From an uncultured Flavobacteriales bacterium (GTDB taxonomy: Bacteria > Bacteroidota > Bacteroidia > Flavobacteriales_G > Salibacteraceae), in assembly GCA_943788725.1 (NCBI GenBank), contig CALSRJ010000006.1:124001-188000 (forward strand): DNA of 64,000 nt. Reading direction: 5' to 3'. The notes beneath the pieces were generated by a model. That model was not told where the DNA came from, did not search any database, and saw only the letters and a list, made by a program, of their open reading frames with translations. Each line of letters begins with the position of its first letter. Within the stretch, counting starts at the first letter, position 1. This document shows positions 1-64,000 of this stretch, piece after piece. The position numbers were made by a program, and so were the translations under genes.

Positions 1-1039
1 GTCGGTAGAAGTGGAACAGGGCGAGATCGTAGGACTCCTCGGGCCGAATGGCGCGGGCAAGACCACCTCGTTCTACATGATCGTAGGCTTGATTAAACCC
101 AACGAAGGGCAGATTTTCCAAGACGAGACAGACATCACCAGCCTCCCCATGTATATGCGCTCAAAGAGTGGCATAGGATACCTTCCACAGGAAGCATCTG
201 TTTTCAGAAAGCTGAGCGTTGAAGACAATATCAAGGCCGTGCTCGAGATACGCAATGACATGAATAAGGCGCAACAACAACAAAAACTCGAAGGCCTGCT
301 CAATGAGTTTGGTTTGCAGCACGTACGCAAGAACCGTGGCGACCTCCTCTCGGGGGGTGAACGACGCAGAACAGAAATTGCACGCGCACTCGCTTCCGAT
401 CCGAAATTCATCTTACTTGATGAACCGTTCGCCGGAGTAGACCCAATAGCCGTGGAAGACATCCAATCAATCGTGGCAACGCTCAAAGACAAGAACATCG
501 GCATCCTCATTACGGACCACAACGTACAAGAAACCCTCTCGATTACCGATAGAGCCTACCTCTTGTTTGAAGGGAGCATCCTCAAGGCAGGAACGGCAGA
601 GGAATTGGCAAGTGACCCTGAGGTGAGAAAGGTGTACTTAGGGCAGAATTTCGAATTGAAGAAGGCGAAGAACAACAACTCATCTCAAGGATTCTTAGAG
701 TCATTATCCGTTGTTGAATTGAGTTTTTTCAACTTCTACCAGCGCAAACGGATGACCCCAGCGACGAAGGAAATCTTGATCGCTCTCTTGGAAAGGAATC
801 ATCTGACCGAAGCCTTTCTGAAGAAGGTGCATGAAGACGAAAAGGATAAAGTAGTAAAGCAAGAAGGCCACTGCCCGCGTTGCGGAACAGAAAAATTGCT
901 CGTCACCAAGGAAGCCAAGGTGAGTACGGGCAAAATGGAAGGATTGTCAGGACTGTCCGGTTCGGAAACGATGGTCGAAAAAGTGAGTTGCAATGTCTGC
1001 GGACTCGTCCTTTCTGACCCCAACCATCAAACGCTTTAA
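1..1039 (+). CDS. lptB: LPS export ABC ATPase LptB with C-terminal zinc-ribbon tail (5' truncated by window)
   Basis: ATPase of the Lpt lipopolysaccharide-export machine on the cytoplasmic side of the inner membrane. The reading frame is open to the window edge, so the true start and about 20-25 N-terminal residues lie outside. Walker A GPNGAGKT, the signature LLSGGERRR and Walker [13 protein letters not shown] followed by the H-loop (ITDHNV) are all present, and the sequence is LptB-like throughout. After the normal LptB end (near YLGQNFELK) there are about 110 extra residues ending in two CxxC knuckles (CPRCG and CNVCG), i.e. a treble-clef or zinc-ribbon-like extension. Ordinary LptB stops near 240 residues, so the tail is odd. 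It could be a lineage-specific domain or a fusion of a small downstream gene. Confidence 0.88.
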
Positions 1040-1042
1040 GCC

Positions 1043-1303
1043 TTAGGCGGTCTCGAGCGCGTGCAAGTGAAAGGAGTACCGCTCCATGATCACGTTGCAA
1101 AGCAGCTTCTTACACGCCTTATCCACTTTAGCGCTAGCGCTAGCCTCATCTGGAGCTTCTACTTCCAGTTGAACGTGCTTCCCGATACGCACATTGGCGA
1201 TTTCTTTCAGACCCAAGTTGGCCATGGTGGCGGATACCGCTTTCCCTTGAGGATCCAAGAGATTGTCGTGCGGCATGATATCGATTTCAGCTTTGAATTT
1301 CAT
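1043..1303 (-). CDS. purS: Phosphoribosylformylglycinamidine synthase subunit PurS
   Basis: Small 86-residue subunit that bridges PurQ and PurL in the fourth step of purine synthesis. The segment LDPQGKAV followed by NLGLKEIANVRIGKH is typical of PurS. I start at the ATG giving MKFKAEIDIMP; the longer open frame upstream lies inside pssA and has no PurS character. The start overlaps the 3' end of pssA by 17 bases, so the two are probably cotranscribed. No purQ or purL is adjacent, which makes this an orphan subunit in this window. Confidence 0.85.
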   Translation of the reverse strand: MKFKAEIDIMPHDNLLDPQGKAVSATMANLGLKEIANVRIGKHVQLEVEAPDEASASAKVDKACKKLLCNVIMERYSFHLHALETA

Positions 1304-2177
1304 CTGCTGTGCGCTTACTTTTTGAGGCCTCAAAGGTGGCATAAATGAATGAAAGGAGGAAATATCCAGCCATGAATATTGGCAAGAGGAGGTAATCAAT
1401 GGTTCCGATGTTGAATGGGATAAAGCTCAGGTATGGCAATAAAAAAATTAGGTAGGCTACTGCAGCCCAAATCAGGATACCGTAACTCCACTTGTTCTTT
1501 TGCCATCCCATTCCCTTGAATTTCAATGAAAGCGTTGGAATGTTGGAGACCATCATGATGGCCAGGAAGAGTGCAAGAACCTGATACGTAAGCGTATTGA
1601 ACATCAGTTTCACCAATCCAATGTCCGATGCGTCCCAATGGCGCTCATCTCCTAAAAGATCGACAAAGCCTGGCGTAAGGGGGTTGTAGAAATTCAAATG
1701 ATAGTTCATCTCCAAGACCAGTGGAATGCTGACCACTACCAAGGTCATGGCAGGTGTAGCCAAGCCTCGAAAATGCGAGGCGTGGTTTTCCAACAAATTG
1801 AATTTTCCCAGTCGGTAAGCAGAGGCCATCGGAATGAGTCCTGCCACCGACGTATTGAGCAACACCGTCATGGGCCAATCAGCAATTTCGACGAAGTAGT
1901 AGCCCTGCGTGATGACCATCATCTGAAAGAGAATGAACCCCGGCACCACCCCTGATGTCACTAAGTCCGCCAAGCTATCGAGTTGTACGCCTAATTCGCT
2001 CTGGGCATTCAAGGCTCTTGCGATGAATCCGTCGAAAAAATCAAGGACCAAGGCTACGCCGACCAAGATGACCGCAGTGACCATTTGTTCGCGGGCGATG
2101 TACACCAATGCCATGAATCCACACAAGAGATTGCCTAGCGTGAAAAGGTTCGGGATGAATCGAATAATGCTTCTCAT
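1287..2177 (-). CDS. pssA: CDP-diacylglycerol--serine O-phosphatidyltransferase
   Basis: Integral membrane enzyme making phosphatidylserine, the precursor of phosphatidylethanolamine. The CDP-alcohol phosphatidyltransferase signature is complete: D49-G50-x2-A53-R54-x8-G63-x3-D67-x3-D71. Several hydrophobic helices follow, in keeping with the family (296 residues, the longer Bacteroidota form with extra C-terminal helices). The charged tail overlaps the purS start. The gene is transcribed divergently from the PorV-like gene, and a TATCTTTG element lies just upstream of its ATG. Confidence 0.92.
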   Translation of the reverse strand: MRSIIRFIPNLFTLGNLLCGFMALVYIAREQMVTAVILVGVALVLDFFDGFIARALNAQSELGVQLDSLADLVTSGVVPGFILFQMMVITQGYYFVEIADWPMTVLLNTSVAGLIPMASAYRLGKFNLLENHASHFRGLATPAMTLVVVSIPLVLEMNYHLNFYNPLTPGFVDLLGDERHWDASDIGLVKLMFNTLTYQVLALFLAIMMVSNIPTLSLKFKGMGWQKNKWSYGILIWAAVAYLIFLLPYLSFIPFNIGTIDYLLLPIFMAGYFLLSFIYATFEASKSKRTADEIQS

Positions 2178-2184
2178 GTGCGGC

Positions 2185-2192
2185 CAAAGATA
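2185..2192 (-). promoter_or_regulatory. Putative -7 element (TATCTTTG) of pssA
   Basis: On the minus strand the sequence reads TATCTTTG seven bases before the pssA ATG. It matches the Bacteroidota primary-sigma -7 consensus TAnnTTTG. I see no good -33 TTG at the usual spacing, and transcription would start at or almost at the ATG, so the leader would be very short. Confidence 0.45.
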
Positions 2193-2270
2193 TCTGTTTC
2201 ATTGGGCGTGCTGTGCAATTTATGGTGAGAAGATGAGTTAGTTAGACCAACCGAACACACGTTTATCTCG

Positions 2271-2278
2271 TACATTTG
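2271..2278 (+). promoter_or_regulatory. Putative -7 element (TACATTTG) of the PorV2-PorU2 pair
   Basis: TACATTTG fits TAnnTTTG and lies immediately before the first ATG of the PorV-like gene. If it is used, transcription starts around the ATG at 2280, favouring translation from the in-frame ATG at 2289. No clear -33 TTG is seen. Confidence 0.4.
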
Positions 2279-2279
2279 A

Positions 2280-3371
2280 ATGACAGCCATGAAGCATCTC
2301 ACAGCGATCCTCATTCTAAGCCTGGCATGGGCAGATAGCGCCTTGGCACAAGCGCCCAAATACAGCAATGAATTCCTAAGCATTGGGGTCGGCGCGCGCG
2401 GTTTGGCGATGAGCAAAGCTCAAGTAGCCTCCGTAAACGACGTTACCTCAGCCTATTGGAACCCTGCGGGACTCATGGGCATTCAAAACGACCTTCAAGT
2501 TTCAGCCCAACACGCCGAATATTTCGCGGGTATTGCGAAGTATGATTACGCTGGAGTGGCTACAAAAATCGACAGCAGCAGCGCGCTTGCCTTCAGCTTT
2601 GTACGCTTCGGGGTAGACGATATTCCGAATACCACAGACCTGATCGACCAGAACGGACAGGTCAATTACGACCGCATCACCTCCTTCTCTGCAGCAGATT
2701 ACGCTTTTCTTCTTTCCTATGCCCGCGAGCTCGGCATCGAGGGTTTGACGGTAGGCGGAAATGCCAAGGTCGTATATCGGCAAATTGGAAGCATGGCCAA
2801 GGCATGGGGATTTGGACTGGATGTTGGGGCACAACACAAGTACAAAGGATGGCGCTTCGGAGCCATGGGCCGCGACATCACCTCGACCTTCAATGCTTGG
2901 AGTTTTAACCTTGACAGTACTACCGTGGCCGTATTTCAAGCCACCGACAATGAAATTCCTTCCAATGGACTGGAGATCACCTTGCCAAAATTGGTCTTAG
3001 GCGCAGCGAGGGAATTCACCATCAAAGACCGGGTTGGCATTCTTGCCGAGGTGAATGTTGACATCACCACAGACGGAAGACGCAACGTGTTGATCAGCGG
3101 GGATCCCTTGAGCATTGACCCGAACTTGGGCGTAGAAATCGACTACATGGACATCGTCTATTTCCGAGCCGGCATTGGCAATTTCCAACGCATCAAAGCC
3201 GAGGTAGGAAATTACTACGAGTACACCTTCCAGCCCAACATCGGCATCGGCGTTCAGTTGAAAGAAACGGTGAGCATCGACTATGCTCTAACAGACATCG
3301 GTGACCAGAGTGTTGCCTTGTATTCCAACGTTTTCAGTCTTCGCATCGCCATCAATAAAAAGTCTGGATGA
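2280..3371 (+). CDS. PorV/PorQ-family outer-membrane protein, PorV2-like (type IX secretion)
   Basis: Predicted outer-membrane beta-barrel of the PorV family (FadL-like). PorV proteins shuttle T9SS cargo to the PorU sortase at the cell surface. A signal peptide ends near ALAQ, followed by the family-typical start LSIGVGARGLAMSKAQVA and then SAYWNPAGL. About 360 residues is normal for the family. The stop overlaps the start of the next gene (PorU-like C25 peptidase) by four bases, and this pairing supports the T9SS role. The start may be the ATG at 2289 (MKHLTAIL), which leaves a better signal peptide. Whether it is the main PorV or the paralogue PorV2 cannot be settled here. Confidence 0.8.
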   Translation: MTAMKHLTAILILSLAWADSALAQAPKYSNEFLSIGVGARGLAMSKAQVASVNDVTSAYWNPAGLMGIQNDLQVSAQHAEYFAGIAKYDYAGVATKIDSSSALAFSFVRFGVDDIPNTTDLIDQNGQVNYDRITSFSAADYAFLLSYARELGIEGLTVGGNAKVVYRQIGSMAKAWGFGLDVGAQHKYKGWRFGAMGRDITSTFNAWSFNLDSTTVAVFQATDNEIPSNGLEITLPKLVLGAAREFTIKDRVGILAEVNVDITTDGRRNVLISGDPLSIDPNLGVEIDYMDIVYFRAGIGNFQRIKAEVGNYYEYTFQPNIGIGVQLKETVSIDYALTDIGDQSVALYSNVFSLRIAINKKSG

Positions 3372-6300
3372 AAAGGCTTTGGGCTGCCATAGGCTTGGCC
3401 ATCACCGGTCAAATGGCGCTGGCTCAGTCTCATGCCAACGATTGGGTTGACTACGACCCCAGCCGAACCTACCTCGAAGTTAGGATTGCTAAAACGGGGC
3501 TTTATCGCATTGACGATGATGCGCTCAGCACAGCCCTCGACGGCATTGGCATCGACCTGAACGACGTTGACCCCCGTTCCATTCAAGCTCTTCGCCCGCG
3601 GAGAAGAACAATACATCCACATAGAAGGAGAAGGAGATGGCGCCTTTGACGCTGGTGACTTCATCGAGTTCTACGCAGAGCACAACGACGGCTGGTTGGA
3701 CGCTTCGTTTTATCCAAGTGCAGATCAGCATACGAACCCATATTACAGCCTCTACAACGATACCGCTTCCTACTACGTCACGTGGGATCCGAATGGTGCG
3801 CAGTCTGTCTTCCGGTATACGGATGTTCCGCTGACGGCTCCATCTGGGCAATCGCTTTCCTATGTGTGGCAAGAAGAGGTGAAGTATTACAACAATACCT
3901 ATCAAAAAGGCAAGGACCTCGGCGGGGGTGTGCCTCCGGGCACCTACGTAGGTGGCAAGGGTTGGATGAGTGGGAATTTTGGCTACAACAGCGGAAGCAC
4001 GCCTACCCTTTCCCCACATGACTTCAACACTCCACACCCCTGCACCCAAGCGAGTGCGCCTAACAGCACGCTTCAAGTGGCCGTGGGAGGAGTGAATATT
4101 GGCGCGGGCGGATTAGAAGCACATCATCTCGAAGTGGGCGTTGACAATGGCAGTGGCTACAATGTAGTTGACAATCTACTGTACAGTTCATACGCTTACC
4201 TCCAAACATCCTTTCAACTGCCCGCTAGCCAGATCGGAACCACCACGTCCGTGCGGTTGAGGACCAACTCGACCATCTCTCCACTGAACACGGCATCTGA
4301 CTACAGCTCTTGTGCATTTCTTACCCTTACTTATCCAAGGACCTTGGCGTTGGATGGCGCCAATGCCTTTCTTTTCAGCGTACCTCAAGGAGCTGTGGAA
4401 GTTTCATTTGCCGCCACAGATTTCACCACCATCACCACCACACATCTCTACGACCTCGGTCAGCACAAGCGCGTCGAGGTCAACCACAACACCACCACTG
4501 GCACGGTGCAATGCAATTTGGCCGCTGGGAATAAACGTCCGTGCTACCTCGCTGCTTCCAGCGCCATCCTATCCCTTGCATCAGACGACCTTTCAGAAGT
4601 CAGTTTCACTGACCCTTCCACCTTGGCCGTGTCAGATGCCTATGTCATTGTAACCCATTCCTCTTTAATGAGCCAAGTGCAGAGTTATGGAACATACCGA
4701 GCTGCAGACCAAAACGTGGTCTTGGTAGACATCGAAACCCTTTACGACCAACTTTCATACGGTATAAGAAAGCATCCCATCGCCCTGCGCAACTTTATGG
4801 AATACGCGATTGCCGAATGGTCTTCTCCTCCCAAATTCTTGTTCATCATCGGGAAATCAATCGAAGAAAAGACCATGCGCAAGAATGCCAATCATCAGCG
4901 CAACACCTTGGTTCCGGCGATGGGGTACCCAGTCTCCGATGTTCTTTTAACCGCCGGATTGAACGGTGAAAAGGCATACGTACCAGCGGTTCCTACGGGA
5001 CGCCTAGCTGCGAAAGAAGGAGAAGAGGTCACTACCTATCTGAACAAGGTGCGCGACTTCGAAAAGTCTCAAAGTGAATTGATCAACCCTTACACCATCG
5101 GGAACCGCCAGTGGCAAAAGCACATCTTGCACTTTGCGGGTGGCGACGATGCCCAAGAGAACAATCGCTTCAAGAACTACTTAAGCGGTTACCAAAGTGC
5201 GATTGAAGACAGCCTCTTTGGCGGGAAGGTCTTCCTGTTTAGCAAGACGAGTGGCAACGTGATTGAACAACTCAACACAGACAGCGTGCGGGAACTCATC
5301 AAGACTGGACCGGCGATCATGACCTTTTTCGGACATGCTTCTGGCAACAGCTTTGACTTGAGTGTAGACGACCCATCCCTGTGGGAAAACCAAGGCCGCT
5401 ATCCCTTGGTCATTGCTAATTCGTGCTTTTCAGGCAACATTCACCTCCCGGTAAATGCGGTGGCCAGCGTGTCTGAGCAATACGTCTTCACACAAAACGA
5501 AGGGGCCATCGCTTTTATGGCAACCCCCGATCTCAGCTTTGAGTCCTCCCTCAACAATTACACCCGTGCCTTCAACCTTCAAGTAGCCTCCACAAATTAC
5601 GGTGCGAGCATCGGTGAGCAGATGAAGGCCACATGCGACGAAATGCTAGGCGACAATCAAAATTCCACCATCGCCATTGAAATGACATTGCACGGTGATC
5701 CAGCTTTGAACCTTTATCCCCACGATCAATCCGAGATTAGCATCAACGACCCCTTGGCAGGAGCCGACGTACGGTTCAAACCCAAGAACATCACTACCGA
5801 CCTTGATTCCTTTGACGTGATCGTTACCCTCTCCAACCTCGGCAAGAGCGTTACCAATGCCTTTTCCATCACCGCGCGCAGGATTTTGCCCAACGAACAG
5901 GAGATCATAGAAACGATTGAATTGACGAGCCTTGACTATGAGAAGGCAGTCAGCTTTCGCTTTGCTACCATGCCGGAGGTTGCGGCGGGTGAGAACAGAC
6001 TGATCATCGAAGTGGATCAACCGCTCGACTTGATTCCGGAGTACATCGAGTCTTCGAACAACATTATCTCCAGCCTGACCTTCAACATTTCCAGTTCAGA
6101 CATCTTTCCAGTTTATCCGTACAACCATGGCGTGGTTCCTGACTTCAATGTCACGTTAAGGGCCAATACCGGCTTCCCTTTGCTCCCAGAAACAGAGTAC
6201 ACCATTCAGATTGACACAACCGATCGCTATTCGAGTGCCTTCATGCAAACGACGCAAATCACGCAACGCGGCGCGGTAATCGAGTGGACTCCAGGGTTAG

Positions 6301-8465
6301 ACCTTGAAGGTTTGCAAGACAGCACCGTCTTTTTCTGGCGCGTTACTCCAACGGCAGACACCTCCAAATGGCGAGAATTCTCTTTTCAGGTCATTGCTGA
6401 TGCCGTTGGCTGGGGACAGGATCACTTCTTTCAGTACAAGAACAACGCACGCGATTTACTTGAATTCAATCGATCCAATCGCCGCTTGAATTTCTCAGAA
6501 TCCTCACGAGATCTCTTTGTGCAAGTCATTGGAAACCCAACACCGCTCGACTTCAACGACAATTTCTACACCCTCGATGGGCAATCTGCTCCATTAGGGG
6601 AATACGGCATTGCCTCGGTCAACCCGGGCATTGCGGTGGTGGTCATCGACTCCACTGATTTAAAACCGTGGGGCACCTATGGTATCGGGACGTCGGGGAA
6701 TTTCGAGAACGAAGACAAGCAGTTTGGCAACAGCAACAACGGGCCTGCTCACCGAACCCGAGTGGAGTATTTCTTTACGTTCAGTGTCACAAATGCCAAT
6801 CATATGAATTCCATGATCAACATGCTTCAAAATGAAGTGGAAGACGGACAGTACTTGTTGATCTACACGCAGCTTCGAGGCTTGTTCAATGACACAAACC
6901 ATTGGTCTGAAGCGCATCTACAATACTTCGAGTCCTTAGGAGCCGACTCGATCCGCATGGCAGGTAATCAGCTTCCGTATATCTTCTTCGTAAAGAAAGG
7001 GTACCCGAGCACCTCTAAAGAAGTCATTGGCGCATCACCGAACGAAGTGATTAAGTTGAGCAGCAAGCTCTTTTCAAACTTCCGCCAAGGATCCATGGAC
7101 GCTCCAGTGATCGGTCCTGCAATGGACTGGTCTACCGCGCATTTCAAGCCTGGAACCGTAGATGCCGGAGCAGGGGATGTCACTTCAGCGACGATCTTTA
7201 AGGACGATGGAGCTGCCAGCACCTTGCCCTATGACACATTGAACAGTGCCGGAATCAGTGACTTGAGCTCCATCGCCATTGACTCCTTCCCTTATTTGAG
7301 GCTGGGTTTCAATACAGAGGACAACACCTTTCTCACTGCGGGGCAATTGCGCAATTGGCACGTACTGTACAACCCGGCACCTGACCTTGCCATCAACCCG
7401 ATCAAGGGACAGACCTTGGTAGCCAATCAACGCCTCACGGCGGGAACTGATCTTCAGTTCGGCTTTGCCATTGAGAACATCAGCGCCTTTGACATGGGGG
7501 AGTTCAAAGTCCACTATTGGTATGTAGATGCCGATGGCGAACGGATAGAAGATGCATGGGTAACCTACCCCTCTGCGGCTTCTGGAGAAGTGATCTTTGA
7601 TTCCGTGACCTTCTCATCGCAAGGCTTATCAGGGCGTTATGTGTGCTACATGTCCGTGAATCCAATGGGAGCAGACTGGCATCGGGAACAATACCAATTC
7701 AACAACAATGCCTTCTTGGCGATATCCATTGACGCAGACCGGAAGAACCCCTTGCTTGACGTTACGTTTGACGGGGTGCACATTCTGAACGGCGACATCG
7801 TCTCTCCCCTGCCTGAGATCGTCATGGAATTAAAGGATGAAAATCCAGTCTTGTTGATGGACGACACCATGACCTTCGACGTTTTCTTGACCGACCCGAG
7901 TCGTGTAGAAAGGCGCATTCCATTTTACAGCAATGGCCAGGAGGTGATGTTTTTTGAGCCCGCCACCTCGGCACAGAACAAGGCGCGCATCACCTACCAA
8001 CCAAAAGCAGCGTTGAAGGACGGAACGTACAAATTGCGAGTGATGGGACGCGATGCTTCGGGCAATGAAAGCGGCGATGAAGCCTACACCATCGAATTCG
8101 AGGTCATCAACAAGAGCAGCGTAACCCATGTAGTGAATTACCCCAATCCATTCAGCACTTCCACGCGTTTTGTCTTCACGTTGACCGGGGCCATCCTTCC
8201 CGATGTGTTCACCATCCAGATCATGACGGTTACCGGCAAGGTGGTGCGAGAAATCACCAAGGACGAGCTCGGCACGATTCACATTGGACGAAACATGTCG
8301 GATTACGCCTGGGATGGACGCGATGAATATGGAGATCGATTAGCGAACGGCGTCTACTTCTACCGGGTAATCATGAAGGTCAACGGAGAAGCGATCGACC
8401 GCCGAGAAACTTCTGCGGATCAGTATTTCCGGAAGGAATTTGGGAAGATGTATTTGTTTCGGTAA
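3368..8465 (+). CDS. PorU/PorU2-like T9SS sortase (C25 gingipain-type peptidase), frameshifted near the N-terminus
   Basis: Surface cysteine peptidase or transpeptidase that removes T9SS C-terminal signals and attaches cargo. The first frame (from ATG 3368) gives a signal peptide ending ALAQ and runs through YLEVRIAKTGLYRIDD to about residue 75. The remaining about 1,625 residues lie in the +1 frame (open from TTG 3567), starting with LFARGEEQYIHI, which directly continues the PorU-type N-terminal domain. One extra base between about 3569 and 3590 explains it; a five-C run at 3571-3575 is the likeliest site. The catalytic pair is intact downstream: His in FFGHASGNSF (codon at 5334) and Cys in IANSCFSG (codon at 5424). 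The C-terminus has a FlgD-like Ig/PorU-type end (YPNPFS to GVYFYRV). Total about 1,698 residues if repaired. Confidence 0.8.
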
Positions 8466-8536
8466 GGGCTAGTATCGAGGAACTAATTGGTAGTAGGACA
8501 ACTTTGCCTCCTTTGCGCCTTTCCTTGGCGCTCTCC

Positions 8537-8567
8537 GCGTGAACCTCAACCCCATCAGGGTTCACGC
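8537..8567. repeat. Intergenic hairpin repeat with 9-bp stem between convergent genes
   Basis: GCGTGAACC (8537-8545) pairs perfectly with GGTTCACGC (8559-8567) around a 13-base loop. It lies in a 171-base gap between two convergent genes, within sequence rich in the words CTTTGCGCC, TTGGCGCTCTCCGCG and CGCAAAGTTCGCAGAG. Such sequence is typical of Bacteroidota dispersed intergenic repeats. There is no T-run, so a terminator role is possible but unproven. Confidence 0.5.
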
Positions 8568-8636
8568 AAAGTTCGCAGAGACGCTTCGCTGGATCGCTAA
8601 GGACGTGAAACTAGCGCTGACGGAGTCCGCTTTCAG

Positions 8637-9341
8637 CTACGAATCCAATTCCTCTTCCGTCAGCATCGGCATCTGATTCATCCTCAAGAATACTTGCACC
8701 AAAGTGACCACGTCCTTTTCGCAATAGGTTACAATCCGCGGAAGGTTCTTTTCTTCCCAAAAGACCCCGGCTACTTGACTGCCGTCTATGTCATCTTTTG
8801 GGGTGGGCAATCCGAATACATGGGCCAGTAATTTGAGGCTCGTGAAATTCTTGAAATCGCCAAACTTCCACATCTGCATGGTGTCTAGGTGCTTGATTTC
8901 CCAAGGTTTCTTTCCGGCTATGTCTAAGATTCTGGGCAAAGACATACCATGGATGAGCATCCTTCTCGCGATGTAGGGGAAGTCAAATTCCTTACCGTTG
9001 TGACCGCAGAGCAAGTGTTCGTCGCCGCTGAAGTGTTTATCCAGAAGGGTATTAAATTCTTTGAGTAAAGCTGCCTCATCCTCGTTTGCATAGGACTTGA
9101 TCCTCAACTCGCGCTTAGGACCACGGTCGTTGATGATGCCCACGCTGATGCAGACAATCTTTCCGAATTCGGCGTAGATGCCTGCTCTCTCAAATACAGA
9201 TGCCGGCGTATCCTCTTCTGATTTGATGAGAAATTTCGCCTTGTCCTCCCAGAGCTTTTGATAGGTCTCTTCAGCCTTTTCAAACACGGGGTATTGAGGA
9301 ACCGTTTCAATGTCAAGAAAGAGAATGTTGCTCAGGTGCAT
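8637..9341 (-). CDS. DnaQ-like 3'-5' exonuclease (PolB-type exonuclease domain)
   Basis: Stand-alone DEDDy-type 3'-5' exonuclease domain of the kind found in B-family DNA polymerases (predicted exonuclease PolB-like 2 family). ExoI-type motif FLDIET is near the N-terminus; HNGKEFDFPYIARRM carries the second acidic site; YCEKDVVTL supplies the C-terminal Tyr and Asp. About 234 residues matches the family, and no polymerase domain is present. I prefer the ATG at 9341 over the GTG two codons earlier that overlaps the upstream stop. Substrate and pathway (repair or RNA turnover) are not shown by the sequence. Confidence 0.75.
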   Translation of the reverse strand: MHLSNILFLDIETVPQYPVFEKAEETYQKLWEDKAKFLIKSEEDTPASVFERAGIYAEFGKIVCISVGIINDRGPKRELRIKSYANEDEAALLKEFNTLLDKHFSGDEHLLCGHNGKEFDFPYIARRMLIHGMSLPRILDIAGKKPWEIKHLDTMQMWKFGDFKNFTSLKLLAHVFGLPTPKDDIDGSQVAGVFWEEKNLPRIVTYCEKDVVTLVQVFLRMNQMPMLTEEELDS

Positions 9342-9343
9342 GG

Positions 9344-9745
9344 TCACAGAATTAGGATGCCTTTCTGATCCATCACCGGAAGGTCAACAAGGTTCTTGTC
9401 CAGCAATGTATCCGGCAGAAAGATAAATTTCTTGTCGAAGATGGTCTTCCCGATGTAAAAACTCACCCAGTATTGATTGTTGAGCCCCGTTAACTCATCT
9501 AAAATGACTTCAATAGCTCGGAAAGATTTGGGGAGCACGTCTTCGAAATAGTGCCGCAATTCGGAGGTGCTGACCTTCTCATCGTCTTTCTTGCCATAAC
9601 CCTTGGTGGATACCAATACGTTTGTGATTGGCTCATCCAGCATGTTGATGATGAACACCTTCCACGTCTTCATGCCCTCTGATTGATGGGGGACAGCACA
9701 CACCCCTACTTGTTCGACTTTGGGGAAATCGATGTCCTCTTTCAT
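9344..9745 (-). CDS. Conserved hypothetical protein, 133 residues
   Basis: No function recognised. It is a small soluble protein with no signal peptide or membrane helix. The middle (EPITNVLVSTKGYGKKDDEK) and the following acidic segment suggest a compact mixed alpha/beta fold; the tail is hydrophobic (KGILIL). Its start overlaps the upstream serine-hydrolase stop by four bases and its stop abuts the exonuclease gene, so it probably sits in one operon. Similar proteins in this phylum are, from memory, sometimes mislabelled as a phenylalanyl-tRNA synthetase fragment, which nothing here supports. Confidence 0.6.
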   Translation of the reverse strand: MKEDIDFPKVEQVGVCAVPHQSEGMKTWKVFIINMLDEPITNVLVSTKGYGKKDDEKVSTSELRHYFEDVLPKSFRAIEVILDELTGLNNQYWVSFYIGKTIFDKKFIFLPDTLLDKNLVDLPVMDQKGILIL

Positions 9746-10905
9746 TCTTCAATCATTCGTAGGCCCATATCCAAGTAATCGTAAACATCCTCTGGATGTT
9801 CCTTTCCACTACCGACATTGCGTGTTCTACCCATACGCACCACAATCAATTCTTCTTCGGGATAGACCAACACGTACTGTCCTTTGATTCCTCGCATGAA
9901 GAAAAACTCTTGTCCATTGTGATCGCCAAGCCACCAGCAATATCCATAACTCTCGGAAGGATACTCGGCACCGTGCTCAGGCCAGTTGACCGAAGCAGCT
10001 ACATAGGCGCTGTCAACCACTTGTACTCCATTCCAATTTCCATGATGGAGGTAGAGTTTGCCAATACGGGCGAAATCTTTGGCGGCAGCATTGATGCAAC
10101 AGAAGGCCTTTTCAGTTCCATCCTTATCGTCAAGCGACCAAAACGCTGAATGCTCAGCGCCTACCTTTTTCCACACATACTCAGCGGCATAGTCCGCCAA
10201 TTCGCGCCGAGTGGCACTCTTCAGTGCAAAGGCCAATACCTGAGTGGTTCCGCTTTGATACGTATACCGTTCTCCGGGCGTTTCGGTCACTTCATAGTTT
10301 CGCAATAGCGCCTCTAAATCATCGCCATAATTGGCCCTGGCCGGAAATGCGAAGGGGTTGATGTAGCTCTCATCAAAGTTGATTCCCGAAGACATGGTGA
10401 GCAGATGCTCCAAGGTCATTTGCTTTCCGAGTCCAGCCTCGTATTGAGGCAAGTAATGATACACAGGGTCGTTCACGCTTTTGATCTCTCCCCTTTCTAT
10501 CGCCACCCCTGTGAGAAGACCGACGATAGACTTGGCCATGCTAAAGGAATTGCTCCTAGATGTATCTGTAAAGCCTTCCCAGTATTGCTCATAAATAAGC
10601 GAATCGCGGTGGATGACCACAAAAGAGACCGATTCATATTCTTGGTGGTATGCTTCCTCCGCATCGGTCAAAGCGAGTTTTCCAAAACGCTGGGAGATGG
10701 GCCAAGGCTGGGGTTTATCCATGGCCATGACACGGTTCGGCATGTCCTTGTATTCTTGAATGCCTGGGCCGAGTCTGCCTTGAAAGACCGTATTGCCAAG
10801 GGTGTTATAGATGTAGTGATGCCCGGTGATTTCGATGACGAAATGCAACATCAGCAACCAGAAGGCGATCCATCCTATTCGTTTCAAAAAAGTGGATCCC
10901 ATCAT
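9742..10905 (-). CDS. Serine hydrolase of the beta-lactamase / class C penicillin-binding family
   Basis: Membrane-anchored serine hydrolase (387 residues). An N-terminal hydrophobic helix (residues about 8-25) is followed by the SxxK motif in NSFSMAKSIVGLL and the YxS motif in YQSGTTQVLAFAL, both standard for class C beta-lactamase, EstB and DD-peptidase relatives. The third motif region is near YVLVYPEEELIVVRMG. The substrate is not predictable: peptidoglycan peptide, ester or amide are all possible, and genuine beta-lactam resistance is unlikely. It overlaps the small hypothetical gene downstream by four bases and follows the isomerase gene by five. Confidence 0.82.
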   Translation of the reverse strand: MMGSTFLKRIGWIAFWLLMLHFVIEITGHHYIYNTLGNTVFQGRLGPGIQEYKDMPNRVMAMDKPQPWPISQRFGKLALTDAEEAYHQEYESVSFVVIHRDSLIYEQYWEGFTDTSRSNSFSMAKSIVGLLTGVAIERGEIKSVNDPVYHYLPQYEAGLGKQMTLEHLLTMSSGINFDESYINPFAFPARANYGDDLEALLRNYEVTETPGERYTYQSGTTQVLAFALKSATRRELADYAAEYVWKKVGAEHSAFWSLDDKDGTEKAFCCINAAAKDFARIGKLYLHHGNWNGVQVVDSAYVAASVNWPEHGAEYPSESYGYCWWLGDHNGQEFFFMRGIKGQYVLVYPEEELIVVRMGRTRNVGSGKEHPEDVYDYLDMGLRMIEE

Positions 10906-10910
10906 GCTTC

Positions 10911-11897
10911 CTAAAATTTAGATAGTTCGTCTTTCAGCCAATCGATCACTTCGATCTCTATGGAGTCTGCGCCCTTGAACTCGGCGAGGTAAACGGTCAT
11001 CCAATCTCCCAAATGGATCAGATGCAAGGCTTGCTCAATGCGTGAAGCTCCAACTGCGTTGAACTGGTGGATGTGTGGCGTCTTCTTCCGGTACACCGTT
11101 TCGGTCAGTTCCATACGCTTTGCAACGCGTTCGTGGTCAAAATCACTGGTGAGGAAGATGACGGCCAATTGGTTGCTTCCACTTGGCCAACCTACCAATT
11201 CGTTGTGGTTCATTTCTGGGTAGGTGTTGAACCATGAAAGTCCCTTGCTGTTTTCTGCAATCTGCTGCTTCCAGCGCGTTGCCACGCCTTCTAGCCATGA
11301 GGCCGTATAGATGACAGGCATCTTGTGTTGAATGCTTTCTGCCAAGGTGTGGGCAGCATTTTTAATCTGCTCTTCGTGCGCATCGAGGTAGGTAATCGCG
11401 GCGTTGAATTGCTGTGCCCAAGCTCCATTGGTCAATTGAAATGCTTCCGCCAAACGGAAGAGTTGCACAATGGTCAATCCAAACGCTGCGCGAGGGGGAA
11501 GTCCACCTGGTACGGTAATCAAAGGCCATTCGTTTTCCAACGCCATGTCGCTGAGCTTTCCACCAGAACTAATGCAAGCGAACTGTGCTCCTTGACGCAC
11601 GGCCTGTTCTACGGCCTCGAGTGTTTCTTCTGTATTTCCTGAGTACGAGCAAGCAATGACCAAGGTGTCTTCATCGACAAAGGCAGGGATTGAATAGTCC
11701 TTGGAAGATTGAATTGGAACGGCACAATGATCGGCGAGCATTTGTGCCAATATGGTTCCACCAATCCCGGAGCCGCCCATTCCGCAGATCAAAACATTCT
11801 TGCACGGCTTTCCTTTCCTCACGTTGAATTCGGCAGCGATCTGCAAGGCTTGACGCAAGTGTTGAGTGAAGTCAGCCACCAAAAGGTCCATCTTCAT
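10911..11897 (-). CDS. Bifunctional phosphoglucose/phosphomannose isomerase
   Basis: SIS-domain sugar isomerase interconverting glucose-6-P or mannose-6-P with fructose-6-P. LICGMGGSGIGG begins the first SIS domain, CSYSGNTEETLEA is the sugar-phosphate-binding loop, and NSKGLSWFNTYPEMNHNELVGW is typical of the archaeal/Bacteroidota PGI/PMI group. A TATATTTG promoter element six bases before the first ATG (11903) would place transcription start on that codon, so I favour the ATG at 11897; 11891 is also possible. About 328 residues is normal. Confidence 0.85.
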   Translation of the reverse strand: MKMDLLVADFTQHLRQALQIAAEFNVRKGKPCKNVLICGMGGSGIGGTILAQMLADHCAVPIQSSKDYSIPAFVDEDTLVIACSYSGNTEETLEAVEQAVRQGAQFACISSGGKLSDMALENEWPLITVPGGLPPRAAFGLTIVQLFRLAEAFQLTNGAWAQQFNAAITYLDAHEEQIKNAAHTLAESIQHKMPVIYTASWLEGVATRWKQQIAENSKGLSWFNTYPEMNHNELVGWPSGSNQLAVIFLTSDFDHERVAKRMELTETVYRKKTPHIHQFNAVGASRIEQALHLIHLGDWMTVYLAEFKGADSIEIEVIDWLKDELSKF

Positions 11898-11908
11898 TTC
11901 CATAGGGA

Positions 11909-11916
11909 CAAATATA
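11909..11916 (-). promoter_or_regulatory. Putative -7 element (TATATTTG) of the isomerase operon
   Basis: On the minus strand TATATTTG matches TAnnTTTG and lies six bases before the first possible start codon. This suggests a very short leader and helps choose the later ATG. No convincing -33 element is visible. Confidence 0.4.
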
Positions 11917-11989
11917 GCAGTGGTAGCGCAGGCGTTGATTCGTTATCTGCCGAATTCTCATCATCTTTGCCGACCAATTTTTTGCACAC

Positions 11990-13501
11990 ATGTCAAACGA
12001 ACTGAACGACCAGGAAAGAGAACGAAGGGAAAGCCTCGACGAACTGCGCGCGCTGGGCATTGATCCGTATCCCGCGGCAATGTATTCAACGAACACTACC
12101 TCTGTGGTAATCAAACAGGAATTCGAGAAAGACGAGAACAGCGGAAAGGACGTGTGCATCGCTGGTCGACTCATGGGACGTCGCATCATGGGCAAGGCAT
12201 CCTTTGCCGAGATCATGGATCACGAAGGGCGCATTCAGGTGTACTTCAATCGCGACGAAATCTGTCCGGATGAGGACAAGACCATGTACAATACAGTCTT
12301 TAAAAAACTGCTCGACATCGGTGACTTCATCGGTATCAAGGGACACGTGTTTCGCACTCAAGTAGGCGAGATTTCTGTGCATGTGAAGGAATTCAAGGTC
12401 TTATCTAAAACATTGAAGCCTCTGCCGATAGTAAAGACGGATGCAGAAGGAAACGTACACGACGGTTTTGCCGACAAGGAGCAGCGTTACCGAATGCGCT
12501 ACCTCGACTTGGTGGTCAACCCACACGTGAAGAAGGTGTTTGAACAACGCACCAAGATCATGAACTCCTTGCGCTCGTTTATCAACGAGAGAGGCTATTT
12601 GGAAGTAGACACGCCGGTATTGCAACCCATTCCTGGAGGAGCGGCGGCACGTCCATTCACCACACACCACAACACGTTGGACCAAGACATGTACCTGCGC
12701 ATCGCAAACGAGCTGTACTTGAAGCGTCTGATCGTAGGAGGGTATGAAGGCGTATATGAATTCTCGCGCAACTTCCGCAACGAAGGCATGGACCGCACGC
12801 ACAATCCTGAGTTTACGGTCATGGAGATTTATGTAGCCTACAAGGACTACCAGTGGATGATGGACTTCACCGAAGAGATGATCGAAAAGACAGTGGTGGA
12901 CCTACACGGGAAAACGCAGTTGGAACTGGGCGAAAACACCATTGAATTCAAGCGCCCTTTCAAGCGGGTTACCTTCTTGGGAGCGATCAAGGACGCCACC
13001 GGTACCGACGTTTCAGGAATGAATGAAGAGCAATTGCGCGATTTCTGCAAGTCGCTGCACATTCAAACCGACACTTCGATGGGCCGCGGAAAGTTGCTCG
13101 ATGAAATTTTCGGAGAAGTGGCCGAACCAGGATTCATCCAACCGACGTTCGTCATGGACTACCCGATCGAAATGAGTCCGCTATGCAAGCGTCATCGCGA
13201 AGACCCAACGCTCACTGAGCGCTTCGAATTGATGGTCAACGGAAAGGAATTGGCCAATGCCTACTCCGAGCTCAACGACCCGATCGACCAACGCGAGCGC
13301 TTCGAGGAACAACTCAAGCTAAGCGAAAAGGGCGACGACGAAGCCATGTTCATCGACCAAGACTTCCTGCGCTCCTTGGAGTACGGCATGCCCCCCACTT
13401 CAGGCATGGGCATCGGCATCGACCGCTTGGTGATGTTCTTGACCAACCAGAGTTCCATACAGGACGTGCTGTTCTTCCCTCAGATGAGGCCCGAACGTTA
13501 G
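11990..13501 (+). CDS. lysS: Lysyl-tRNA synthetase, class II
   Basis: Charges tRNA-Lys in the cytoplasm. An N-terminal OB-fold anticodon-binding domain (residues about 55-160) is followed by the class II core. Motif 2 is around NFRNEGMDRTHNPEFTVMEIY and motif 3 is GMGIGIDRLVMFLT. The 503 residues match the standard bacterial enzyme. It is transcribed divergently from the isomerase gene across an 86-base gap with a CATCTTTG promoter-like word. It ends in MRPER at the border of a repeat-rich region. Confidence 0.96.
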   Translation: MSNELNDQERERRESLDELRALGIDPYPAAMYSTNTTSVVIKQEFEKDENSGKDVCIAGRLMGRRIMGKASFAEIMDHEGRIQVYFNRDEICPDEDKTMYNTVFKKLLDIGDFIGIKGHVFRTQVGEISVHVKEFKVLSKTLKPLPIVKTDAEGNVHDGFADKEQRYRMRYLDLVVNPHVKKVFEQRTKIMNSLRSFINERGYLEVDTPVLQPIPGGAAARPFTTHHNTLDQDMYLRIANELYLKRLIVGGYEGVYEFSRNFRNEGMDRTHNPEFTVMEIYVAYKDYQWMMDFTEEMIEKTVVDLHGKTQLELGENTIEFKRPFKRVTFLGAIKDATGTDVSGMNEEQLRDFCKSLHIQTDTSMGRGKLLDEIFGEVAEPGFIQPTFVMDYPIEMSPLCKRHREDPTLTERFELMVNGKELANAYSELNDPIDQRERFEEQLKLSEKGDDEAMFIDQDFLRSLEYGMPPTSGMGIGIDRLVMFLTNQSSIQDVLFFPQMRPER

Positions 13502-13590
13502 TTTGGGACCGAATCCACGAGCACCCGAAAAACATACAACCACGCGAGCTAAATGCGACCGGAGCGATAGTTTGGGGATTGGTTGATTGG

Positions 13591-13664
13591 TGACTGGTGA
13601 CTGGTGACTGGTGACTGGTGACTGGTGACTGGTGACTGGTGACTGGTGACTGGTGACTGGTGAC
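13591..13664. repeat. Heptanucleotide tandem array (TGACTGG)n, 10.6 copies
   Basis: Ten perfect copies of TGACTGG plus TGAC, 90 bases after lysS. All copies are identical, indicating recent expansion by slippage. On the opposite strand the array can be translated as a repeating VTSHQSP peptide, but there is no plausible gene. It abuts AAAAGTG-type heptads and a dispersed repeat. Confidence 0.95.
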
Positions 13665-13737
13665 AAGTTAAAAACGAAAAGTGAAGAGTGAAAAGTGAAT
13701 GAGGGATAGGACAGTTCCTCTCATGATGTCAGTTCGA
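13665..13737. repeat. Dispersed intergenic element, left part, interrupted by IS110 copy 1
   Basis: AAAAGTG/AAGAGTG heptads followed by GGATAGGACAG and CTCATGATGTCAGTTCGA. The same order of words is found twice at about 49,760-49,970 without an insertion. At 13737 the match breaks off and IS110 copy 1 begins; the rest of the element resumes at 14967. Confidence 0.8.
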
Positions 13738-13740
13738 TTT

Positions 13741-14793
13741 CTATGACACTAGCAAAGTATTTTTTTCTCTGATTTGGTAGGGTCTATCCTCACGGATTAC
13801 GGCCATGATTCTGTGTATGATTTTGTTTCTCAACGCGTTAATAACGGCCATTTTATTCTTTCCTTCTTCCACTTTTCTTCGGTAGTATTCTCCCAACTCT
13901 CCTTTCATTTGTGTGACTCTGAGTGCAGCAAGGTGAAGGATACGTTTAAGTGTTTTGTCGGCAAAGCTCGATACCCTTGTTCGACCTCGAACGGAAGTAC
14001 CTGATGTATGCTGGAATGTTGCCACACCGGCAAAACAGGCTAACTTTCTTGGGTCATCAAAGTTTTTGAACTCATTGGTTTTAACCAATAGATACCAACT
14101 AAGGATTTTACCTACCCCAGGGATGCTCATTAAGAGTTTGACCTTGTGTTTGAGGTCTTGATCTTCAGCGATAAGATTTTCGATTTGAAGTTCAACCATT
14201 TGAAGCCGTTTCCTCAATGCAAGAACTGACTTTTTACTATCTGCTATAATGAAGGATCTTACCCTACCCTTACTCACCTGACCCATCTCTTCTATGGTTG
14301 CTGACTCGGCTTTGATAAGCTTTTGGAGCTTATTTCTTCGAGCAAGTAGAAGAGATAGTTCTTCAATGACTTCGCGTGGCTTTTGATAAAGCGATAGCTC
14401 ATCAAGGTTCTTTTTCAAAAAACGAGCAATACGCTGACTATCGACAAGGTCAGATTTACCACGAACCAGTCCTTGACTTTTACTCAAGTGAAGCGGAGAG
14501 AGTAGGTGTAACTTCAATTCACCGCAGCTAAACGCGCGTAATGCAGGCCAACTGTAACGGCCTATATTCTCAATGCCTAGGTAGATAGAAGCGTCCTTGA
14601 CCTTAAAGCGACGTTTTACAGCCTTCAAGTAAGAAGAGAGGGCAGCTACAGTGTTTTCTACACACTGGTGCTCAACTTGATCATTCAAAAGGAGCGTAAA
14701 ATCAATGGTAAGTTTACTTACATCAGCACCAATGAAAATCTTGTCTTCATGCATAATTTTGTGTGTTAAGTTTACGAATGGTTGGAACATCAT
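13741..14793 (-). CDS. IS110-family transposase (DEDD recombinase), copy 1
   Basis: RuvC-like DEDD domain with D24 (FIGADVSK), E75 (LGIEN), D115 and D118 (KSDLVDSQRIA). A coiled-coil linker of about residues 140-215 follows, then a Transposase_20-type C-terminal domain (IPGVG, GVATFQHTSGTSVRG) with the likely catalytic Ser264. It differs from copy 2 at residue 77 (Ile instead of Thr in the E-N-T-G motif), residue 225 (Pro here) and residue 259 (Thr instead of Pro in GVAP). The changes at 77 and 259 hit conserved positions, so activity may be reduced. Translation may really begin at M14 (MHEDKIFIG). Confidence 0.92.
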   Translation of the reverse strand: MMFQPFVNLTHKIMHEDKIFIGADVSKLTIDFTLLLNDQVEHQCVENTVAALSSYLKAVKRRFKVKDASIYLGIENIGRYSWPALRAFSCGELKLHLLSPLHLSKSQGLVRGKSDLVDSQRIARFLKKNLDELSLYQKPREVIEELSLLLARRNKLQKLIKAESATIEEMGQVSKGRVRSFIIADSKKSVLALRKRLQMVELQIENLIAEDQDLKHKVKLLMSIPGVGKILSWYLLVKTNEFKNFDDPRKLACFAGVATFQHTSGTSVRGRTRVSSFADKTLKRILHLAALRVTQMKGELGEYYRRKVEEGKNKMAVINALRNKIIHRIMAVIREDRPYQIREKNTLLVS

Positions 14794-14966
14794 GCTTACT
14801 TCAACTCCTTGATAATAGGGCTCTATCCCTAAATTTCTATTCGAAGACTCATGATGAATGGGAAGAGGTCCAAATCGAACTATAGTTCTGAACTAGAGTG
14901 ACCCTGGTTCACCTCTTCCTTTTCCAACCGTTTTATTCAAACTAATTTCAGAAAACAAGTCTAAAG
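14794..14966 (-). ncRNA. Putative IS110 bridge RNA region, copy 1
   Basis: The 173 bases between the element's left end and the transposase are conserved base for base with copy 2 as far as I can compare. They contain the same GGAAGAGGT...ACCTCTTCC stem with target-matching loop sequence and the downstream TAGGG...CCCTA stem. Bridge RNAs encoded in this position are known for IS110-group elements such as IS621. The RNA itself is inferred, not shown. Confidence 0.6.
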
Positions 14967-15088
14967 GAGTGGCCACGCTGCAGGCGTGGATGTATCGAGA
15001 ACAACTTCAATGAGCTAATATGCTAATCAACTATTCTCTACTCCCCAATCAACTAATCCCCGCTGCGAAGCAGCCTGCAGCATGCTGC
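14967..15088. repeat. Dispersed intergenic element, right part, after IS110 copy 1
   Basis: It begins with the hairpin GGCCACGC tgca GGCGTGGATG, then TATCGAGAACAAC, AATGAGCTAATATGC and CCCCGCTGCGAAGCAGCC. The same words in the same order occur at 49,830-50,075, and the hairpin part also at 35,461-35,498. It ends just before the stop of the T9SS type B gene. Confidence 0.8.
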
Positions 15089-15090
15089 CA

Positions 15091-18000
15091 TCACCTCACT
15101 AGATTCACCAGTCCTAGGAGCTCTTGGATTTCTCCCTTGGAGGTGGTGAACTTGATGTAGTAGGAATACGAACCGGTGGGTGCTTTGCGCACTCCTTTTG
15201 CAGTTCCGTCCCAACCGGTGTAGATGTCGCTAGATTCGAAAATGACCTCTCCCCAACGGTCCCATACTTGGACGAAGAAAGGTTGATCTTCGTTAAAACC
15301 TTGCGCCATCCATACGTCGTTATCGCCATCACCATTGGGCGTGAACGTATTCGGAACGTAAAGTGTCGTAATAGGGTCTAAGTCCAAGATTTTTTCAAGG
15401 GAATCGGGGCAATTGAATTCGTTCCACGCCCACATTGAAATGGGATAGTTTCCATGCCTTTGGTAGAAATGCGTCGGTTGGAATTGCTGGCTAGAATCAC
15501 CATCACCGAAGGTCCACAGGTACTTGAAAGCACCGTTGGTTCGGTTGTCAAATTCGACCGTTGGATCATACATTCCCAAGCCATTGGTGAGAATGTCAAA
15601 TTTGGCTACTGGTCTTGGATAGACCGTCACTGTATCGTTCAACCAAGCCCCAACATTGCAACCCTCATCCGAGGTAGAACTGAGGAAAATTCGGTAATGT
15701 ACAGGCAGGGTAGTGTCGTTCTTGAGCACGATGCTCGCTTCACGTTGGTTGGAAACGCTTCGCCCCCTTACGATCCAATCCGTGGACAAAGTTCCATTGC
15801 CGATGGTGCTCTTATCGACCAAGTTTACCTGAAGGTCAGTACAACCTGCTAGAGGAGAAATATCATAATCAACCACCGGGGATTCGTGGATCTTCACCGT
15901 GCGGAAGGTAGTGTCTTTACACCCATTGTTAGACGATACCACCAACGATACATCATACGTGCCGGGTGCACCATACGGATGACCGGGAAACTGTTCGTTG
16001 GAAGTACTGTCGTCGCCGAAATTCCAACTCCACTGATTGACCAACCCCATGGGAATCTTACTCAAGTCTGTGAAGTTCGTGGTATCGTGCTGGCACGCAG
16101 GGTCTGCCATAAAAGAGGCTTTCGGCAGTGGAAAGATGAAGGCTGCGTTTTCATCAAAGGTCGTGCACCCGTAATTGGAGGTCGTAGTCAATCGAATATT
16201 GATAGAGCCAAAAGTTTGTGTGTAGTAAATGGGATTGGGTTGCAAAGAGAAGGTGTCTGAGTCGAGCTCCCACACCCAAGAAACGATGGCGTCGCCGCCA
16301 GGAGTGACATTGGCTATGGAGCTTTGATCCGTAAACGGAAGGTCATCGCCTACGCAAACATTGTTGGTCCAACCGAAGGCCGTATGTGGAATAGGATAGA
16401 CGCGAATATTCTGGACGATCGTATCGGTGCACCCGAAGTTCGTGATCACCGAGTGGGCAACGCTGAAAAGACCAGGTGATGTATAGTTGTGACTCGGCGA
16501 TTGCACCGTAGTGCTGGTTCCGTCTCCTAGGTTCCAAGAATACTGGAGAATGGTGCCGCTTTGCGAAGTACTCGTCGGACTGAAGAAAGCCGTCTCGTTG
16601 AGACAGATCGAATCCAAGGTGAATCCTGGTACCGGAAGGTGATAGGCGAGTGTATTGAGGGTAATATCATCCGAACAACCACTGTCTGAAGTGACCACCA
16701 AAGTGACGTTATGCGAACCTGGCGTCTGAAACTCGTGGTTTGGGCTTGGCAACGCTGAGGTATCTCCATCGCCGAAAGACCACAACCAATTGACAATGGC
16801 TCCCAAGGCGATGGTGGAGCTGTCTTGGAAGGCATGCACCTCATTAAAGCACACCGGATCAACTGTAAAATCTGCATTCGGAACTGCGTGCACAAATACA
16901 TCTGTGCTGAGGGAGTCGTCGCACCCTTGGGCATCTACCACATAGAATGTGGCAGTATAGATGCCGTGACCGGGATAGATGTGGTCAGGATTTGGGGATG
17001 TATAATCAATGCTGCCATCGGTGTTCACATCCCAAGATTTTGAAATGATGGGCGGGCCTGCAGAAACCGAATTATCGGTGAATTGCACCGCCGTTCCATC
17101 GCATTCGTTCCCCACGCTGAACGATGGATCAGGATTCGGATGCACGACCACATTCATGAACGTATCGAGGATACATCCTGAAGTAGTTTCAAAGGCTAAG
17201 GTCACGTAGTAGGTATTTCCAGCTGCGTACAAATGCGAAGGAGATGCTTGACTAGAGGTAGACCCGTCTCCAAAATCCCAGGTATAAGATAGGATAGATG
17301 AAGCCGGCATTTGGGTGGAATAGGAGAACTGGGTAGAGTCTCCCAAACAAACCGTGTTGGCTGCAATGCTCACTTCATCTACGTACTCAACATAGACAGA
17401 GTCCGAACTGGAACAGTCGCCCAATCCGATGGTGCAGTAATACAATCCTGCACTGTCTAAAAGTACAGATGCCGTTGTGTCTCCTGTATTCCAGAGGTAG
17501 TAGTCTCCAGATATTTGGGTGGTGAACAAGGTGTCCTCCCCAGTGCACAAGTAGATGGTATCTGGCTCAGAAGGGTGCGTGCCAATGTTGACGTGAAATG
17601 GGTTCGGAAGCCCCCATCGGCAAACGCAGGTGGATGAACCAGAAATGCTGAATCCGCTGATTTGAAAATTACATCCTGTACCCGCCGCATTCGGCAAATT
17701 GATCACACCTAAAGAAGTTTGACCATACTTAGATATGTAGATTTTGCCATCGGGAGCCAAGGCTAAGTAGCTGAGTCCCGGGCCGCCCAATTGTGTTTGG
17801 GTTGAATTGGTGAAGTTGTACTGAAACAAGTATTGTCCATACCCGCTCGTGTAATAAAGTTTGGTTCCATCCGGAGACCATGCCGATCCGAAGCCATTGG
17901 TTACGGTTCCGATGCTGGTCCAATTGGAGGTCTGTCCCGTATTGTTGTCGAAATCGCAGACGTACATTCCGCTGTTCTCGACGCTCATGGCCATTTTGGT

Positions 18001-18651
18001 GAAATCCTCAGAAAACACGATGTTGCCCCGCGCGCTGCCGCCTGAAATTCCTGTGGCTGTAGTTACCGGCGTGCTGCTTACACCATTCGTGTCAATCAGA
18101 TAAGCTGTCACGGAATCATTGCCGCTCGTGATCATCATCCAATAGGCTGGACAAAAGGTGCCGTGGGGTGCCGTTCCGCATCGTTCTGTGCCGGTAGCTT
18201 GCAAGAAATTGTTTTTCGAAGTGACGGTTCCGTTGGCGCCGATGCTCATGTCAGCCTCGGACCAGTAGGCGTTTGTAATGTTGTTGTGGAAGATGTAGAA
18301 CTCGTCAAGCGTCGCTCCTGGTTTGGGAAGGATCAAGGCGCTTTCGATCGAAGATGAATTGGCCGTGAGTCCCGTTCCGTTGGAAAGTGTGTTGTTATTC
18401 TGCCCGTTGTAAACGGTCGCTCCGTCTGTATAGGCGATGAAGTCACCGTTGGCTGGATTGCTCCAGACGGCGGAAGCTTCAAAGGAATTGATGGAAAGTG
18501 TGCAAGACACGACCGGTGCTCCACCTCCCGAAAAATCCATGTGCACGCCCGTTCCGAAGGCCCAATGGTCATACTCGTTACCCTGCGCTAGGGTGAACAA
18601 GCTGAGGCACACTAAAGTGCCCATGAACATGAAATTTCTTAAGGAGCGCAT
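15091..18651 (-). CDS. Large secreted PKD-repeat protein with T9SS type B sorting domain
   Basis: Predicted surface or secreted protein of 1,186 residues. A signal peptide (about residues 1-22, ending TLAQ) is followed by about 350 residues with propeller-like repeats (e.g. APDGKIYISKYG). Six or seven PKD-type Ig modules then show the hallmark WxFGDG (TWDFGDGSTS, WLWSFGDGDTS, SWNLGDGTST, LWTFGDGDSS). The C-terminus FTPNGDGDNDVW, WDRWGEVIF, GWDGT and GSYSYYIKF is the gliding-motility/CHU type B T9SS signal. It is intact, unlike the related type A gene at the other end of the window. Likely an adhesin or cell-surface structural protein; no enzymatic domain is seen. Confidence 0.85.
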   Translation of the reverse strand: MRSLRNFMFMGTLVCLSLFTLAQGNEYDHWAFGTGVHMDFSGGGAPVVSCTLSINSFEASAVWSNPANGDFIAYTDGATVYNGQNNNTLSNGTGLTANSSSIESALILPKPGATLDEFYIFHNNITNAYWSEADMSIGANGTVTSKNNFLQATGTERCGTAPHGTFCPAYWMMITSGNDSVTAYLIDTNGVSSTPVTTATGISGGSARGNIVFSEDFTKMAMSVENSGMYVCDFDNNTGQTSNWTSIGTVTNGFGSAWSPDGTKLYYTSGYGQYLFQYNFTNSTQTQLGGPGLSYLALAPDGKIYISKYGQTSLGVINLPNAAGTGCNFQISGFSISGSSTCVCRWGLPNPFHVNIGTHPSEPDTIYLCTGEDTLFTTQISGDYYLWNTGDTTASVLLDSAGLYYCTIGLGDCSSSDSVYVEYVDEVSIAANTVCLGDSTQFSYSTQMPASSILSYTWDFGDGSTSSQASPSHLYAAGNTYYVTLAFETTSGCILDTFMNVVVHPNPDPSFSVGNECDGTAVQFTDNSVSAGPPIISKSWDVNTDGSIDYTSPNPDHIYPGHGIYTATFYVVDAQGCDDSLSTDVFVHAVPNADFTVDPVCFNEVHAFQDSSTIALGAIVNWLWSFGDGDTSALPSPNHEFQTPGSHNVTLVVTSDSGCSDDITLNTLAYHLPVPGFTLDSICLNETAFFSPTSTSQSGTILQYSWNLGDGTSTTVQSPSHNYTSPGLFSVAHSVITNFGCTDTIVQNIRVYPIPHTAFGWTNNVCVGDDLPFTDQSSIANVTPGGDAIVSWVWELDSDTFSLQPNPIYYTQTFGSINIRLTTTSNYGCTTFDENAAFIFPLPKASFMADPACQHDTTNFTDLSKIPMGLVNQWSWNFGDDSTSNEQFPGHPYGAPGTYDVSLVVSSNNGCKDTTFRTVKIHESPVVDYDISPLAGCTDLQVNLVDKSTIGNGTLSTDWIVRGRSVSNQREASIVLKNDTTLPVHYRIFLSSTSDEGCNVGAWLNDTVTVYPRPVAKFDILTNGLGMYDPTVEFDNRTNGAFKYLWTFGDGDSSQQFQPTHFYQRHGNYPISMWAWNEFNCPDSLEKILDLDPITTLYVPNTFTPNGDGDNDVWMAQGFNEDQPFFVQVWDRWGEVIFESSDIYTGWDGTAKGVRKAPTGSYSYYIKFTTSKGEIQELLGLVNLVR

Positions 18652-18735
18652 ATGTTTGATTCAGGGTCGGTTGACTCTATAGACGCAAAAGTACGTCGAA
18701 CGTTGTCGAGACAAACTATCCGAGTGCCCCCTTGC

Positions 18736-19998
18736 TCATTCTGACCCCCAGGAATCGGTATTGTTGGGTTCATTCGGGATGACCGAGTCAAAGACCTTCT
18801 GCCCTGCCGAGAGCATTTTAGGGGCGATGCGAAACCGACTGAAACTCAGGCTCAAGTAGTAGATCAAGAATCCATACCCATACAATTGTCCTCGAAGAAA
18901 TCCATTTGCAGTCGTCTTTCCATGTGCGATACCAATGATCAAAGCAGAAGCGATCAACAAGGCAGATAACCAAAAAATGAGGAAATAACGGAGCTTATCA
19001 TTGATGAGTTTCCGGTGTGGGTCAAAGAAGCGAGACGCGTTGATGGTCCTGTTCTTTAAGCTGAACCAGAAGTGGGTAGTCAACAAGAAGAAAATGAGGG
19101 TCAACCCGTCGTACTGCTTCGCAATCACATTGATAAGCCAGAAGTCGTAAAACCCATGCATCAGGGCCGCCAGAAAGAATCCGCCTAGCAAGAATCGCCA
19201 GCCTGTCCAGTGCTTCTTGTAAACGGAAATCATAACGGAATAGCCGATTACCGAGCTAAACGTCATATGTGCCACTGTCGCAAACAATGCTCGGGCGTTG
19301 ATCGCGAAGAAATCCGACCGCATGATGTACATTGAGTTTTCGATGAAGGCAAAACCCAACGCAGAGATAGCTGCGTACAGAATGAAATCATAAGGTTCGC
19401 GCACGACGTGTCTGTATCGAATGATGACCAACAAAGGCAAGAGTTTCACGAATTCCTCCACCATACCAATGCCGACGACGCAGTAGATGAAATCATTCCA
19501 CTGATCCCCGTTTAGGTCAAATCCAAGTTGATAGTTTATGAAATTGGAAATTGGAAATACCAACCAGGGGGTCAAGCATCCCAAAATGAAGACCACGAAA
19601 ATGTTAGACCATCGCTCGGGGTCGAAGATGTCGAGCTTTCGCAGGTATACAGCCCAAATGGAGCTGATGCCAAGGGCCGTGGCGATGCCAATAACGGTAT
19701 TAAAATGAAACCGATCCGCCTCCTCCACCAGCGGAGAGATATTAGGCAAGGCCAATTCGATGAGTAAAAACCCTGCGAGCAGAAACCCACCGACGGTAAT
19801 TACGTACTTGTGGCGTTTGAATTTCCAGAAATCCTGACTGTCAGAACTACGCTTAAAGTCAAGGTATTTATAGCGCAAGAACTGAAAGATCAGCAACGCG
19901 CCAATCAGGTTGAAGATGATCGTGAGAAGTCTCCACATGAGCCAAAGCTGAGAAAAAGTTTGAAGCGGTAGACTTAGGTCCCGTTTGGCGCTTCGCAT
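18736..19998 (-). CDS. PrsW-family intramembrane metalloprotease
   Basis: Polytopic membrane protein (420 residues, about nine hydrophobic helices). PrsW/CPBP-like catalytic residues are visible: the EExxK-type motif MVEEFVKLLPLL, the Glu in FAFIENSMYIM, His in VAHMTFSSVIGY and His in ALMHGFYDFW. PrsW of Bacillus cuts an anti-sigma factor; the substrate here is unknown. The open frame starts MRSAKRDL, but the ATG at 19938 (MWRLLTII) is as likely because it sits right before the first helix. It is divergent from gpsA with only 17 bases between the frames. Confidence 0.8.
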   Translation of the reverse strand: MRSAKRDLSLPLQTFSQLWLMWRLLTIIFNLIGALLIFQFLRYKYLDFKRSSDSQDFWKFKRHKYVITVGGFLLAGFLLIELALPNISPLVEEADRFHFNTVIGIATALGISSIWAVYLRKLDIFDPERWSNIFVVFILGCLTPWLVFPISNFINYQLGFDLNGDQWNDFIYCVVGIGMVEEFVKLLPLLVIIRYRHVVREPYDFILYAAISALGFAFIENSMYIMRSDFFAINARALFATVAHMTFSSVIGYSVMISVYKKHWTGWRFLLGGFFLAALMHGFYDFWLINVIAKQYDGLTLIFFLLTTHFWFSLKNRTINASRFFDPHRKLINDKLRYFLIFWLSALLIASALIIGIAHGKTTANGFLRGQLYGYGFLIYYLSLSFSRFRIAPKMLSAGQKVFDSVIPNEPNNTDSWGSE

Positions 19999-20002
19999 TT
20001 TT

Positions 20003-20010
20003 TACTTTTG
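20003..20010 (+). promoter_or_regulatory. Putative -7 element (TACTTTTG) of gpsA
   Basis: TACTTTTG matches TAnnTTTG and its last base is six positions before the gpsA ATG. Transcription would therefore start at about the A of the start codon, suggesting a leaderless or near-leaderless mRNA. A -33 element is not obvious. Confidence 0.4.
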
Positions 20011-20015
20011 AGGCA

Positions 20016-21008
20016 ATGGAACATACGTTCGGAGTAATTGGAGGCGGGAGCTGGGCCACGGCCATTGCGAAGATGTTGAGCAACAATTCTTCAAAGGTGA
20101 ATTGGTGGCTGCGGCATGAGGAGAGCGTGGAATACCTGAAAAAATTCAGGCACAACGATCGCTACTTACAGTCGGTAGAATTTGACCTCAGCAAGGTACA
20201 CCCCAGTCATGACCTTGAAAAGGTCGTTTCAGAAAGCGACATCTTGGTAATCGCCATTCCTTCAGCTTTCATTTATCAGACCTTCAACGGTTTCAAGGTA
20301 GATGGCATTGAGAAGAAGATTTTGTTCAGCGCCATCAAGGGCATCGTGCCTGAATACCACTCCATTCCGGCGCGCTTCTTCCACAAAGAATTTGGCATCC
20401 CTTACGAGCGAATTGGCATCATCTCTGGGCCTTGTCACGCTGAAGAGATTGCCTTGGAGCGATTGAGTTACCTCACCTTGGCCTGTCCTGATGTAGAGAT
20501 CGCTTCGATCATGGCCGAGGCATTGGCCTGTCGCTATGTAAAAACTTCAACATCAGAAGACATATTCGGAACGGAGATCAGCGCGGTGATGAAGAACATC
20601 ATGGCAATCGCATCGGGTATTTGCCATGGCTTGGGCTACGGCGATAACTTTCAGGCGGTGCTCATCAGCAATTCCATCCAGGAGATCGAAAACTTTGTAG
20701 ATGCTGTGAGTCCGGTGCACCGCGATGTAAACTCATCTGCTTACTTGGGCGACCTTCTCGTCACCGCCTATTCTCAATTTAGTCGCAACCGTGCCTTCGG
20801 CATGATGATCGGCAAAGGCTACAGCGTCAAAGCGGCACAATTAGAAATGAGCATGATCGCAGAAGGCTATTACGCCGTGAAATCGATCGTTGAAATGAAC
20901 AAGAAGTTCGGGGTTGACCTACCCATTACGCGGGCGGTCTATCACATTCTGTATGAAAAGATCTCACCGGTTATTGAAATGAACCTGCTCAAGGACAAGT
21001 TCGTTTGA
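20016..21008 (+). CDS. gpsA: Glycerol-3-phosphate dehydrogenase [NAD(P)+]
   Basis: Reduces dihydroxyacetone phosphate to sn-glycerol-3-phosphate for phospholipid synthesis. The N-terminal Rossmann loop is VIGGGSWATAIAKML; ISGPCHAEEIA and the catalytic-Lys region of the all-alpha C-terminal domain (TEISAVMKNIMAIASGI) are conserved. The 330 residues match the family. Its TGA directly abuts the stop of the convergent histidine-kinase gene with no base between. Confidence 0.95.
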   Translation: MEHTFGVIGGGSWATAIAKMLSNNSSKVNWWLRHEESVEYLKKFRHNDRYLQSVEFDLSKVHPSHDLEKVVSESDILVIAIPSAFIYQTFNGFKVDGIEKKILFSAIKGIVPEYHSIPARFFHKEFGIPYERIGIISGPCHAEEIALERLSYLTLACPDVEIASIMAEALACRYVKTSTSEDIFGTEISAVMKNIMAIASGICHGLGYGDNFQAVLISNSIQEIENFVDAVSPVHRDVNSSAYLGDLLVTAYSQFSRNRAFGMMIGKGYSVKAAQLEMSMIAEGYYAVKSIVEMNKKFGVDLPITRAVYHILYEKISPVIEMNLLKDKFV

Positions 21009-23456
21009 TCATTCCGTCGGTTCCAGCGCAGGGAGGGTTACCGTGAACTTGGTCCCCGCTCCTTCTTCAGAAACATAGCTCACCTCTCCGCCGATGTTCT
21101 TGGCCGACTCTCTGAGGATGTATAATCCCAACCCAGAACCAGGTATCGTGCTCGTACCTCGGAAGAAGATGTCCCAGATTTGATCCTCGTGTTCTTTTTT
21201 TATGCCAATGCCGTTGTCTTCAATTTCTAGCGTCAGTTTTCCTTCTTCATTTTTAGCGCGAATCGCGATGAAGGGCTTGTCCTTTTTCGGATCGGCATAT
21301 TTGATCGCGTTGGAAAGTAGGTTGTTGATGATGATCCGTATGCGCAAGCCGTCACTGTGGATGATGAGGTCATCCTCTACTTCGATGAAGTAATCTAGGT
21401 TGTCGTAGTTCGACATGTATACTAAGTCGTTCATGCATTCGTCCAAGACCTTCTTAAGCCCCACCTCTTCAGGACGAACATCTAGCCTCTTGTTCCTAGA
21501 ATAGTCGATTACATCCCTTATGTATTGATCCAAGCGATCCAAGGCCTCTCGTTGCATGGAGAGAATGTTGTTGAGTTCAGCTTCGTCTTCTGCCTCTTCG
21601 GCCAAGGAGTTGAGACCCAGCACTGACGCGATTGGAGCCCGGAGGTCATGGGAAATGCTGTAAACGAAGCGGTCCAGTTCATCGTTGAGTTGGTTCAACT
21701 CATCGTTTCGGCCTTCCAACCGGAACTGCGCTTGTTTGATTTCATTGATATCGAACGAATACCCGATCAAGAATTTCTTGACCAATCGTCCTTCTTTCAA
21801 GTGCAAGGGAACAAGGTTGCGAATGTGGTAAGTATCTCTTCCGTCTCGCGTTTTCATTTTTTCTTCCCACCGAACCGTCAGTTCGCCTTGCAGGGCTTCC
21901 TTGAATTTTTCATCCCTCAATTCTGCAAAACTTGTTTCTAAGTTCCGATATTCAGCATAATCTACGTTGTTTTTTCCAACCAAGAATTGACGGAGCTGGC
22001 CATCTCCAATGGCGTTCTTGCTGATGTAGAAATACTTCCCATTTTCATCGATCAGCACTGACTCTACCGGAATGTTATCGAGTACGTTTTGGTAAAACTC
22101 TCGTGTGGCAATGAGTTCAAGTTCTTGGTTTTTTAGTTCCGTTCGATCCTGCACTGTTCCGTACCACTCGAAAGAAGCCTTGCCGGTCGTCATCTGGCTG
22201 GTGTAGTAAAGAAACTTCATCTCTTCCTCTGGGGTCTTGTACCAAGATCCGAACTCGAAAGCCTTGTTCATCGAGGATGATCGTTCCAGACCAATCGTAA
22301 TTCCCTTCGAGGTTATGTCTAAGAATCCCTTGCACCATACATCAAAGGAATCCGCATAATCTGACGGCAAGAAACCATGAATATTGGCGCATTCTCCGGA
22401 CCATTCTACGAGACCTTCCTTAGGTAAGGCACGCCAGTTTCCGACCTTGGCAAGGCGCTGCGCATCTCTCAATTGACGTTCGCTCGACTGCAGTAGATCT
22501 GTCTGCTCTTGTTGAGGCGTAACATCTGCAATCGTACCTACCAAAAAAACTTCCCCCGCCTCGTGTACTTGGCTGCTGCTCAGCCGTCCCCAAAAGGTGG
22601 AACCATCTTTTCGTCGATACTTCAGCAACATGTTGGTTACCCTACCAAACTTTTCGATGTGCGAAAGCAATGTGTCGCGATCTGATTTTGACTCGTACAG
22701 GTTGACCGGATGAATGCCCATAACCTCTTCCTTTGAGGCATATCCATACATCTTAGCGAATGCGTCGTTGACGTATTCCAATCCTTGCGTAACGGATGAC
22801 TTAAAGATTGCCTCATCCATGTTGTCACTGATGGTTTGTAATATGGATGCGTCGCGCTCAGTGGCAAGAGTAAGTGCCGAGCGAATGCGACTGGTTTTCT
22901 GCATGACCACTCCCATCATGATTACCAGAATAACCGAAAAGGTAAACGAAGTGAAGCGCATGATCTCAAGCTCCGCAGGCAACAAGGAAACATAGGCCAA
23001 GTCGAAAAAATAGATGACAGCAATGCCCGCAATCGAAACCACAAAGTAGGTAGCCAGCATTGTGAACACGTGGGCCGCGCGCCTTCTGAAAAGGAAGACG
23101 TACATCAGGAGGCAGATCAGCAGAACGAATTGAAAGTTCGTATCGTCTCCGTAGTAGGCTGTCACGGATAAGATCAGCACGGCAGGATCCATTACAAAAA
23201 CCCATTTGGCAAAGTGATAGGCACCTCGCCTGTTCGCTTCCAACGTACAAATCGCTGCCACGAGATGCATCACAAGTATAGCGGTAGTAAAGACCGAATG
23301 TTGAGGTACGAATATGTAGGAAGGAACGACTCCCAATATCATCAGTATCGCCCCCTGCACCTTGACGGAGTTGACCACCTTTACCTCATCCACCAACTCT
23401 TCAGGCGTATCCACATACACCCCCAATCTGACCAGTCGCTTAAAGAGTTTTTTCAC
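21009..23456 (-). CDS. Membrane-bound PAS-domain sensor histidine kinase
   Basis: Hybrid-free sensor kinase of 815 residues. Five or six N-terminal membrane helices (about residues 33-185) are followed by PAS domains at about 200-320 (NMDEAIFKSS to the PAC segment), a degenerate one at about 330-440 and a third at about 450-575. HisKA follows with the phospho-acceptor His603 in SISHDLRAPIASV, then HATPase with N box LLSNAIKYA, G1 IEDNGIGI and G2 SGLGLYI. No receiver domain and no cognate regulator are next to it, so it is an orphan kinase. It overlaps the uvrC stop by four bases and is probably cotranscribed with it. The signal sensed is unknown. Confidence 0.9.
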   Translation of the reverse strand: MKKLFKRLVRLGVYVDTPEELVDEVKVVNSVKVQGAILMILGVVPSYIFVPQHSVFTTAILVMHLVAAICTLEANRRGAYHFAKWVFVMDPAVLILSVTAYYGDDTNFQFVLLICLLMYVFLFRRRAAHVFTMLATYFVVSIAGIAVIYFFDLAYVSLLPAELEIMRFTSFTFSVILVIMMGVVMQKTSRIRSALTLATERDASILQTISDNMDEAIFKSSVTQGLEYVNDAFAKMYGYASKEEVMGIHPVNLYESKSDRDTLLSHIEKFGRVTNMLLKYRRKDGSTFWGRLSSSQVHEAGEVFLVGTIADVTPQQEQTDLLQSSERQLRDAQRLAKVGNWRALPKEGLVEWSGECANIHGFLPSDYADSFDVWCKGFLDITSKGITIGLERSSSMNKAFEFGSWYKTPEEEMKFLYYTSQMTTGKASFEWYGTVQDRTELKNQELELIATREFYQNVLDNIPVESVLIDENGKYFYISKNAIGDGQLRQFLVGKNNVDYAEYRNLETSFAELRDEKFKEALQGELTVRWEEKMKTRDGRDTYHIRNLVPLHLKEGRLVKKFLIGYSFDINEIKQAQFRLEGRNDELNQLNDELDRFVYSISHDLRAPIASVLGLNSLAEEAEDEAELNNILSMQREALDRLDQYIRDVIDYSRNKRLDVRPEEVGLKKVLDECMNDLVYMSNYDNLDYFIEVEDDLIIHSDGLRIRIIINNLLSNAIKYADPKKDKPFIAIRAKNEEGKLTLEIEDNGIGIKKEHEDQIWDIFFRGTSTIPGSGLGLYILRESAKNIGGEVSYVSEEGAGTKFTVTLPALEPTE

Positions 23457-25270
23457 GAGCGCGAACGAAAATAGTCAAAAATGGCCTTTGCCTGGGCTGT
23501 CGTAGCCACGGAAGAGAGTTCTTCTTGGCTCAACTGCTTGATGCGCTCCAGGCTATAGTATACGCGGAGCAGTTCTTTCGCTGTCTTCTCACCTATTCCA
23601 TCTATCTCCAACAATTCACTTTGAAAAGCATTCTTACTCCGTTTGTTTCGGTGATGGGTTATCCCAAAACGATGCGCTTCATTCCGCATGCGTTGGATGA
23701 TCTTCAACGATTCCGAACGCTTGTCGATATAGATGGGGATGGGGTCCTCGGGAAAAAAGATTTCTTCGAGTTTTTTTGCGATGCCGATTACCGCCACATT
23801 CCCCCTTAGGTCGAGTTTATCCAGGCTTTTGACCGCCGAGCTCAATTGACCCTTTCCTCCGTCTACCACGATCAATTGGGGAAGCGATTGGTTCTCGTCC
23901 ATCAAACGTTTGTAGCGGCGGTAGATCACTTCCTCCATGGAGGCAAAGTCATCTGGCCCTTCAACCGTTTTAATGTTGAAATGACGGTAGTCTTGCTTGC
24001 TAGGCTTGGCATCCTTAAACACTACGCAAGCCGCAACCGGAAAGCTACCGTGGAAATTTGAATTGTCGAAGCATTCAATGTGAACTGGCAATGCCGAGAG
24101 GCGAAGGTCTTCTTTCAAGGTCTTGAGCACGCGATTGGCGTGTCGATTAGGGTCGATTTTATCTTGGGCCTTCTGTCGATCCAGCATGAAGAAGCGCAGG
24201 TTCTTGAGGGAGAAATCGATCAAAGCCTTCTTATCCCCTCGCTGTGGTTGATGAAAATCGGCATGCTCCCATTCAGCACCTACTTCTATGTTGACAAGGA
24301 TTTCCTTCGCCGAGCTTTGAAACACGGAACGCATCTCTGCCACCGCCGTAAGCAAAAGGTCTTCCTTGTCTTCGTCCAATTTTTTCTTGAACTCGAGTGA
24401 ATGGCTTTGGATGATGGCGCCGTTGACCACGCGCATGAAGTTGACGTAGGCAAATGCATCATCCGACACCACGCTGGCCACATCAACGTCTCGTATTACG
24501 GGGCTTACCACCACGGATTTACTCTGGTAGTCCTGTAGCAGGTCGTTGTTGGCTTTGAGTTGCGCGGCGAGTTCAAAATCCAAGGCTTCTGCCGCGATCT
24601 GCATGCGCTCCTTGGTCGCCTTGATCACTTCGTCCACATCGCCTTTGACCAATTTTCGAATCTCATCGATGCTTGCATTATAGGATTCCTCCGATTGTCG
24701 GCCTTCACAAGGTCCAAGGCAATTACCGATGTGAAACTCTAAGCAGGCCTTGAACTTACCTTTTTGGATATTCTCTTCACTCAACACATAATTGCAGGTG
24801 CGGACTTTGTGCAACTTAGTAGCGAGGCCCAATACGGCCTTCATCCTTTTTACCGAGGCATAAGGACCAAAGTATTCGGAACCATCACGCACCACGTTCC
24901 TAGTTGGAAAGACCCGAGGGAAACGTTCTTTCTTGATGCATATCCACGGGTAGGTCTTATCATCCCGCAATTGGATGTTGTATTTCGGTTGATGCTCCTT
25001 GATCATGGAGTTCTCAAGCAACAACGCCTCGAACTCATTGGCCACAATGATGTGCTCTAGGTGTCGAATTTTCTTGACGAGCAATCGCGTCTTTCCGCTT
25101 TCGTATCGGTCCCGATTAAAATAGGAGGTTACCCGCTTGCGCAAATCCTTTGCCTTCCCCACGTAAATGATTGTTCCGTCCTTATCGAAATACTGGTAGA
25201 CCCCTGGTTTATGGGGCAAGTTGGAGACCTTCTCCTTCAGTTCGTCGCTGTGGTAACCCTCGTTGCTCAT
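23453..25270 (-). CDS. uvrC: Excinuclease ABC subunit C
   Basis: Dual-incision nuclease of nucleotide-excision repair. The N-terminal GIY-YIG domain reads GVYQYFDKDGTIIYVGKAKDLRKRV; a UVR domain (about residues 205-240) is followed by the RNase H-like 3' nuclease domain (HIECFDNSNFHG, IVVDGGKGQLSSA) and C-terminal helix-hairpin-helix motifs (LLEIDGIGEKTAKELL). I chose the ATG at 25270 (MSNEGYHS). It lies directly upstream of, and divergent from, the light-regulated photolyase locus, so two UV-repair routes are neighbours. Confidence 0.95.
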   Translation of the reverse strand: MSNEGYHSDELKEKVSNLPHKPGVYQYFDKDGTIIYVGKAKDLRKRVTSYFNRDRYESGKTRLLVKKIRHLEHIIVANEFEALLLENSMIKEHQPKYNIQLRDDKTYPWICIKKERFPRVFPTRNVVRDGSEYFGPYASVKRMKAVLGLATKLHKVRTCNYVLSEENIQKGKFKACLEFHIGNCLGPCEGRQSEESYNASIDEIRKLVKGDVDEVIKATKERMQIAAEALDFELAAQLKANNDLLQDYQSKSVVVSPVIRDVDVASVVSDDAFAYVNFMRVVNGAIIQSHSLEFKKKLDEDKEDLLLTAVAEMRSVFQSSAKEILVNIEVGAEWEHADFHQPQRGDKKALIDFSLKNLRFFMLDRQKAQDKIDPNRHANRVLKTLKEDLRLSALPVHIECFDNSNFHGSFPVAACVVFKDAKPSKQDYRHFNIKTVEGPDDFASMEEVIYRRYKRLMDENQSLPQLIVVDGGKGQLSSAVKSLDKLDLRGNVAVIGIAKKLEEIFFPEDPIPIYIDKRSESLKIIQRMRNEAHRFGITHHRNKRSKNAFQSELLEIDGIGEKTAKELLRVYYSLERIKQLSQEELSSVATTAQAKAIFDYFRSRS

Positions 25271-25304
25271 GTGCAGCAAAGATGAACTTCTATTGAAAAC
25301 CCCC

Positions 25305-25334
25305 TGTTTAGGGTTTATAACATTTCTTTAAACA
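25305..25334. promoter_or_regulatory. Candidate operator: inverted TGTTTA / TAAACA pair between uvrC and the CarH-like gene
   Basis: TGTTTA (25305-25310) and TAAACA (25329-25334) form an inverted pair separated by 18 bases, in the 135-base divergent gap before the MerR-type regulator. The same words recur several times before the ECF sigma gene, so they may be the regulator's binding half-sites, giving autoregulation. This is inferred from recurrence only. Confidence 0.4.
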
Positions 25335-25405
25335 CATTGTCTAGAATATTACCTTGGTCGCCGAACATCTTGACCACCACATGTGTTATGTGAGGATTAA
25401 AGATT

Positions 25406-26290
25406 ATGGGAGCGTATGCAATCAAGGACTTAGAGCAGTTATCGGGGATCAAGGCCCATACCATCCGAATATGGGAGCAACGCTATGGCATAATAGAACC
25501 AAAGCGAACGGATACTAATATCCGCTATTACGACGACGATCAATTGAAATTTGTATTGAATGTGGCGTTACTCAGTCGCCATGGGTACAAAATCTCAAAG
25601 ATTTCAAGGCTTTCCGACCATGAGTTCAAGAATGAAATCGAGAAACTGTATGAGCAGACATTAATCCACGACACAGACGTAGTCTTGGATCTCGACGCAA
25701 ATGACCTGATGGTTTCGATGATCGACATGGATGCCGAGAAATTTCATCGGATTTATGAAAACTCCGTCAAAAACAACGGTTTCGAGCGGACCATCACGCA
25801 CTTGATTTACCCCTTCCTAGAAAAGGTAGGCATCCTGTGGTCCATTGGCCAGGTCAATCCAGCCCATGAACATTTCATCTCTTGCCTAATACGTCAAAAG
25901 GTCATCTCCGGAATTGATCGCCTCCCTAATCCTGTCACCGGAAAGAAATTCCTCCTTTTTCTTCCCCAAGGAGAGCACCACGAAATTGGATTGTTGATGG
26001 CAAGCTACCTGTTGAAGAAGAATGGATGCAGGGTCTATTACATGGGCCAAAACCTTCCTGACAAGGATGTCCAATCATCCATTGTCACCATTCAGCCCGA
26101 TGCCGTCCTGACCTTTTTCGTAGATCCAGCCCTGCTTACCAGGGCTACCGAAACCGCACAAACCATGATTAAGCGGTGTGGGGATTGTGAAATCCTTATC
26201 GCTACCCGTCCTGCTCCGCAACTCGAAGAGATTCAGTACGACCATTTGCACTTTCTGCACGGTCTAAAGGACTTAGAAAACTACTACTGA
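25406..26290 (+). CDS. MerR-family regulator with B12-binding domain (CarH/LitR-like photoreceptor)
   Basis: Probable light-sensing repressor. Residues 4-72 form a MerR winged HTH (IRIWEQRYGIIEPKR). Residues about 95-175 are the helical cap with the W-x9-EH motif (W145, E155-H156) used by adenosylcobalamin photoreceptors. From about 180 on is a cobalamin-binding Rossmann fold with an E-x-H-E-x-G version (E190, H192, E193, G195) of the ExHDxG motif, so the axial His is kept. The 294 residues match CarH. In Myxococcus and Thermus, CarH with adenosylcobalamin represses carotenoid genes in the dark and light releases it. The next genes downstream are an ECF sigma factor and crtI/crtB, which fits that role. 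Confidence 0.87.
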   Translation: MGAYAIKDLEQLSGIKAHTIRIWEQRYGIIEPKRTDTNIRYYDDDQLKFVLNVALLSRHGYKISKISRLSDHEFKNEIEKLYEQTLIHDTDVVLDLDANDLMVSMIDMDAEKFHRIYENSVKNNGFERTITHLIYPFLEKVGILWSIGQVNPAHEHFISCLIRQKVISGIDRLPNPVTGKKFLLFLPQGEHHEIGLLMASYLLKKNGCRVYYMGQNLPDKDVQSSIVTIQPDAVLTFFVDPALLTRATETAQTMIKRCGDCEILIATRPAPQLEEIQYDHLHFLHGLKDLENYY

Positions 26291-26333
26291 CCCATTCACC
26301 GCTTCCTTCCAACATTTCTTTCACAACCTAAAC

Positions 26334-26457
26334 GCCTGATTTCTAGGATTTTTAATGTTTTTGTTTAGACTTTTTGCTATTTAGTTAAACATTTTCTTGT
26401 GGGAAAGGAGGTTTGCGCATACATTTGTTTAAGTTTAATCCAAAAACGTTAAACACA
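26334..26457 (+). promoter_or_regulatory. Promoter and clustered operator-like repeats of the ECF sigma-crt-phr operon
   Basis: A TTG at 26397-26399 and TACATTTG at 26420-26427 are separated by 20 bases, an almost ideal Bacteroidota promoter, giving a start near 26434 and a leader of about 24 bases. About six GTTTA/TAAAC words lie in this stretch (around 26333, 26361, 26385, 26427, 26433, 26450). They include GTTAAAC before the -33 and TGTTTAAG overlapping the -7, as expected for a repressor blocking polymerase. Binding by the CarH-like protein is inferred. Confidence 0.6.
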
Positions 26458-26967
26458 ATGTCAACAATAGAATTCAATCATCAGATCCTTTCCTTCCGCA
26501 AGCCGCTCGAGTATTTCGCATACAGCTTAACGCACAACGACGATGATGCACAGGACTTAGTGCAGGACACGTATATGAAAGCCGTTGCATACAAAGACAA
26601 GTTCAGGGAGGCAACCAATCTGAAGGCGTGGATGTATACCATCATGAAGAACACCTTCATCAACAACTATCGCCGTCAAGTAAAATCTCGGACCATCATT
26701 GATCAATCCGAAGACCTTTATTATCTTTCAAACGCACCTGACGCTCGAGATAAGCACCCTGGTAGTATGTACAACCACAGCGAGATCTTCAAGAGTGTCA
26801 ACGCACTGCAAGACGAATACCGTATCCCGTTTAACATGCACACCGATGGATATAAATACAAGGAGATCGCAGACTACTTGAAGCTTCCTATTGGAACCGT
26901 TAAGAGTCGCATATTTCTTGCTCGCAAGAAGTTGATGGATGTACTAAGCGACTACAACCCCAACTAA
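26458..26967 (+). CDS. ECF-type RNA polymerase sigma factor
   Basis: RpoE-like sigma-70 factor of 169 residues. Region 2 is NDDDAQDLVQDTYMKAV followed by LKAWMYTIMKNTFINNYRR. Region 4 is YKYKEIADYLKLPIGTVKSRIFLARKKL. I start at ATG 26458 (MSTIEFNHQ); the frame extends upstream, but those codons overlap the promoter. No anti-sigma gene follows, so control is probably transcriptional through the CarH-like repressor, as in LitR-LitS type circuits. It is the first gene of the ten-gene operon and may activate further light-responsive genes elsewhere. Confidence 0.88.
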   Translation: MSTIEFNHQILSFRKPLEYFAYSLTHNDDDAQDLVQDTYMKAVAYKDKFREATNLKAWMYTIMKNTFINNYRRQVKSRTIIDQSEDLYYLSNAPDARDKHPGSMYNHSEIFKSVNALQDEYRIPFNMHTDGYKYKEIADYLKLPIGTVKSRIFLARKKLMDVLSDYNPN

Positions 26968-26975
26968 AATCACCC

Positions 26976-28442
26976 ATGCCTACCACCACCATCATAGGTT
27001 CCGGATTCTCAGCACTTTCAGCGGCCACAGCGCTCGCAGATAAAGGGCACGACGTCACCATCCTCGAGAAAAATGATTCTCCAGGAGGTCGCGCACAGAA
27101 GTTCGAGACGGATGGTTTTGTTTTTGACATGGGTCCGAGTTGGTATTGGATGCCCGACGTGTTCGAAAAGTACTTTGAACGTTTTGGCAAGTCGCCTTCC
27201 GACTATTACGACCTCAAGCGCTTGGATCCTTCTTACCGGGTTTATTTCGAAGACGAACACGTGGACATCCCTGCCAATTTCGAGCAGCTTCAAGCGCTTT
27301 TCGAAGCCAGGGAAAAAGGAGCGGGCAAGCGCCTACAATCTTTTCTAGAAGACGCAGCCATTAAGTACGAGGCTGGCATCAATGACCTGGTGCATCGTCC
27401 AAGTCTTTCGCTTTTCGAATTCATTGACTGGAAGGTGATCAAAGGCCTCTTTCAGCTCGATCTTTTCTTCAACTTCAAAGATTTTGCCCGGAAGTATTTC
27501 AGCGACCCCAAGCTGCTTAGCATCATAGAATTTCCGGTTCTCTTTCTTGGAGCAATGCCAAAGGAAACCCCGGCTCTGTACAGCTTGATGAACTATGCCG
27601 ACCTCAAACTTGGCACGTGGTACCCGATGGGCGGAATGCACAAAATCGTAGAAGGAATGGTAGCCCTAGCGAAAGAAAAAGGGGTGAAATTTCAGTTCAA
27701 TCAAAACGTAGAACGCATCTATGAAGACGGTGACATGAAAGTGGTTACTCCATCTGGTACTGTTACTTCAGACTATGTAGTTGGAGGAGCGGATTATGCC
27801 CACATCGACCAAGCCTTGCTAGACCCAACCGACAGACAATACAGCGCAGCTTATTGGGAGAGCCGCGTTATGGCCCCTTCGAGCTTACTTTTCTATGTAG
27901 GCGTCAACAAGCGGGTCAAGAACCTACTGCACCACAATCTCTTTTTCGATGCTGATTTCAACGCACATGCCGAGGAGATTTATAAATCGAAGCAATGGCC
28001 CAAGCACCCTCTCTTTTACGTATGTGCTCCCTCTGTGACCGACCCCTCTGTCGCTCCAGAAGGACATGAAAATCTTTTCTTCCTCATTCCCATCGCTGCC
28101 GGCATAGACGGTGATTCGGACGAAGTGCGCGAGCGCTACTTCCGAATGATCCTCGATCGCATCAAAAAGCACACGGGTGAAGACATTTCAGAAAACATTG
28201 TTTACAAAAGAAGCTACGCGGTTAAAGAATTCGTAGAGGACTACAACGCCTTCAAGGGCAACGCTTACGGTCTTGCAAACACCTTGCTACAGACCGCCTT
28301 TTTAAAGCCAAGAATCAAGCACAAGAAATTGAAGCATCTATATTTTACTGGTCAGTTGACGGCGCCGGGACCAGGCGTTCCTCCATCGCTTATCAGCGGC
28401 CAAGTTGTTGCCGACCATATTGTTAAACTCAACCTCAATTGA
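26976..28442 (+). CDS. crtI: Phytoene desaturase (CrtI type)
   Basis: FAD-dependent desaturase converting phytoene to lycopene (or a lower desaturation product) at the membrane. The N-terminal dinucleotide fold is IIGSGFSALSAATALA, with LEKNDSPGGRA after it; the C-terminal carotenoid-desaturase signature is YFTGQLTAPGPGVPPSLISG. The 488 residues match bacterial CrtI. It starts eight bases after the sigma gene and abuts crtB. Confidence 0.95.
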   Translation: MPTTTIIGSGFSALSAATALADKGHDVTILEKNDSPGGRAQKFETDGFVFDMGPSWYWMPDVFEKYFERFGKSPSDYYDLKRLDPSYRVYFEDEHVDIPANFEQLQALFEAREKGAGKRLQSFLEDAAIKYEAGINDLVHRPSLSLFEFIDWKVIKGLFQLDLFFNFKDFARKYFSDPKLLSIIEFPVLFLGAMPKETPALYSLMNYADLKLGTWYPMGGMHKIVEGMVALAKEKGVKFQFNQNVERIYEDGDMKVVTPSGTVTSDYVVGGADYAHIDQALLDPTDRQYSAAYWESRVMAPSSLLFYVGVNKRVKNLLHHNLFFDADFNAHAEEIYKSKQWPKHPLFYVCAPSVTDPSVAPEGHENLFFLIPIAAGIDGDSDEVRERYFRMILDRIKKHTGEDISENIVYKRSYAVKEFVEDYNAFKGNAYGLANTLLQTAFLKPRIKHKKLKHLYFTGQLTAPGPGVPPSLISGQVVADHIVKLNLN

Positions 28443-28444
28443 CC

Positions 28445-29281
28445 ATGAAAGAACTCTTTGACAACGTCAGTTTGCAAGCCAGCAAAATCACGACACGATC
28501 ATACAGTACTTCATTCTCACTAGGAACGCGTTTCCTAGGGCCATCCGTGCGAGATGCCGTCTACTCGATTTACGGTTTCGTGCGCTTCGCCGACGAGATT
28601 GTAGACACCTTCCATGGCTATGATAAAGCACGCCTCCTCGACAAGTTTCAGCGAGACGCGTATGAGGCCATCGACGATCGCATTTCGCTCAACCCCATCC
28701 TCAATAGCTTTCAACACGCAGTGCACAACTATGGTATCGAACGAGAATTGATCGATACGTTTCTGGAGAGCATGCGCATGGACCTTGACAAGAAGAACTA
28801 TTCCAGACAAGGCTATGAGCAATACATTTTGGGAAGTGCCGAGGTGGTTGGCTTGATGTGCTTGCGCGTCTTCGTGCAAGGCGATGACGAGATGTACCAA
28901 CGTCTACAACAACCCGCTATGCGCTTAGGGTCCGCGTTTCAGAAAATCAACTTTTTGCGCGATATCAAAGCCGATTTTGCGGAAATGGGTAGGACTTATT
29001 TCCCCGGCATTGACATGCAGAATTTTAACGACAACGAAAAGAAGCGCATCGAAAGGGAAATCGAAGAGGATTTCGCTGCAGGATATGCTGGCATCATCCA
29101 ACTCCCAAAGAATTCTCGCTTTGGGGTTTACATGGCATACGTGTACTTCTATCAACTCTTCAAGAAGATCGAACGCACCCAAGCCGTTGACATCCTGAAG
29201 GCGAGAATCCGCATTCCAAACCAACGCAAGTACGCCATGTTTGTAGAGAGCTACCTCAAGCATAGCCTCAATTTACTATGA
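28445..29281 (+). CDS. crtB: Phytoene synthase
   Basis: Condenses two geranylgeranyl diphosphates to phytoene. The first Asp-rich motif is in RFADEIVDTFHG and the second region is FLRDIKADFAEMGRTYFP. I choose the ATG at 28445, two bases after the crtI stop, over a TTG overlapping it; about 278 residues is typical. It overlaps the following unknown gene by four bases. No crtE, crtY or crtZ is in the window, so the end carotenoid cannot be told. Confidence 0.94.
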   Translation: MKELFDNVSLQASKITTRSYSTSFSLGTRFLGPSVRDAVYSIYGFVRFADEIVDTFHGYDKARLLDKFQRDAYEAIDDRISLNPILNSFQHAVHNYGIERELIDTFLESMRMDLDKKNYSRQGYEQYILGSAEVVGLMCLRVFVQGDDEMYQRLQQPAMRLGSAFQKINFLRDIKADFAEMGRTYFPGIDMQNFNDNEKKRIEREIEEDFAAGYAGIIQLPKNSRFGVYMAYVYFYQLFKKIERTQAVDILKARIRIPNQRKYAMFVESYLKHSLNLL

Positions 29282-29778
29282 CGCACCTGGTGATCATCGT
29301 ATTGAGCTTGGTCTTGACAAGCAGCATCCGCGCAAACGACCCCGACAAGGTCAGGAGTGCCTTTATGCTCGCCACCCAAGATTTAGATGCTCGCGCTGAG
29401 TTGGTGGAAAGACTAACGACCAACCATGGCGGCGACGCCTCTTTTCGGTCTGCCTATTTGGGCGCTTCCTTGACCTTACTAGCTGAATGTTCTGTTGCTC
29501 CATGGACCAAATTCAACCAATTCGTCCAAGGGAGTGAACTCCTCGAGGAGGCCATCGCTGCAAAGCCAAACGAAGCTGAATTTAGGTACCTGCGTTTCCT
29601 CATTCAAATCAACGCACCGTCTTTCCTGAATTATGATGACAACCTTCAGGAAGACTACATAGCCATTAACAACACCCTCCAGAATTCAACCGAGGAAGCC
29701 CTCTGGATGCAGCATTATCGGTCTTTTGAAAAAGAACACAGTCCATTGATCCGAAAGCAAGTAGACACAGCATATTAA
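29278..29778 (+). CDS. Unknown exported protein in the carotenoid operon
   Basis: Protein of 166 residues with an N-terminal hydrophobic signal (to about SSIRA) and then a helical region. The repeat-like segments (NHGGDASFRSAYLGASLTLLAEC and SELLEEAIAAKPNEAEFRYLR) resemble a TPR-type fold, so it is probably periplasmic. No family name can be given. Four-base overlap with crtB and a two-base gap to idi place it firmly in the operon. A role in assembling or protecting carotenoid enzymes is a guess. Confidence 0.65.
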   Translation: MTHLVIIVLSLVLTSSIRANDPDKVRSAFMLATQDLDARAELVERLTTNHGGDASFRSAYLGASLTLLAECSVAPWTKFNQFVQGSELLEEAIAAKPNEAEFRYLRFLIQINAPSFLNYDDNLQEDYIAINNTLQNSTEEALWMQHYRSFEKEHSPLIRKQVDTAY

Positions 29779-29780
29779 TC

Positions 29781-30302
29781 ATGGAAAAAGTAATCCTTGT
29801 AAACGAAGACGATCAGTCCACCGGATGGATGGAGAAAATGGAAGCGCACCGGAAAGGAGTCTTGCATCGCGCTTTCTCGGTGTTCATTTTCAATGACAAC
29901 GGAGAAATGTTGATCCATCGCAGAGCCCTTGATAAGTACCATTCGGGCGGGTTATGGACAAACGCTTGTTGCAGTCACCCACGTGAAGGAGAAACCACCG
30001 AAGAATCAGCCCATCGCAGGCTCATGGAGGAAATGGGCTTCGACTGTGATATCCAAGGGCAGTTCTCATTCATCTATCGCGCCGAGTTGGACAATGACCT
30101 GATCGAGCACGAACTCGACCATGTATTCTTTGGCCGCTTCAACGGCAAGCCAGTTCCCCACCCTGAGGAAGTTTATGAATGGAAGTATGTTTCCATGCAG
30201 GCACTCAACCGAGACGTAAGCATGCGTCCGGAAGCTTACACCGAATGGTTCAAAATCGCCCTGAATGAAATTCAGAGTAAGAAATTGGCCGTCGCAACGT
30301 GA
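29781..30302 (+). CDS. idi: Isopentenyl-diphosphate delta-isomerase, type I
   Basis: Nudix-fold enzyme interconverting IPP and DMAPP, feeding the carotenoid pathway. HRAFSVFIFN starts the fold; the catalytic Cys is in NACCSHPREGE and the Nudix-like helix is ESAHRRLMEEMGF; HELDHVFFG is also conserved. The 173 residues are normal for type I. The stop TGA overlaps the GTG start of the PTPS gene. Confidence 0.93.
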   Translation: MEKVILVNEDDQSTGWMEKMEAHRKGVLHRAFSVFIFNDNGEMLIHRRALDKYHSGGLWTNACCSHPREGETTEESAHRRLMEEMGFDCDIQGQFSFIYRAELDNDLIEHELDHVFFGRFNGKPVPHPEEVYEWKYVSMQALNRDVSMRPEAYTEWFKIALNEIQSKKLAVAT

Positions 30303-30709
30303 AGGTAAAGGTCAGTAGAAAAGAGCATTTCAATGCCGCCCACCGCCTTCACAATTCCGCATGGGACGATGCGCGTAATGCGGAGGTGTTTGGCAAATGC
30401 AACAACCCAAATTTTCACGGGCACAACTATGAAGTCGTAGCCGATGTGACCGGAGAAATCGACCCAGATTCTGGCTACGTCATTGACATGAAGGACTTGA
30501 AACAACTCTTAAAAGAGGAAGTAATCGAACCCTTTGACCACCGCAACCTCAATTTGGATGTGGCAGAATTCAAAACGCTCAACCCCACTGCAGAAAACAT
30601 GGTCGTGGTGATCTGGAAGCGCCTGCGCAACAGGCTTGCAGCTGACCTCGACCTCAGTGTAACCCTTTACGAAACGGAAAGAAATTATGTTGAATACAAT
30701 GGGAAATAA
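30299..30709 (+). CDS. 6-pyruvoyl-tetrahydropterin synthase (PTPS/QueD superfamily, PTPS-like)
   Basis: Acts on 7,8-dihydroneopterin triphosphate. Zinc ligands are His15, His40 and His42; the catalytic Cys34 is in FGKCNNPNFHGHNY and the Asp80-His81 pair in FDHRNLNLD. The CNNPNxHGHNY wording and the general run of the sequence resemble animal PTPS more than E. coli QueD (which has a shorter RLHGHSF-type motif), so I favour pyruvoyl-tetrahydropterin synthesis over queuosine. The GTG start overlaps the idi stop. The neighbour folE supplies the substrate. The queuosine alternative remains possible. Confidence 0.8.
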   Translation: MKVKVSRKEHFNAAHRLHNSAWDDARNAEVFGKCNNPNFHGHNYEVVADVTGEIDPDSGYVIDMKDLKQLLKEEVIEPFDHRNLNLDVAEFKTLNPTAENMVVVIWKRLRNRLAADLDLSVTLYETERNYVEYNGK

Positions 30710-31361
30710 AGAAGCGTTGCTCGAGGCATTGGACTACGAACACCATTGGAATGGCCTTTCGACGCCGATGCGAGAAGACGCTCAGGTACTATCCCCTGAA
30801 GAAAAAATCCAGAAGATCCGAGGACATTTCCAAGAGATCATGGAGACCTTGGGGATGGACTTGAACGACGAAAACCTTCAGGACACGCCTAATCGAGTGG
30901 CCAAAATGTTCGTAAACGAAGTGTTTAAGGGCTTGAATCCAGACAACAAGCCGGAGATCAAGCTCTTTAACAACAAGTACAAATACAAGGAGATGTTGGT
31001 AGAGCGTGACATTACGGTCTATTCGTACTGTGAGCACCACTTTGTACCGATCATCGGAAAAGCGCACATAGCGTACATCAGCAGCGGGCATGTGATCGGT
31101 TTGAGCAAGATCAACCGACTGGTTGAATACTATGCCAAGCGCCCTCAAGTGCAGGAACGCCTGAACGAACAAATCGCAAAGGCGTTGAAAGAAGTATTGA
31201 AAACCGACGACGTGGCAGTAGTAATCGATGCAGAACACTTGTGTGTGAAATCACGAGGTATTCAGGATACGGCGAGCAGCACGGTAACGGCGAGCTACCA
31301 CGGAAAATTCAAAGACCCCGAGGTAAGAAAGGAGTTTCTCCATTATGTCAACCTGAAGTAA
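30687..31361 (+). CDS. folE: GTP cyclohydrolase I
   Basis: First enzyme of pterin and folate synthesis (GTP to 7,8-dihydroneopterin triphosphate). Zinc-binding Cys and His are in YSYCEHHFVP and HLCVKSRG; IGLSKINRLVEYYAKRPQVQE is conserved. The start is uncertain: ATG 30687 has a GGAAAGAA stretch before it, and ATG 30699 (MGNKEALLEA) is the alternative. Either way it overlaps the PTPS gene. Its place inside a carotenoid-photolyase operon suggests a dedicated, light-induced copy rather than the housekeeping one. Confidence 0.92.
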   Translation: MLNTMGNKEALLEALDYEHHWNGLSTPMREDAQVLSPEEKIQKIRGHFQEIMETLGMDLNDENLQDTPNRVAKMFVNEVFKGLNPDNKPEIKLFNNKYKYKEMLVERDITVYSYCEHHFVPIIGKAHIAYISSGHVIGLSKINRLVEYYAKRPQVQERLNEQIAKALKEVLKTDDVAVVIDAEHLCVKSRGIQDTASSTVTASYHGKFKDPEVRKEFLHYVNLK

Positions 31362-31366
31362 GCCCT

Positions 31367-32050
31367 ATGAAAGTTTTAGTAGTAGGAGGCAGCAAAGGGA
31401 TTGGAAAAGCAGCCACAGAACTCCTCTTGGAGCAGGGGCATGAAGTAATAGTAGCGGCCCGCAGCAACGACGACGTCCGTCACTTACCAATCGAATGCAT
31501 CGAAATAGATGTAACCCAAGATGTCAGTGCCTTGGAAGACTTGGACGACCTCAATGGTTTGCTCTTTTGTCCCGGCAGTATCAATTTACGTCCTTTTCAT
31601 CGCCTGACTGCATCCGATTTTCAAAGCGACTTCGACCTGAACGTCATGGGGGCGGTAAAAGTCCTGCAGGCGTGTCGTTCAGCCCTCAAAGCCGGCAATG
31701 GATCGGTCGTACTCTTCAGCACCGTTGCCGTGCAACAGGGTATGCCTTTCCACGCTTCCGTGGCCGTGGCCAAAGGAGCCTTAGAAGGCTTGACGCGCAC
31801 CCTTGCTGCCGAATGGGCGCCAGACATGCGGGTCAATGCCATTGCGCCAAGCTTAACGGACACCCCCTTGGCCGAAGGTTTATTATCGAACGAAAAAAGG
31901 CGCGAAGCGAGCGAACAGCGCCATCCTCTAAAGAGAGTGGGCACGCCTGAAGACATCGCCTCCATTGCCGTGCACCTCCTTTCGAAGAACGGCAGCTGGA
32001 TCACCGGCCAGGTAATTGGCATTGACGGCGGCATGAGCAGATTGCGATGA
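31367..32050 (+). CDS. Short-chain dehydrogenase/reductase lacking the catalytic Tyr
   Basis: SDR-fold protein of 227 residues starting at ATG 31367. The cofactor loop is GGSKGIGKA (7-15), the Ser region is VVLFSTVAV (about 118) and the C-terminal end GQVIGIDGGMS is standard. The YxxxK motif is altered: Lys136 is present, but the Tyr position is Val132 (HASVAVAKGALEG). With PTPS and FolE beside it, a sepiapterin- or dihydromonapterin-reductase-like role is attractive, but the missing Tyr means classical SDR catalysis is doubtful. The ATGA overlap with the flavin reductase gene shows tight coupling. Confidence 0.8.
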   Translation: MKVLVVGGSKGIGKAATELLLEQGHEVIVAARSNDDVRHLPIECIEIDVTQDVSALEDLDDLNGLLFCPGSINLRPFHRLTASDFQSDFDLNVMGAVKVLQACRSALKAGNGSVVLFSTVAVQQGMPFHASVAVAKGALEGLTRTLAAEWAPDMRVNAIAPSLTDTPLAEGLLSNEKRREASEQRHPLKRVGTPEDIASIAVHLLSKNGSWITGQVIGIDGGMSRLR

Positions 32051-32664
32051 GTCAACTCCATTTCACATCCGAAGACTGGAAGGTCAGTGAAGACCGTTAT
32101 TGGATCACCTTCTTCAATTCGATCAGCGGTCCTCGGTCGGTTGTGATGATCGGAACCCAAGACCAGGAAGGCGTCGGCAACATTGGACTGTTCAATTCGC
32201 TTGTGCACTTGGGCGCAAATCCGCCCTTACTCGCTTTTATTCTTAGGCCCACGACGGTGCCCCGGCATACCTACCAAAACATCCTTTCTTCCGGTTGCTA
32301 CACCATACAGCATGGCACTGTTGACCTACTCTCCAAAGTGCATCAAACATCTGCTAAGTACGATACGAAACAGGATGAATTCGAAGAAATTGGATTTGAA
32401 AAATCCTACATCGAAGGCTTCCAGGCGCCCTTTATTCAAGGAGTGCCTATTAGCTTGGCAATGGAATTCCGGGAAGAACACACGGTCAAATCAAACAACA
32501 CGCGATTGATCGTAGGGGAGGTCAAGCACGTGTTTGTCAACGAGCGCTTAATTGACCAGGATGGTTGTGTAGACACCTCAAAGGCAGACACCCTCTTGGT
32601 AAGCGGACTGGATGCTTATCACCGACACGATCGCATCAAACGAATGAAGTATGCCCGGCCCTAA
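32047..32664 (+). CDS. Flavin reductase-like FMN-binding split-barrel protein
   Basis: Protein of 205 residues with the flavin-reductase-like domain: NSISGPRSVVMIGTQDQEG, NIGLFNSLVHLGANPPLLAFI and RHTYQNILSSGCYTIQ. It is likely to bind FMN and reduce flavin with NAD(P)H. Its coupling to the photolyase gene (14-base overlap with that open frame) suggests it may help supply or keep reduced flavin; this is inference. Confidence 0.82.
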   Translation: MSQLHFTSEDWKVSEDRYWITFFNSISGPRSVVMIGTQDQEGVGNIGLFNSLVHLGANPPLLAFILRPTTVPRHTYQNILSSGCYTIQHGTVDLLSKVHQTSAKYDTKQDEFEEIGFEKSYIEGFQAPFIQGVPISLAMEFREEHTVKSNNTRLIVGEVKHVFVNERLIDQDGCVDTSKADTLLVSGLDAYHRHDRIKRMKYARP

Positions 32665-32671
32665 ACAAGCA

Positions 32672-33967
32672 ATGTCCCTCTTCTGGTTTCGGCGCGACTT
32701 ACGCCTCGAAGACAACCATGGGCTTTACCAAGCGCTGAAGGATGGAAACAACGTTCAACCCATCTTCATTTTTGACCGCAATATCTTAGACAAACTAGAG
32801 GATAAAGATGACCGCAGGGTGAGCTTCATCCATGCCCAACTCGTCAAGATCGAAGCCCAATTAAGTCCATTCGGAGCGCATTTATGGGTCTTCCACGGAA
32901 ATCCAATCGATGTCTTCCAACAACTCGTAAAAGACTACTCCATCGAGGCGCTCTATGCCAATCGCGATTACGAACCATATGCCAGAGATCGTGACAAGGC
33001 CGTTCATACACTACTAGCATCGAAGGGTATTCGGTTCCGGGCTTTCAAAGACCAAGTCATTTTTGAGAAGGAAGAAGTGATGAAGGACAATGGTGAGCCG
33101 TATGTGGTTTACTCCCCCTTCATGCGCCGATGGAAAAGCATCGTGAACGACGACCACTTTGCGCCCTACCCGAGCGAGGAACAGACACAACATTTTCACC
33201 GATCGGAACAAGTCAAAATGGTCTCTCTGCAAGCCCTTGGCTTTGAGCAACACCCTGCCGATTGGAGCGGTGCAGAAGTTGACCTGTCGGTCGTCAAGCA
33301 CTACCACCAAACGCGTGATCTTCCTGGGAAGCCTGGCACTAGTCGACTCTCACACCACCTGCGTTTTGGTACCGTAAGCATTCGTGCTTTGATGCGTATA
33401 GGCAAGGACCTGAATGAAAAATGGTACAACGAGCTCATCTGGCGGGAGTTCTACCAAAGCATTCTATGGCATTTCCCGCGCGTGACCAAGGAAAGTTTCC
33501 GAAAGGAATACGACCACATCGAATGGAGGAACAATGAGGCTGAGTTTGAAGCTTGGTGCGAAGGCCGTACTGGTTTCCCCATCGTAGATGCCGGTATGCG
33601 CGAACTGAATCAGACCGGATTCATGCACAATCGGGTGCGCATGATCGTTGCCAGCTTTTTGACCAAACATTTATTGATCGACTGGCGCTGGGGCGAAGCC
33701 TATTTCGCAAGAAAACTGCTTGACTTTGACTTGGCCTCCAATAACGGAGGGTGGCAATGGGCTGCAGGCTGTGGCGTGGATGCCGCGCCATACTTCCGGG
33801 TTTTCAATCCGTACTTGCAAACGGAAAAATTTGATCCAGATCAGACCTATATCCTGCGCTGGGTGTCGGAAGTTGACACAGACCAATATCCAAGTCCAAT
33901 CGTAGACCACAAATTCGCAAGAAACCGGGTGCTAGAAGTGTATAAGGCGGCCTTAAAACCAGACTAA
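32672..33967 (+). CDS. phr: Deoxyribodipyrimidine photolyase / cryptochrome family protein
   Basis: Light-driven repair of UV pyrimidine dimers. The N-terminal alpha/beta antenna domain starts LFWFRRDLRLEDN; the FAD-binding helical domain carries WREFYQSILWHFP, FPIVDAGMRELNQTGFMHNR, DWRWGEAYFARKLLDFD and LASNNGGWQWAAGCGVDAAP. The sequence is class I CPD-photolyase-like, with the Asn and Trp residues of the active site and electron chain in place. I start at ATG 32672 (MSLFWFRR); an ATG at 32651 is possible. Last gene of the operon, ending 22 bases from the convergent paaB. Confidence 0.93.
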   Translation: MSLFWFRRDLRLEDNHGLYQALKDGNNVQPIFIFDRNILDKLEDKDDRRVSFIHAQLVKIEAQLSPFGAHLWVFHGNPIDVFQQLVKDYSIEALYANRDYEPYARDRDKAVHTLLASKGIRFRAFKDQVIFEKEEVMKDNGEPYVVYSPFMRRWKSIVNDDHFAPYPSEEQTQHFHRSEQVKMVSLQALGFEQHPADWSGAEVDLSVVKHYHQTRDLPGKPGTSRLSHHLRFGTVSIRALMRIGKDLNEKWYNELIWREFYQSILWHFPRVTKESFRKEYDHIEWRNNEAEFEAWCEGRTGFPIVDAGMRELNQTGFMHNRVRMIVASFLTKHLLIDWRWGEAYFARKLLDFDLASNNGGWQWAAGCGVDAAPYFRVFNPYLQTEKFDPDQTYILRWVSEVDTDQYPSPIVDHKFARNRVLEVYKAALKPD

Positions 33968-33989
33968 GGCCTGAATGCCGCACGCTACG

Positions 33990-34280
33990 TCACATATGCT
34001 TCACCTCATCCGGCAGATCATAGAACGTCGGATGTCGATAAATCTTGTCGCTCGCGGGTTCAAACAGCGATTCTTTATCCTCCGGATCGGAAGCCATGAT
34101 ATTGTTGGATTCCACCACCCAAATGCTTACCCCTTCATTGCGTCGCGTATAAACGTCGCGCGCCATTTCCAATGCCATTTCAGCATCGGCAGCGTGAAGG
34201 CTTCCTGCGTGGCGGTGGCTCAATCCTGCCTTGCTGCGGATGAATACTTCCCAGAGCGGCCAGTTCTTCTTCTTTGACAT
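33990..34280 (-). CDS. paaB: 1,2-phenylacetyl-CoA epoxidase subunit PaaB
   Basis: Small structural subunit (96 residues) of the multicomponent phenylacetyl-CoA monooxygenase. NWPLWEVFIRSKAGLSHRHAG near the start and DAEMALEMARDVYTRRNEG are typical. The start at ATG 34280 is clear; the longer open frame upstream is a shadow of paaA. It follows paaA by 16 bases. The usual next genes paaC and paaD are absent: the photolyase gene converges from the other side. Confidence 0.92.
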   Translation of the reverse strand: MSKKKNWPLWEVFIRSKAGLSHRHAGSLHAADAEMALEMARDVYTRRNEGVSIWVVESNNIMASDPEDKESLFEPASDKIYRHPTFYDLPDEVKHM

Positions 34281-34296
34281 AGTGGTGTGATTTATA

Positions 34297-35247
34297 CTAA
34301 GCCGCTTGCGTGGCTTTCTTTCTTTGTTGTTTCTTCTCGGCATAGGCCATGGCTGCTTCACGCACCCATTCGCCTTCATCATAGGCTCCCTTGCGGTCGC
34401 GCAGGCGCTGGTGATTGCACTTACCTCTTCCCTTGACCACATTCCAAAATTCATCCCAATCGATCGGCCCCATTTCCCAATGGCCCGTCTCTTCGTTGAA
34501 CTTCAAATCAGGGTCCGGCACTTCGCAACCCAACAAGTGGCATTGTGGCACGGTCATGTCGAGGAAGCGCTGGCGTAATTCGTCGTTCGAAAAGCGCTTG
34601 ATCTTCCATTTCATACTCTGAGCCGAATGCGCAGAATCGGCATCGCTCGGTCCGAACATCATCAGTGCTGGCCACCACCATCGGTTGATGGCATCTTGTG
34701 CCATGCGCTTTTGTTCAGCCGTACCATTGGCCATGGCGAGCATGATGCTAAAACCTTGGCGCTGGTGAAAGCTCTCCTCCTTACACACACGAATCATGGC
34801 ACGGCTATACGGTCCAAATGAACATCGACACAATGGAACTTGATTCATGATCGCAGCACCATCTACCAGCCATCCAACGGCTCCAATGTCTGCCCAAGTG
34901 AGGGTCGGGTAATTAAAGATCGATGAGTATTTCGCTTTTCCTGAATGCAGGTCTTCGATGGTATCGTCTCGTTCAACCCCAAGCGTCTCGGTGGCAGAAT
35001 AGAGGTAGAGACCGTGTCCTGCCTCGTCTTGTATTTTGGCCAACAAGGCCACCTTGCGCTTCAAACTAGGTGCACGAGTAATCCAGTTCGCTTCGGGCAA
35101 CATACCTACAATCTCGCTATGGGCATGCTGGGATATCTGACGGACCAAGGTTTTCCGGTAATCGTCCGGCATCCAATCCTTCGGTTCGATCTTGATCTCC
35201 GCGTCTACTTTGTCTTGAAATATCTTCTCTAGGTCCTTTTCAGCCAT
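34297..35247 (-). CDS. paaA: 1,2-phenylacetyl-CoA epoxidase catalytic subunit PaaA
   Basis: Di-iron catalytic subunit that epoxidises the ring of phenylacetyl-CoA. Iron-ligand motifs are [16 protein letters not shown] (E-x2-H) and [12 protein letters not shown] (E-x2-H); the 316 residues match PaaA. It normally works with PaaC as a heterodimer and PaaE as reductase. It is transcribed away from paaE, with IS110 copy 2 between them. The C-terminus is lysine-rich ([11 protein letters not shown]). Confidence 0.94.
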
Positions 35248-35454
35248 GGTACAATTGTGTGTTGTGCGAATATACTTACGTTGCCTTATTCGGCAGCAGG
35301 CGTGGTGGAGGAACTATAGGGAAACAGACGAAAATCAGTTTTTGTTTGCGGGAGGAGGGGACGCCATAGGCGATTGGCTTTTGGCTTATTTAGTACGCAA
35401 CCCAACTACGAGCAATGCACAAACTCTGAAGCAACCTCGAATTCCTATTCCCTA

Positions 35455-35500
35455 AACCCCGGTTGTTCTCGATACATCCACGCCTGCAGCGTGGCCACTC
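35455..35500. repeat. Fragment of the dispersed hairpin element at the IS110 copy 2 target
   Basis: GGTTGTTCTCGATACATCC followed by CACGCCTGCAGCGTGGCCAC is the reverse complement of the hairpin part found at 14,967 and 49,830. The match with the intact repeat stops at the TC core 35499-35500, where the element begins. Upstream sequence back to paaA (35248-35454) holds nothing I recognise apart from the paaA leader. Confidence 0.75.
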
Positions 35501-35673
35501 CTTTAGACTTGTTTTCTGAAATTAGTTTGAATAAAACGGTTGGAAAAGGAAGAGGTGAACCAGGGTCACTCTAGTTCAGAACTATAGTTCGATTTGGACC
35601 TCTTCCCATTCATCATGAGTCTTCGAATAGAAATTTAGGGATAGAGCCCTATTATCAAGGAGTTGAAGTAAGC
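35501..35673 (+). ncRNA. Putative IS110 bridge RNA region, copy 2
   Basis: Stem 1: GGAAGAGGT (35548-35556) with ACCTCTTCC (35598-35606). Its loop holds GGTCACTC (35564-35571), equal to the left target GGCCACTC apart from one wobble-compatible base, and AGTTCGA (35586-35592), the exact reverse complement of the right target TCGAACT. Downstream ATAGAAATT (35627-35635) matches the element's own right end ATAGAAATC. It is followed by stem TAGGG (35636-35640)/CCCTA (35647-35651) and AAGGA (35657-35661), the reverse complement of the left-end TCCTT. This is the layout of target and donor loops in IS110 bridge RNAs. No transcript evidence. Confidence 0.65.
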
Positions 35674-36726
35674 ATGATGTTCCAACCATTCGTAAACTTA
35701 ACACACAAAATTATGCATGAAGACAAGATTTTCATTGGTGCTGATGTAAGTAAACTTACCATTGATTTTACGCTCCTTTTGAATGATCAAGTTGAGCACC
35801 AGTGTGTAGAAAACACTGTAGCTGCCCTCTCTTCTTACTTGAAGGCTGTAAAACGTCGCTTTAAGGTCAAGGACGCTTCTATCTACCTAGGCATTGAGAA
35901 TACAGGCCGTTACAGTTGGCCTGCATTACGCGCGTTTAGCTGCGGTGAATTGAAGTTACACCTACTCTCTCCGCTTCACTTGAGTAAAAGTCAAGGACTG
36001 GTTCGCGGTAAATCTGACCTTGTCGATAGTCAGCGTATTGCTCGCTTTTTGAAAAAGAACCTTGATGAGCTATCGCTTTATCAAAAGCCACGCGAAGTCA
36101 TTGAAGAACTATCTCTTCTACTTGCTCGAAGAAATAAGCTCCAAAAGCTTATCAAAGCCGAGTCAGCAACCATAGAAGAGATGGGTCAGGTGAGTAAGGG
36201 CAGGGTAAGATCCTTCATTATAGCAGATAGTAAAAAGTCAGTTCTTGCATTGAGGAAACGGCTTCAAATGGTTGAACTTCAAATCGAAAATCTTATCGCT
36301 GAAGATCAAGACCTCAAACACAAGGTCAAACTCTTAATGAGCATTTCTGGGGTAGGTAAAATCCTTAGTTGGTATCTATTGGTTAAAACCAATGAGTTCA
36401 AAAACTTTGATGACCCAAGAAAGTTAGCCTGTTTTGCCGGTGTGGCACCATTCCAGCATACATCAGGTACTTCCGTTCGAGGTCGAACAAGGGTATCGAG
36501 CTTTGCCGACAAAACACTTAAACGTATCCTTCACCTTGCTGCACTCAGAGTCACACAAATGAAAGGAGAGTTGGGAGAATACTACCGAAGAAAAGTGGAA
36601 GAAGGAAAGAATAAAATGGCCGTTATTAACGCGTTGAGAAACAAAATCATACACAGAATCATGGCCGTAATCCGTGAGGATAGACCCTACCAAATCAGAG
36701 AAAAAAATACTTTGCTAGTGTCATAG
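35674..36726 (+). CDS. IS110-family transposase (DEDD recombinase), copy 2
   Basis: Differs from copy 1 by only three noticed residues. D24, E75, D115, D118 and Ser264 are all present, and the E-N-T-G and GVAP motifs have the usual residues. However, residue 225 is Ser in ISGVG where copy 1 has IPGVG. An AAGGAG ribosome-site-like stretch 11 bases before the first ATG is also the predicted donor-guide 3' half. The later ATG at 35713 (MHEDKIFIG) is an alternative start that would lengthen the RNA region to about 212 bases. Confidence 0.92.
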   Translation: MMFQPFVNLTHKIMHEDKIFIGADVSKLTIDFTLLLNDQVEHQCVENTVAALSSYLKAVKRRFKVKDASIYLGIENTGRYSWPALRAFSCGELKLHLLSPLHLSKSQGLVRGKSDLVDSQRIARFLKKNLDELSLYQKPREVIEELSLLLARRNKLQKLIKAESATIEEMGQVSKGRVRSFIIADSKKSVLALRKRLQMVELQIENLIAEDQDLKHKVKLLMSISGVGKILSWYLLVKTNEFKNFDDPRKLACFAGVAPFQHTSGTSVRGRTRVSSFADKTLKRILHLAALRVTQMKGELGEYYRRKVEEGKNKMAVINALRNKIIHRIMAVIREDRPYQIREKNTLLVS

Positions 36727-36731
36727 AAATC

Positions 36732-37117
36732 GAACTGACAAAGGAATAGCTACTGGCAGCTGGCATATGATTCGGTAATCATAAACAAATCTTCTTAAGG
36801 ACTTTCTAACGTGCAGAGAACGCAGTTGTAGTTGAAGTTCCTCAAATTGAGAAGCTCCACGCATCTTTCGTCTTTAATCCTTGCGCACCAATCCCCATTC
36901 CCTCATTCACTTTTCACTTTCCACTTTCCACTTTCCACTTTTCACTTTTCACTTTTCACTTTTAGTTTTTAGTTTTTAGTTTTTCATTCTCCCAATCCCC
37001 AATCCCCATCAAAGCGAAGCGAAGACCCCCCCAAAGAAACCCTGCCCAAAATCAGTTCTTCACTTCCCCTTTCCATAGGTCTGAAATCCTATTTTTACCG
37101 CCACAAACGAAGCCCCT
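36732..37117. other. Non-coding gap between IS110 copy 2 and paaE
   Basis: No gene seen. The first about 170 bases are unrecognised; then comes a heptad array, CCCAATCCCC repeats and a seven-C run at 37026-37032. The last about 60 bases form the paaE leader, with a TATTTTTA word that is only a weak promoter match. Confidence 0.6.
36908..36984. repeat. Heptad tandem array: (CACTTTY)8 (AGTTTTT)3
   Basis: Eleven contiguous 7-base units: eight CACTTTT/CACTTTC followed by three AGTTTTT, exactly 77 bases. The reverse complements AAAAGTG and AAAAACT make up the heptad part of the dispersed elements at 13,670 and 49,760, so this is the same repeat class in the opposite direction. Confidence 0.9.
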
Positions 37118-38200
37118 ATGCCGAAGTTCCATTCCCTGAAAGTGCGTGACGTCAGAAAAGAAACGGAAGATGCCGTTTCAGTATCCTTTGACGTGCCGGA
37201 AGATTTGAAAGAAGAGTACTCCTTTATTCAAGGACAGTACCTCACCTTCAAGAAAGAACTGAACGGCGAAGAGATCAGGAGGAGCTACTCCATCTGCCGA
37301 AGCCCGCTGGACAATGACCTTAGGGTGGCTATTAAAAGGGTAGAAGACGGATTATTCTCGACCTACGCAAACGATCAACTGGAAGTGGGTGATGTCTTGG
37401 ACGTCATGACGCCCCTCGGTCGCTTTTACACCCCTATCGATCCAGACAATGAAAAGCATTACGTAGCCTTCGCCGCTGGAAGCGGTATCACACCTGTGAT
37501 GGCGCACATGCGCACCGTATTGGCAATGGAGCCAAAGAGCGAGTTCACGCTGATCTTTGGCAATAAATCGACGAGCAGCATCATCTTCAAAGAAGAGATC
37601 GAAGACCTCAAAAACGAGTACATGGACCGTTTGCGGGTCTACCATGTACTGAGTCGTGAGCAAAACGAATTCCCCTTGCTTTTCGGACGGATTGACGAAG
37701 AGAAATGCAACACGTTCATGAAGTATTTCATCCAACCGGAATCCATCGATGAAGTGTTCGTGTGCGGCCCTGCCCCACTCATTGAAAGCGTAAGAAAGGT
37801 GATGAGTGAAGCGGGAATCGACCGAAAAAAAGTGCATTTCGAACTCTTTGCATCGCCCCAGCAACTCGCCGAACGCGAAGGTTACGCGAAGCCTAAACGT
37901 GAGAAGAAAGAAGGATTTCAAGCCAACGTTCAAATCATTTTGGATGGAGTGGCTACCGACTTCACAATGGATTCTGAAGACTCCAACATCCTAGATGCGG
38001 CCTTAAAAAATGGTGCCGACCTCCCCTTTGCTTGCAAGGGCGGTGTGTGCGCGACTTGTCGTGCAAAATTGGATGAGGGCAAGGTAGAGATGGAAGTAAA
38101 CTATTCACTCGAACCCGACGAACTCGAACGAGGCTTCATACTTACGTGTCAATCGCACCCGACCACCGAAAAAGTGGTAGTGAACTTCGACGAAGTATAG
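37118..38200 (+). CDS. paaE: 1,2-phenylacetyl-CoA epoxidase reductase subunit PaaE
   Basis: Electron-transfer subunit passing electrons from NADPH through FAD and a 2Fe-2S cluster to the PaaA di-iron site. The FAD-binding barrel has RRSYSICRSP, the NAD-binding domain has FAAGSGITPVMAHMR and FVCGPAPLIE, and the C-terminal plant-type ferredoxin domain has ACKGGVCATCRAKL plus a distal Cys in LTCQS. The 360 residues match PaaE. It is separated from paaA by the IS and is in the opposite orientation. Confidence 0.92.
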   Translation: MPKFHSLKVRDVRKETEDAVSVSFDVPEDLKEEYSFIQGQYLTFKKELNGEEIRRSYSICRSPLDNDLRVAIKRVEDGLFSTYANDQLEVGDVLDVMTPLGRFYTPIDPDNEKHYVAFAAGSGITPVMAHMRTVLAMEPKSEFTLIFGNKSTSSIIFKEEIEDLKNEYMDRLRVYHVLSREQNEFPLLFGRIDEEKCNTFMKYFIQPESIDEVFVCGPAPLIESVRKVMSEAGIDRKKVHFELFASPQQLAEREGYAKPKREKKEGFQANVQIILDGVATDFTMDSEDSNILDAALKNGADLPFACKGGVCATCRAKLDEGKVEMEVNYSLEPDELERGFILTCQSHPTTEKVVVNFDEV

Positions 38201-38278
38201 CCTTCCCGCTTCGAAAATCTTTCTGGACTTCTGGATTTTTAGCTCAGTCTGTACATCTTTGCCCAAATCTTCTGATTG

Positions 38279-39232
38279 ATGAGTGACACGCGAATTTTAG
38301 TGATCGGAGCCTGCGGACAAGTCGGCACCGAATTGGTTGAAGAGCTGGCTAGCAGGTTCGGCAAGGACCGGGTCATCGCATCCGACATCCGTGCAGAAGC
38401 ATCCTTTGATGTTCCCTATATTCAATTGGATGTGATGGACCGAGAGCGCGTTCGAGAAGTGGTGGTGGACAACAACGTGACCGAGGTCTATCACCTTGCG
38501 GCGTTGCTCTCTGCAACCGCTGAGCAGAATCCTGAGTTTGGATGGAAGCTGAACATGGACGGATTGTTCTCCATCCTTGACCTCGGAAAAGAAGGCATCC
38601 TCAAGAAGATTTTTTGGCCCAGTTCGATTGCGGTTTTCGGTCCAACCACTCCGCGTCACAACACCCCTCAACGCACCATTATTGAGCCCACAACCGTTTA
38701 CGGCATTTCGAAATTTGCCGGTGAACGATGGTGTGAATACTACCATGCCCGATGGGGCGTAGACGTGCGCAGTGTGCGTTATCCAGGGCTGATCGGCCAT
38801 AAGTCATTGCCCGGAGGAGGAACCACCGATTACGCGGTAGATATTTTCCACCAAGCATTGAAGCAAGGAAGCTATGAATGCTTCCTCAGTGCCCAAACAG
38901 CACTGCCGATGATGTACATGAGCGACGCCGTCAAGGCCACCATTGACATCATGCAAGTGCCATCCGAACAGGTTAAAATCCGATCGAGCTATAACATTTC
39001 TGCGATGAGTTTTGATCCGGCTGGAGTGGCTGCGGAGATTGAAAAACACCTTCCTGATTTCAACATTTCATACGCTCCAGACTTTCGACAAGCCATCGCC
39101 AACAACTGGCCGGCATCCATTGATGATGCTGAGGCTCGTGCAGATTGGGGGTGGCAACACACCTATGACCTTCCGTTAATGGTAGATGACATGTTGAAAA
39201 ACCTTCGGAACAAATTGGAAGTTTCGGCGTAA
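38279..39232 (+). CDS. L-threonine 3-dehydrogenase, short-chain (extended SDR) type
   Basis: Oxidises L-threonine to 2-amino-3-oxobutyrate. NAD loop VIGACGQVGTELVEELA, conserved EVYHLAALLSATAEQNP, active-site segment SSIAVFGP and YGISK catalytic motif match the SDR-type threonine dehydrogenases of psychrophilic Flavobacteria and Cytophaga. A close alternative is another NAD-dependent epimerase, but the ALLSATAE and LPGGGTTDYAVDIF stretches favour threonine dehydrogenase. Start at ATG 38279 (a TTG precedes it). Confidence 0.88.
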   Translation: MSDTRILVIGACGQVGTELVEELASRFGKDRVIASDIRAEASFDVPYIQLDVMDRERVREVVVDNNVTEVYHLAALLSATAEQNPEFGWKLNMDGLFSILDLGKEGILKKIFWPSSIAVFGPTTPRHNTPQRTIIEPTTVYGISKFAGERWCEYYHARWGVDVRSVRYPGLIGHKSLPGGGTTDYAVDIFHQALKQGSYECFLSAQTALPMMYMSDAVKATIDIMQVPSEQVKIRSSYNISAMSFDPAGVAAEIEKHLPDFNISYAPDFRQAIANNWPASIDDAEARADWGWQHTYDLPLMVDDMLKNLRNKLEVSA

Positions 39233-39329
39233 TGTTATGACCGCTTTTAGGACGATTTCAATAAGTCAATCAATCTTGGAAATAAGTTTATCTTTTCGCC
39301 CGTTTTCGTACAGCAGACCAAGCACACTT

Positions 39330-40208
39330 ATGATCAGAACGATACTCTTCGCGGCACTACTATTCATTGGAACTGGGCTTTTCGCTCAGAACGAAACCAA
39401 TGCTGAAGGACGGCGTGTAGGTTATTGGAAGGTAACCGCCGCTGACGACCCAAAAGCGGGGTATTCTCCTGACGCTTTGGTGGAAGAAGGTAAGTATGAG
39501 GTCGGAAGAAAAGTCGGGGTTTGGAAAGCGTATTTCCCCTCTGGGAAAATAAAAAGTGAGATCACGTACATCACGGGCCGACCCAAAGGACCGTACACCA
39601 CCTACTACGAAAACGGTCAGATCGAAGAGAAGGGAAATTGGAGCCTCAACAAGAACCAAGGCAAGTTCACCCGCTATTACGAGAACGGTCAGGTACAGCA
39701 AGACTTCACATTTGATGACACGGGAAAGCGCAACGGAGCGCAGAAATATTTCTACGAAAACGGTCAGTTGATGATTGAAGGAAATTGGAACGGCGGTAAG
39801 GAAGATGGAGAGGTCAAAGAATACTTCGAGAATGGTGAAGTGAAATCAGTACGCGTATTCAATGGAGGAAAGATGGACGCGGCCCAATCTACCTTTAAGA
39901 AGCCTTCGACCCCCGCAGCTGCTCCCAAGACAGAGCCCGAGCCTGTAAAGGTCGATGACAAAGCCAAGACTACGGTAGCTGTTGCAAAAGCAGAAGCGAA
40001 TCCCAACATTGGCTATTTCGACGGCAATGGACAGCACACCTTGTACAACAAGAACCGTCAAATTTCACAGAAAGGACTCTTCCAAAGCGGTCGTTTGAAA
40101 GACGGGAAGGTGTACCGATATGACGACAATGGCATCCTTCAGACCATCGAGATGTACAAGAATTTCCGCTACGTCGGAGATGGTGTCATCACCGCTGACA
40201 TGAGGTAA
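39330..40208 (+). CDS. Exported MORN-like/YwqK-type repeat protein
   Basis: Start at ATG 39330 gives a clean signal peptide ending GLFAQ. The body carries five or six YxxNGQ-type repeats (TYYENGQIEEKG, RYYENGQVQQD, YFYENGQLMIEG, EYFENGEVKS), the MORN_2/YwqK motif. A Pro/Ala/Lys-rich linker (about residues 190-230) leads to a last repeat pair. It is often labelled an antitoxin by similarity to YwqK; nothing here supports a toxin-antitoxin role. Probably a periplasmic or outer-membrane-associated structural protein. Confidence 0.75.
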   Translation: MIRTILFAALLFIGTGLFAQNETNAEGRRVGYWKVTAADDPKAGYSPDALVEEGKYEVGRKVGVWKAYFPSGKIKSEITYITGRPKGPYTTYYENGQIEEKGNWSLNKNQGKFTRYYENGQVQQDFTFDDTGKRNGAQKYFYENGQLMIEGNWNGGKEDGEVKEYFENGEVKSVRVFNGGKMDAAQSTFKKPSTPAAAPKTEPEPVKVDDKAKTTVAVAKAEANPNIGYFDGNGQHTLYNKNRQISQKGLFQSGRLKDGKVYRYDDNGILQTIEMYKNFRYVGDGVITADMR

Positions 40209-40299
40209 CCCCTCACCAACGGCTTTCAAGGATATCATCCACGCATTTTTTTGCTCCTCCTTTCCGTCTATTCAGATGGAAGAACTCGCTCCCAGCAAG

Positions 40300-40307
40300 T
40301 ATCTTTG
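40300..40307 (+). promoter_or_regulatory. Putative -7 element (TATCTTTG) of cysS
   Basis: TATCTTTG matches TAnnTTTG, 21 bases before the chosen cysS ATG, giving a short normal leader. It excludes the upstream in-frame ATG at 40251. No clear -33 TTG. Confidence 0.45.
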
Positions 40308-40328
40308 CCGCTTTGCGAACAGAACGTC

Positions 40329-41798
40329 ATGGAAAATTCATTGCAGCTTTACAATACCCTCTCGAGTAAAAAAGAACCGTTTGAACCGATCAAACCACCC
40401 TTCGTGGGCTTGTACGTTTGCGGCCCAACGGTATACAGCAATGCACACCTCGGCAACGGCCGCACCTTCCTTTCTTTTGACCTGATCAATCGCTACCTGC
40501 GTCACCTCGGCTACAAGGTGCGCTACGTCCGTAACATTACCGACGTAGGACACATCACTACGGACGTAGACGACGGCGTAGATCGCATTGGAGAGCAAGC
40601 GCGCCTGGAGCAATTAGAGCCCATGGAGATCGTACAGAAGTACACCCTGGACTTCCATGAAATCATGGCTAATCTGAACCTACTCCCACCCGATATTGAA
40701 CCAACGGCGACCGGTCATATGATCGAACAGATCGAGATGATCAAGACGATTTTGGAGAAAGGTTTTGCCTACGAATCAGACGGCAACATCTACTTCGATG
40801 TGCAGGCCTATAAGGAGAAGTACAACTACGGAGAGCTGAGCGGAAGAAACGTAGAAGAGTTGTTCAGCAATACACGGACACTTGACGGCCAAAGCGAAAA
40901 ACGCTTCTTTGCCGATTTCGCACTATGGAAAAAGGCCTCGCCAGAACACATCATGCGCTGGCCTTCCCCGTGGGGATTAGGATTTCCAGGCTGGCACCTC
41001 GAGTGCTCATCCATGAGTACCAAGTACTTGGGCGAGCAATTCGACATCCACGGCGGTGGAATGGACCTGAAATTTCCGCACCACGAATCTGAAGTCGCCC
41101 AAAACACAGCCTGCAGCGGTCACGGTCCTGCGAAGTATTGGGTACACACCAACATGCTGACTTTCGAAGGATCGAAGATGTCCAAGTCATTGGGCAATTC
41201 CATTCTTCCCAACGAACTTTTCACTGGTGAGCACCCTTTGTTAAAGCGAGGATTTCACCCGATGGTGGTGCGGTTCTTTATGCTGCAAGCACACTATCGC
41301 AGCACCTTGGATTTCTCCAATGAAGCATTAGAGGCGGCAGAAAAAGGCTACCAACGTTTGATGGCAGGCGTTAAGATATTGAGCGCACTTCCCGTTTCAG
41401 ACTCCAGCGACGTAGACGTGGCGGGACTCAAGGCAAAGTGCTATGCGGCGATGAACGACGACTTCAACAGTCCTGTGCTGATTGGGAACCTTTTCGACGC
41501 AGTGAAGATGATCAATTCGGTTGCCGAAGGTCGCTTGAAGATCACGGCCGAAGACAAGACCAACTTGCAAGAGCTAGTACGCGGATTTGTAGATGAGGTA
41601 CTTGGACTCAAAGGCATTGAAGACACCAACGACGGCGGTATGATTGAAGGGTTGATGGACTTGATCCTCGACGTTCGAGCGCGGGCTCGGGCAAATAAAG
41701 ATTGGGGCACTTCTGATGCAATACGCGATCAATTGGTGGATCTGAAAATTGTAGTGAAAGACGGAAAAGATGGAGCGACATGGGAAGTAAAGGGTTGA
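40329..41798 (+). CDS. cysS: Cysteinyl-tRNA synthetase
   Basis: Charges tRNA-Cys. The zinc/HIGH region is YVCGPTVYSNAHLGNGRTF; WHLECSSMSTKYLG and FPHHESEVAQ carry further zinc ligands; the KMSKS loop is EGSKMSKSLGN. Start at ATG 40329 (MENSLQLYN) gives 489 residues, normal for the family; it fits the promoter position. The stop overlaps the following lipoprotein gene by 19 bases. Confidence 0.96.
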   Translation: MENSLQLYNTLSSKKEPFEPIKPPFVGLYVCGPTVYSNAHLGNGRTFLSFDLINRYLRHLGYKVRYVRNITDVGHITTDVDDGVDRIGEQARLEQLEPMEIVQKYTLDFHEIMANLNLLPPDIEPTATGHMIEQIEMIKTILEKGFAYESDGNIYFDVQAYKEKYNYGELSGRNVEELFSNTRTLDGQSEKRFFADFALWKKASPEHIMRWPSPWGLGFPGWHLECSSMSTKYLGEQFDIHGGGMDLKFPHHESEVAQNTACSGHGPAKYWVHTNMLTFEGSKMSKSLGNSILPNELFTGEHPLLKRGFHPMVVRFFMLQAHYRSTLDFSNEALEAAEKGYQRLMAGVKILSALPVSDSSDVDVAGLKAKCYAAMNDDFNSPVLIGNLFDAVKMINSVAEGRLKITAEDKTNLQELVRGFVDEVLGLKGIEDTNDGGMIEGLMDLILDVRARARANKDWGTSDAIRDQLVDLKIVVKDGKDGATWEVKG

Positions 41799-42790
41799 TC
41801 AAAATCGCTGCCATGGCAGCGGTCATCCTGCTTCTTGAAGCGTGCGGTGGAGAAGAACGTAAAATAGAGCCACCCGTTCAGCAAGCTCCAAAACCGGCTG
41901 TACAACTCAAGGCAACGCCAGCATTCAGTGGGGATTCAGCATATGCCTTTGTTCAACGACAAGTAGATTTCGGTCCACGCGTCCCCAATAGCAAAGAGCA
42001 TAAGGCATGCGCCCAATGGTTGACATCATCGCTCGAACGCTTCGGCTTGGAAACTCTAGTTCAAGAAGCTACGGTGACAGCGTACAACGAAGAAAGACTT
42101 GAGATTTACAACATCATGGGCAGGTACAATCCTACCGCCCAGAAGCGAATTTTACTAGCCGCCCATTGGGATACTCGTCCGTACGCCGATCGGGGCAATG
42201 TAGATAAAAACAAACCCATTGACGGTGCGAATGATGGCGGAAGCGGCGTTGCTGTGCTGCTTGAGTTAGCACGTGCCATTCACGCAGATTCCATGTCGCC
42301 GGAAATCGGCTTTGACATCCTCTTCCTCGATGGCGAAGACTATGGCAAACCCGAATCATCGATGATTGGAAAATCGAACGACTCTTGGTGCCTTGGATCG
42401 CAGTATTGGTCTAGTAACATTCCCATCGAAGGCTACGCACCCGAGTACGCCATTTTGCTGGATATGGTAGGGGCCTCAGATGCCGTCTTTCCAAAAGAAG
42501 GTGCTTCCGTTTATTACGCGCCGCAGGTGGTAGAAAAAGTATGGTCGATTGCGCAAGCCATGGGACACCGAGGTTACTTCTCTGCCATCAACGGTAATCC
42601 GCTCATCGACGATCATATTTACCTGAATAAGATCGCAGAAATCCCTACGATCGACATCATTCACTACGACATGCTGCGTTCCGATTTTGGTTCCTTTCAT
42701 CATACCCATGATGACAACATGGACATCATCGACAAAGGCACCCTGAAGGTGGTAGGCGATGTGGTCATGCAAGTGATCTATCAGGAATGA
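41780..42790 (+). CDS. M28-family zinc lipoprotein, glutaminyl-peptide cyclotransferase-like
   Basis: Lipoprotein (lipobox LLEAC, Cys at about 22) with an M28/glutaminyl-cyclase fold. Metal-site residues: His in LLAAHWDTRPYAD, Asp in DGANDGGSGVAVL, Glu in FLDGEDYG, and HHTHDDNMD near the C-terminus. The HWDTRPYAD-DGANDGGSG pattern is that of glutaminyl cyclases, which form N-terminal pyroglutamate on exported proteins. In Bacteroidota this follows signal peptidase cleavage before Gln, and several signal peptides in this window end in A-Q. An aminopeptidase role is the alternative. Four-base overlap with the PAP2 gene. Confidence 0.83.
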   Translation: MGSKGLIKIAAMAAVILLLEACGGEERKIEPPVQQAPKPAVQLKATPAFSGDSAYAFVQRQVDFGPRVPNSKEHKACAQWLTSSLERFGLETLVQEATVTAYNEERLEIYNIMGRYNPTAQKRILLAAHWDTRPYADRGNVDKNKPIDGANDGGSGVAVLLELARAIHADSMSPEIGFDILFLDGEDYGKPESSMIGKSNDSWCLGSQYWSSNIPIEGYAPEYAILLDMVGASDAVFPKEGASVYYAPQVVEKVWSIAQAMGHRGYFSAINGNPLIDDHIYLNKIAEIPTIDIIHYDMLRSDFGSFHHTHDDNMDIIDKGTLKVVGDVVMQVIYQE

Positions 42791-43368
42791 GGCATTGGTT
42801 CCTCCTTCTGTGCACTGCGATTTCCTTATCTCTTCAAGGACAAAATATCGATATCGATTTGCTGCAAGGAGCCAACGCACATCGACCCCAAGGCCTCGAC
42901 CCCACATTTCAGTTCATTACCCAATCGGCATCACCCCTTAGTGTGGCTGCTCCTATTGCCGTATTTACCGCCGGCGTACTAAAAAAAGACACCAACTTGG
43001 CGAGGAACGGCATCATGATCGGCGGTGCAATGGCCGTTTCCGCCGGTACCACATTGCTCTTAAAATATTCGATCGATCGCCCTCGACCTTTCGAAACCTA
43101 CTCCTTCATCGTCAAGCTATCCGATGCAGGATCTCCTTCCTTCCCGTCTGGCCACACCTCTAACGCTTTCGCCACCGCCACCTCTCTCTCTTTGGCCATT
43201 CCAAAGTGGTACGTAACGGCGCCCGCCTTGCTCTGGGCCTCGGCCGTTGGGTATTCACGGATGCACCTCGGTGTGCACTATCCAAGCGACGTGCTGGTCG
43301 GAGCTGCCATTGGTGCTGGATCGGCCTTTTTGAGTCACTATCTCAACCGGCGACTTTTCCGCAAGTAA
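42787..43368 (+). CDS. PAP2-family phosphatase
   Basis: Exported or membrane phosphatase (193 residues). N-terminal signal ending near SLQGQ; phosphatase motifs KYSIDRPRPF, FPSGHTSNAFA and SRMHLGVHYPSDVLVG match KxxxxxxRP, PSGH and SRxxxxxHxxxD. Likely substrate is undecaprenyl diphosphate or a lipid phosphate. It overlaps the upstream gene by four bases. Confidence 0.88.
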   Translation: MRHWFLLLCTAISLSLQGQNIDIDLLQGANAHRPQGLDPTFQFITQSASPLSVAAPIAVFTAGVLKKDTNLARNGIMIGGAMAVSAGTTLLLKYSIDRPRPFETYSFIVKLSDAGSPSFPSGHTSNAFATATSLSLAIPKWYVTAPALLWASAVGYSRMHLGVHYPSDVLVGAAIGAGSAFLSHYLNRRLFRK

Positions 43369-43433
43369 ATCGTCCGTTTCCGTAGCCCAGCTTTGCTTTC
43401 ATAAGGCTATATTTCGGCAAATTTCCCGCTGAC

Positions 43434-46238
43434 ATGGCCGACGATAAAAAGCTCTTCCTTCTCGACGCATTTGCGCTCATCTACCGCGCCTATTATTCGT
43501 TCATTTCCAATCCACGGGTCAGCAGCAAAGGACTCAACACCTCTGCCATGTTTGGCTTCACGAATACCCTTTGGGACCTGATCAACAAGGAGAAGCCAAC
43601 GCATATCGCCGTTGTCTTTGACCCCCCTAGTGGCGACCAAGAGAATTTTCGCGTGGAGCAGTACGCGGAGTACAAGGCGAACCGCGAAGCCATGCCGGAA
43701 GACATTCGAAAGTCACTTCCGTACATCAAGGCCATTGTGCAGGGATTCAAGATCCCCACCCTGGAAGTAGAAGGGTTCGAAGCAGATGACGTGATTGGCA
43801 CCTTGGCCAAGAAAGCAGCGCGCAAAGGGTATACCGTTTACATGATGACGCCCGATAAAGACTACGGTCAATTGGTAGAAGACACCATCTTCATGTACAA
43901 ACCCGGCAGGCAAGGAAGCGACGTACAGATCATGGGGCCCAAAGAAATTTGCGAGCGTTACGGCATTGAGCGCCCTGATCAGATCATTGATATTTTAGGG
44001 ATGATGGGCGATGCCGTCGACAACATTCCCGGCATTCCTGGGGTAGGTGAAAAAACAGCCATCAAGTTTGTGCAGCAATTCGGATCCATGGAGGGCTTGT
44101 ACGAGAATGTAGAAGCGCTGAAGGGTAAGATGAAAGAGAAGGTCGCCGAGAACAAGGACCAAGCCTTCATGTCTAAGCAGCTGGCAACCATTATACAAGA
44201 TGTTCCGATTGAATTGAACGAAAATGATCTGATTCGAGAGGAGCCGGACGTAGAGCGATTGGTTGAGATCTTCACCGAACTCGAGTTCAAGACCCTCGCC
44301 AAGCGCGTCTTAGGAGAAGAGATCGCCGTCACCCAGACGAGCAGTTCTGGCGGACAGTTAGACCTATTCGGCGGCGATGAACAAGGGAGCGAAACACCAG
44401 CCGAAACTACCGCGCCTTCGACGGACCTCGACACGATTGAGACGGTGGACAATACCTATGCAGCAGCGACCACAAAGGAGGAGCGTGCTGACTTGATCAA
44501 GACCCTACGCCAAGCCAAGAGCATTTGCTTTGACACGGAAACAACGGGCATCGACTCCATTACGGCCGAGTTGGTGGGTATGTCTTTTTGTATCGAAAAG
44601 GGCAAAGCGTTTTACGTTCCTGTTCCGGATGACCATTCAGAAGCCACCAAGATTGTAGCCGAATTCAAGGAAATCTTTGAAAGCGATGCTGAGAAAGTTG
44701 GGCAAAACTTGAAGTACGACCTCGAAGTATTGAAGCGCTACGGGATCACGGTAAATGGTTTCTTGTACGATACGATGATTGCCCACTATTTGCTCCATCC
44801 AGACATGAAGCACAACATGGACGACATGTCTGAGTACTACCTGAACTACAAGCCTGTATCAATTGAGAGTTTGATCGGTAAAAAGGGAAGCAAGCAGGGA
44901 AGCATGCGCGACGTTGCCTTGGAAAACATCACCCAGTACGCGAGTGAAGACGCAGACATCACCCTTCAACTGAAGCATGCCTTGGATGCAGAATTGGACA
45001 AGGACCACCTCGTGAAGCTGTTCAGGGAGATCGAGTCTCCGTTGATCCAAGTACTCACCGATATGGAGTTGGAGGGCATCAACATCGACGTGCCTGCTTT
45101 GAAAAAGTTTTCGAAAGAACTCGGAACCGACATCGACAGTTTGAAAAAGAAAATCCTCGGGCTGGCGGGGATTGATTTCAATGTAGACTCTCCGAAGCAA
45201 CTCGGAGAAGTGCTTTTTGACCACTTGAAGATCGATGAGAAGGCCAAGAAAACCAAGAGCGGACAGTACGTAACACGTGAAGACACCCTGCAAAAGATGG
45301 CGGGCAAACACGAGATCATCCCATTGATCCTCGACTATCGCAGTGTGAAAAAATTGAAGAGCACGTACGTAGATAGTTTACCTGAAATGGTGAATCCTGA
45401 TTCAGGACGAATCCACACCAACTACATGCAAACAGTAGCGGCTACGGGCAGGCTTTCCTCCACCAATCCGAACTTGCAAAACATTCCGATCCGCACCGAA
45501 CGGGGACGCTACATCAGAAAGGCCTTCATTCCAAGATCTGAAGAGTACGTCATCTTGGCGGCGGATTATTCGCAAGTAGAGCTCCGTATTATCGCGGCGC
45601 TGAGCGAAGACCAAGGCATGATCCAAGCGTTTAAGGATGGCTTAGACATCCATGCAGCCACTGCCTCGAAGGTGTTTGATGTTCCGCTAGAAGAAGTAAC
45701 CCGAGATCAACGGGGAAAGGCAAAGGCCGTGAATTTCGGCATCGCTTATGGACAGGGGGCCTTTGGATTGGCCGACAACCTCAATATTTCTCGCACCGAA
45801 GCTCGAGAGATCATTGAAAATTACTTCGTCCAATTTCCGGGGATCCAAACCTTTAAGGAAATGGCCATCGAACAAGCGAAGGCCAAGGGCTATGCGGAGA
45901 CGCTCTTGGGTCGCAGGCGATACTTACCAGACATCAACTCACAAAACGGCACCGTGCGCGCGGGCGCAGAACGCAACGCGATCAACGCCCCCATACAAGG
46001 GTCTGCAGCAGACATCATAAAATTGGCCATGATTGACATTCACAAGACATTTGAAGCCGAGGGTTTTCGCTCCAAAATGCTCCTTCAAGTACATGATGAA
46101 TTGGTTTTTGATGCCCATAAAGAAGAACTTGAAACCATCCGCCCCATCATACGTAGGAAGATGGAAACCGCGTATACCATAGCTGTTCCGCTAGTTGTTG
46201 ACATCAATCATGGGAATAATTGGTTGGAAGCACATTAA
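43434..46238 (+). CDS. polA: DNA polymerase I
   Basis: Full-length family A polymerase of 934 residues. An N-terminal 5'-3' exonuclease (LFLLDAFALIYRAY to the helix-hairpin GIPGVGEKTA) is followed by an Asp/Thr-rich linker (about residues 300-340). A 3'-5' proofreading domain keeps CFDTETTGID and NLKYDLEVL, and the polymerase domain has motif A AADYSQVELRI, motif B RDQRGKAKAVNFGIAYG and motif C LQVHDELVFD. All three activities look intact. Confidence 0.97.
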   Translation: MADDKKLFLLDAFALIYRAYYSFISNPRVSSKGLNTSAMFGFTNTLWDLINKEKPTHIAVVFDPPSGDQENFRVEQYAEYKANREAMPEDIRKSLPYIKAIVQGFKIPTLEVEGFEADDVIGTLAKKAARKGYTVYMMTPDKDYGQLVEDTIFMYKPGRQGSDVQIMGPKEICERYGIERPDQIIDILGMMGDAVDNIPGIPGVGEKTAIKFVQQFGSMEGLYENVEALKGKMKEKVAENKDQAFMSKQLATIIQDVPIELNENDLIREEPDVERLVEIFTELEFKTLAKRVLGEEIAVTQTSSSGGQLDLFGGDEQGSETPAETTAPSTDLDTIETVDNTYAAATTKEERADLIKTLRQAKSICFDTETTGIDSITAELVGMSFCIEKGKAFYVPVPDDHSEATKIVAEFKEIFESDAEKVGQNLKYDLEVLKRYGITVNGFLYDTMIAHYLLHPDMKHNMDDMSEYYLNYKPVSIESLIGKKGSKQGSMRDVALENITQYASEDADITLQLKHALDAELDKDHLVKLFREIESPLIQVLTDMELEGINIDVPALKKFSKELGTDIDSLKKKILGLAGIDFNVDSPKQLGEVLFDHLKIDEKAKKTKSGQYVTREDTLQKMAGKHEIIPLILDYRSVKKLKSTYVDSLPEMVNPDSGRIHTNYMQTVAATGRLSSTNPNLQNIPIRTERGRYIRKAFIPRSEEYVILAADYSQVELRIIAALSEDQGMIQAFKDGLDIHAATASKVFDVPLEEVTRDQRGKAKAVNFGIAYGQGAFGLADNLNISRTEAREIIENYFVQFPGIQTFKEMAIEQAKAKGYAETLLGRRRYLPDINSQNGTVRAGAERNAINAPIQGSAADIIKLAMIDIHKTFEAEGFRSKMLLQVHDELVFDAHKEELETIRPIIRRKMETAYTIAVPLVVDINHGNNWLEAH

Positions 46239-46257
46239 AACACAGGCTGTTCGCACC

Positions 46258-46265
46258 TATGTTTG
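46258..46265 (+). promoter_or_regulatory. Putative -7 element (TATGTTTG) before the lipoprotein gene
   Basis: TATGTTTG matches TAnnTTTG in the short gap after polA, 18 bases before the ATG of the next gene. No -33 TTG at the correct spacing. Confidence 0.4.
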
Positions 46266-46283
46266 TTCTAATTCGGAAATATT

Positions 46284-47189
46284 ATGAGAACCACTACCCT
46301 TCTACTACCCCTTGCGCTCTTGCTGATCACAGTGAGCTGTGGAGGTGAAAAATCCGACGAAGTCAAAGCGAGTAAGAAAGGGCTGGATATCGACACTTCC
46401 CAAATCAAAGATGGCGTTGGCGCCGAGATGTATGATCGAGCGAGGGCTATGTTCTACTCAATGCCGACCCCCATGGAGCTCCAATCGATGATTGAGTCTT
46501 CGGGAGGACATTTCAGGGATGATTTGCTGGCCGACCCTCAAAAATCAGCAGATTACCAAACGACCGAGCAACAAGCCTTTGCGCTCGGTGTGTACGGGGC
46601 AGACATGAGTTACTCCACCGTCTTCGATCAGCAACAAGATGCACTCTTGTATATGGCTGCGGCTCAGCGAGTAGCGAAGAAATTAGGCATAAAGGATCCA
46701 TTCGGGCCTGGCCTCATGGAACGCGCGAGCAACAACCAGACGGACAAAGATTCTATGTTGTTGATCGTCTCTGAGATCTACTGGGAACTCAACAGTCAAT
46801 TGCAGGAGGAGAACCGCAATCAGATCGGACTGATCGTTTTAGCGGCTAGCTGGGTAGAAGGCGTCTATCTCGGCACTCAAATCATGCATGAACAAGAGAA
46901 CGGCGAAATGGAGCAAGTCATCGCCGACCAACGCTTCATCGCTTCTCAATTGGATGCCCTTTTCTCGGACTATGCTTCAGATCCGTTCATCGCTACTACT
47001 GAGCCTTACTTCCGACAGATTGTGGATCGTTACCTGGCGCTTCCCGTAGAAGAAACCCCTACGAGCATGACAAAACAAAATGGGAAAACGGTGATTGGTG
47101 GTGCTACCAAAGTGAAGTTCACAAAAGAAGACTTAGCAGACATTTCCCGTATTGTGGAAGAAACCCGACTCAAAATCATTGCGCTATGA
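46284..47189 (+). CDS. Lipoprotein of unknown function
   Basis: Signal peptide with lipobox ITVSC (Cys about 20) then GGEKSDE, so a lipoprotein of 301 residues, probably periplasmic or outer-membrane. Helix-rich body without recognised domain; segments DMSYSTVFDQQQDALLYMAAAQRVAKKLGI and LIVLAASWVEGVYLGTQIM look like packed amphipathic helices. Four-base overlap with the small secreted protein gene downstream suggests joint function. Confidence 0.7.
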   Translation: MRTTTLLLPLALLLITVSCGGEKSDEVKASKKGLDIDTSQIKDGVGAEMYDRARAMFYSMPTPMELQSMIESSGGHFRDDLLADPQKSADYQTTEQQAFALGVYGADMSYSTVFDQQQDALLYMAAAQRVAKKLGIKDPFGPGLMERASNNQTDKDSMLLIVSEIYWELNSQLQEENRNQIGLIVLAASWVEGVYLGTQIMHEQENGEMEQVIADQRFIASQLDALFSDYASDPFIATTEPYFRQIVDRYLALPVEETPTSMTKQNGKTVIGGATKVKFTKEDLADISRIVEETRLKIIAL

Positions 47190-47629
47190 AGAACAACCTC
47201 TTAACCTTTTCCCTTCTTCTTGCCATGAGCCTTGCGTTCACTCAGGTAGCTAATGCGCAATGCAAGTCGTTTACCAAGAAGCATTGTCTTTCTGAATTGG
47301 AGGGCTATTCTAGCAATGGCCAGTACAACGGAGCCGTGATGTTTGAAGGGGAAGCCGCCTCTTTGGTGCAGACCTTTTACTCGGGAAAAGATTACCGCCT
47401 TTACATCTGTTCACACGACGCAATCAGCGACAGCCTCTTCTATGAAGTGCGCGATTACAAGAAGAACCTCCTTTTTTCGAGTAAAGATGAGGGCACCACT
47501 ATGTTTGATTTTTCTGTTGAATCAACCCAGCAGCTTTACCTGACCATCATCGTTCCGGATATGGGCACAGCCAATGAGCTCAAAAAGAATGGATGCGTAT
47601 CTATTCTCATCGGGTTCAAGGAGAATTAA
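47186..47629 (+). CDS. Small secreted protein of unknown function
   Basis: 147 residues with a signal peptide ending NAQ and mature N-terminus at or near Q-C, a good substrate for pyroglutamate formation. The body is predicted beta-rich (EGEAASLVQTFYSGKDYRLYIC, DFSVESTQQLYLTIIV), like a small beta-sandwich. Four Cys residues could form disulphides. It overlaps the lipoprotein gene by four bases. No family recognised. Confidence 0.68.
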   Translation: MKNNLLTFSLLLAMSLAFTQVANAQCKSFTKKHCLSELEGYSSNGQYNGAVMFEGEAASLVQTFYSGKDYRLYICSHDAISDSLFYEVRDYKKNLLFSSKDEGTTMFDFSVESTQQLYLTIIVPDMGTANELKKNGCVSILIGFKEN

Positions 47630-47673
47630 CCCTACACGACGTCTTTTCTTTCAAGCATGCGTAATATTGCGCC

Positions 47674-48558
47674 ATGACCTACTCCATGACAGGTTACGGC
47701 AAAACAGTTTGCCAGTACAACGGCCGAGGGCTGACCATTGAGATCCGAACGCTTAACAGCAAGCAAGGTGATGTCAATGTGCGTATGCCCTCCATCTATC
47801 GTGAAAAAGAGATCGCGCTGCGCGACTTGATTTCCTCCGAACTTCAGCGCGGCAAGATCGACTTGAGCATCCAGCGAGACCTCGCGGATGAGGAAATGAC
47901 AAGCGAGATCAACGAAGCCTTGGTCACCCACTACTACGAGATGATCAAGAGGATGGAGTCAAAGATCGAAGGCAATGCATCTGCCGATTCGGTCGAGTAC
48001 CTTTCCCTCATCTTCAAACTACCGGACGTTCTTAAGCCCGTATCGGAGCAGTTGACCGAAGAAGAATTTGACGTGCTCAGCGAAGGCCTTGCCTCCTGTA
48101 TTGACCATGTCAAGGCATTCAGAAAGCAGGAAGGAGCAAAACTCGAGCTCGTACTTCGCGCAGGTGCTGAGCGCATCGCCTCCTTACTGGAGGATGTAGC
48201 GCCGTTTGAACAAGCACGCATCGATAAAATTCGAGGTCGTATCACGAACAGTTTAGGAGACGATGCAGATGCATCCAGCTTTGACAAGGATAGGTTTGAA
48301 CAAGAATTGATCTACTACCTAGAAAAGCTTGATATCACCGAAGAAAAGGTGCGCCTGAAAGCCCATTGTGAATACTTTCTCAAGACCTTAGATACCGAAG
48401 AAGTCAAAGGCAAGAAACTGTCTTTCATCGCCCAGGAAATGGGACGGGAAATCAACACCCTTGGCAGCAAGGCTCAACATTCGGAGATGCAACGCGTTGT
48501 CGTAGACATGAAGGATGAGCTTGAAAAAATAAAGGAACAAGTACTGAACGTTCTCTAA
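47674..48558 (+). CDS. YicC family protein (putative endoribonuclease)
   Basis: N-terminal YicC signature MTYSMTGYGKTV, then IRTLNSKQGDVNVRMPS; C-terminal DUF1732 segment ISFIAQEMGREINTLGSKA-like. The 294 residues are normal. E. coli YicC is reported as an endoribonuclease involved in small-RNA turnover. It lies three bases before gmk, a very common YicC-Gmk pairing. Confidence 0.9.
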   Translation: MTYSMTGYGKTVCQYNGRGLTIEIRTLNSKQGDVNVRMPSIYREKEIALRDLISSELQRGKIDLSIQRDLADEEMTSEINEALVTHYYEMIKRMESKIEGNASADSVEYLSLIFKLPDVLKPVSEQLTEEEFDVLSEGLASCIDHVKAFRKQEGAKLELVLRAGAERIASLLEDVAPFEQARIDKIRGRITNSLGDDADASSFDKDRFEQELIYYLEKLDITEEKVRLKAHCEYFLKTLDTEEVKGKKLSFIAQEMGREINTLGSKAQHSEMQRVVVDMKDELEKIKEQVLNVL

Positions 48559-48561
48559 GCG

Positions 48562-49143
48562 ATGACCCCACTTCACCCTCAAGGAAAAGCCATCATTTTC
48601 TCAGCCCCATCCGGATCAGGCAAGACCACGATCGTACATGCGCTGCTCGGACAAGGAATGCCGCTTGAGTTTTCGATATCGGCTACGAGTCGAGAGCCAC
48701 GTGGCGCCGAAATCAATGGGGTCGACTACTATTTCCTAGGTATCAATGGGTTCAAGAAAATGATCGACGCAGACGCCTTGTTGGAATGGGAGGAAGTCTA
48801 TGTGGATCAGTTTTACGGCACCCTCAAAAGCGAAATCGAACGGATTGGGAACAACGGGAATGCTGTCGTTTTTGATGTGGATGTATACGGCGGTATCGAA
48901 CTGAAGCGATTGCTGGGCGATCAAGCATTGGCCGTTTTCATTCTACCGCCGTCGGTGGAAGAATTGGAAAGACGGCTAAGGGGAAGGAATACAGATCCAG
49001 AAAAAAAGATCAAAGTACGCTTGGCCAAAGCCAGTGAAGAGATTGAGCAACGTGACGCCTTTGACACGATCATCGTAAACGAAAACCTCGATAAAGCGAT
49101 TGCTGACGCCCGTGCCGCGATCATTGAATTCCTTGCGAAATGA
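48562..49143 (+). CDS. gmk: Guanylate kinase
   Basis: Phosphorylates GMP to GDP. The P-loop FSAPSGSGKTT, GMP-binding SATSREPRGAEINGVDYYF, EWEEVYVDQFYGT and the R-rich lid RRLRGRNTDPE are present. The 193 residues are standard. ATGA overlap with nadD. Confidence 0.95.
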   Translation: MTPLHPQGKAIIFSAPSGSGKTTIVHALLGQGMPLEFSISATSREPRGAEINGVDYYFLGINGFKKMIDADALLEWEEVYVDQFYGTLKSEIERIGNNGNAVVFDVDVYGGIELKRLLGDQALAVFILPPSVEELERRLRGRNTDPEKKIKVRLAKASEEIEQRDAFDTIIVNENLDKAIADARAAIIEFLAK

Positions 49144-49745
49144 GCAAACGAATAGGCCTATACTTTGGCACCTTCAACCCGATTCATGTCGGGCATCTGA
49201 TCATTGCGAATCACATGGTGCAGCACGCAGCATTGGATGAGTTGTGGTTTGTCGTTTCCCCTCAAAATCCGCTCAAACCAAAGGCCTCGTTGCTTGCTGA
49301 TTACCATCGACTCGCCTTGGTGCGCATTGCGGTAGACAACAACTTCAAACTTCGAGCAAGCAATATCGAGTTCGATCTTCCCCAGCCATCCTACACCATT
49401 CACACGCTTGCAGCGCTCTCAGAAAAACACCCTGATCATGATTTTACGATCATCATGGGCGAAGACAACCTGAACACCCTTCCGAAATGGAAGAACTATG
49501 ATCAAATCTTAGAACACTATTCCATCCTGGTCTATCCACGCGTAGAAAGCGATGAGAACCTAAGCGTAATCAGCGGCGACCGGAGTGATCTTCTCGACCA
49601 TCCAAAGGTTACGATGGTAGACGCCCCCTTGATGAAGATCTCCGCAAGTTTCATCCGAAAAGCCGTCCACGATGGCAATGACGTGCGTTACTTGCTCACC
49701 GAGCCCGTGTTGAAGTATGTGGATGAGATGAACTTTTATCGTTAG
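49140..49745 (+). CDS. nadD: Nicotinate-nucleotide adenylyltransferase
   Basis: Transfers AMP to nicotinate mononucleotide in NAD synthesis. Nucleotidyl-transferase motif LYFGTFNPIHVGHLIIAN (with HxGH), VSPQNPLKPKASL, and the C-terminal ISASFIRKAV (ISxTxxR-like). The 201 residues match the family. It ends a yicC-gmk-nadD operon; repeat DNA starts directly at its stop. Confidence 0.94.
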   Translation: MSKRIGLYFGTFNPIHVGHLIIANHMVQHAALDELWFVVSPQNPLKPKASLLADYHRLALVRIAVDNNFKLRASNIEFDLPQPSYTIHTLAALSEKHPDHDFTIIMGEDNLNTLPKWKNYDQILEHYSILVYPRVESDENLSVISGDRSDLLDHPKVTMVDAPLMKISASFIRKAVHDGNDVRYLLTEPVLKYVDEMNFYR

Positions 49746-50075
49746 GGAGTGGGGATTAGTGAAGAGTGAAAAACTAAAAGTGAAAAGTGAAAGGTGGATA
49801 GGACAACTCCTCTCATGATGTCAGTTCGAGTGGCCACGCCGGAGGCGCGGATGTATCGAGAACAACCTGAGTTGAGGGAGTAGGGATTGGTGAAGAGTGA
49901 AAAACTAAAAGTGAAAAGTGGAAAGTTAAAGGTGGATAGGACAGCTCCTCTCTTGATGTCAGTTCGAGTGATCACGCCGAAGGTGTGATTGTATCGAGAA
50001 TAACCTCAATGTGCTCATGTACTAATGGGCTAATGACCTGATCAACTACTCCCCGCTGCGAAGCAGCCAGTCGCC
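49745..50075. repeat. Tandem pair of the dispersed hairpin element, uninterrupted
   Basis: Two units of about 130 bases start at 49745 and 49876. Each has AAGAGTG-AAAAACT-AAAAGTG heptads, GGTGGATAGGACA, CTCCTCTC, TGATGTCAGTTCGAGTG, a hairpin, then TATCGAGAAYAACCT. Unit 1 hairpin is GGCCACGCCggaGGCGCGG; unit 2 is ATCACGCCgaaGGTGTGAT, with changes on both arms that keep pairing. After unit 2 come CATGTACTAATGGGC and CCCCGCTGCGAAGCAGCC as at 15,060. Unit 1 preserves the intact target GTCAGTTCGAGTGGCC used by both IS110 copies. The rest of the gap to thiL shows no gene. Confidence 0.85.
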
Positions 50076-50169
50076 TCTATACTGCATCCGCCCATTGCAC
50101 AGTTGAGATTGCAGTTCCAAATGGCTTCTCCCTTGAATTTCTCACCTTTGCAACTCCAAAATTGGAACC

Positions 50170-51195
50170 ATGAGCGACCGTACAGAATTGAATGACCTGG
50201 GTGAATTCGGCTTGATTGAGCATTTGACGAAGAACATCGAACACGTACAGCCTTCTACCGTGCTGGGGGTTGGCGACGATGCCGCCGTGATTGACCGTGG
50301 TGACTTTTACGAATTGGTTTCTAGCGACATGCTCGTGGAAGGTGTGCATTTTGACATGGGGTATACACCCCTCAAGCACCTGGGCTACAAAAGCATCGCG
50401 GTAAATGTTTCTGATATCTGCGCGATGAATGGTACCTGTGAGCAAGTCACTGTGAGCATTGCGGTCTCTAATCGCTTTTCGGTTGAAGCACTGGAAGAAA
50501 TTTACGAGGGGATGCTTCTGGCTTGCACGGCGTATGGGGTAGACCTCGTCGGAGGAGACACCTCTTCAAGCCTTTCTGGACTTGTGATCAGCGTGACCGC
50601 TATTGGGCGCGTTGATAAAGACAAAATTGCCTACCGCAGTGGAGCGAAAGAACACGACCTACTTTGTGTATCCGGAGACCTTGGCGCGGCCTACATCGGA
50701 CTGCAGATCCTAGAACGGGAAAAGCAGATTTGGAAAGAGAATCCTGGGGTACAACCCGACTTGGAAGGACACGACTACGTGCTAGAGCGCTTCCTGAAGC
50801 CAGATGCACGGGTGGACATTATTGCGCGCCTTGCGGAGAAAAACGTTGTCCCTACCTCGATGATGGATATTTCAGACGGCCTCGGCTCTGAGGTGCTGCA
50901 CATCTGCAAGCAAAGTAAGGTAGGCGTGAAAGTATTTGAAGAAAAGCTACCCATCGACGCTACGGTATCGACGCAGGCGCAAGAATTCAAACTAGAACCT
51001 TCGCTTTGCGCCATGAACGGTGGTGAAGATTACGAACTGCTTTTCACGGTAGATCAAAAGGACTTTGAGAAAATCAATCTCATGGAAGGCGTCCGCATCA
51101 TTGGACACATCGCTGACGCCACCGATGGCGCCACGATTGTCTACCCTCGTGGTGAGGAAATCTTCATCAAGGCACAGGGCTGGAAGGCTTTCTGA
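50170..51195 (+). CDS. thiL: Thiamine-monophosphate kinase
   Basis: Phosphorylates thiamine monophosphate to the diphosphate. AIR-synthase-like fold: GVGDDAAVIDRGDF, SSDMLVEGVHFDMGYTP, GYKSIAVNVSDICAMNG, DISDGLGSEV and the ThiL hallmark NGGEDYELLFTV. The 341 residues are normal. Stand-alone; other thi genes are not in view. Confidence 0.93.
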   Translation: MSDRTELNDLGEFGLIEHLTKNIEHVQPSTVLGVGDDAAVIDRGDFYELVSSDMLVEGVHFDMGYTPLKHLGYKSIAVNVSDICAMNGTCEQVTVSIAVSNRFSVEALEEIYEGMLLACTAYGVDLVGGDTSSSLSGLVISVTAIGRVDKDKIAYRSGAKEHDLLCVSGDLGAAYIGLQILEREKQIWKENPGVQPDLEGHDYVLERFLKPDARVDIIARLAEKNVVPTSMMDISDGLGSEVLHICKQSKVGVKVFEEKLPIDATVSTQAQEFKLEPSLCAMNGGEDYELLFTVDQKDFEKINLMEGVRIIGHIADATDGATIVYPRGEEIFIKAQGWKAF

Positions 51196-51206
51196 TGAAA
51201 ACTTCC

Positions 51207-51497
51207 CTAGAGATTCATCAGCATAAACAGTACGTCCACTGCTAAAGCGAGGATCGTGGTGCGCACGATGTACTTCATGGGTGCTACGGCGAGCATCATA
51301 GACAAACTCAACATGGTGCATCCAGCGATGACCCCTATCTGCCAAAGGTGTTCGCGCGAAAATATGCCAACGGTGATGCCCCCAACGATGCCGATGAGCA
51401 AGAACCCAACAGAGATGATGGAGAATCGATCAAACTCAGAATTCTCTTCAAAACGCGTAAGCCAGTTCCCTCCTTGGGAAGAAGTATTGTTATCCAT
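51207..51497 (-). CDS. Small membrane protein of unknown function
   Basis: 96 residues: a polar N-terminus (about 25 residues) followed by three hydrophobic helices (about 27-46, 51-70, 75-94). Convergent with thiL, 11 bases apart. No family recognised; the reading frame, clean ATG and membrane pattern support it being real. Confidence 0.6.
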   Translation of the reverse strand: MDNNTSSQGGNWLTRFEENSEFDRFSIISVGFLLIGIVGGITVGIFSREHLWQIGVIAGCTMLSLSMMLAVAPMKYIVRTTILALAVDVLFMLMNL

Positions 51498-51615
51498 GGT
51501 GTTTTGATTTAAAGGTTACGGCAAAGGAGCAGCAACTTCATTTCCAGACCTCTGACCGTGATTAGGGTGTAAGATGACATTGCTCAACCTACAGAGGTGC
51601 TGACAGGCCGTAAGC

Positions 51616-51623
51616 TACATTTG
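51616..51623 (+). promoter_or_regulatory. Putative -7 element (TACATTTG) of uspA
   Basis: TACATTTG matches TAnnTTTG, 19 bases before the uspA ATG at 51643, leaving a leader of about 12-15 bases. No good -33 TTG. Confidence 0.45.
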
Positions 51624-51642
51624 ATGGAAAGAACCCTTGGCC

Positions 51643-52080
51643 ATGAAAAATATCTTAGTAGCCATAGACCTAGACCCGAACACTCAACAGCTGGTTGATT
51701 ATGCCGTTCAACTCGCCAAAGCCTTTGAAGCCAAGCTTTGGTTGATCCACATCGCCGAAGCCGAGCCTGACTTTATCGGATACAGCGAAGGACCTCAATA
51801 CATCCGAGACACCTTTGCGAAAGAACTACGAGATGAGCACAAAGCAGTGCAGTCACTCTGTAATCAGGTGAAGAAAGAAGGACTAGATGCAGAAGGCTTG
51901 ATGATTCAAGGGCCGACCATTGACATGATACTTCAAGAGGCCGAGAAGCTAAAAGCAGACCTCATCATCACCGCCACGCATCATCGCAATTTCATTTACA
52001 AGGCATTCATCGGAAGCGTCTCTACCGAATTATTTGAGCGTAGCACTATTCCATTGCTCGCATACCCGGTAGGCCAATGA
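51643..52080 (+). CDS. Universal stress protein, UspA family
   Basis: 145-residue single Usp domain starting KNILVAIDLDPN. GPTIDMILQEAEKLKADLIITATHH is the helix-strand before the nucleotide loop, and the ATP-binding G-x2-G-x9-G-(S/T) loop is only partly kept (IGSVSTELFERSTIPLLAYPV). It is monocistronic, with its own promoter. Confidence 0.87.
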   Translation: MKNILVAIDLDPNTQQLVDYAVQLAKAFEAKLWLIHIAEAEPDFIGYSEGPQYIRDTFAKELRDEHKAVQSLCNQVKKEGLDAEGLMIQGPTIDMILQEAEKLKADLIITATHHRNFIYKAFIGSVSTELFERSTIPLLAYPVGQ

Positions 52081-52093
52081 TTCTAAAACAAAA

Positions 52094-52118
52094 GAGACCG
52101 GTTGCATGAACCGGTCTC
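52094..52118 (-). terminator. Intrinsic terminator, minus-strand orientation
   Basis: Perfect 10-bp stem GAGACCGGTT (52094-52103) / AACCGGTCTC (52109-52118) with a 5-base loop. On the minus strand it is followed by TTTTGTTTTAG, a proper U-tract; on the plus strand there is no T-run. So it terminates leftward transcription, yet no protein gene reads leftward into it. Confidence 0.75.
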
Positions 52119-52390
52119 AGCTTATCTAAAGGGAGGACTGATCTTCTCTGAGGATCTTGAGCTGCAATCGTGCCTCCGTTGCGGACTATGTTAGCGAATC
52201 GTCCGGACCTCTTTTTTGTCCCTTGAACGCGGGGAAGTGTGTCGTTTACCCCCCTGATTCTTTTCCAAAGGTGAGCCTCAAGCCAGTGGTCTTTTATGAG
52301 CAAAGAGCGTTCGACTAATGACAAGCGTCATGGTTAATTCAAGGATTTCAAAGTTCGCCTCTGTGCAAAGATTCGATACCTTGCGCAGCG
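52094..52390 (-). ncRNA. Candidate small RNA gene ending at the terminator
   Basis: The 314-base gap between uspA and the methyltransferase gene holds no convincing protein gene. On the minus strand a TTG at about 52391-52393 and AATCTTTG 20 bases further resemble a Bacteroidota promoter, and the transcript would run about 250 bases to the terminator. The open frame of 92 codons through it runs across the terminator stem, so a protein is unlikely. I recognise no known RNA family. Confidence 0.3.
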
Positions 52391-52394
52391 CGCA

Positions 52395-53174
52395 ATGAAG
52401 CATACTCTTCCCTTTTCGGACCTAGCTAATACAGCCCAATCACGCACCGAGTTGGTATCTCAACTTGCAGCTAGCGCATCACCTAAAACGATCGCCGAGA
52501 TCGGCGTGTACAAAGGGGATATGGCGGAACCTTTGCTGAAGGCGTGTCCTTCTATTCAGCAATACTTCATGATCGACCCATGGCGGAATCTTTCGGATTG
52601 GAACAAGCCTGCCAATCGAGAAGACGACACCTTCGAAGCAATCTTTCAGCAAACCATGGCGCGTACAGCATTTGCTGGGGATAAGCGGAAGGTGTTGCGG
52701 GGAAGAACTACTGAAGTAATCGATCAGATTGCCGACCAAAGCTTAGACCTGGTGTACATCGACGGTGATCACACATTGAAGGGCATTACAACAGACCTGC
52801 TTCGGATTCTTCCCAAAATGAAACCGGATGGATTGATCATCGGAGATGACCTGTTTCCTACCATTTGGCAACACAACCTGCGCTACGAGCCGACGATGGT
52901 ATTTCCCTTTGCCATTCACTTTGCAGAAGGCATCAACAAAAAGATTTACCTACTCCCCTTCAACCAATTCGCAATACAGCTCGACACTGCGCCGTTTTCC
53001 CTCGAGAATCTCTCGGGATTGGACTATTCGGAAACAGAAGTGCTGCCACAGGTCAGTCGCATGGTGGATGATGCCGTCTTGCACGCTGGCATGAAGTCTA
53101 GATTGATTCGGAAATTTCCGGGACTTTACCGTGTTTACCACTCCATGACCTCAGTCCTGCGAGGGACGAAGTAA
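52395..53174 (+). CDS. Class I SAM-dependent methyltransferase (Methyltransf_24 type)
   Basis: 259 residues. SAM-binding motif I is TIAEIGVYKGDMAEPLL and motif II DLVYIDGDHTLKGITTDL; GLIIGDDLF carries a conserved Asp pair. This family often modifies glycans or cephalosporin-like secondary products. The 3' end overlaps the convergent sulfotransferase gene by 24 bases. Given nearby sulfotransferase, glycosyltransferase and glycan exporter genes, a surface-glycan substrate is plausible. Confidence 0.8.
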   Translation: MKHTLPFSDLANTAQSRTELVSQLAASASPKTIAEIGVYKGDMAEPLLKACPSIQQYFMIDPWRNLSDWNKPANREDDTFEAIFQQTMARTAFAGDKRKVLRGRTTEVIDQIADQSLDLVYIDGDHTLKGITTDLLRILPKMKPDGLIIGDDLFPTIWQHNLRYEPTMVFPFAIHFAEGINKKIYLLPFNQFAIQLDTAPFSLENLSGLDYSETEVLPQVSRMVDDAVLHAGMKSRLIRKFPGLYRVYHSMTSVLRGTK

Positions 53175-53906
53175 TTCCAACATCTGATACTCAGGGTCTA
53201 GCATCTCCCGCAGTCTTGCGCGTTGTTCCTCCTCAAATGTCGGCCGAATATTGAAGGTCTTTTGGTTGGATATCGGCAACTCATGTCCCAGCTGACGACC
53301 CAAATCCTTGAGTTGATGATTCAGGTTTTGGGTATAGAGGACCTTGTCCAACGATCGCAAGCGGGTCACCGCCTCTTCCACGTTGTAGTCGGCAGAGAAC
53401 ATGTAGAGCTGATTCATCAAATGCTCTTTGGGCATATGGTCTAAAAAGTGGTCAAACGAATTACCCAACCACGGGCCCTCGGTCTTCATGCAGGGATGAT
53501 CCACCCCATGACTCTGGCAGTGACGCAGCATGGCATAATGAGACAGCACTCGTTCCGCTGGATCACGCAAACAAGTAATGAGAAAGACATCCCGCTGCAA
53601 GTCCAGTCGATGCATCGGAATGTGTGAAAAGCCAAAGGTGAACCAACCTTCGTTGATCAACCCGGCATTCCAGCCTACGAATACCCTTCCATTGCTGATG
53701 GTTCGGTGGTTCTCCTTTTCCGCCATCTGCTCGTAAAAGACGGTAGTATCTGGACGGCCTGACAACGTGAGAAAAGCGAAATTGATGGTCGTGCCACCCG
53801 TCTTTCGAATATGTATGTGATACACCGGTCGCTGGCCAGAGGAGCGGACTAAGCGTCTCGCTTTTCTGTGCTCCAAGGAAGCTTCGATCTTCTGTATAAT
53901 TTCCAT
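53151..53906 (-). CDS. Sulfotransferase, carbohydrate (family 2-like)
   Basis: 251 residues. The 5'-phosphosulfate loop is YHIHIRKTGGTTINF, the 3'-phosphate region is FLITCLRDPAERVLSHYAML; these are typical of PAPS-dependent glycan sulfotransferases. It likely sulfates a surface polysaccharide in the cytoplasm. It is seven bases downstream of the hydrolase gene, in the same direction. Confidence 0.82.
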   Translation of the reverse strand: MEIIQKIEASLEHRKARRLVRSSGQRPVYHIHIRKTGGTTINFAFLTLSGRPDTTVFYEQMAEKENHRTISNGRVFVGWNAGLINEGWFTFGFSHIPMHRLDLQRDVFLITCLRDPAERVLSHYAMLRHCQSHGVDHPCMKTEGPWLGNSFDHFLDHMPKEHLMNQLYMFSADYNVEEAVTRLRSLDKVLYTQNLNHQLKDLGRQLGHELPISNQKTFNIRPTFEEEQRARLREMLDPEYQMLELLRPSQD

Positions 53907-53912
53907 TTCAGG

Positions 53913-54695
53913 TTAGTTCAAGGCGGTTGTCAATGCCTCTAAGGTCTGTTTCGGGGCCTCAATATAGCCCATGTGTCCCGATCCGTGGATTAGATGCAAT
54001 CGAACATGCTCCGAAATTTCGGACATTTCAACACTTTCCTGCAGCGGAATACGCGGATCCTTTTCCCCCGCTATGATGTGTACAGGGTAGGGTGGGAACT
54101 TCAATAAAATTTCTCTGTCCGGACGGTCACGCATGCCCGACAGAGCAGCTATAATACCTTGCACGGGCGTTTTTAGCGCTTGATTCTTGACCCAATTCAC
54201 GCCATCACGAAAGCGTTTTCGATTCACCGGCCTGAACAACATAGGGATCGCCTGCCGAACGAACGACGCGTGGTTCTTTTTCACCAATGCTATAACGCGA
54301 TCGCGGTCCTTTTTTTTCGAAGGGCTGTCTGCACGCGCTGTGGATTGGTAGAGAATCAAATTTTTAACGTGGTCTGGCCATCGCTCGGCAAATGCCAAAG
54401 CGACATAACCACCCATCGAGTGGCCTACCATTTGGACCCTTCTTAGTTTCAGAGAATGGATAACAGCCATGACGGCTTCAGCCATCTCATCCATGCTATG
54501 CACATAGCCAATGCAGTCACTTTTGCCATGACCAGGGAGGTCTACACAGATCAAACGATATCGGGGAGCCAAGGCCTTCACGACCTCACCCCACATCCAG
54601 CTACCTTCTAAGAATCCGTGCAATAAGACAACTGCGGAACCGCTGCCTTGATCAGAAAAATGAATGTAGATATCCTTGAACCGGACCTTAGGCAT
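53913..54695 (-). CDS. Alpha/beta-hydrolase
   Basis: 260 residues with HG motif VVLLHGFLEGSWMW, nucleophile elbow VGHSMGGYVALAFAE, Asp in GEKDPRIPLQ and His in HGSGHMGYIEAP, so the Ser-Asp-His triad is complete. Substrate unknown (esterase or epoxide/haloalkane-like). The start overlaps the end of pepP by eight bases. Confidence 0.88.
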   Translation of the reverse strand: MPKVRFKDIYIHFSDQGSGSAVVLLHGFLEGSWMWGEVVKALAPRYRLICVDLPGHGKSDCIGYVHSMDEMAEAVMAVIHSLKLRRVQMVGHSMGGYVALAFAERWPDHVKNLILYQSTARADSPSKKKDRDRVIALVKKNHASFVRQAIPMLFRPVNRKRFRDGVNWVKNQALKTPVQGIIAALSGMRDRPDREILLKFPPYPVHIIAGEKDPRIPLQESVEMSEISEHVRLHLIHGSGHMGYIEAPKQTLEALTTALN

Positions 54696-55977
54696 TCATC
54701 AAATCTTCAATCTCGTCTGCCTCGATCGGAATATTCCCCATCAAGTTGGTGTGCCCGTCTTTGTGGATCACGTAATCATCCTCCAATCGAATACCGAGAT
54801 CTTCCTCAAGGATGTAGATCCCCGGTTCAACCGTAAATACAGAGCCCTCGGGAATCGGCGCATTCCACGGGCCGTAGTCGTGGGTGTCAAGTCCGATGTA
54901 ATGGGAGGTGCCATGCATAAAGTACTTCTTGTACGCTGGCCAATCGGGATTCTGCTGCTTGATGTCGTCTATGGTGATCAATCCCAGGTCTACCAATTCC
55001 TTTTCCATCATGAGTCCCACTTGGACGTGGTAGTCCTTCAAAGTAATTCCGGGACGCAAGATGTCGATCGCTCCATTCTTCACGCGGAGCACCGCATTGT
55101 ACACGTCCTTCTGTCGCTTCGTGAAGCGGCCATTGACCGGAACAGAGCGCGTGAGGTCGGAGGAATAATTGGCGTACTCGGCACCAAAATCCATCAAGAT
55201 CACGTCACCGTCTTTGCATTCTTGATTGTTTTCGATGTAGTGCAAGACACATGCGTTTCTACCAGAACCGAGGATGGGTGTGTAGGCAAATCCCGTTGAA
55301 CGGTTTCGGATGAATTCATGCCAAAGCTCCGCTTCAATTTCGTACTCCATCACACCAGGTTTGATGAAAGGGAGGATACGTCTTACTCCTTTTTCGGTAA
55401 TGTCGCATGCGTGCTGCATCAGCTCAATCTCGATCGGATGTTTTACCGCACGCAGCTTGTGGAGGATGGGATTGCTCCTCAAATAAGTGTGAGCGACGAA
55501 TTTGTTCTTACACCACTGCACCCATCGGTCTTCCCGTGTTTGCATCTCTGTGTTAGCACGCCAGTGCTCGTTGGTGTTCACATATACGTTCTGGGCCTCA
55601 CTCATCAATTGCTTGAAGATCGTCTCGAACTGGTCCAGCCAATACACCGTACGAATTCCTGAAGTTTCATACGCGGCCTCTTTGTCCAACTTTTCTCCTT
55701 CCCAAATCGCAATATGATCATTGGTTTCTTTGAGAAACAATACCTCCCGGTGCTTCGGGTCGTGGCAATCTGGGAAAACAACGAGGATACTCTCTTCCTG
55801 ATCAACGCCCGTCATCCAAAGGATGTCCGAATGTTGTTTGAACGGCTTTGTACTGTCCGCGCTGATCGCGAAAATGTCGTTGGAGTTGAATACCGCGAGC
55901 GATTGGGGCTGCATCTCTGCTCTGAATCGTGTGCGATTGTCAATGAATAGTTGTTTGTCGATCCTTTCGTACTTCAT
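54688..55977 (-). CDS. Xaa-Pro aminopeptidase (aminopeptidase P, M24B)
   Basis: 429 residues; removes N-terminal residues preceding proline. An N-terminal creatinase-like domain is followed by the pita-bread metal domain with Asp in VILMDFGAEYANYSSDLTRS, His in FMHGTSHYIGLDTHD, Glu in FTVEPGIYI and Glu in GIRLEDDYVI, i.e. all dimetal ligands. Cytosolic, no signal peptide. Overlaps the hydrolase gene. Confidence 0.92.
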   Translation of the reverse strand: MKYERIDKQLFIDNRTRFRAEMQPQSLAVFNSNDIFAISADSTKPFKQHSDILWMTGVDQEESILVVFPDCHDPKHREVLFLKETNDHIAIWEGEKLDKEAAYETSGIRTVYWLDQFETIFKQLMSEAQNVYVNTNEHWRANTEMQTREDRWVQWCKNKFVAHTYLRSNPILHKLRAVKHPIEIELMQHACDITEKGVRRILPFIKPGVMEYEIEAELWHEFIRNRSTGFAYTPILGSGRNACVLHYIENNQECKDGDVILMDFGAEYANYSSDLTRSVPVNGRFTKRQKDVYNAVLRVKNGAIDILRPGITLKDYHVQVGLMMEKELVDLGLITIDDIKQQNPDWPAYKKYFMHGTSHYIGLDTHDYGPWNAPIPEGSVFTVEPGIYILEEDLGIRLEDDYVIHKDGHTNLMGNIPIEADEIEDLMNA

Positions 55978-56037
55978 GCGTTCTAAATCTTAGCTTACAA
56001 ATGTGGTGAATCATGGAAGAAAACAAGGAATACCTCG

Positions 56038-57213
56038 CTATCCCAATCTTGATAGGATGGTTTCATAGTGTCCCTTTACGATTTCAAACGACCGTCTCTT
56101 TTCCGCCCACTCCGCAATGCGTCCTTTTGCTATGCGCTGTTGGATCATTGGAGCAATGCGATTGAAGATGGCCTGACGACCCACTTCGTCCAATGCAAAT
56201 GCTACCCCCAATTCCCATTTCTCCACCATATGTGAGTCGTCTCCGATGCCTTCAGGCAACATCACGGGCAAGCCGTTAGCGAGGTACTCCGCGTTCTTGA
56301 TGGGTGAGATACCGATCTTGGATGGACTCGGTCTGTGCAAGGAAAAAGCCACGTCAGCAGCAGACAAATACTTCGGCACCTCCTTCAGCGGCACAAATCG
56401 GATGCTCGCGCTCGCATCATCAAAGCCGCTCGCGAAGAGACGTTCTTGCCACTTCTCCCGATCCGGACTTAGGATGATGAGGTGAAATTTCTTTCCCCAA
56501 TAATCATGTGCTGAATGGAAGAGCTCCAAGGCCTCTTTTTCAAGATAGATGCCCCCCAACTTGCCGGTATAGATTCCGACGATTTTGTCCATAGCGATGC
56601 CCAAATCTTTGCGCACGGTTGTTCGATCCGCAGGAGAAAACGCGAACAATGCAGGGTCAACGCAACAGGGCATGACCAACACTTTGGAAGGATCTACTCC
56701 CTCCTGTTCCACCAATTGGTCAGCATAACGCCGGGTCACCGGAAGGACCCAATCCGCTTGTTGCTTCAAGCGCTTCTCGGCACCTTTTGTCATGACGTAG
56801 CGCGGATCCAACTTCTTCCACACTCCTGATTCCAACATGTAATCGGCGTGCGGCTCGAACGACTCCACGGCCAGGCGAATGTCTTGCACCCTTGTAAAGT
56901 CAAGCACTAACCAACCCGCAAGGCTACTCCGGGCAATCACTAAGTCTATGGGGCGCTTGTTGTGGATATCGCTCAGCAATTTGCGCGCTTTCCCTTTGTC
57001 AAATAGCTTTTTGGTGATGGAATCCGAAGTGCTGAGCATGAAATGCTCTACTTTATTCATGTCCAATGCTTCTACGTTTCCTTTCCGCTCGATAGTAATG
57101 AAGGAGATGGACGAAACATCGTCGCGGTCAGCAAGGATTTGGAGATGGGGAATGACCGTGGCTTGCGTCAAGCCTTCGTTAAGCCCCCAATATGATACAA
57201 AGCAAACGTGCAT
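56038..57213 (-). CDS. Glycosyltransferase, GT4-like (GT-B fold)
   Basis: 391 residues from ATG 57213 (MHVCFVSYWGLNEG); upstream codons in the open frame are not typical. Second half has IYTGKLGGIYLEKEALELF, VPLKEVPKYLSAADVAFSLH and the acceptor/donor segment KIGISPIKNAEYLANGLPVML (E-x7-E-like region). Likely transfers a sugar to a surface polysaccharide; donor unknown. It diverges from the broken T9SS gene across 91 bases. Confidence 0.83.
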   Translation of the reverse strand: MHVCFVSYWGLNEGLTQATVIPHLQILADRDDVSSISFITIERKGNVEALDMNKVEHFMLSTSDSITKKLFDKGKARKLLSDIHNKRPIDLVIARSSLAGWLVLDFTRVQDIRLAVESFEPHADYMLESGVWKKLDPRYVMTKGAEKRLKQQADWVLPVTRRYADQLVEQEGVDPSKVLVMPCCVDPALFAFSPADRTTVRKDLGIAMDKIVGIYTGKLGGIYLEKEALELFHSAHDYWGKKFHLIILSPDREKWQERLFASGFDDASASIRFVPLKEVPKYLSAADVAFSLHRPSPSKIGISPIKNAEYLANGLPVMLPEGIGDDSHMVEKWELGVAFALDEVGRQAIFNRIAPMIQQRIAKGRIAEWAEKRRSFEIVKGHYETILSRLG

Positions 57214-57304
57214 GAATGATGAAGAGAAATGACCTCTATGCAAGTATACCCACTCCCCTCGGTCATTGCACGATGTATTGCCGTATTTCACGATCTTCGT
57301 GGTG

Positions 57305-60300
57305 ATGGTGCATAGCTGGCTCTACCGACTGATCCCGATCACTTTGCTCTCTGTTCTCTTTACCGGCGGAGCGCAATCGCAGTGCGGATATATCCCTGCC
57401 CAGTTTCCGGATTCCATCTGTTCGAACGAAGGCATTCAACCCACGCTCATCGATTCTGGCTTTGCTTCTTACCAATGGTATTTCGGATTGCAGACCCCTG
57501 TAATTGCCGACGCACCTGACAACCTCGGCAATCCTGGTAATTCCCTTTCTAGCCAAACTTTTGGACTGAACATCATCCAAGAAGGCAACCAGTGGTACGG
57601 TTTTGTAAAGAAATCGAATGCCCGAGACGTGTACCGCTACGACTTCGGCACCAGCTTATTAAACTCCCCCAACGACCACCCAACTTTCGGTCAACACCTT
57701 CGCCAACGACGGCTCCATCTCTAACGACGACATCGACTTAATCCAAGTCAATGGCAATTGGTACGGCTTCACCCCTGTGCGGGACGGCGCTGGAATCGTT
57801 CGTTACGATTTTGGCAGCTCGCTCGATGCAGATACCGTGACCGCCACGAATTTGGGCAACATGAACGGCGCGATGAATTGGCCACGATCGCTCAAGGTGA
57901 TCACCTACGAAGACAGCATTTACTTGATTGCAGGGATCTACGTGGGCAATAGCATCACCGTGTACAACATGGGCGTGGATCCGACCAATGCCACGCCGGT
58001 TTGGTTCAACAACTTCAGCACCAACAGCAGTCCGGTGGTCAACCAAGTCATTTCCGTCATGCCCTACGTGAGCTGCGGTAAATGGATCATCCTTGCCGGT
58101 GGCCGGAGCAGCGACAACCTAGTGCGCTATCAGTTCGACGGTAGCTTCGCTTCCGCTCCCACTGCTTCAGATCAAATTGGGAGTGGTGCTAATTTCTTAG
58201 ACCCCTACGAAATCGCCCCGCTGTATGAAAGTGGTAGAATTGAATTTTACGTTCGGACGCGTTCTTCTTCTTCCAGCATGACGCGCCTAGTCTTTACAGA
58301 TAGCATCGATCAATCTGCCGCATCTGTGGTCCAGCAAACCTATGGCGACTATAGCTTTCAATTGGTATCGTACGCCCTTGACATTTCCATCGATGAGAAC
58401 GGAACCCATGTGTTCTGCATCAATGCGAGCAGTGATCTGCGCAGGGTGTCCACCCCCCATACCACCACCACATCCCCCCACGTATACAACGGCATTTCCA
58501 CCAATGGACTCCAATTGGATACGAATGGAATGATCCGTTTTTCATTGGTGCAAAAAGACGCAAGCGGAAACCTTCTGCTGCAAAACGACAGCTTGTTTTC
58601 GCGGGTTGGACCCTTGGCAGATTGGCAGATCAGCGGCACTTGCGAAGGCGACTCCACGCAAGTGCTTGCTATCAATAACGAGGCGCAGATCACTCAAGTA
58701 CAATGGGACTGGGACCTAGGAAACGGCTCCAGCAGCACAGACTCAGCGTACACGCTTCTTTACGGAGATACTGGATTTTATCACGTCCAACTCTCGTTGC
58801 AAGCCAATGGATGCACAGACAGCCTAGACACCAACCTTTTCATCTTCCCGCAGCCCACAGCACAATTTACCTTGGATACGGTATGTCAGGGAGCCGATGT
58901 ATTTATCGCCAATCAGAGCACCTCTCATCCCAATGATCAGATCACCACAAGCATTTGGACGCGAGAGGGAGTAGATACGCTGCTGTCCTTTGATCCGACC
59001 ATCTATTTCCCCGACAGCGGTTGGAACACTATTGCACTGCGTGTTGAAACGCAGCACGGATGCGCAGACACCACTTCCCTGGAAGTATATGCAAAGCCCG
59101 CCCCCATCGCCGAATTTGGAATCGACTCGACCTGCCTTAATGCATTGACGCTATTTTCCAATTACTCAGGCAGCACCTCTACCTACACCAGTGCATGGGA
59201 CTTTGGCGATGGCAATGGTTCGAGCCAAGCTTCTCCTTCTCATGTATATCCAGACACCGGGAATTACTTGGTCACCTTGATCACTACGAGCAGCAACGGC
59301 CGCACCGATACCGCCAAAACTGACCTTCGCATCAGCCCCACTCCGCAAGTCGGATTTGCATTGGACAACGGCCCCTATTGTCAGAGGAGTGAGGTCGCTG
59401 TCTTCAATACCTCTTAGAGCATCGACAGCATCGTCTCTACCCGACTCATCATCGGAAACGACACCCTTTTTGGAGACAGTCCCACCGTCGTGCCGACCGG
59501 AAGTGGAACATTGAACGGAAGCTTCACCATCACCGCAGGAACCGCCTGCTCGGCTGACACCTCCTTTAGCCTTTTGGTGTACCAACAGCCGCAAATCAAC
59601 TTCAGTCTGAGCGACAGTTGTCGTCAAAGCTTGGCTTCTCTAGCAGCAACGGCGACGGTCACCGATGGCCAATCCATCACAAGCCTGCAATGGGATGTGA
59701 ATGACAGCATCGTAGTTGCCTTGGATTCCATTACCACCCTCCTCCACAGCGATTCTCTAAACGTGATCATACAGGCCGCAACCGCCAACGGCTGCGTCAA
59801 CACGCTCACTAGGCATATCGACGTGATCGAACTTCCCGCGTTGACCCTTGATTTAACCGGACCTTTTTGCACCAAGCAAACTTTCTTAAACAACAGCGCC
59901 ATTGTAGTTGACAGCACCGACGCCCTGCTCACGCAAACCTGGCAGATGATCGTTGGCAACGACACCTTCGTCTCCAACGACCCCGAAGACCTTACGTCGG
60001 CAACCGCTGGGACTGGAACGCTATCTCTTTTGGTCACTACCGAAAAGGGCTGCGCGAGTACTGCAGCTCTATCCGTCGATGTATTTCAAACGCCCCAACC
60101 CAGCTTTGAGCAGACTGGAAATTGCGCCCTTCAGGGAGTTTTCTTTGAGGGCAATTACGACGGAAGCAACTATGTCTTTACTTGGAGCATCGGACCCAAC
60201 GCTCTGGGCAGCGGTCCCGATTTTCAGCAGATTTTCCCAAGTGGCGGCAACTATTCACTCACGTTTCATGTGATGGATGCGAGCAGCGGGTGCGAAGCAG

Positions 60301-61388
60301 ACACCTCTCAGGTGATCACGATCGTAGATCTTCCTACAGCAATCATCAACGACGATGCGGTTTGCTTTGGCAATTTATCAGAGGTGAGGGTCTCGATTAC
60401 CACCCATGCGAGCGACTCAGTTATGTCCTTTATCTGGTCTGTGGAAGGCAGCCGCCAAAGCATCGACAGCATTTTACGGTTTACGCCTGACGAAAACGAT
60501 GAAGTCTATGTGCACCTCGTCCTCGAATCTGCGTCGGGTTGCACCATTGAAAGCGAACAGTTCTTGCCCGTTCTCTCTCAACCTGACCCATCCTTTTCTG
60601 CTTCCACCTTGTTTGGAATCATTCCGTTTGAAGTGAAGCTGAAGGCCGCTTCTTCAGAAGTGGATCACTTATGGACCTTAAACAATATTTCCTTGGACAG
60701 CGTTACGACGGTTTCACCTCTGATTGGAGAAGCAGGGCTACACATTGTCAACCTCTTTGTTTCAGACAGCAACGGTTGCACCTCTGCTTCAAGCAAAACC
60801 ATTCGGGCGTATGCAGGAAGCATTGACCTGGCCATTTTGGATGTGAAAGAGGTCTCTAGCACCGCTGGCGACTACCAACTTCAAGCTCGGGTGCGCAACG
60901 AAGGTCAGGTGCCCATCTTTGGCTTTACCCTAAGTGCTGGATTTCTCGATGGCGTAGTCTTATCTCAACCCTTCAGCGATACGCTTGAACCTTCGGAAGG
61001 TCGATTGATCACATTCCCTACCACCCTTTCTTCGCAAGTGAACGCCCCTGATTTTGCTTGTGTGACCATCAGCTCATTGGATGGGCTAGAAGATCAGGTG
61101 CCTGAAAACGACAGGTATTGCATTCCACTCAACGGCAATCCTTGGGTGCAGGTTTTTCCGGTTCCCTTTCACGATGAGCTCACCGTTGGGGTGCACCTCA
61201 ACGATGATGAAAAGGTCTTCATCGACGTGATTGACTTGCGTGGAGGAGCGGTGATCAGCCATTCCATGCAAGGAGAGCGGGGCTACCAACAATGGCAGCT
61301 TACCTTTCCAAGCCTAAGTGCAGGACCCTACATACTGACGATCGAAACCCCAACAAGATCTGAACAACGAATGATCCAAAAGCTATAA
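57305..61388 (+). pseudogene. Large PKD-repeat protein with T9SS type A sorting signal, broken by a frameshift and a stop
   Basis: Three open pieces join into one gene of about 1,360 codons. Start ATG 57305 gives a signal peptide ending AQS. The first frame ends at 57724 and the second (57777 on) continues the same domain. Removing one C from the five-C run 57665-57669 joins them, yielding NSPTTTQLSVNTFANDGS and a matching repeat (RYDFGTSL versus RYDFGSSL). An in-frame TAG at 59415-59417 splits the second and third pieces without frame change. PKD-like modules (WDWDLGNGSSS, AWDFGDGNGSS) and the C-terminal type A signal (FPVPFHDELTVGV, GPYILTIETP, basic end) are intact. Pseudogene, phase-variable gene or assembly error are all possible. 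Confidence 0.85.
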
Positions 61389-61436
61389 GGAGAGTCCGTA
61401 GCTTCGGGATTCGACTGAATTATCTTTGTCCAGAAC

Positions 61437-62264
61437 ATGCCTACCAAGTCTCACGTCATTACCAAAGACCAAAGCCTCTTCAGCTTCAGCGAGCTGACCA
61501 CCTACAAGGAGCTTTTTTGGATGCTTGCATGGCGCGACTTTAAGATCCGATACGCCCAGACGTTTGTCGGCCTTTTGTGGGCAATCATCCAACCCTCCTT
61601 TACCATCTTGATACTCTACGTGGTGTTCGGAAGGTTCGCAAACGTGCAGACCGGAGCCATTCCACACATTGTCTACAGCACCTGTGGCGTGATGGCTTGG
61701 ACCTACTTCGCTTATGTGATGACCAATGCCGGCAGCTCCATCATTTCGGCGCAAGCCATGGTCAAGAAGATTTACTTCCCCCGGATCATCATCCCGCTCT
61801 CAAAGGCAGTAGTTGGATTCATTGACATGGGAATCACAGCGGTCATCCTGATCGTACTGATGCTCTTCTTTGAGGTACCCGTGAGTGGCAACATCATCTA
61901 CCTGCCCATCTTCATCCTAGGATCCATCGTCGCGGCTTTATCTGTAGGGGTTTTGCTCAGTGCATTGACCATCCGATACCGAGATTTTCAATACGTGATT
62001 CCGTTTGCCGTACAATTGGGCTTGTACATCACACCCACCGCCTACCCTGCTGAATTTGCGATCCAACGCCTACCCGAATGGGCTACTGTCTTGTACTTTC
62101 TCAACCCCATGGCGGGCATCGTAGAAGGATACCGCTGGGCGATTCTAGGCACTGAACTTCCACACATCATGAGCCTTTGGTCGGTTGCTTCCATGCTTGT
62201 AATACTCATCGCTGCCTTGTTCTATTTCAAGCGCATCGACGGAAAGATCGCCGATTATGTCTGA
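61437..62264 (+). CDS. Polysaccharide ABC exporter permease (Wzm-like)
   Basis: 275 residues, six membrane helices. RDFKIRYAQTFVGLLWAIIQP is the cytoplasmic motif typical of ABC-2 permeases for O-antigen, teichoic-acid and capsule export; IRYRDFQYVIPFAVQLGLYITPTAYP is also conserved. It overlaps the ATPase gene by eight bases, forming the exporter pair. Confidence 0.92.
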   Translation: MPTKSHVITKDQSLFSFSELTTYKELFWMLAWRDFKIRYAQTFVGLLWAIIQPSFTILILYVVFGRFANVQTGAIPHIVYSTCGVMAWTYFAYVMTNAGSSIISAQAMVKKIYFPRIIIPLSKAVVGFIDMGITAVILIVLMLFFEVPVSGNIIYLPIFILGSIVAALSVGVLLSALTIRYRDFQYVIPFAVQLGLYITPTAYPAEFAIQRLPEWATVLYFLNPMAGIVEGYRWAILGTELPHIMSLWSVASMLVILIAALFYFKRIDGKIADYV

Positions 62265-63477
62265 CAGCAACTTCGCCATAGAAGTAGAGCAACTCAGCAA
62301 ATTGTACAGCTTGGGCAGCACAAACGCAACACTGCGTGAGTCGATTGCCGCCTTGTTCAATAAAACCAGTAAAAAGGAAGAAAGCTTCTGGGCGCTGAAG
62401 GACGTGAGCTTTGGCGTGAAAACGGGCGAATCCATCGGGATCATCGGAAAGAACGGAGCGGGTAAAAGTACCTTGCTGAAAATCCTCTCTCGCATCACTC
62501 TTCCTACCGAGGGTCGCGTAACCATCAACGGAACGGTCGCCTCATTGCTCGAGGTGGGAACTGGTTTCCATCCGGAACTGACCGGCAGAGAAAACATTTA
62601 CCTCAACGGATCGATTCTGGGCATGGCACGGAAAGAGATCCAAGCAAAATTTGATGAGATCGTCGCCTTCAGTGGGATCGAGCGCTTCTTGGACACTCCC
62701 GTGAAACGCTATTCCAGTGGCATGTACGTGCGCTTGGCTTTTGCTGTAGCGGCGCATTTAGAACCTGAGATCCTTATCGTAGATGAGGTCTTGTCCGTTG
62801 GAGATGCGGAATTTCAACGCAAGTGCTTGGGTAAAATGGGCCACGTAACCTCCTCGGGTCGCACCGTACTTTTCGTAAGTCACAACATGGAGGCCGTGCG
62901 CAAAATGTGTTCGCGCACCGTTTGGTTGGAAAAAGGCCAGATCAAAATGATCGGTCCCTCTTCAGAGGTGATCGATGCCTACCTCTCTGAATTGAAAGAA
63001 AACGCCGAAACCGTGCGCCCCGGAGAACGAAGTGATCGCGAAGGATCCGGTGTACTGCGCGCCCAAGAAATTCGGTTTTCAAACCCCGAAGGCACTCACC
63101 TGCAAAGCGGAAAGCCGATGAAGGTGGAAATCGACTACCGAGGAGAAGGGTCGGAAAAGCTCACCTGTATCGCCACTCTTGGCATCCATGATGTGAATGG
63201 CCGGCGTGTTGGCACCTTGTCAACCAAGCTCACCCGTTCCTTGATCGACCTAGGCAATGGCGACACCCTGACGTGGGAAATCCCTCGGTTGAGTCTTACC
63301 CCCGGAAAGTACTTCATCAACATCTTTTTGGCCCACCGCACCGAAGCCGACGTCATCGATTGGCTTCAGCAGGCAGCCGCCTTTGAGGTGATGAGCGCCA
63401 GTTTTCACACCGAGAGCGACGAAGTCTACTACGAGAAAGACATTGTGTTCATTGACCATAGCTTCCGCGTATCATGA
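62257..63477 (+). CDS. Polysaccharide ABC exporter ATPase with Wzt C-terminal domain
   Basis: 406 residues. Walker A GIIGKNGAGKSTLL, signature KRYSSGMYVRLAFAVA, Walker B PEILIVDEVLSVGD, H-loop FVSHNM. Residues about 250-406 form a Wzt-type carbohydrate-binding beta-sandwich that reads the glycan's terminal modification before export (as in O9a Wzt). In that system the cap is often methyl or phosphate, which makes the neighbouring modifying enzymes interesting. ATGA overlap with the next gene. Confidence 0.92.
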   Translation: MSDSNFAIEVEQLSKLYSLGSTNATLRESIAALFNKTSKKEESFWALKDVSFGVKTGESIGIIGKNGAGKSTLLKILSRITLPTEGRVTINGTVASLLEVGTGFHPELTGRENIYLNGSILGMARKEIQAKFDEIVAFSGIERFLDTPVKRYSSGMYVRLAFAVAAHLEPEILIVDEVLSVGDAEFQRKCLGKMGHVTSSGRTVLFVSHNMEAVRKMCSRTVWLEKGQIKMIGPSSEVIDAYLSELKENAETVRPGERSDREGSGVLRAQEIRFSNPEGTHLQSGKPMKVEIDYRGEGSEKLTCIATLGIHDVNGRRVGTLSTKLTRSLIDLGNGDTLTWEIPRLSLTPGKYFINIFLAHRTEADVIDWLQQAAAFEVMSASFHTESDEVYYEKDIVFIDHSFRVS

Positions 63478-64000
63478 AGTTTCTATTCATAGGCGGAAAC
63501 GGAAGGTCAGGCACATCGATGCTGCAAGACCTGCTGTGCAGGCATCCAAAGATCGCAGGTGGACCCGAATTCACCTTCACGAAGCCCCTTTTGCAGCTCC
63601 ACCGGCAGATGGCCAAAGACAAATTTCTCGAGCGCAACAAGGGCTACTACGATCGCGATGTGCTCGATGCCCGCTTTCGTTCCTTCTACGAGACCTACTT
63701 TGATGCACTGGCCAAGGAACACCCCAATGCTAGCTACCTCTCTGAAAAGACACCCGACAACATCGACGTGATGGTAGACCTGCTGACCTTGTTTCCAGAA
63801 GCGCGCTTTTTATTTGTGTATCGAGACGGTCGCGATGTGGTGCTTTCGAATCGCAACGTGTACCAACGCGCTCCCGAACAACTCGACCCCTCTCATTTCA
63901 CGCTGGCTAGGCTTTCGAAGCGCTGGAAAGAAACCATCGACCTTCGGCGGAAGGTTCCCGCTTCTTTGAATGATCGCATCTTGGATGTTCGTTACGAAGA
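63474..64000 (+). CDS. Sulfotransferase family protein (3' end beyond window)
   Basis: Open to the window end, at least 175 residues. The N-terminal PAPS loop is FIGGNGRSGTSMLQDLL, and the 3'-phosphate region is FLFVYRDGRDVVLSNRNVY. ATG 63474 overlaps the Wzt-like stop by four bases, so it is cotranscribed with the exporter, pointing to sulfation of the exported glycan. The gene is incomplete only because the window ends. Confidence 0.85.
   Translation, partial: MKFLFIGGNGRSGTSMLQDLLCRHPKIAGGPEFTFTKPLLQLHRQMAKDKFLERNKGYYDRDVLDARFRSFYETYFDALAKEHPNASYLSEKTPDNIDVMVDLLTLFPEARFLFVYRDGRDVVLSNRNVYQRAPEQLDPSHFTLARLSKRWKETIDLRRKVPASLNDRILDVRYE

Follow-up and report, generated by a model that had tools for sequence, protein, structure and literature searches.

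What a set of pterin biosynthesis genes contributes to a photolyase operon is the question raised by this locus, which lies within the window (the whole stretch of 64,000 nucleotides of DNA that was analyzed). A preliminary description had seen in it a complete tetrahydrobiopterin (BH4) set made up of GTP cyclohydrolase I (FolE), a 6-pyruvoyl-tetrahydropterin synthase (PTPS) and an SDR. All three genes are indeed present as intact reading frames in a photolyase operon, but they run in the order PTPS-FolE-SDR and not FolE-PTPS-SDR as claimed. The overlap ascribed to the three genes holds for PTPS and FolE (23 nt, or 11 nt if FolE is read from its second ATG) but is not required between FolE and SDR, since the GTG start of the SDR at 31241 is a mechanical call and an ATG at 31367 falls 5 nt past the FolE stop. 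Further overlaps join Idi to PTPS (4 nt), the SDR to the flavin-reductase-like gene (4 nt) and the latter to the photolyase gene (14 nt). The extent of the operon had been missed in that first reading: its start lies upstream, at a MerR-B12 gene, and the full run goes from MerR-B12 (from 25406) through ECF sigma, CrtI, CrtB, ORF166, Idi, PTPS, FolE, SDR and the flavin-reductase-like gene to the photolyase (to 33967), with the following features:

25305-25334, no strand: palindrome TGTTTA-N18-TAAACA, copy 1, an exact match 5' of the MerR gene; presumed operator for CarH
25406-26290, plus strand: regulator of the MerR family carrying B12-binding domains, of CarH/LitR class I type (PF13411, PF02607, motifs)
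26362-26391, no strand: presumed operator, copy 2, an exact match upstream of the ECF sigma gene
26420-26427, plus strand: TACATTTG, candidate Bacteroidota -7 element (fits TAnnTTTG), overlapping operator copy 3 in its left half
26426-26455, no strand: presumed operator, copy 3, an exact match immediately 5' of the ECF sigma gene
26458-26967, plus strand: ECF sigma factor (PF04542, PF08281)
26976-28442, plus strand: CrtI-type phytoene desaturase (NF058655 CrtID, 738 bits, above cut-off)
28445-29281, plus strand: phytoene synthase CrtB (PF00494, 154 bits)
29278-29778, plus strand: ORF166, without assigned function (no match in a Pfam search)
29781-30302, plus strand: isopentenyl-diphosphate isomerase type 1, Idi (NF002995 and TIGR02150 above cut-off)
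30299-30709, plus strand: PTPS-II type 6-pyruvoyl-tetrahydropterin synthase, GTG start (PF01242, 125 bits; CNNPNFHGHNY; tree)
30687-31361, plus strand: GTP cyclohydrolase I, FolE (PF01227; NF006824, 281.8 bits, cut-off 202; TIGR00063 above cut-off)
31367-32050, plus strand: photolyase-associated SDR without catalytic Tyr (PF13561, 160 bits; His at K-7, Val at K-4, Lys kept)
32047-32664, plus strand: flavin-reductase-like split-barrel protein (PF01613; best solved relative 3fge, E 1.8e-51)
32651-33967, plus strand: class I photolyase, Phr (PF00875 and PF03441; 1owl, E 4.2e-88)

By its domains and motifs, the product of the first gene appears to be a regulator of the CarH/LitR class I type. PF13411 and PF02607 match above their cut-offs and PF02310 matches at E 1e-5, below its own, giving the HTH plus both B12-binding domains of this class. 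The best NCBIfam model is CarH, with 101.1 bits against an equivalog cut-off of 400, which governs naming and is no biological feature, and the protein is 26% identical to Thermus CarH. Both CarH B12-photoreceptor motifs are in place: Wx9EH, which we take to have this meaning, reads WSIGQVNPAHEH, and ExHxxG reads EHHEIG, with WHRGEIGVAEEH and ERHEIG at the same two motifs of the Thermus protein annotated as CarH. Wx9EH is found in the window and in 7/7 MerR loci, and ExHxxG in the window and in four of those seven. Binding of adenosyl-B12 and light-dependent release of DNA are predicted for such a protein. The regulator and its presumed operators had been overlooked in the earlier reading, and they offer the best clue to function.

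The palindrome occurs in three exact copies at the head of the operon, and allowing one mismatch yields four matches in the window, where 0.09 would be expected; the fourth falls within crtI. Its recurrence was assessed upstream of operon-type genes, in 451 stretches, a count that omitted gene matches beginning past the first 40 query residues or covering less than 40% of the query, together with the PTPS-B and FolE-B queries. Exact halves were found in 21 of these stretches at spacing 18 and in four at spacing 19, and at no other spacing from 4 to 31, while 29 permuted palindromes gave a mean of 0.14 and at most 1; with one mismatch the count rises to 32, versus a permuted mean of 1.7 and a maximum of 7. 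The genes behind the exact sites outside the window encode PTPS, FolE, SDR, Phr, SRPBCC, TIGR03643-like and ECF proteins, and in other families the palindrome precedes PTPS-FolE, FolE, SDR, photolyase and ECF genes. Among 40 PTPS sites fetched later, none of which duplicates an earlier locus, 12 have a copy with at most one mismatch in the 250 nt before the gene, and in 5 the copy is exact (permuted means of 0.14 and 0, respectively); the remaining 28 lack it within 250 nt, and some of their PTPS genes sit inside a longer operon. A first Fisher test (10/17 versus 1/55) set aside eight truncated loci, one of them palindrome-bearing, and nine of its ten came from a single family, the Cyclobacteriaceae; at the 40 later sites the operator showed no association with whether the genome encodes the SDR (8/25 versus 4/15, p = 1).

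That the palindrome is the site of another regulator, or a promoter of the operon's ECF sigma factor with TGTTTA and TAAACA as -35 and -10 elements at 18 nt, seems unlikely. The spacing does resemble a promoter spacer, ECF genes adjoin the palindrome, and no MerR-B12 gene is seen in the fetched stretch of most palindrome-bearing loci outside the window. Against this, most exact sites display near-perfect two-fold symmetry that extends to TTTTGTTTAA...TTAAACAAAA, the palindrome stands before the carH-like genes themselves in the window and in loci L010 and L096, and the window has a separate element overlapping it that fits TAnnTTTG, which we take to be the Bacteroidota -7 consensus.

Our main reading, to which we assign a probability of roughly 0.6, is that of a photoprotection operon switched on by light, controlled by an adenosyl-B12 repressor of the CarH/LitR type and equipped with a tetrahydropterin branch of its own. 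While it is dark, the CarH-like protein encoded at 25406 would occupy TGTTTA-N18-TAAACA both at its own promoter and across that of the ECF-sigma gene; in the light, its B12 ligand would be destroyed and the operon read, yielding carotenoid (through CrtI, CrtB and Idi) and photolyase. The operon's own FolE and animal-type PTPS would then provide a reduced pterin derived from 6-pyruvoyl-tetrahydropterin, on top of the output of a FolE/PTPS pair encoded on contig 3, and 6-pyruvoyl-tetrahydropterin would be reduced either by the Tyr-less SDR with its altered site or by another SDR. This pterin is most likely a reduced, unconjugated one, acting as redox cofactor or as singlet-oxygen/radical quencher, rather than a precursor of folate or queuosine. 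Points that weigh against this reading are the CarH score under the equivalog cut-off, the PTPS genes that lack the palindrome nearby, the missing association of operator and SDR, the reliance of the Fisher test on one family, and the absence of Biopterin_H from the genome.

The gene order is more than a chance arrangement, given its recurrence in relatives. The complete series MerR-ECF-CrtI-CrtB-o166-Idi-PTPS-FolE-SDR-FlvR-Phr is repeated in both congeners sampled (L096 and L097) as well as a Salibacteraceae MAG (L010); a Flavobacteriales MAG (L043) has the same order without o166. ORF166 itself is present in 3/79 SDR loci by tblastn and in four by clustering, and also in L010. PTPS-FolE-SDR in this order occurs in 13/79 SDR loci, and 17/80 PTPS loci have the SDR downstream of PTPS. 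Counting against the main reading, 29 of these 80 have PTPS after idi with no adjacent FolE (mostly in Flavobacteriaceae), and 24, including those of Hymenobacter and Dyadobacter, have PTPS-FolE without a link to SDR, photolyase or carotenoid genes. The possibility that PTPS-FolE is a housekeeping pterin pair that hitch-hikes in a photoprotection operon without sharing its function draws on the presence of a PTPS relative (PTPS-A or PTPS-B type) in 179/198 genomes of the class, often unlinked to light genes. We regard it as quite improbable, because the palindrome precedes a PTPS-FolE pair encoded away from SDR-Phr (L117) as well as FolE-SDR (L171), because a copy with one mismatch precedes an opposite-strand FolE gene (L174), and because the pair recurs with varied partners, as in the CarH-ECF-Idi-PTPS-FolE arrangement of genomes G009, G054, G124, G155 and G185 and the PTPS-FolE-Phr of G109.

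Turning to the enzymes of the proposed tetrahydropterin branch, the window PTPS is of the PTPS-II (biopterin) kind as judged from motif, tree and similarity, and its product would be 6-pyruvoyl-tetrahydropterin. The likeness to the animal enzyme noted in the preliminary description is borne out: the protein scores 131 bits against human and rat PTPS and 41 bits against QueD, and its catalytic Cys, Asp-His, zinc His and pterin-binding Glu all align with the rat enzyme 1b66, whose corresponding residues we assume to be the catalytic ones. Its motif CNNPNFHGHNY has C-x5-HGH spacing, in agreement with the CxxxxxHGH rule for PTPS-II given in the portion of PMC5041015 available to us. Every one of the 100 non-QueD sequences in the tree set keeps the same spacing (from this set, matches under 110 query residues, those with stops and rows identical to another were omitted), as opposed to C-x3-HGH in the four QueD references. 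The phylogeny against QueD that had been called for separates these references with 100/97 support and leaves the window PTPS on the non-QueD side. That the gene is a queD and the set serves queuosine is thus extremely improbable; the NCBIfam QueD model does match, but its 74.9 bits fall under the cut-off of 89.25, and no true QueC was found in the genome, the two partial matches being an asparagine synthase (the better one) and a match below cut-off. A folate bypass through PTPS-III was likewise rejected, as the ExxHGH motif of that enzyme (PMC5041015, in the same portion) is missing and FolB exists in the genome, on contig 5. A search for further copies, also suggested earlier, uncovered a second FolE and PTPS on contig 3, beside fabD, and the operon copies are therefore an extra set. 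A third PTPS match at position 339377 of contig 1 (21.7 bits, below cut-off) was discarded, having no covering ORF of at least 80 aa with a start codon.

The claim of a complete BH4 set is sound for FolE and PTPS-II and fails at the SDR as its sepiapterin-reductase step. The window SDR retains the Gly motif GxxxGIG and the Lys but not the Tyr of the classical Ser-Tyr-Lys signature, and in 80/80 orthologues the catalytic Tyr is replaced by I, V or T, with an invariant His at K-7, an invariant Lys and a Ser in 77/80. The predicted structure has an SDR fold (mean pLDDT 91; TM 0.90 with 5ff9). FabI-like geometry places an acid residue at K-7; this alternative was dropped, since the best 50 structure matches listed are ordinary classical SDRs. 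At E 1e-3, the sepiapterin-reductase model TIGR01500 matches nine other stretches of the genome, all below cut-off, and not the window SDR, and no NCBIfam cut-off is met among the best 25 of 220 families listed. A role as sepiapterin or pteridine reductase was rejected on these grounds. PADLOC returned no result for the SDR or the flavin-reductase-like protein, and the SDR was unmatched at E 1e-30 in a phage collection. Its neighbours in 79 loci are a flavin-reductase-like gene in 36, a photolyase homologue in 34 and PTPS in 14; in 65 of these loci, some on short contigs, a same-strand PTPS gene is missing up to 8 kb away. A Mesorhizobium relative (46%) lies alongside cfa, fasciclin, MsrPQ, TspO and photolyases. 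From its sequence, the protein is best described as a member of a photolyase-associated SDR family and not as a normal sepiapterin reductase.

We accordingly doubt that FolE, PTPS and the SDR form a full route to BH4, even though PTPS-FolE-SDR does recur as an ordered set and the genome encodes PCD and, on contig 5, a membrane hydroxylase of 426 aa that we presume to be AGMO-like. Relatives of the latter co-occur with PTPS-A in 58/80 genomes versus 53/118, a comparison that ignores kinship. Biopterin_H, the aromatic-amino-acid hydroxylase, is absent from the genome and shows no association with the PTPS-A type over 198 genomes (25/80 versus 30/118), and was rejected as the pterin user.

The pairing with phr, which had been considered suggestive, does recur: photolyase homologues are near 34 SDR loci, as stated, and at 4/40 of the other PTPS sites. 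It invites an explanation in which the extra FolE and PTPS enlarge the pool for a photolyase antenna (MTHF or another pterin), and the photolyases linked to these loci belong to the class I and DPRP/FeS-BCP types. The window photolyase has both class I domains, PF00875 and PF03441, and its nearest solved structure is 1owl, presumably an 8-HDF type photolyase; its best NCBIfam model is also of the 8-HDF type, with a score below cut-off. At what we take to be the site of the MTHF-binding Asn-Glu pair of E. coli it reads EPYARDRD, so that the pair is Tyr-Ala, and EPYA is conserved in 27 aligned sequences. Moreover, folate does not need PTPS-II, the motif of the folate-bypass PTPS-III is lacking, and FolB and a second FolE are already at hand. 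In Pseudomonas and Rhodobacter, induction of FolE accompanies that of photolyases (PMC9758184 and PMC7074977, in the portions available), yet on balance we judge antenna or folate supply to be an improbable purpose.

If the main reading is true, light-gated synthesis of an animal-type pterin is among the means by which a widespread phylum protects itself from sunlight, and the SDR, conserved without its Tyr, becomes a concrete enzyme of unassigned activity. The operon offers a way to test how bacteria use pterins against sunlight, and the sharp palindrome predicts genes and genomes in which to do so. Tentatively, and with considerably less confidence, one might envisage a CarH-governed light regulon of Bacteroidota marked by approximately TTGTTTAA-N16-TTAAACAA, in which PTPS and FolE would supply a light-triggered BH4-like pterin and the Tyr-less SDR would be a new terminal pterin reductase, or a flavin/pterin redox partner of photolyases.

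Among the matches listed in the open-licence literature there is no description of this operon or operator. A photolyase gene-proximity cluster has been reported in marine Flavobacteriia, with no cyclohydrolase, pterin or MerR in the main text (PMC5932025), and light-induced carotenoid in Chryseobacterium, where the portion at hand gives the regulator as not known (PMC7064467). The closest parallel for the regulator is plasmid pTT27 of Thermus thermophilus (NC_005838), where carH lies beside crtB and phr as in a CarH/LitR class I cluster, and 42 kb also hold crtI, an isopentenyl-diphosphate isomerase, SDRs, a flavin reductase and a tryptophan-rich sensory protein. Thermus CarH shares the Wx9EH and ExHxxG motifs, but neither folE nor PTPS is annotated within those 42 kb, both classical SDRs tested retain the Tyr and are distant from the window SDR, and the flavin reductase has no similarity to the window protein at E 1e-3; orthology of the Thermus SDR and flavin reductase with the window genes is thus unsupported. 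Animal and bacterial PTPS-II enzymes resemble the window PTPS in motif, in the active-site residues aligned with the rat enzyme and in their side of the tree, and differ in setting, which here is a photolyase and carotenoid operon in a genome devoid of Biopterin_H. In cyanobacteria, a BH4-type pterin is linked to light response and cryptochrome in UV-A phototaxis, but cyanopterin is there a proposed photoreceptor chromophore made via a pteridine glycosyltransferase (PMC3546692, in part), a gene not found in the window operon.

The pterin branch finds its nearest counterparts in two other bacterial networks, each described here from part of its source. FolE and PhrB are among the PplR-dependent light-inducible genes of P. 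putida, and P. mendocina has folM-folE beside a class II LitR gene with modest light induction (folE 1.6 to 3.3-fold); a light-induced folM-folE-folX operon and an SDR in the phrB cluster add to the likeness, whereas the LitR proteins (PplR/PmlR) are class II with a LOV partner, the pterin branch is that of FolX/FolM and PTPS is not mentioned in the portion at hand (PMC9758184). The singlet-oxygen sigma-E/ChrR regulon of Rhodobacter sphaeroides unites phrA, the GTP cyclohydrolase gene folE2 and the SDR RSP_1087, but under sigma/anti-sigma control, with FolE2 instead of FolE1 and no PTPS in the available part of the table (PMC7074977). Both networks thus place a GTP cyclohydrolase beside a photolyase, the purpose of the pterin not being stated in those portions, and the possession of its own PTPS-II by the branch proposed here would narrow the product to a derivative of 6-pyruvoyl-tetrahydropterin.

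The window spans bases 124001-188000 of contig 6 in a genome of 2.93 Mb (7 contigs, 99% complete) and carries the following genes, of which PTPS, FolE and SDR, a short-chain dehydrogenase, have intact reading frames.

25406-26290, + strand, MerR-B12 regulator, upstream of PTPS
26458-26967, + strand, ECF sigma factor, upstream of PTPS
26976-28442, + strand, CrtI, upstream of PTPS
28445-29281, + strand, CrtB, upstream of PTPS
29278-29778, + strand, ORF166, upstream of PTPS
29781-30302, + strand, Idi, upstream of PTPS
30299-30709, + strand, PTPS
30687-31361, + strand, FolE
31367-32050, + strand, SDR
32047-32664, + strand, flavin-reductase-like gene, 3' of SDR
32651-33967, + strand, class I photolyase, 3' of the flavin-reductase-like gene

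From the ECF gene onward only short gaps or overlaps separate the genes, and we therefore infer that they form one transcript. The preliminary description had FolE, PTPS and SDR overlapping in that order; the three are indeed clustered, but the order is PTPS-FolE-SDR, and no overlap of FolE with SDR is required. ORF166, which matches no Pfam family, has homologues in 3 of the 79 loci fetched around SDR orthologues (4 by clustering) and in L010, and lies between crtB and idi in loci L010, L096, L097 and L117. Downstream of the operon, an ORF at 35674-36726 resembles, as judged by eye, an IS110-type transposase.

The MerR protein has B12 domains and the motifs Wx9EH (WSIGQVNPAHEH) and ExHxxG (EHHEIG); both motifs also occur in a Thermus protein annotated carH in a cluster with crtB and phr. 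Of seven related MerR loci, all keep Wx9EH, whereas ExHxxG was seen in 4 and not in the remaining three. PMC9758184 describes class I LitR/CarH proteins as AdoB12 photosensors. The palindrome TGTTTA-N18-TAAACA, the presumed operator, occurs exactly at 25305 (ahead of MerR) and at 26362 and 26426 (both ahead of ECF); with one mismatch allowed the window holds four copies, the fourth inside crtI, against 0.09 expected. The third copy shares bases with a TACATTTG element that fits the Bacteroidota -7 promoter consensus. Elements of this kind were seen close to 11 of 27 palindrome sites, and promoter placement is therefore not uniform.

A pattern scan of 188 loci at spacings of 17 to 20 gave exact matches in 27. 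The palindrome stands within 250 nt upstream of PTPS in 10/17 loci with SDR downstream versus 1/55 without (p 3.6e-7; 8 truncated loci, one bearing the site, set aside), nine of the ten being Cyclobacteriaceae and hence not independent cases. Among 451 upstream stretches of operon-type genes, which include the loci where the palindrome was first noticed, 21 have exact halves at spacing 18 and 4 have them at spacing 19, while the remaining spacings between 4 and 31 gave none. As a control, 29 permuted palindromes at spacing 18 gave a mean of 0.14 and at most 1, against the 21 observed, and allowing one mismatch the 32 observed compare with a permuted mean of 1.7 (at most 7). A further test took 40 PTPS sites new to the analysis, none copying an earlier locus (the closest is 84% identical over 3.5 kb): with at most one mismatch the palindrome lies within 250 nt in 12 (permuted mean 0.14), and it is exact in 5 (permuted mean 0). 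Its occurrence there is unrelated to SDR presence in the genome (8/25 versus 4/15). Read by eye, these sites show FolE downstream in 28, Idi upstream in 13, MerR-B12 in 5 (ECF alone in a sixth), photolyase in 4 and Crt genes in 2. In other loci the following lie directly behind the palindrome.

L117: a PTPS-FolE pair standing apart
L171: FolE-SDR
L167: SDR
L164: photolyase
L123: SRPBCC-SDR
L173: TIGR03643-SDR

With the palindrome directly ahead of such separate units, it looks as if the pterin genes belong to the regulon independently, beyond being carried along in a single operon. The 79 SDR loci contain further matches, mostly with one mismatch, that are near no named gene.

The closest solved structures to the window PTPS are the human and rat enzymes (131 bits, QueD entries reaching up to 41), and its motif has C-x5-HGH spacing. 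This spacing is assigned to PTPS-II (biopterin), C-x3-HGH to QueD and ExxHGH to PTPS-III in PMC5041015. The question of PTPS versus QueD, raised in the preliminary description, is addressed by a tree of 104 rows in which four QueD references stand alone on one side of a branch (support 100/97), three of them adjoining annotated queC/queE and the E. coli one coming from an unannotated record; with few columns, most inner forks are unresolved and the position of long rows (e.g. C. elegans) is unsure. All 100 non-QueD rows, animal enzymes included, keep C-x5-HGH. A QueC search of the own genome gave two partial matches, the better in an asparagine synthase and the other below cut-off. Two MAG contigs named Thalassobius (L046) and Bdellovibrio (L072) carry Bacteroidota-like PTPS and are probably mis-binned, although in L046 PTPS is preceded at a distance of 194 nt by an exact copy of the palindrome.

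A second folE and PTPS, a possibility also raised beforehand, are present as a diverged pair adjoining fabD on contig 3 (125946-126945; L006). FolB lies on contig 5 and PCD on contig 1, and the operon pair is therefore, by gene content, an extra set. The contig 3 PTPS (motif CANPNWHGHNY) belongs to a separate tree branch with tandem copies in Chitinophagaceae, in a genome where no true QueC was found. In 29 of 80 PTPS loci (L025, L029-L032 and others, mostly Flavobacteriaceae) PTPS lies directly behind idi without adjacent FolE, a tie of a pterin enzyme to isoprenoid synthesis. In genome G086 (contig C12, 172046-172447) a PTPS copy ahead of FolE-SDR-FlvR-Phr has four TAA stops in frame, and is apparently a broken gene whose neighbours remain.

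As to pterin users, no Biopterin_H member was found in the own genome. A possible user is a 426-aa FA_hydroxylase-family membrane protein (contig 5, 80041-81315, - strand; L175:868-2148), which we take to resemble alkylglycerol monooxygenase (AGMO), an animal BH4 enzyme. A structure search gave it no solved relative, and its sole NCBIfam match, ornithine-lipid hydroxylase, is below cut-off; relatives at E 1e-40 occur in 111 of 198 class genomes. Taking as PTPS-A type the first 80 genomes by best match (E 2.2e-47 or better), AGMO-like proteins occur in 58/80 versus 53/118 others, SDR in 53/80 versus 27/118, and Biopterin_H, without association, in 25/80 versus 30/118, all uncorrected for kinship.

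The three pterin-type genes had been described as a complete tetrahydrobiopterin-like pathway set, with SDR as one of its three enzymes. SDR orthologues (E 1e-45 or better) occur in 80 of the 198 genomes, own included, with one match each. All 80 keep the active-site Lys and a His seven residues ahead of it, and 77 the Ser, while the Tyr position holds I (45), V (34) or T (1). A search of the own genome with TIGR01500, the sepiapterin-reductase model, gave nine matching stretches at E 1e-3, all under the cut-off and none being the window SDR. Judged by sequence, SDR is thus no ordinary sepiapterin reductase, and full BH4 as the operon product would need another reductase. Modelled with AlphaFold on 42 sequences (mean pLDDT 91), the protein has an ordinary SDR fold, and Mesorhizobium and Methylobacterium plasmid relatives share the active-site pattern. 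Same-strand neighbours within 8 kb in the 79 loci, counts being lower bounds as some contigs are short, include flavin-reductase-like genes (36), photolyase homologues (34), FolE (20), PTPS (14), CrtB (6) and MerR-B12 (5). An SRPBCC-like protein, labelled by eye and with no family hit, is near SDR in 9/79; two more neighbours emerged from clustering, a DPRP/FeS-BCP-type photolyase (16 loci) and a TIGR03643/DUF2805 protein (13). Around the Mesorhizobium relative lie an FAD oxidoreductase, DUF1365, cfa, fasciclin, MsrPQ, TspO and two photolyase-family genes, a parts list overlapping the Rhodobacter sigma-E singlet-oxygen regulon, which takes in phrA, cfaS, fasciclin, an SDR and folE2 (PMC7074977). 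Given these neighbours and this overlap, we take the window SDR to be a photooxidative-stress enzyme that travels with photolyases.

Gene order, enzyme families, CarH motifs and the conserved palindrome can be read from the sequence itself; the scheme that they suggest is conditional. In the dark, CarH with AdoB12 would occupy the palindromes; light would free them, and the cell would then make carotenoid and photolyase together with a reduced pterin derived through FolE and PTPS. Among possible roles for the pterin we favor that of redox cofactor or quencher. A photolyase antenna is the weaker reading, as the structure closest to the photolyase is 1owl, presumably an 8-HDF-type enzyme, and EPYA is conserved where, we assume, E. 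coli carries its MTHF-binding Asn-Glu.

Thermus already provides a case of carotenoid genes under CarH/LitR control in a cluster that includes photolyase, and Pseudomonas and Rhodobacter are known to have a GTP cyclohydrolase in their light or singlet-oxygen regulons. As far as the literature searched extends, three things are new: a PTPS-II inside a light-type regulon, the palindrome together with its occurrence across Bacteroidota families, and an SDR that invariably lacks the Tyr.
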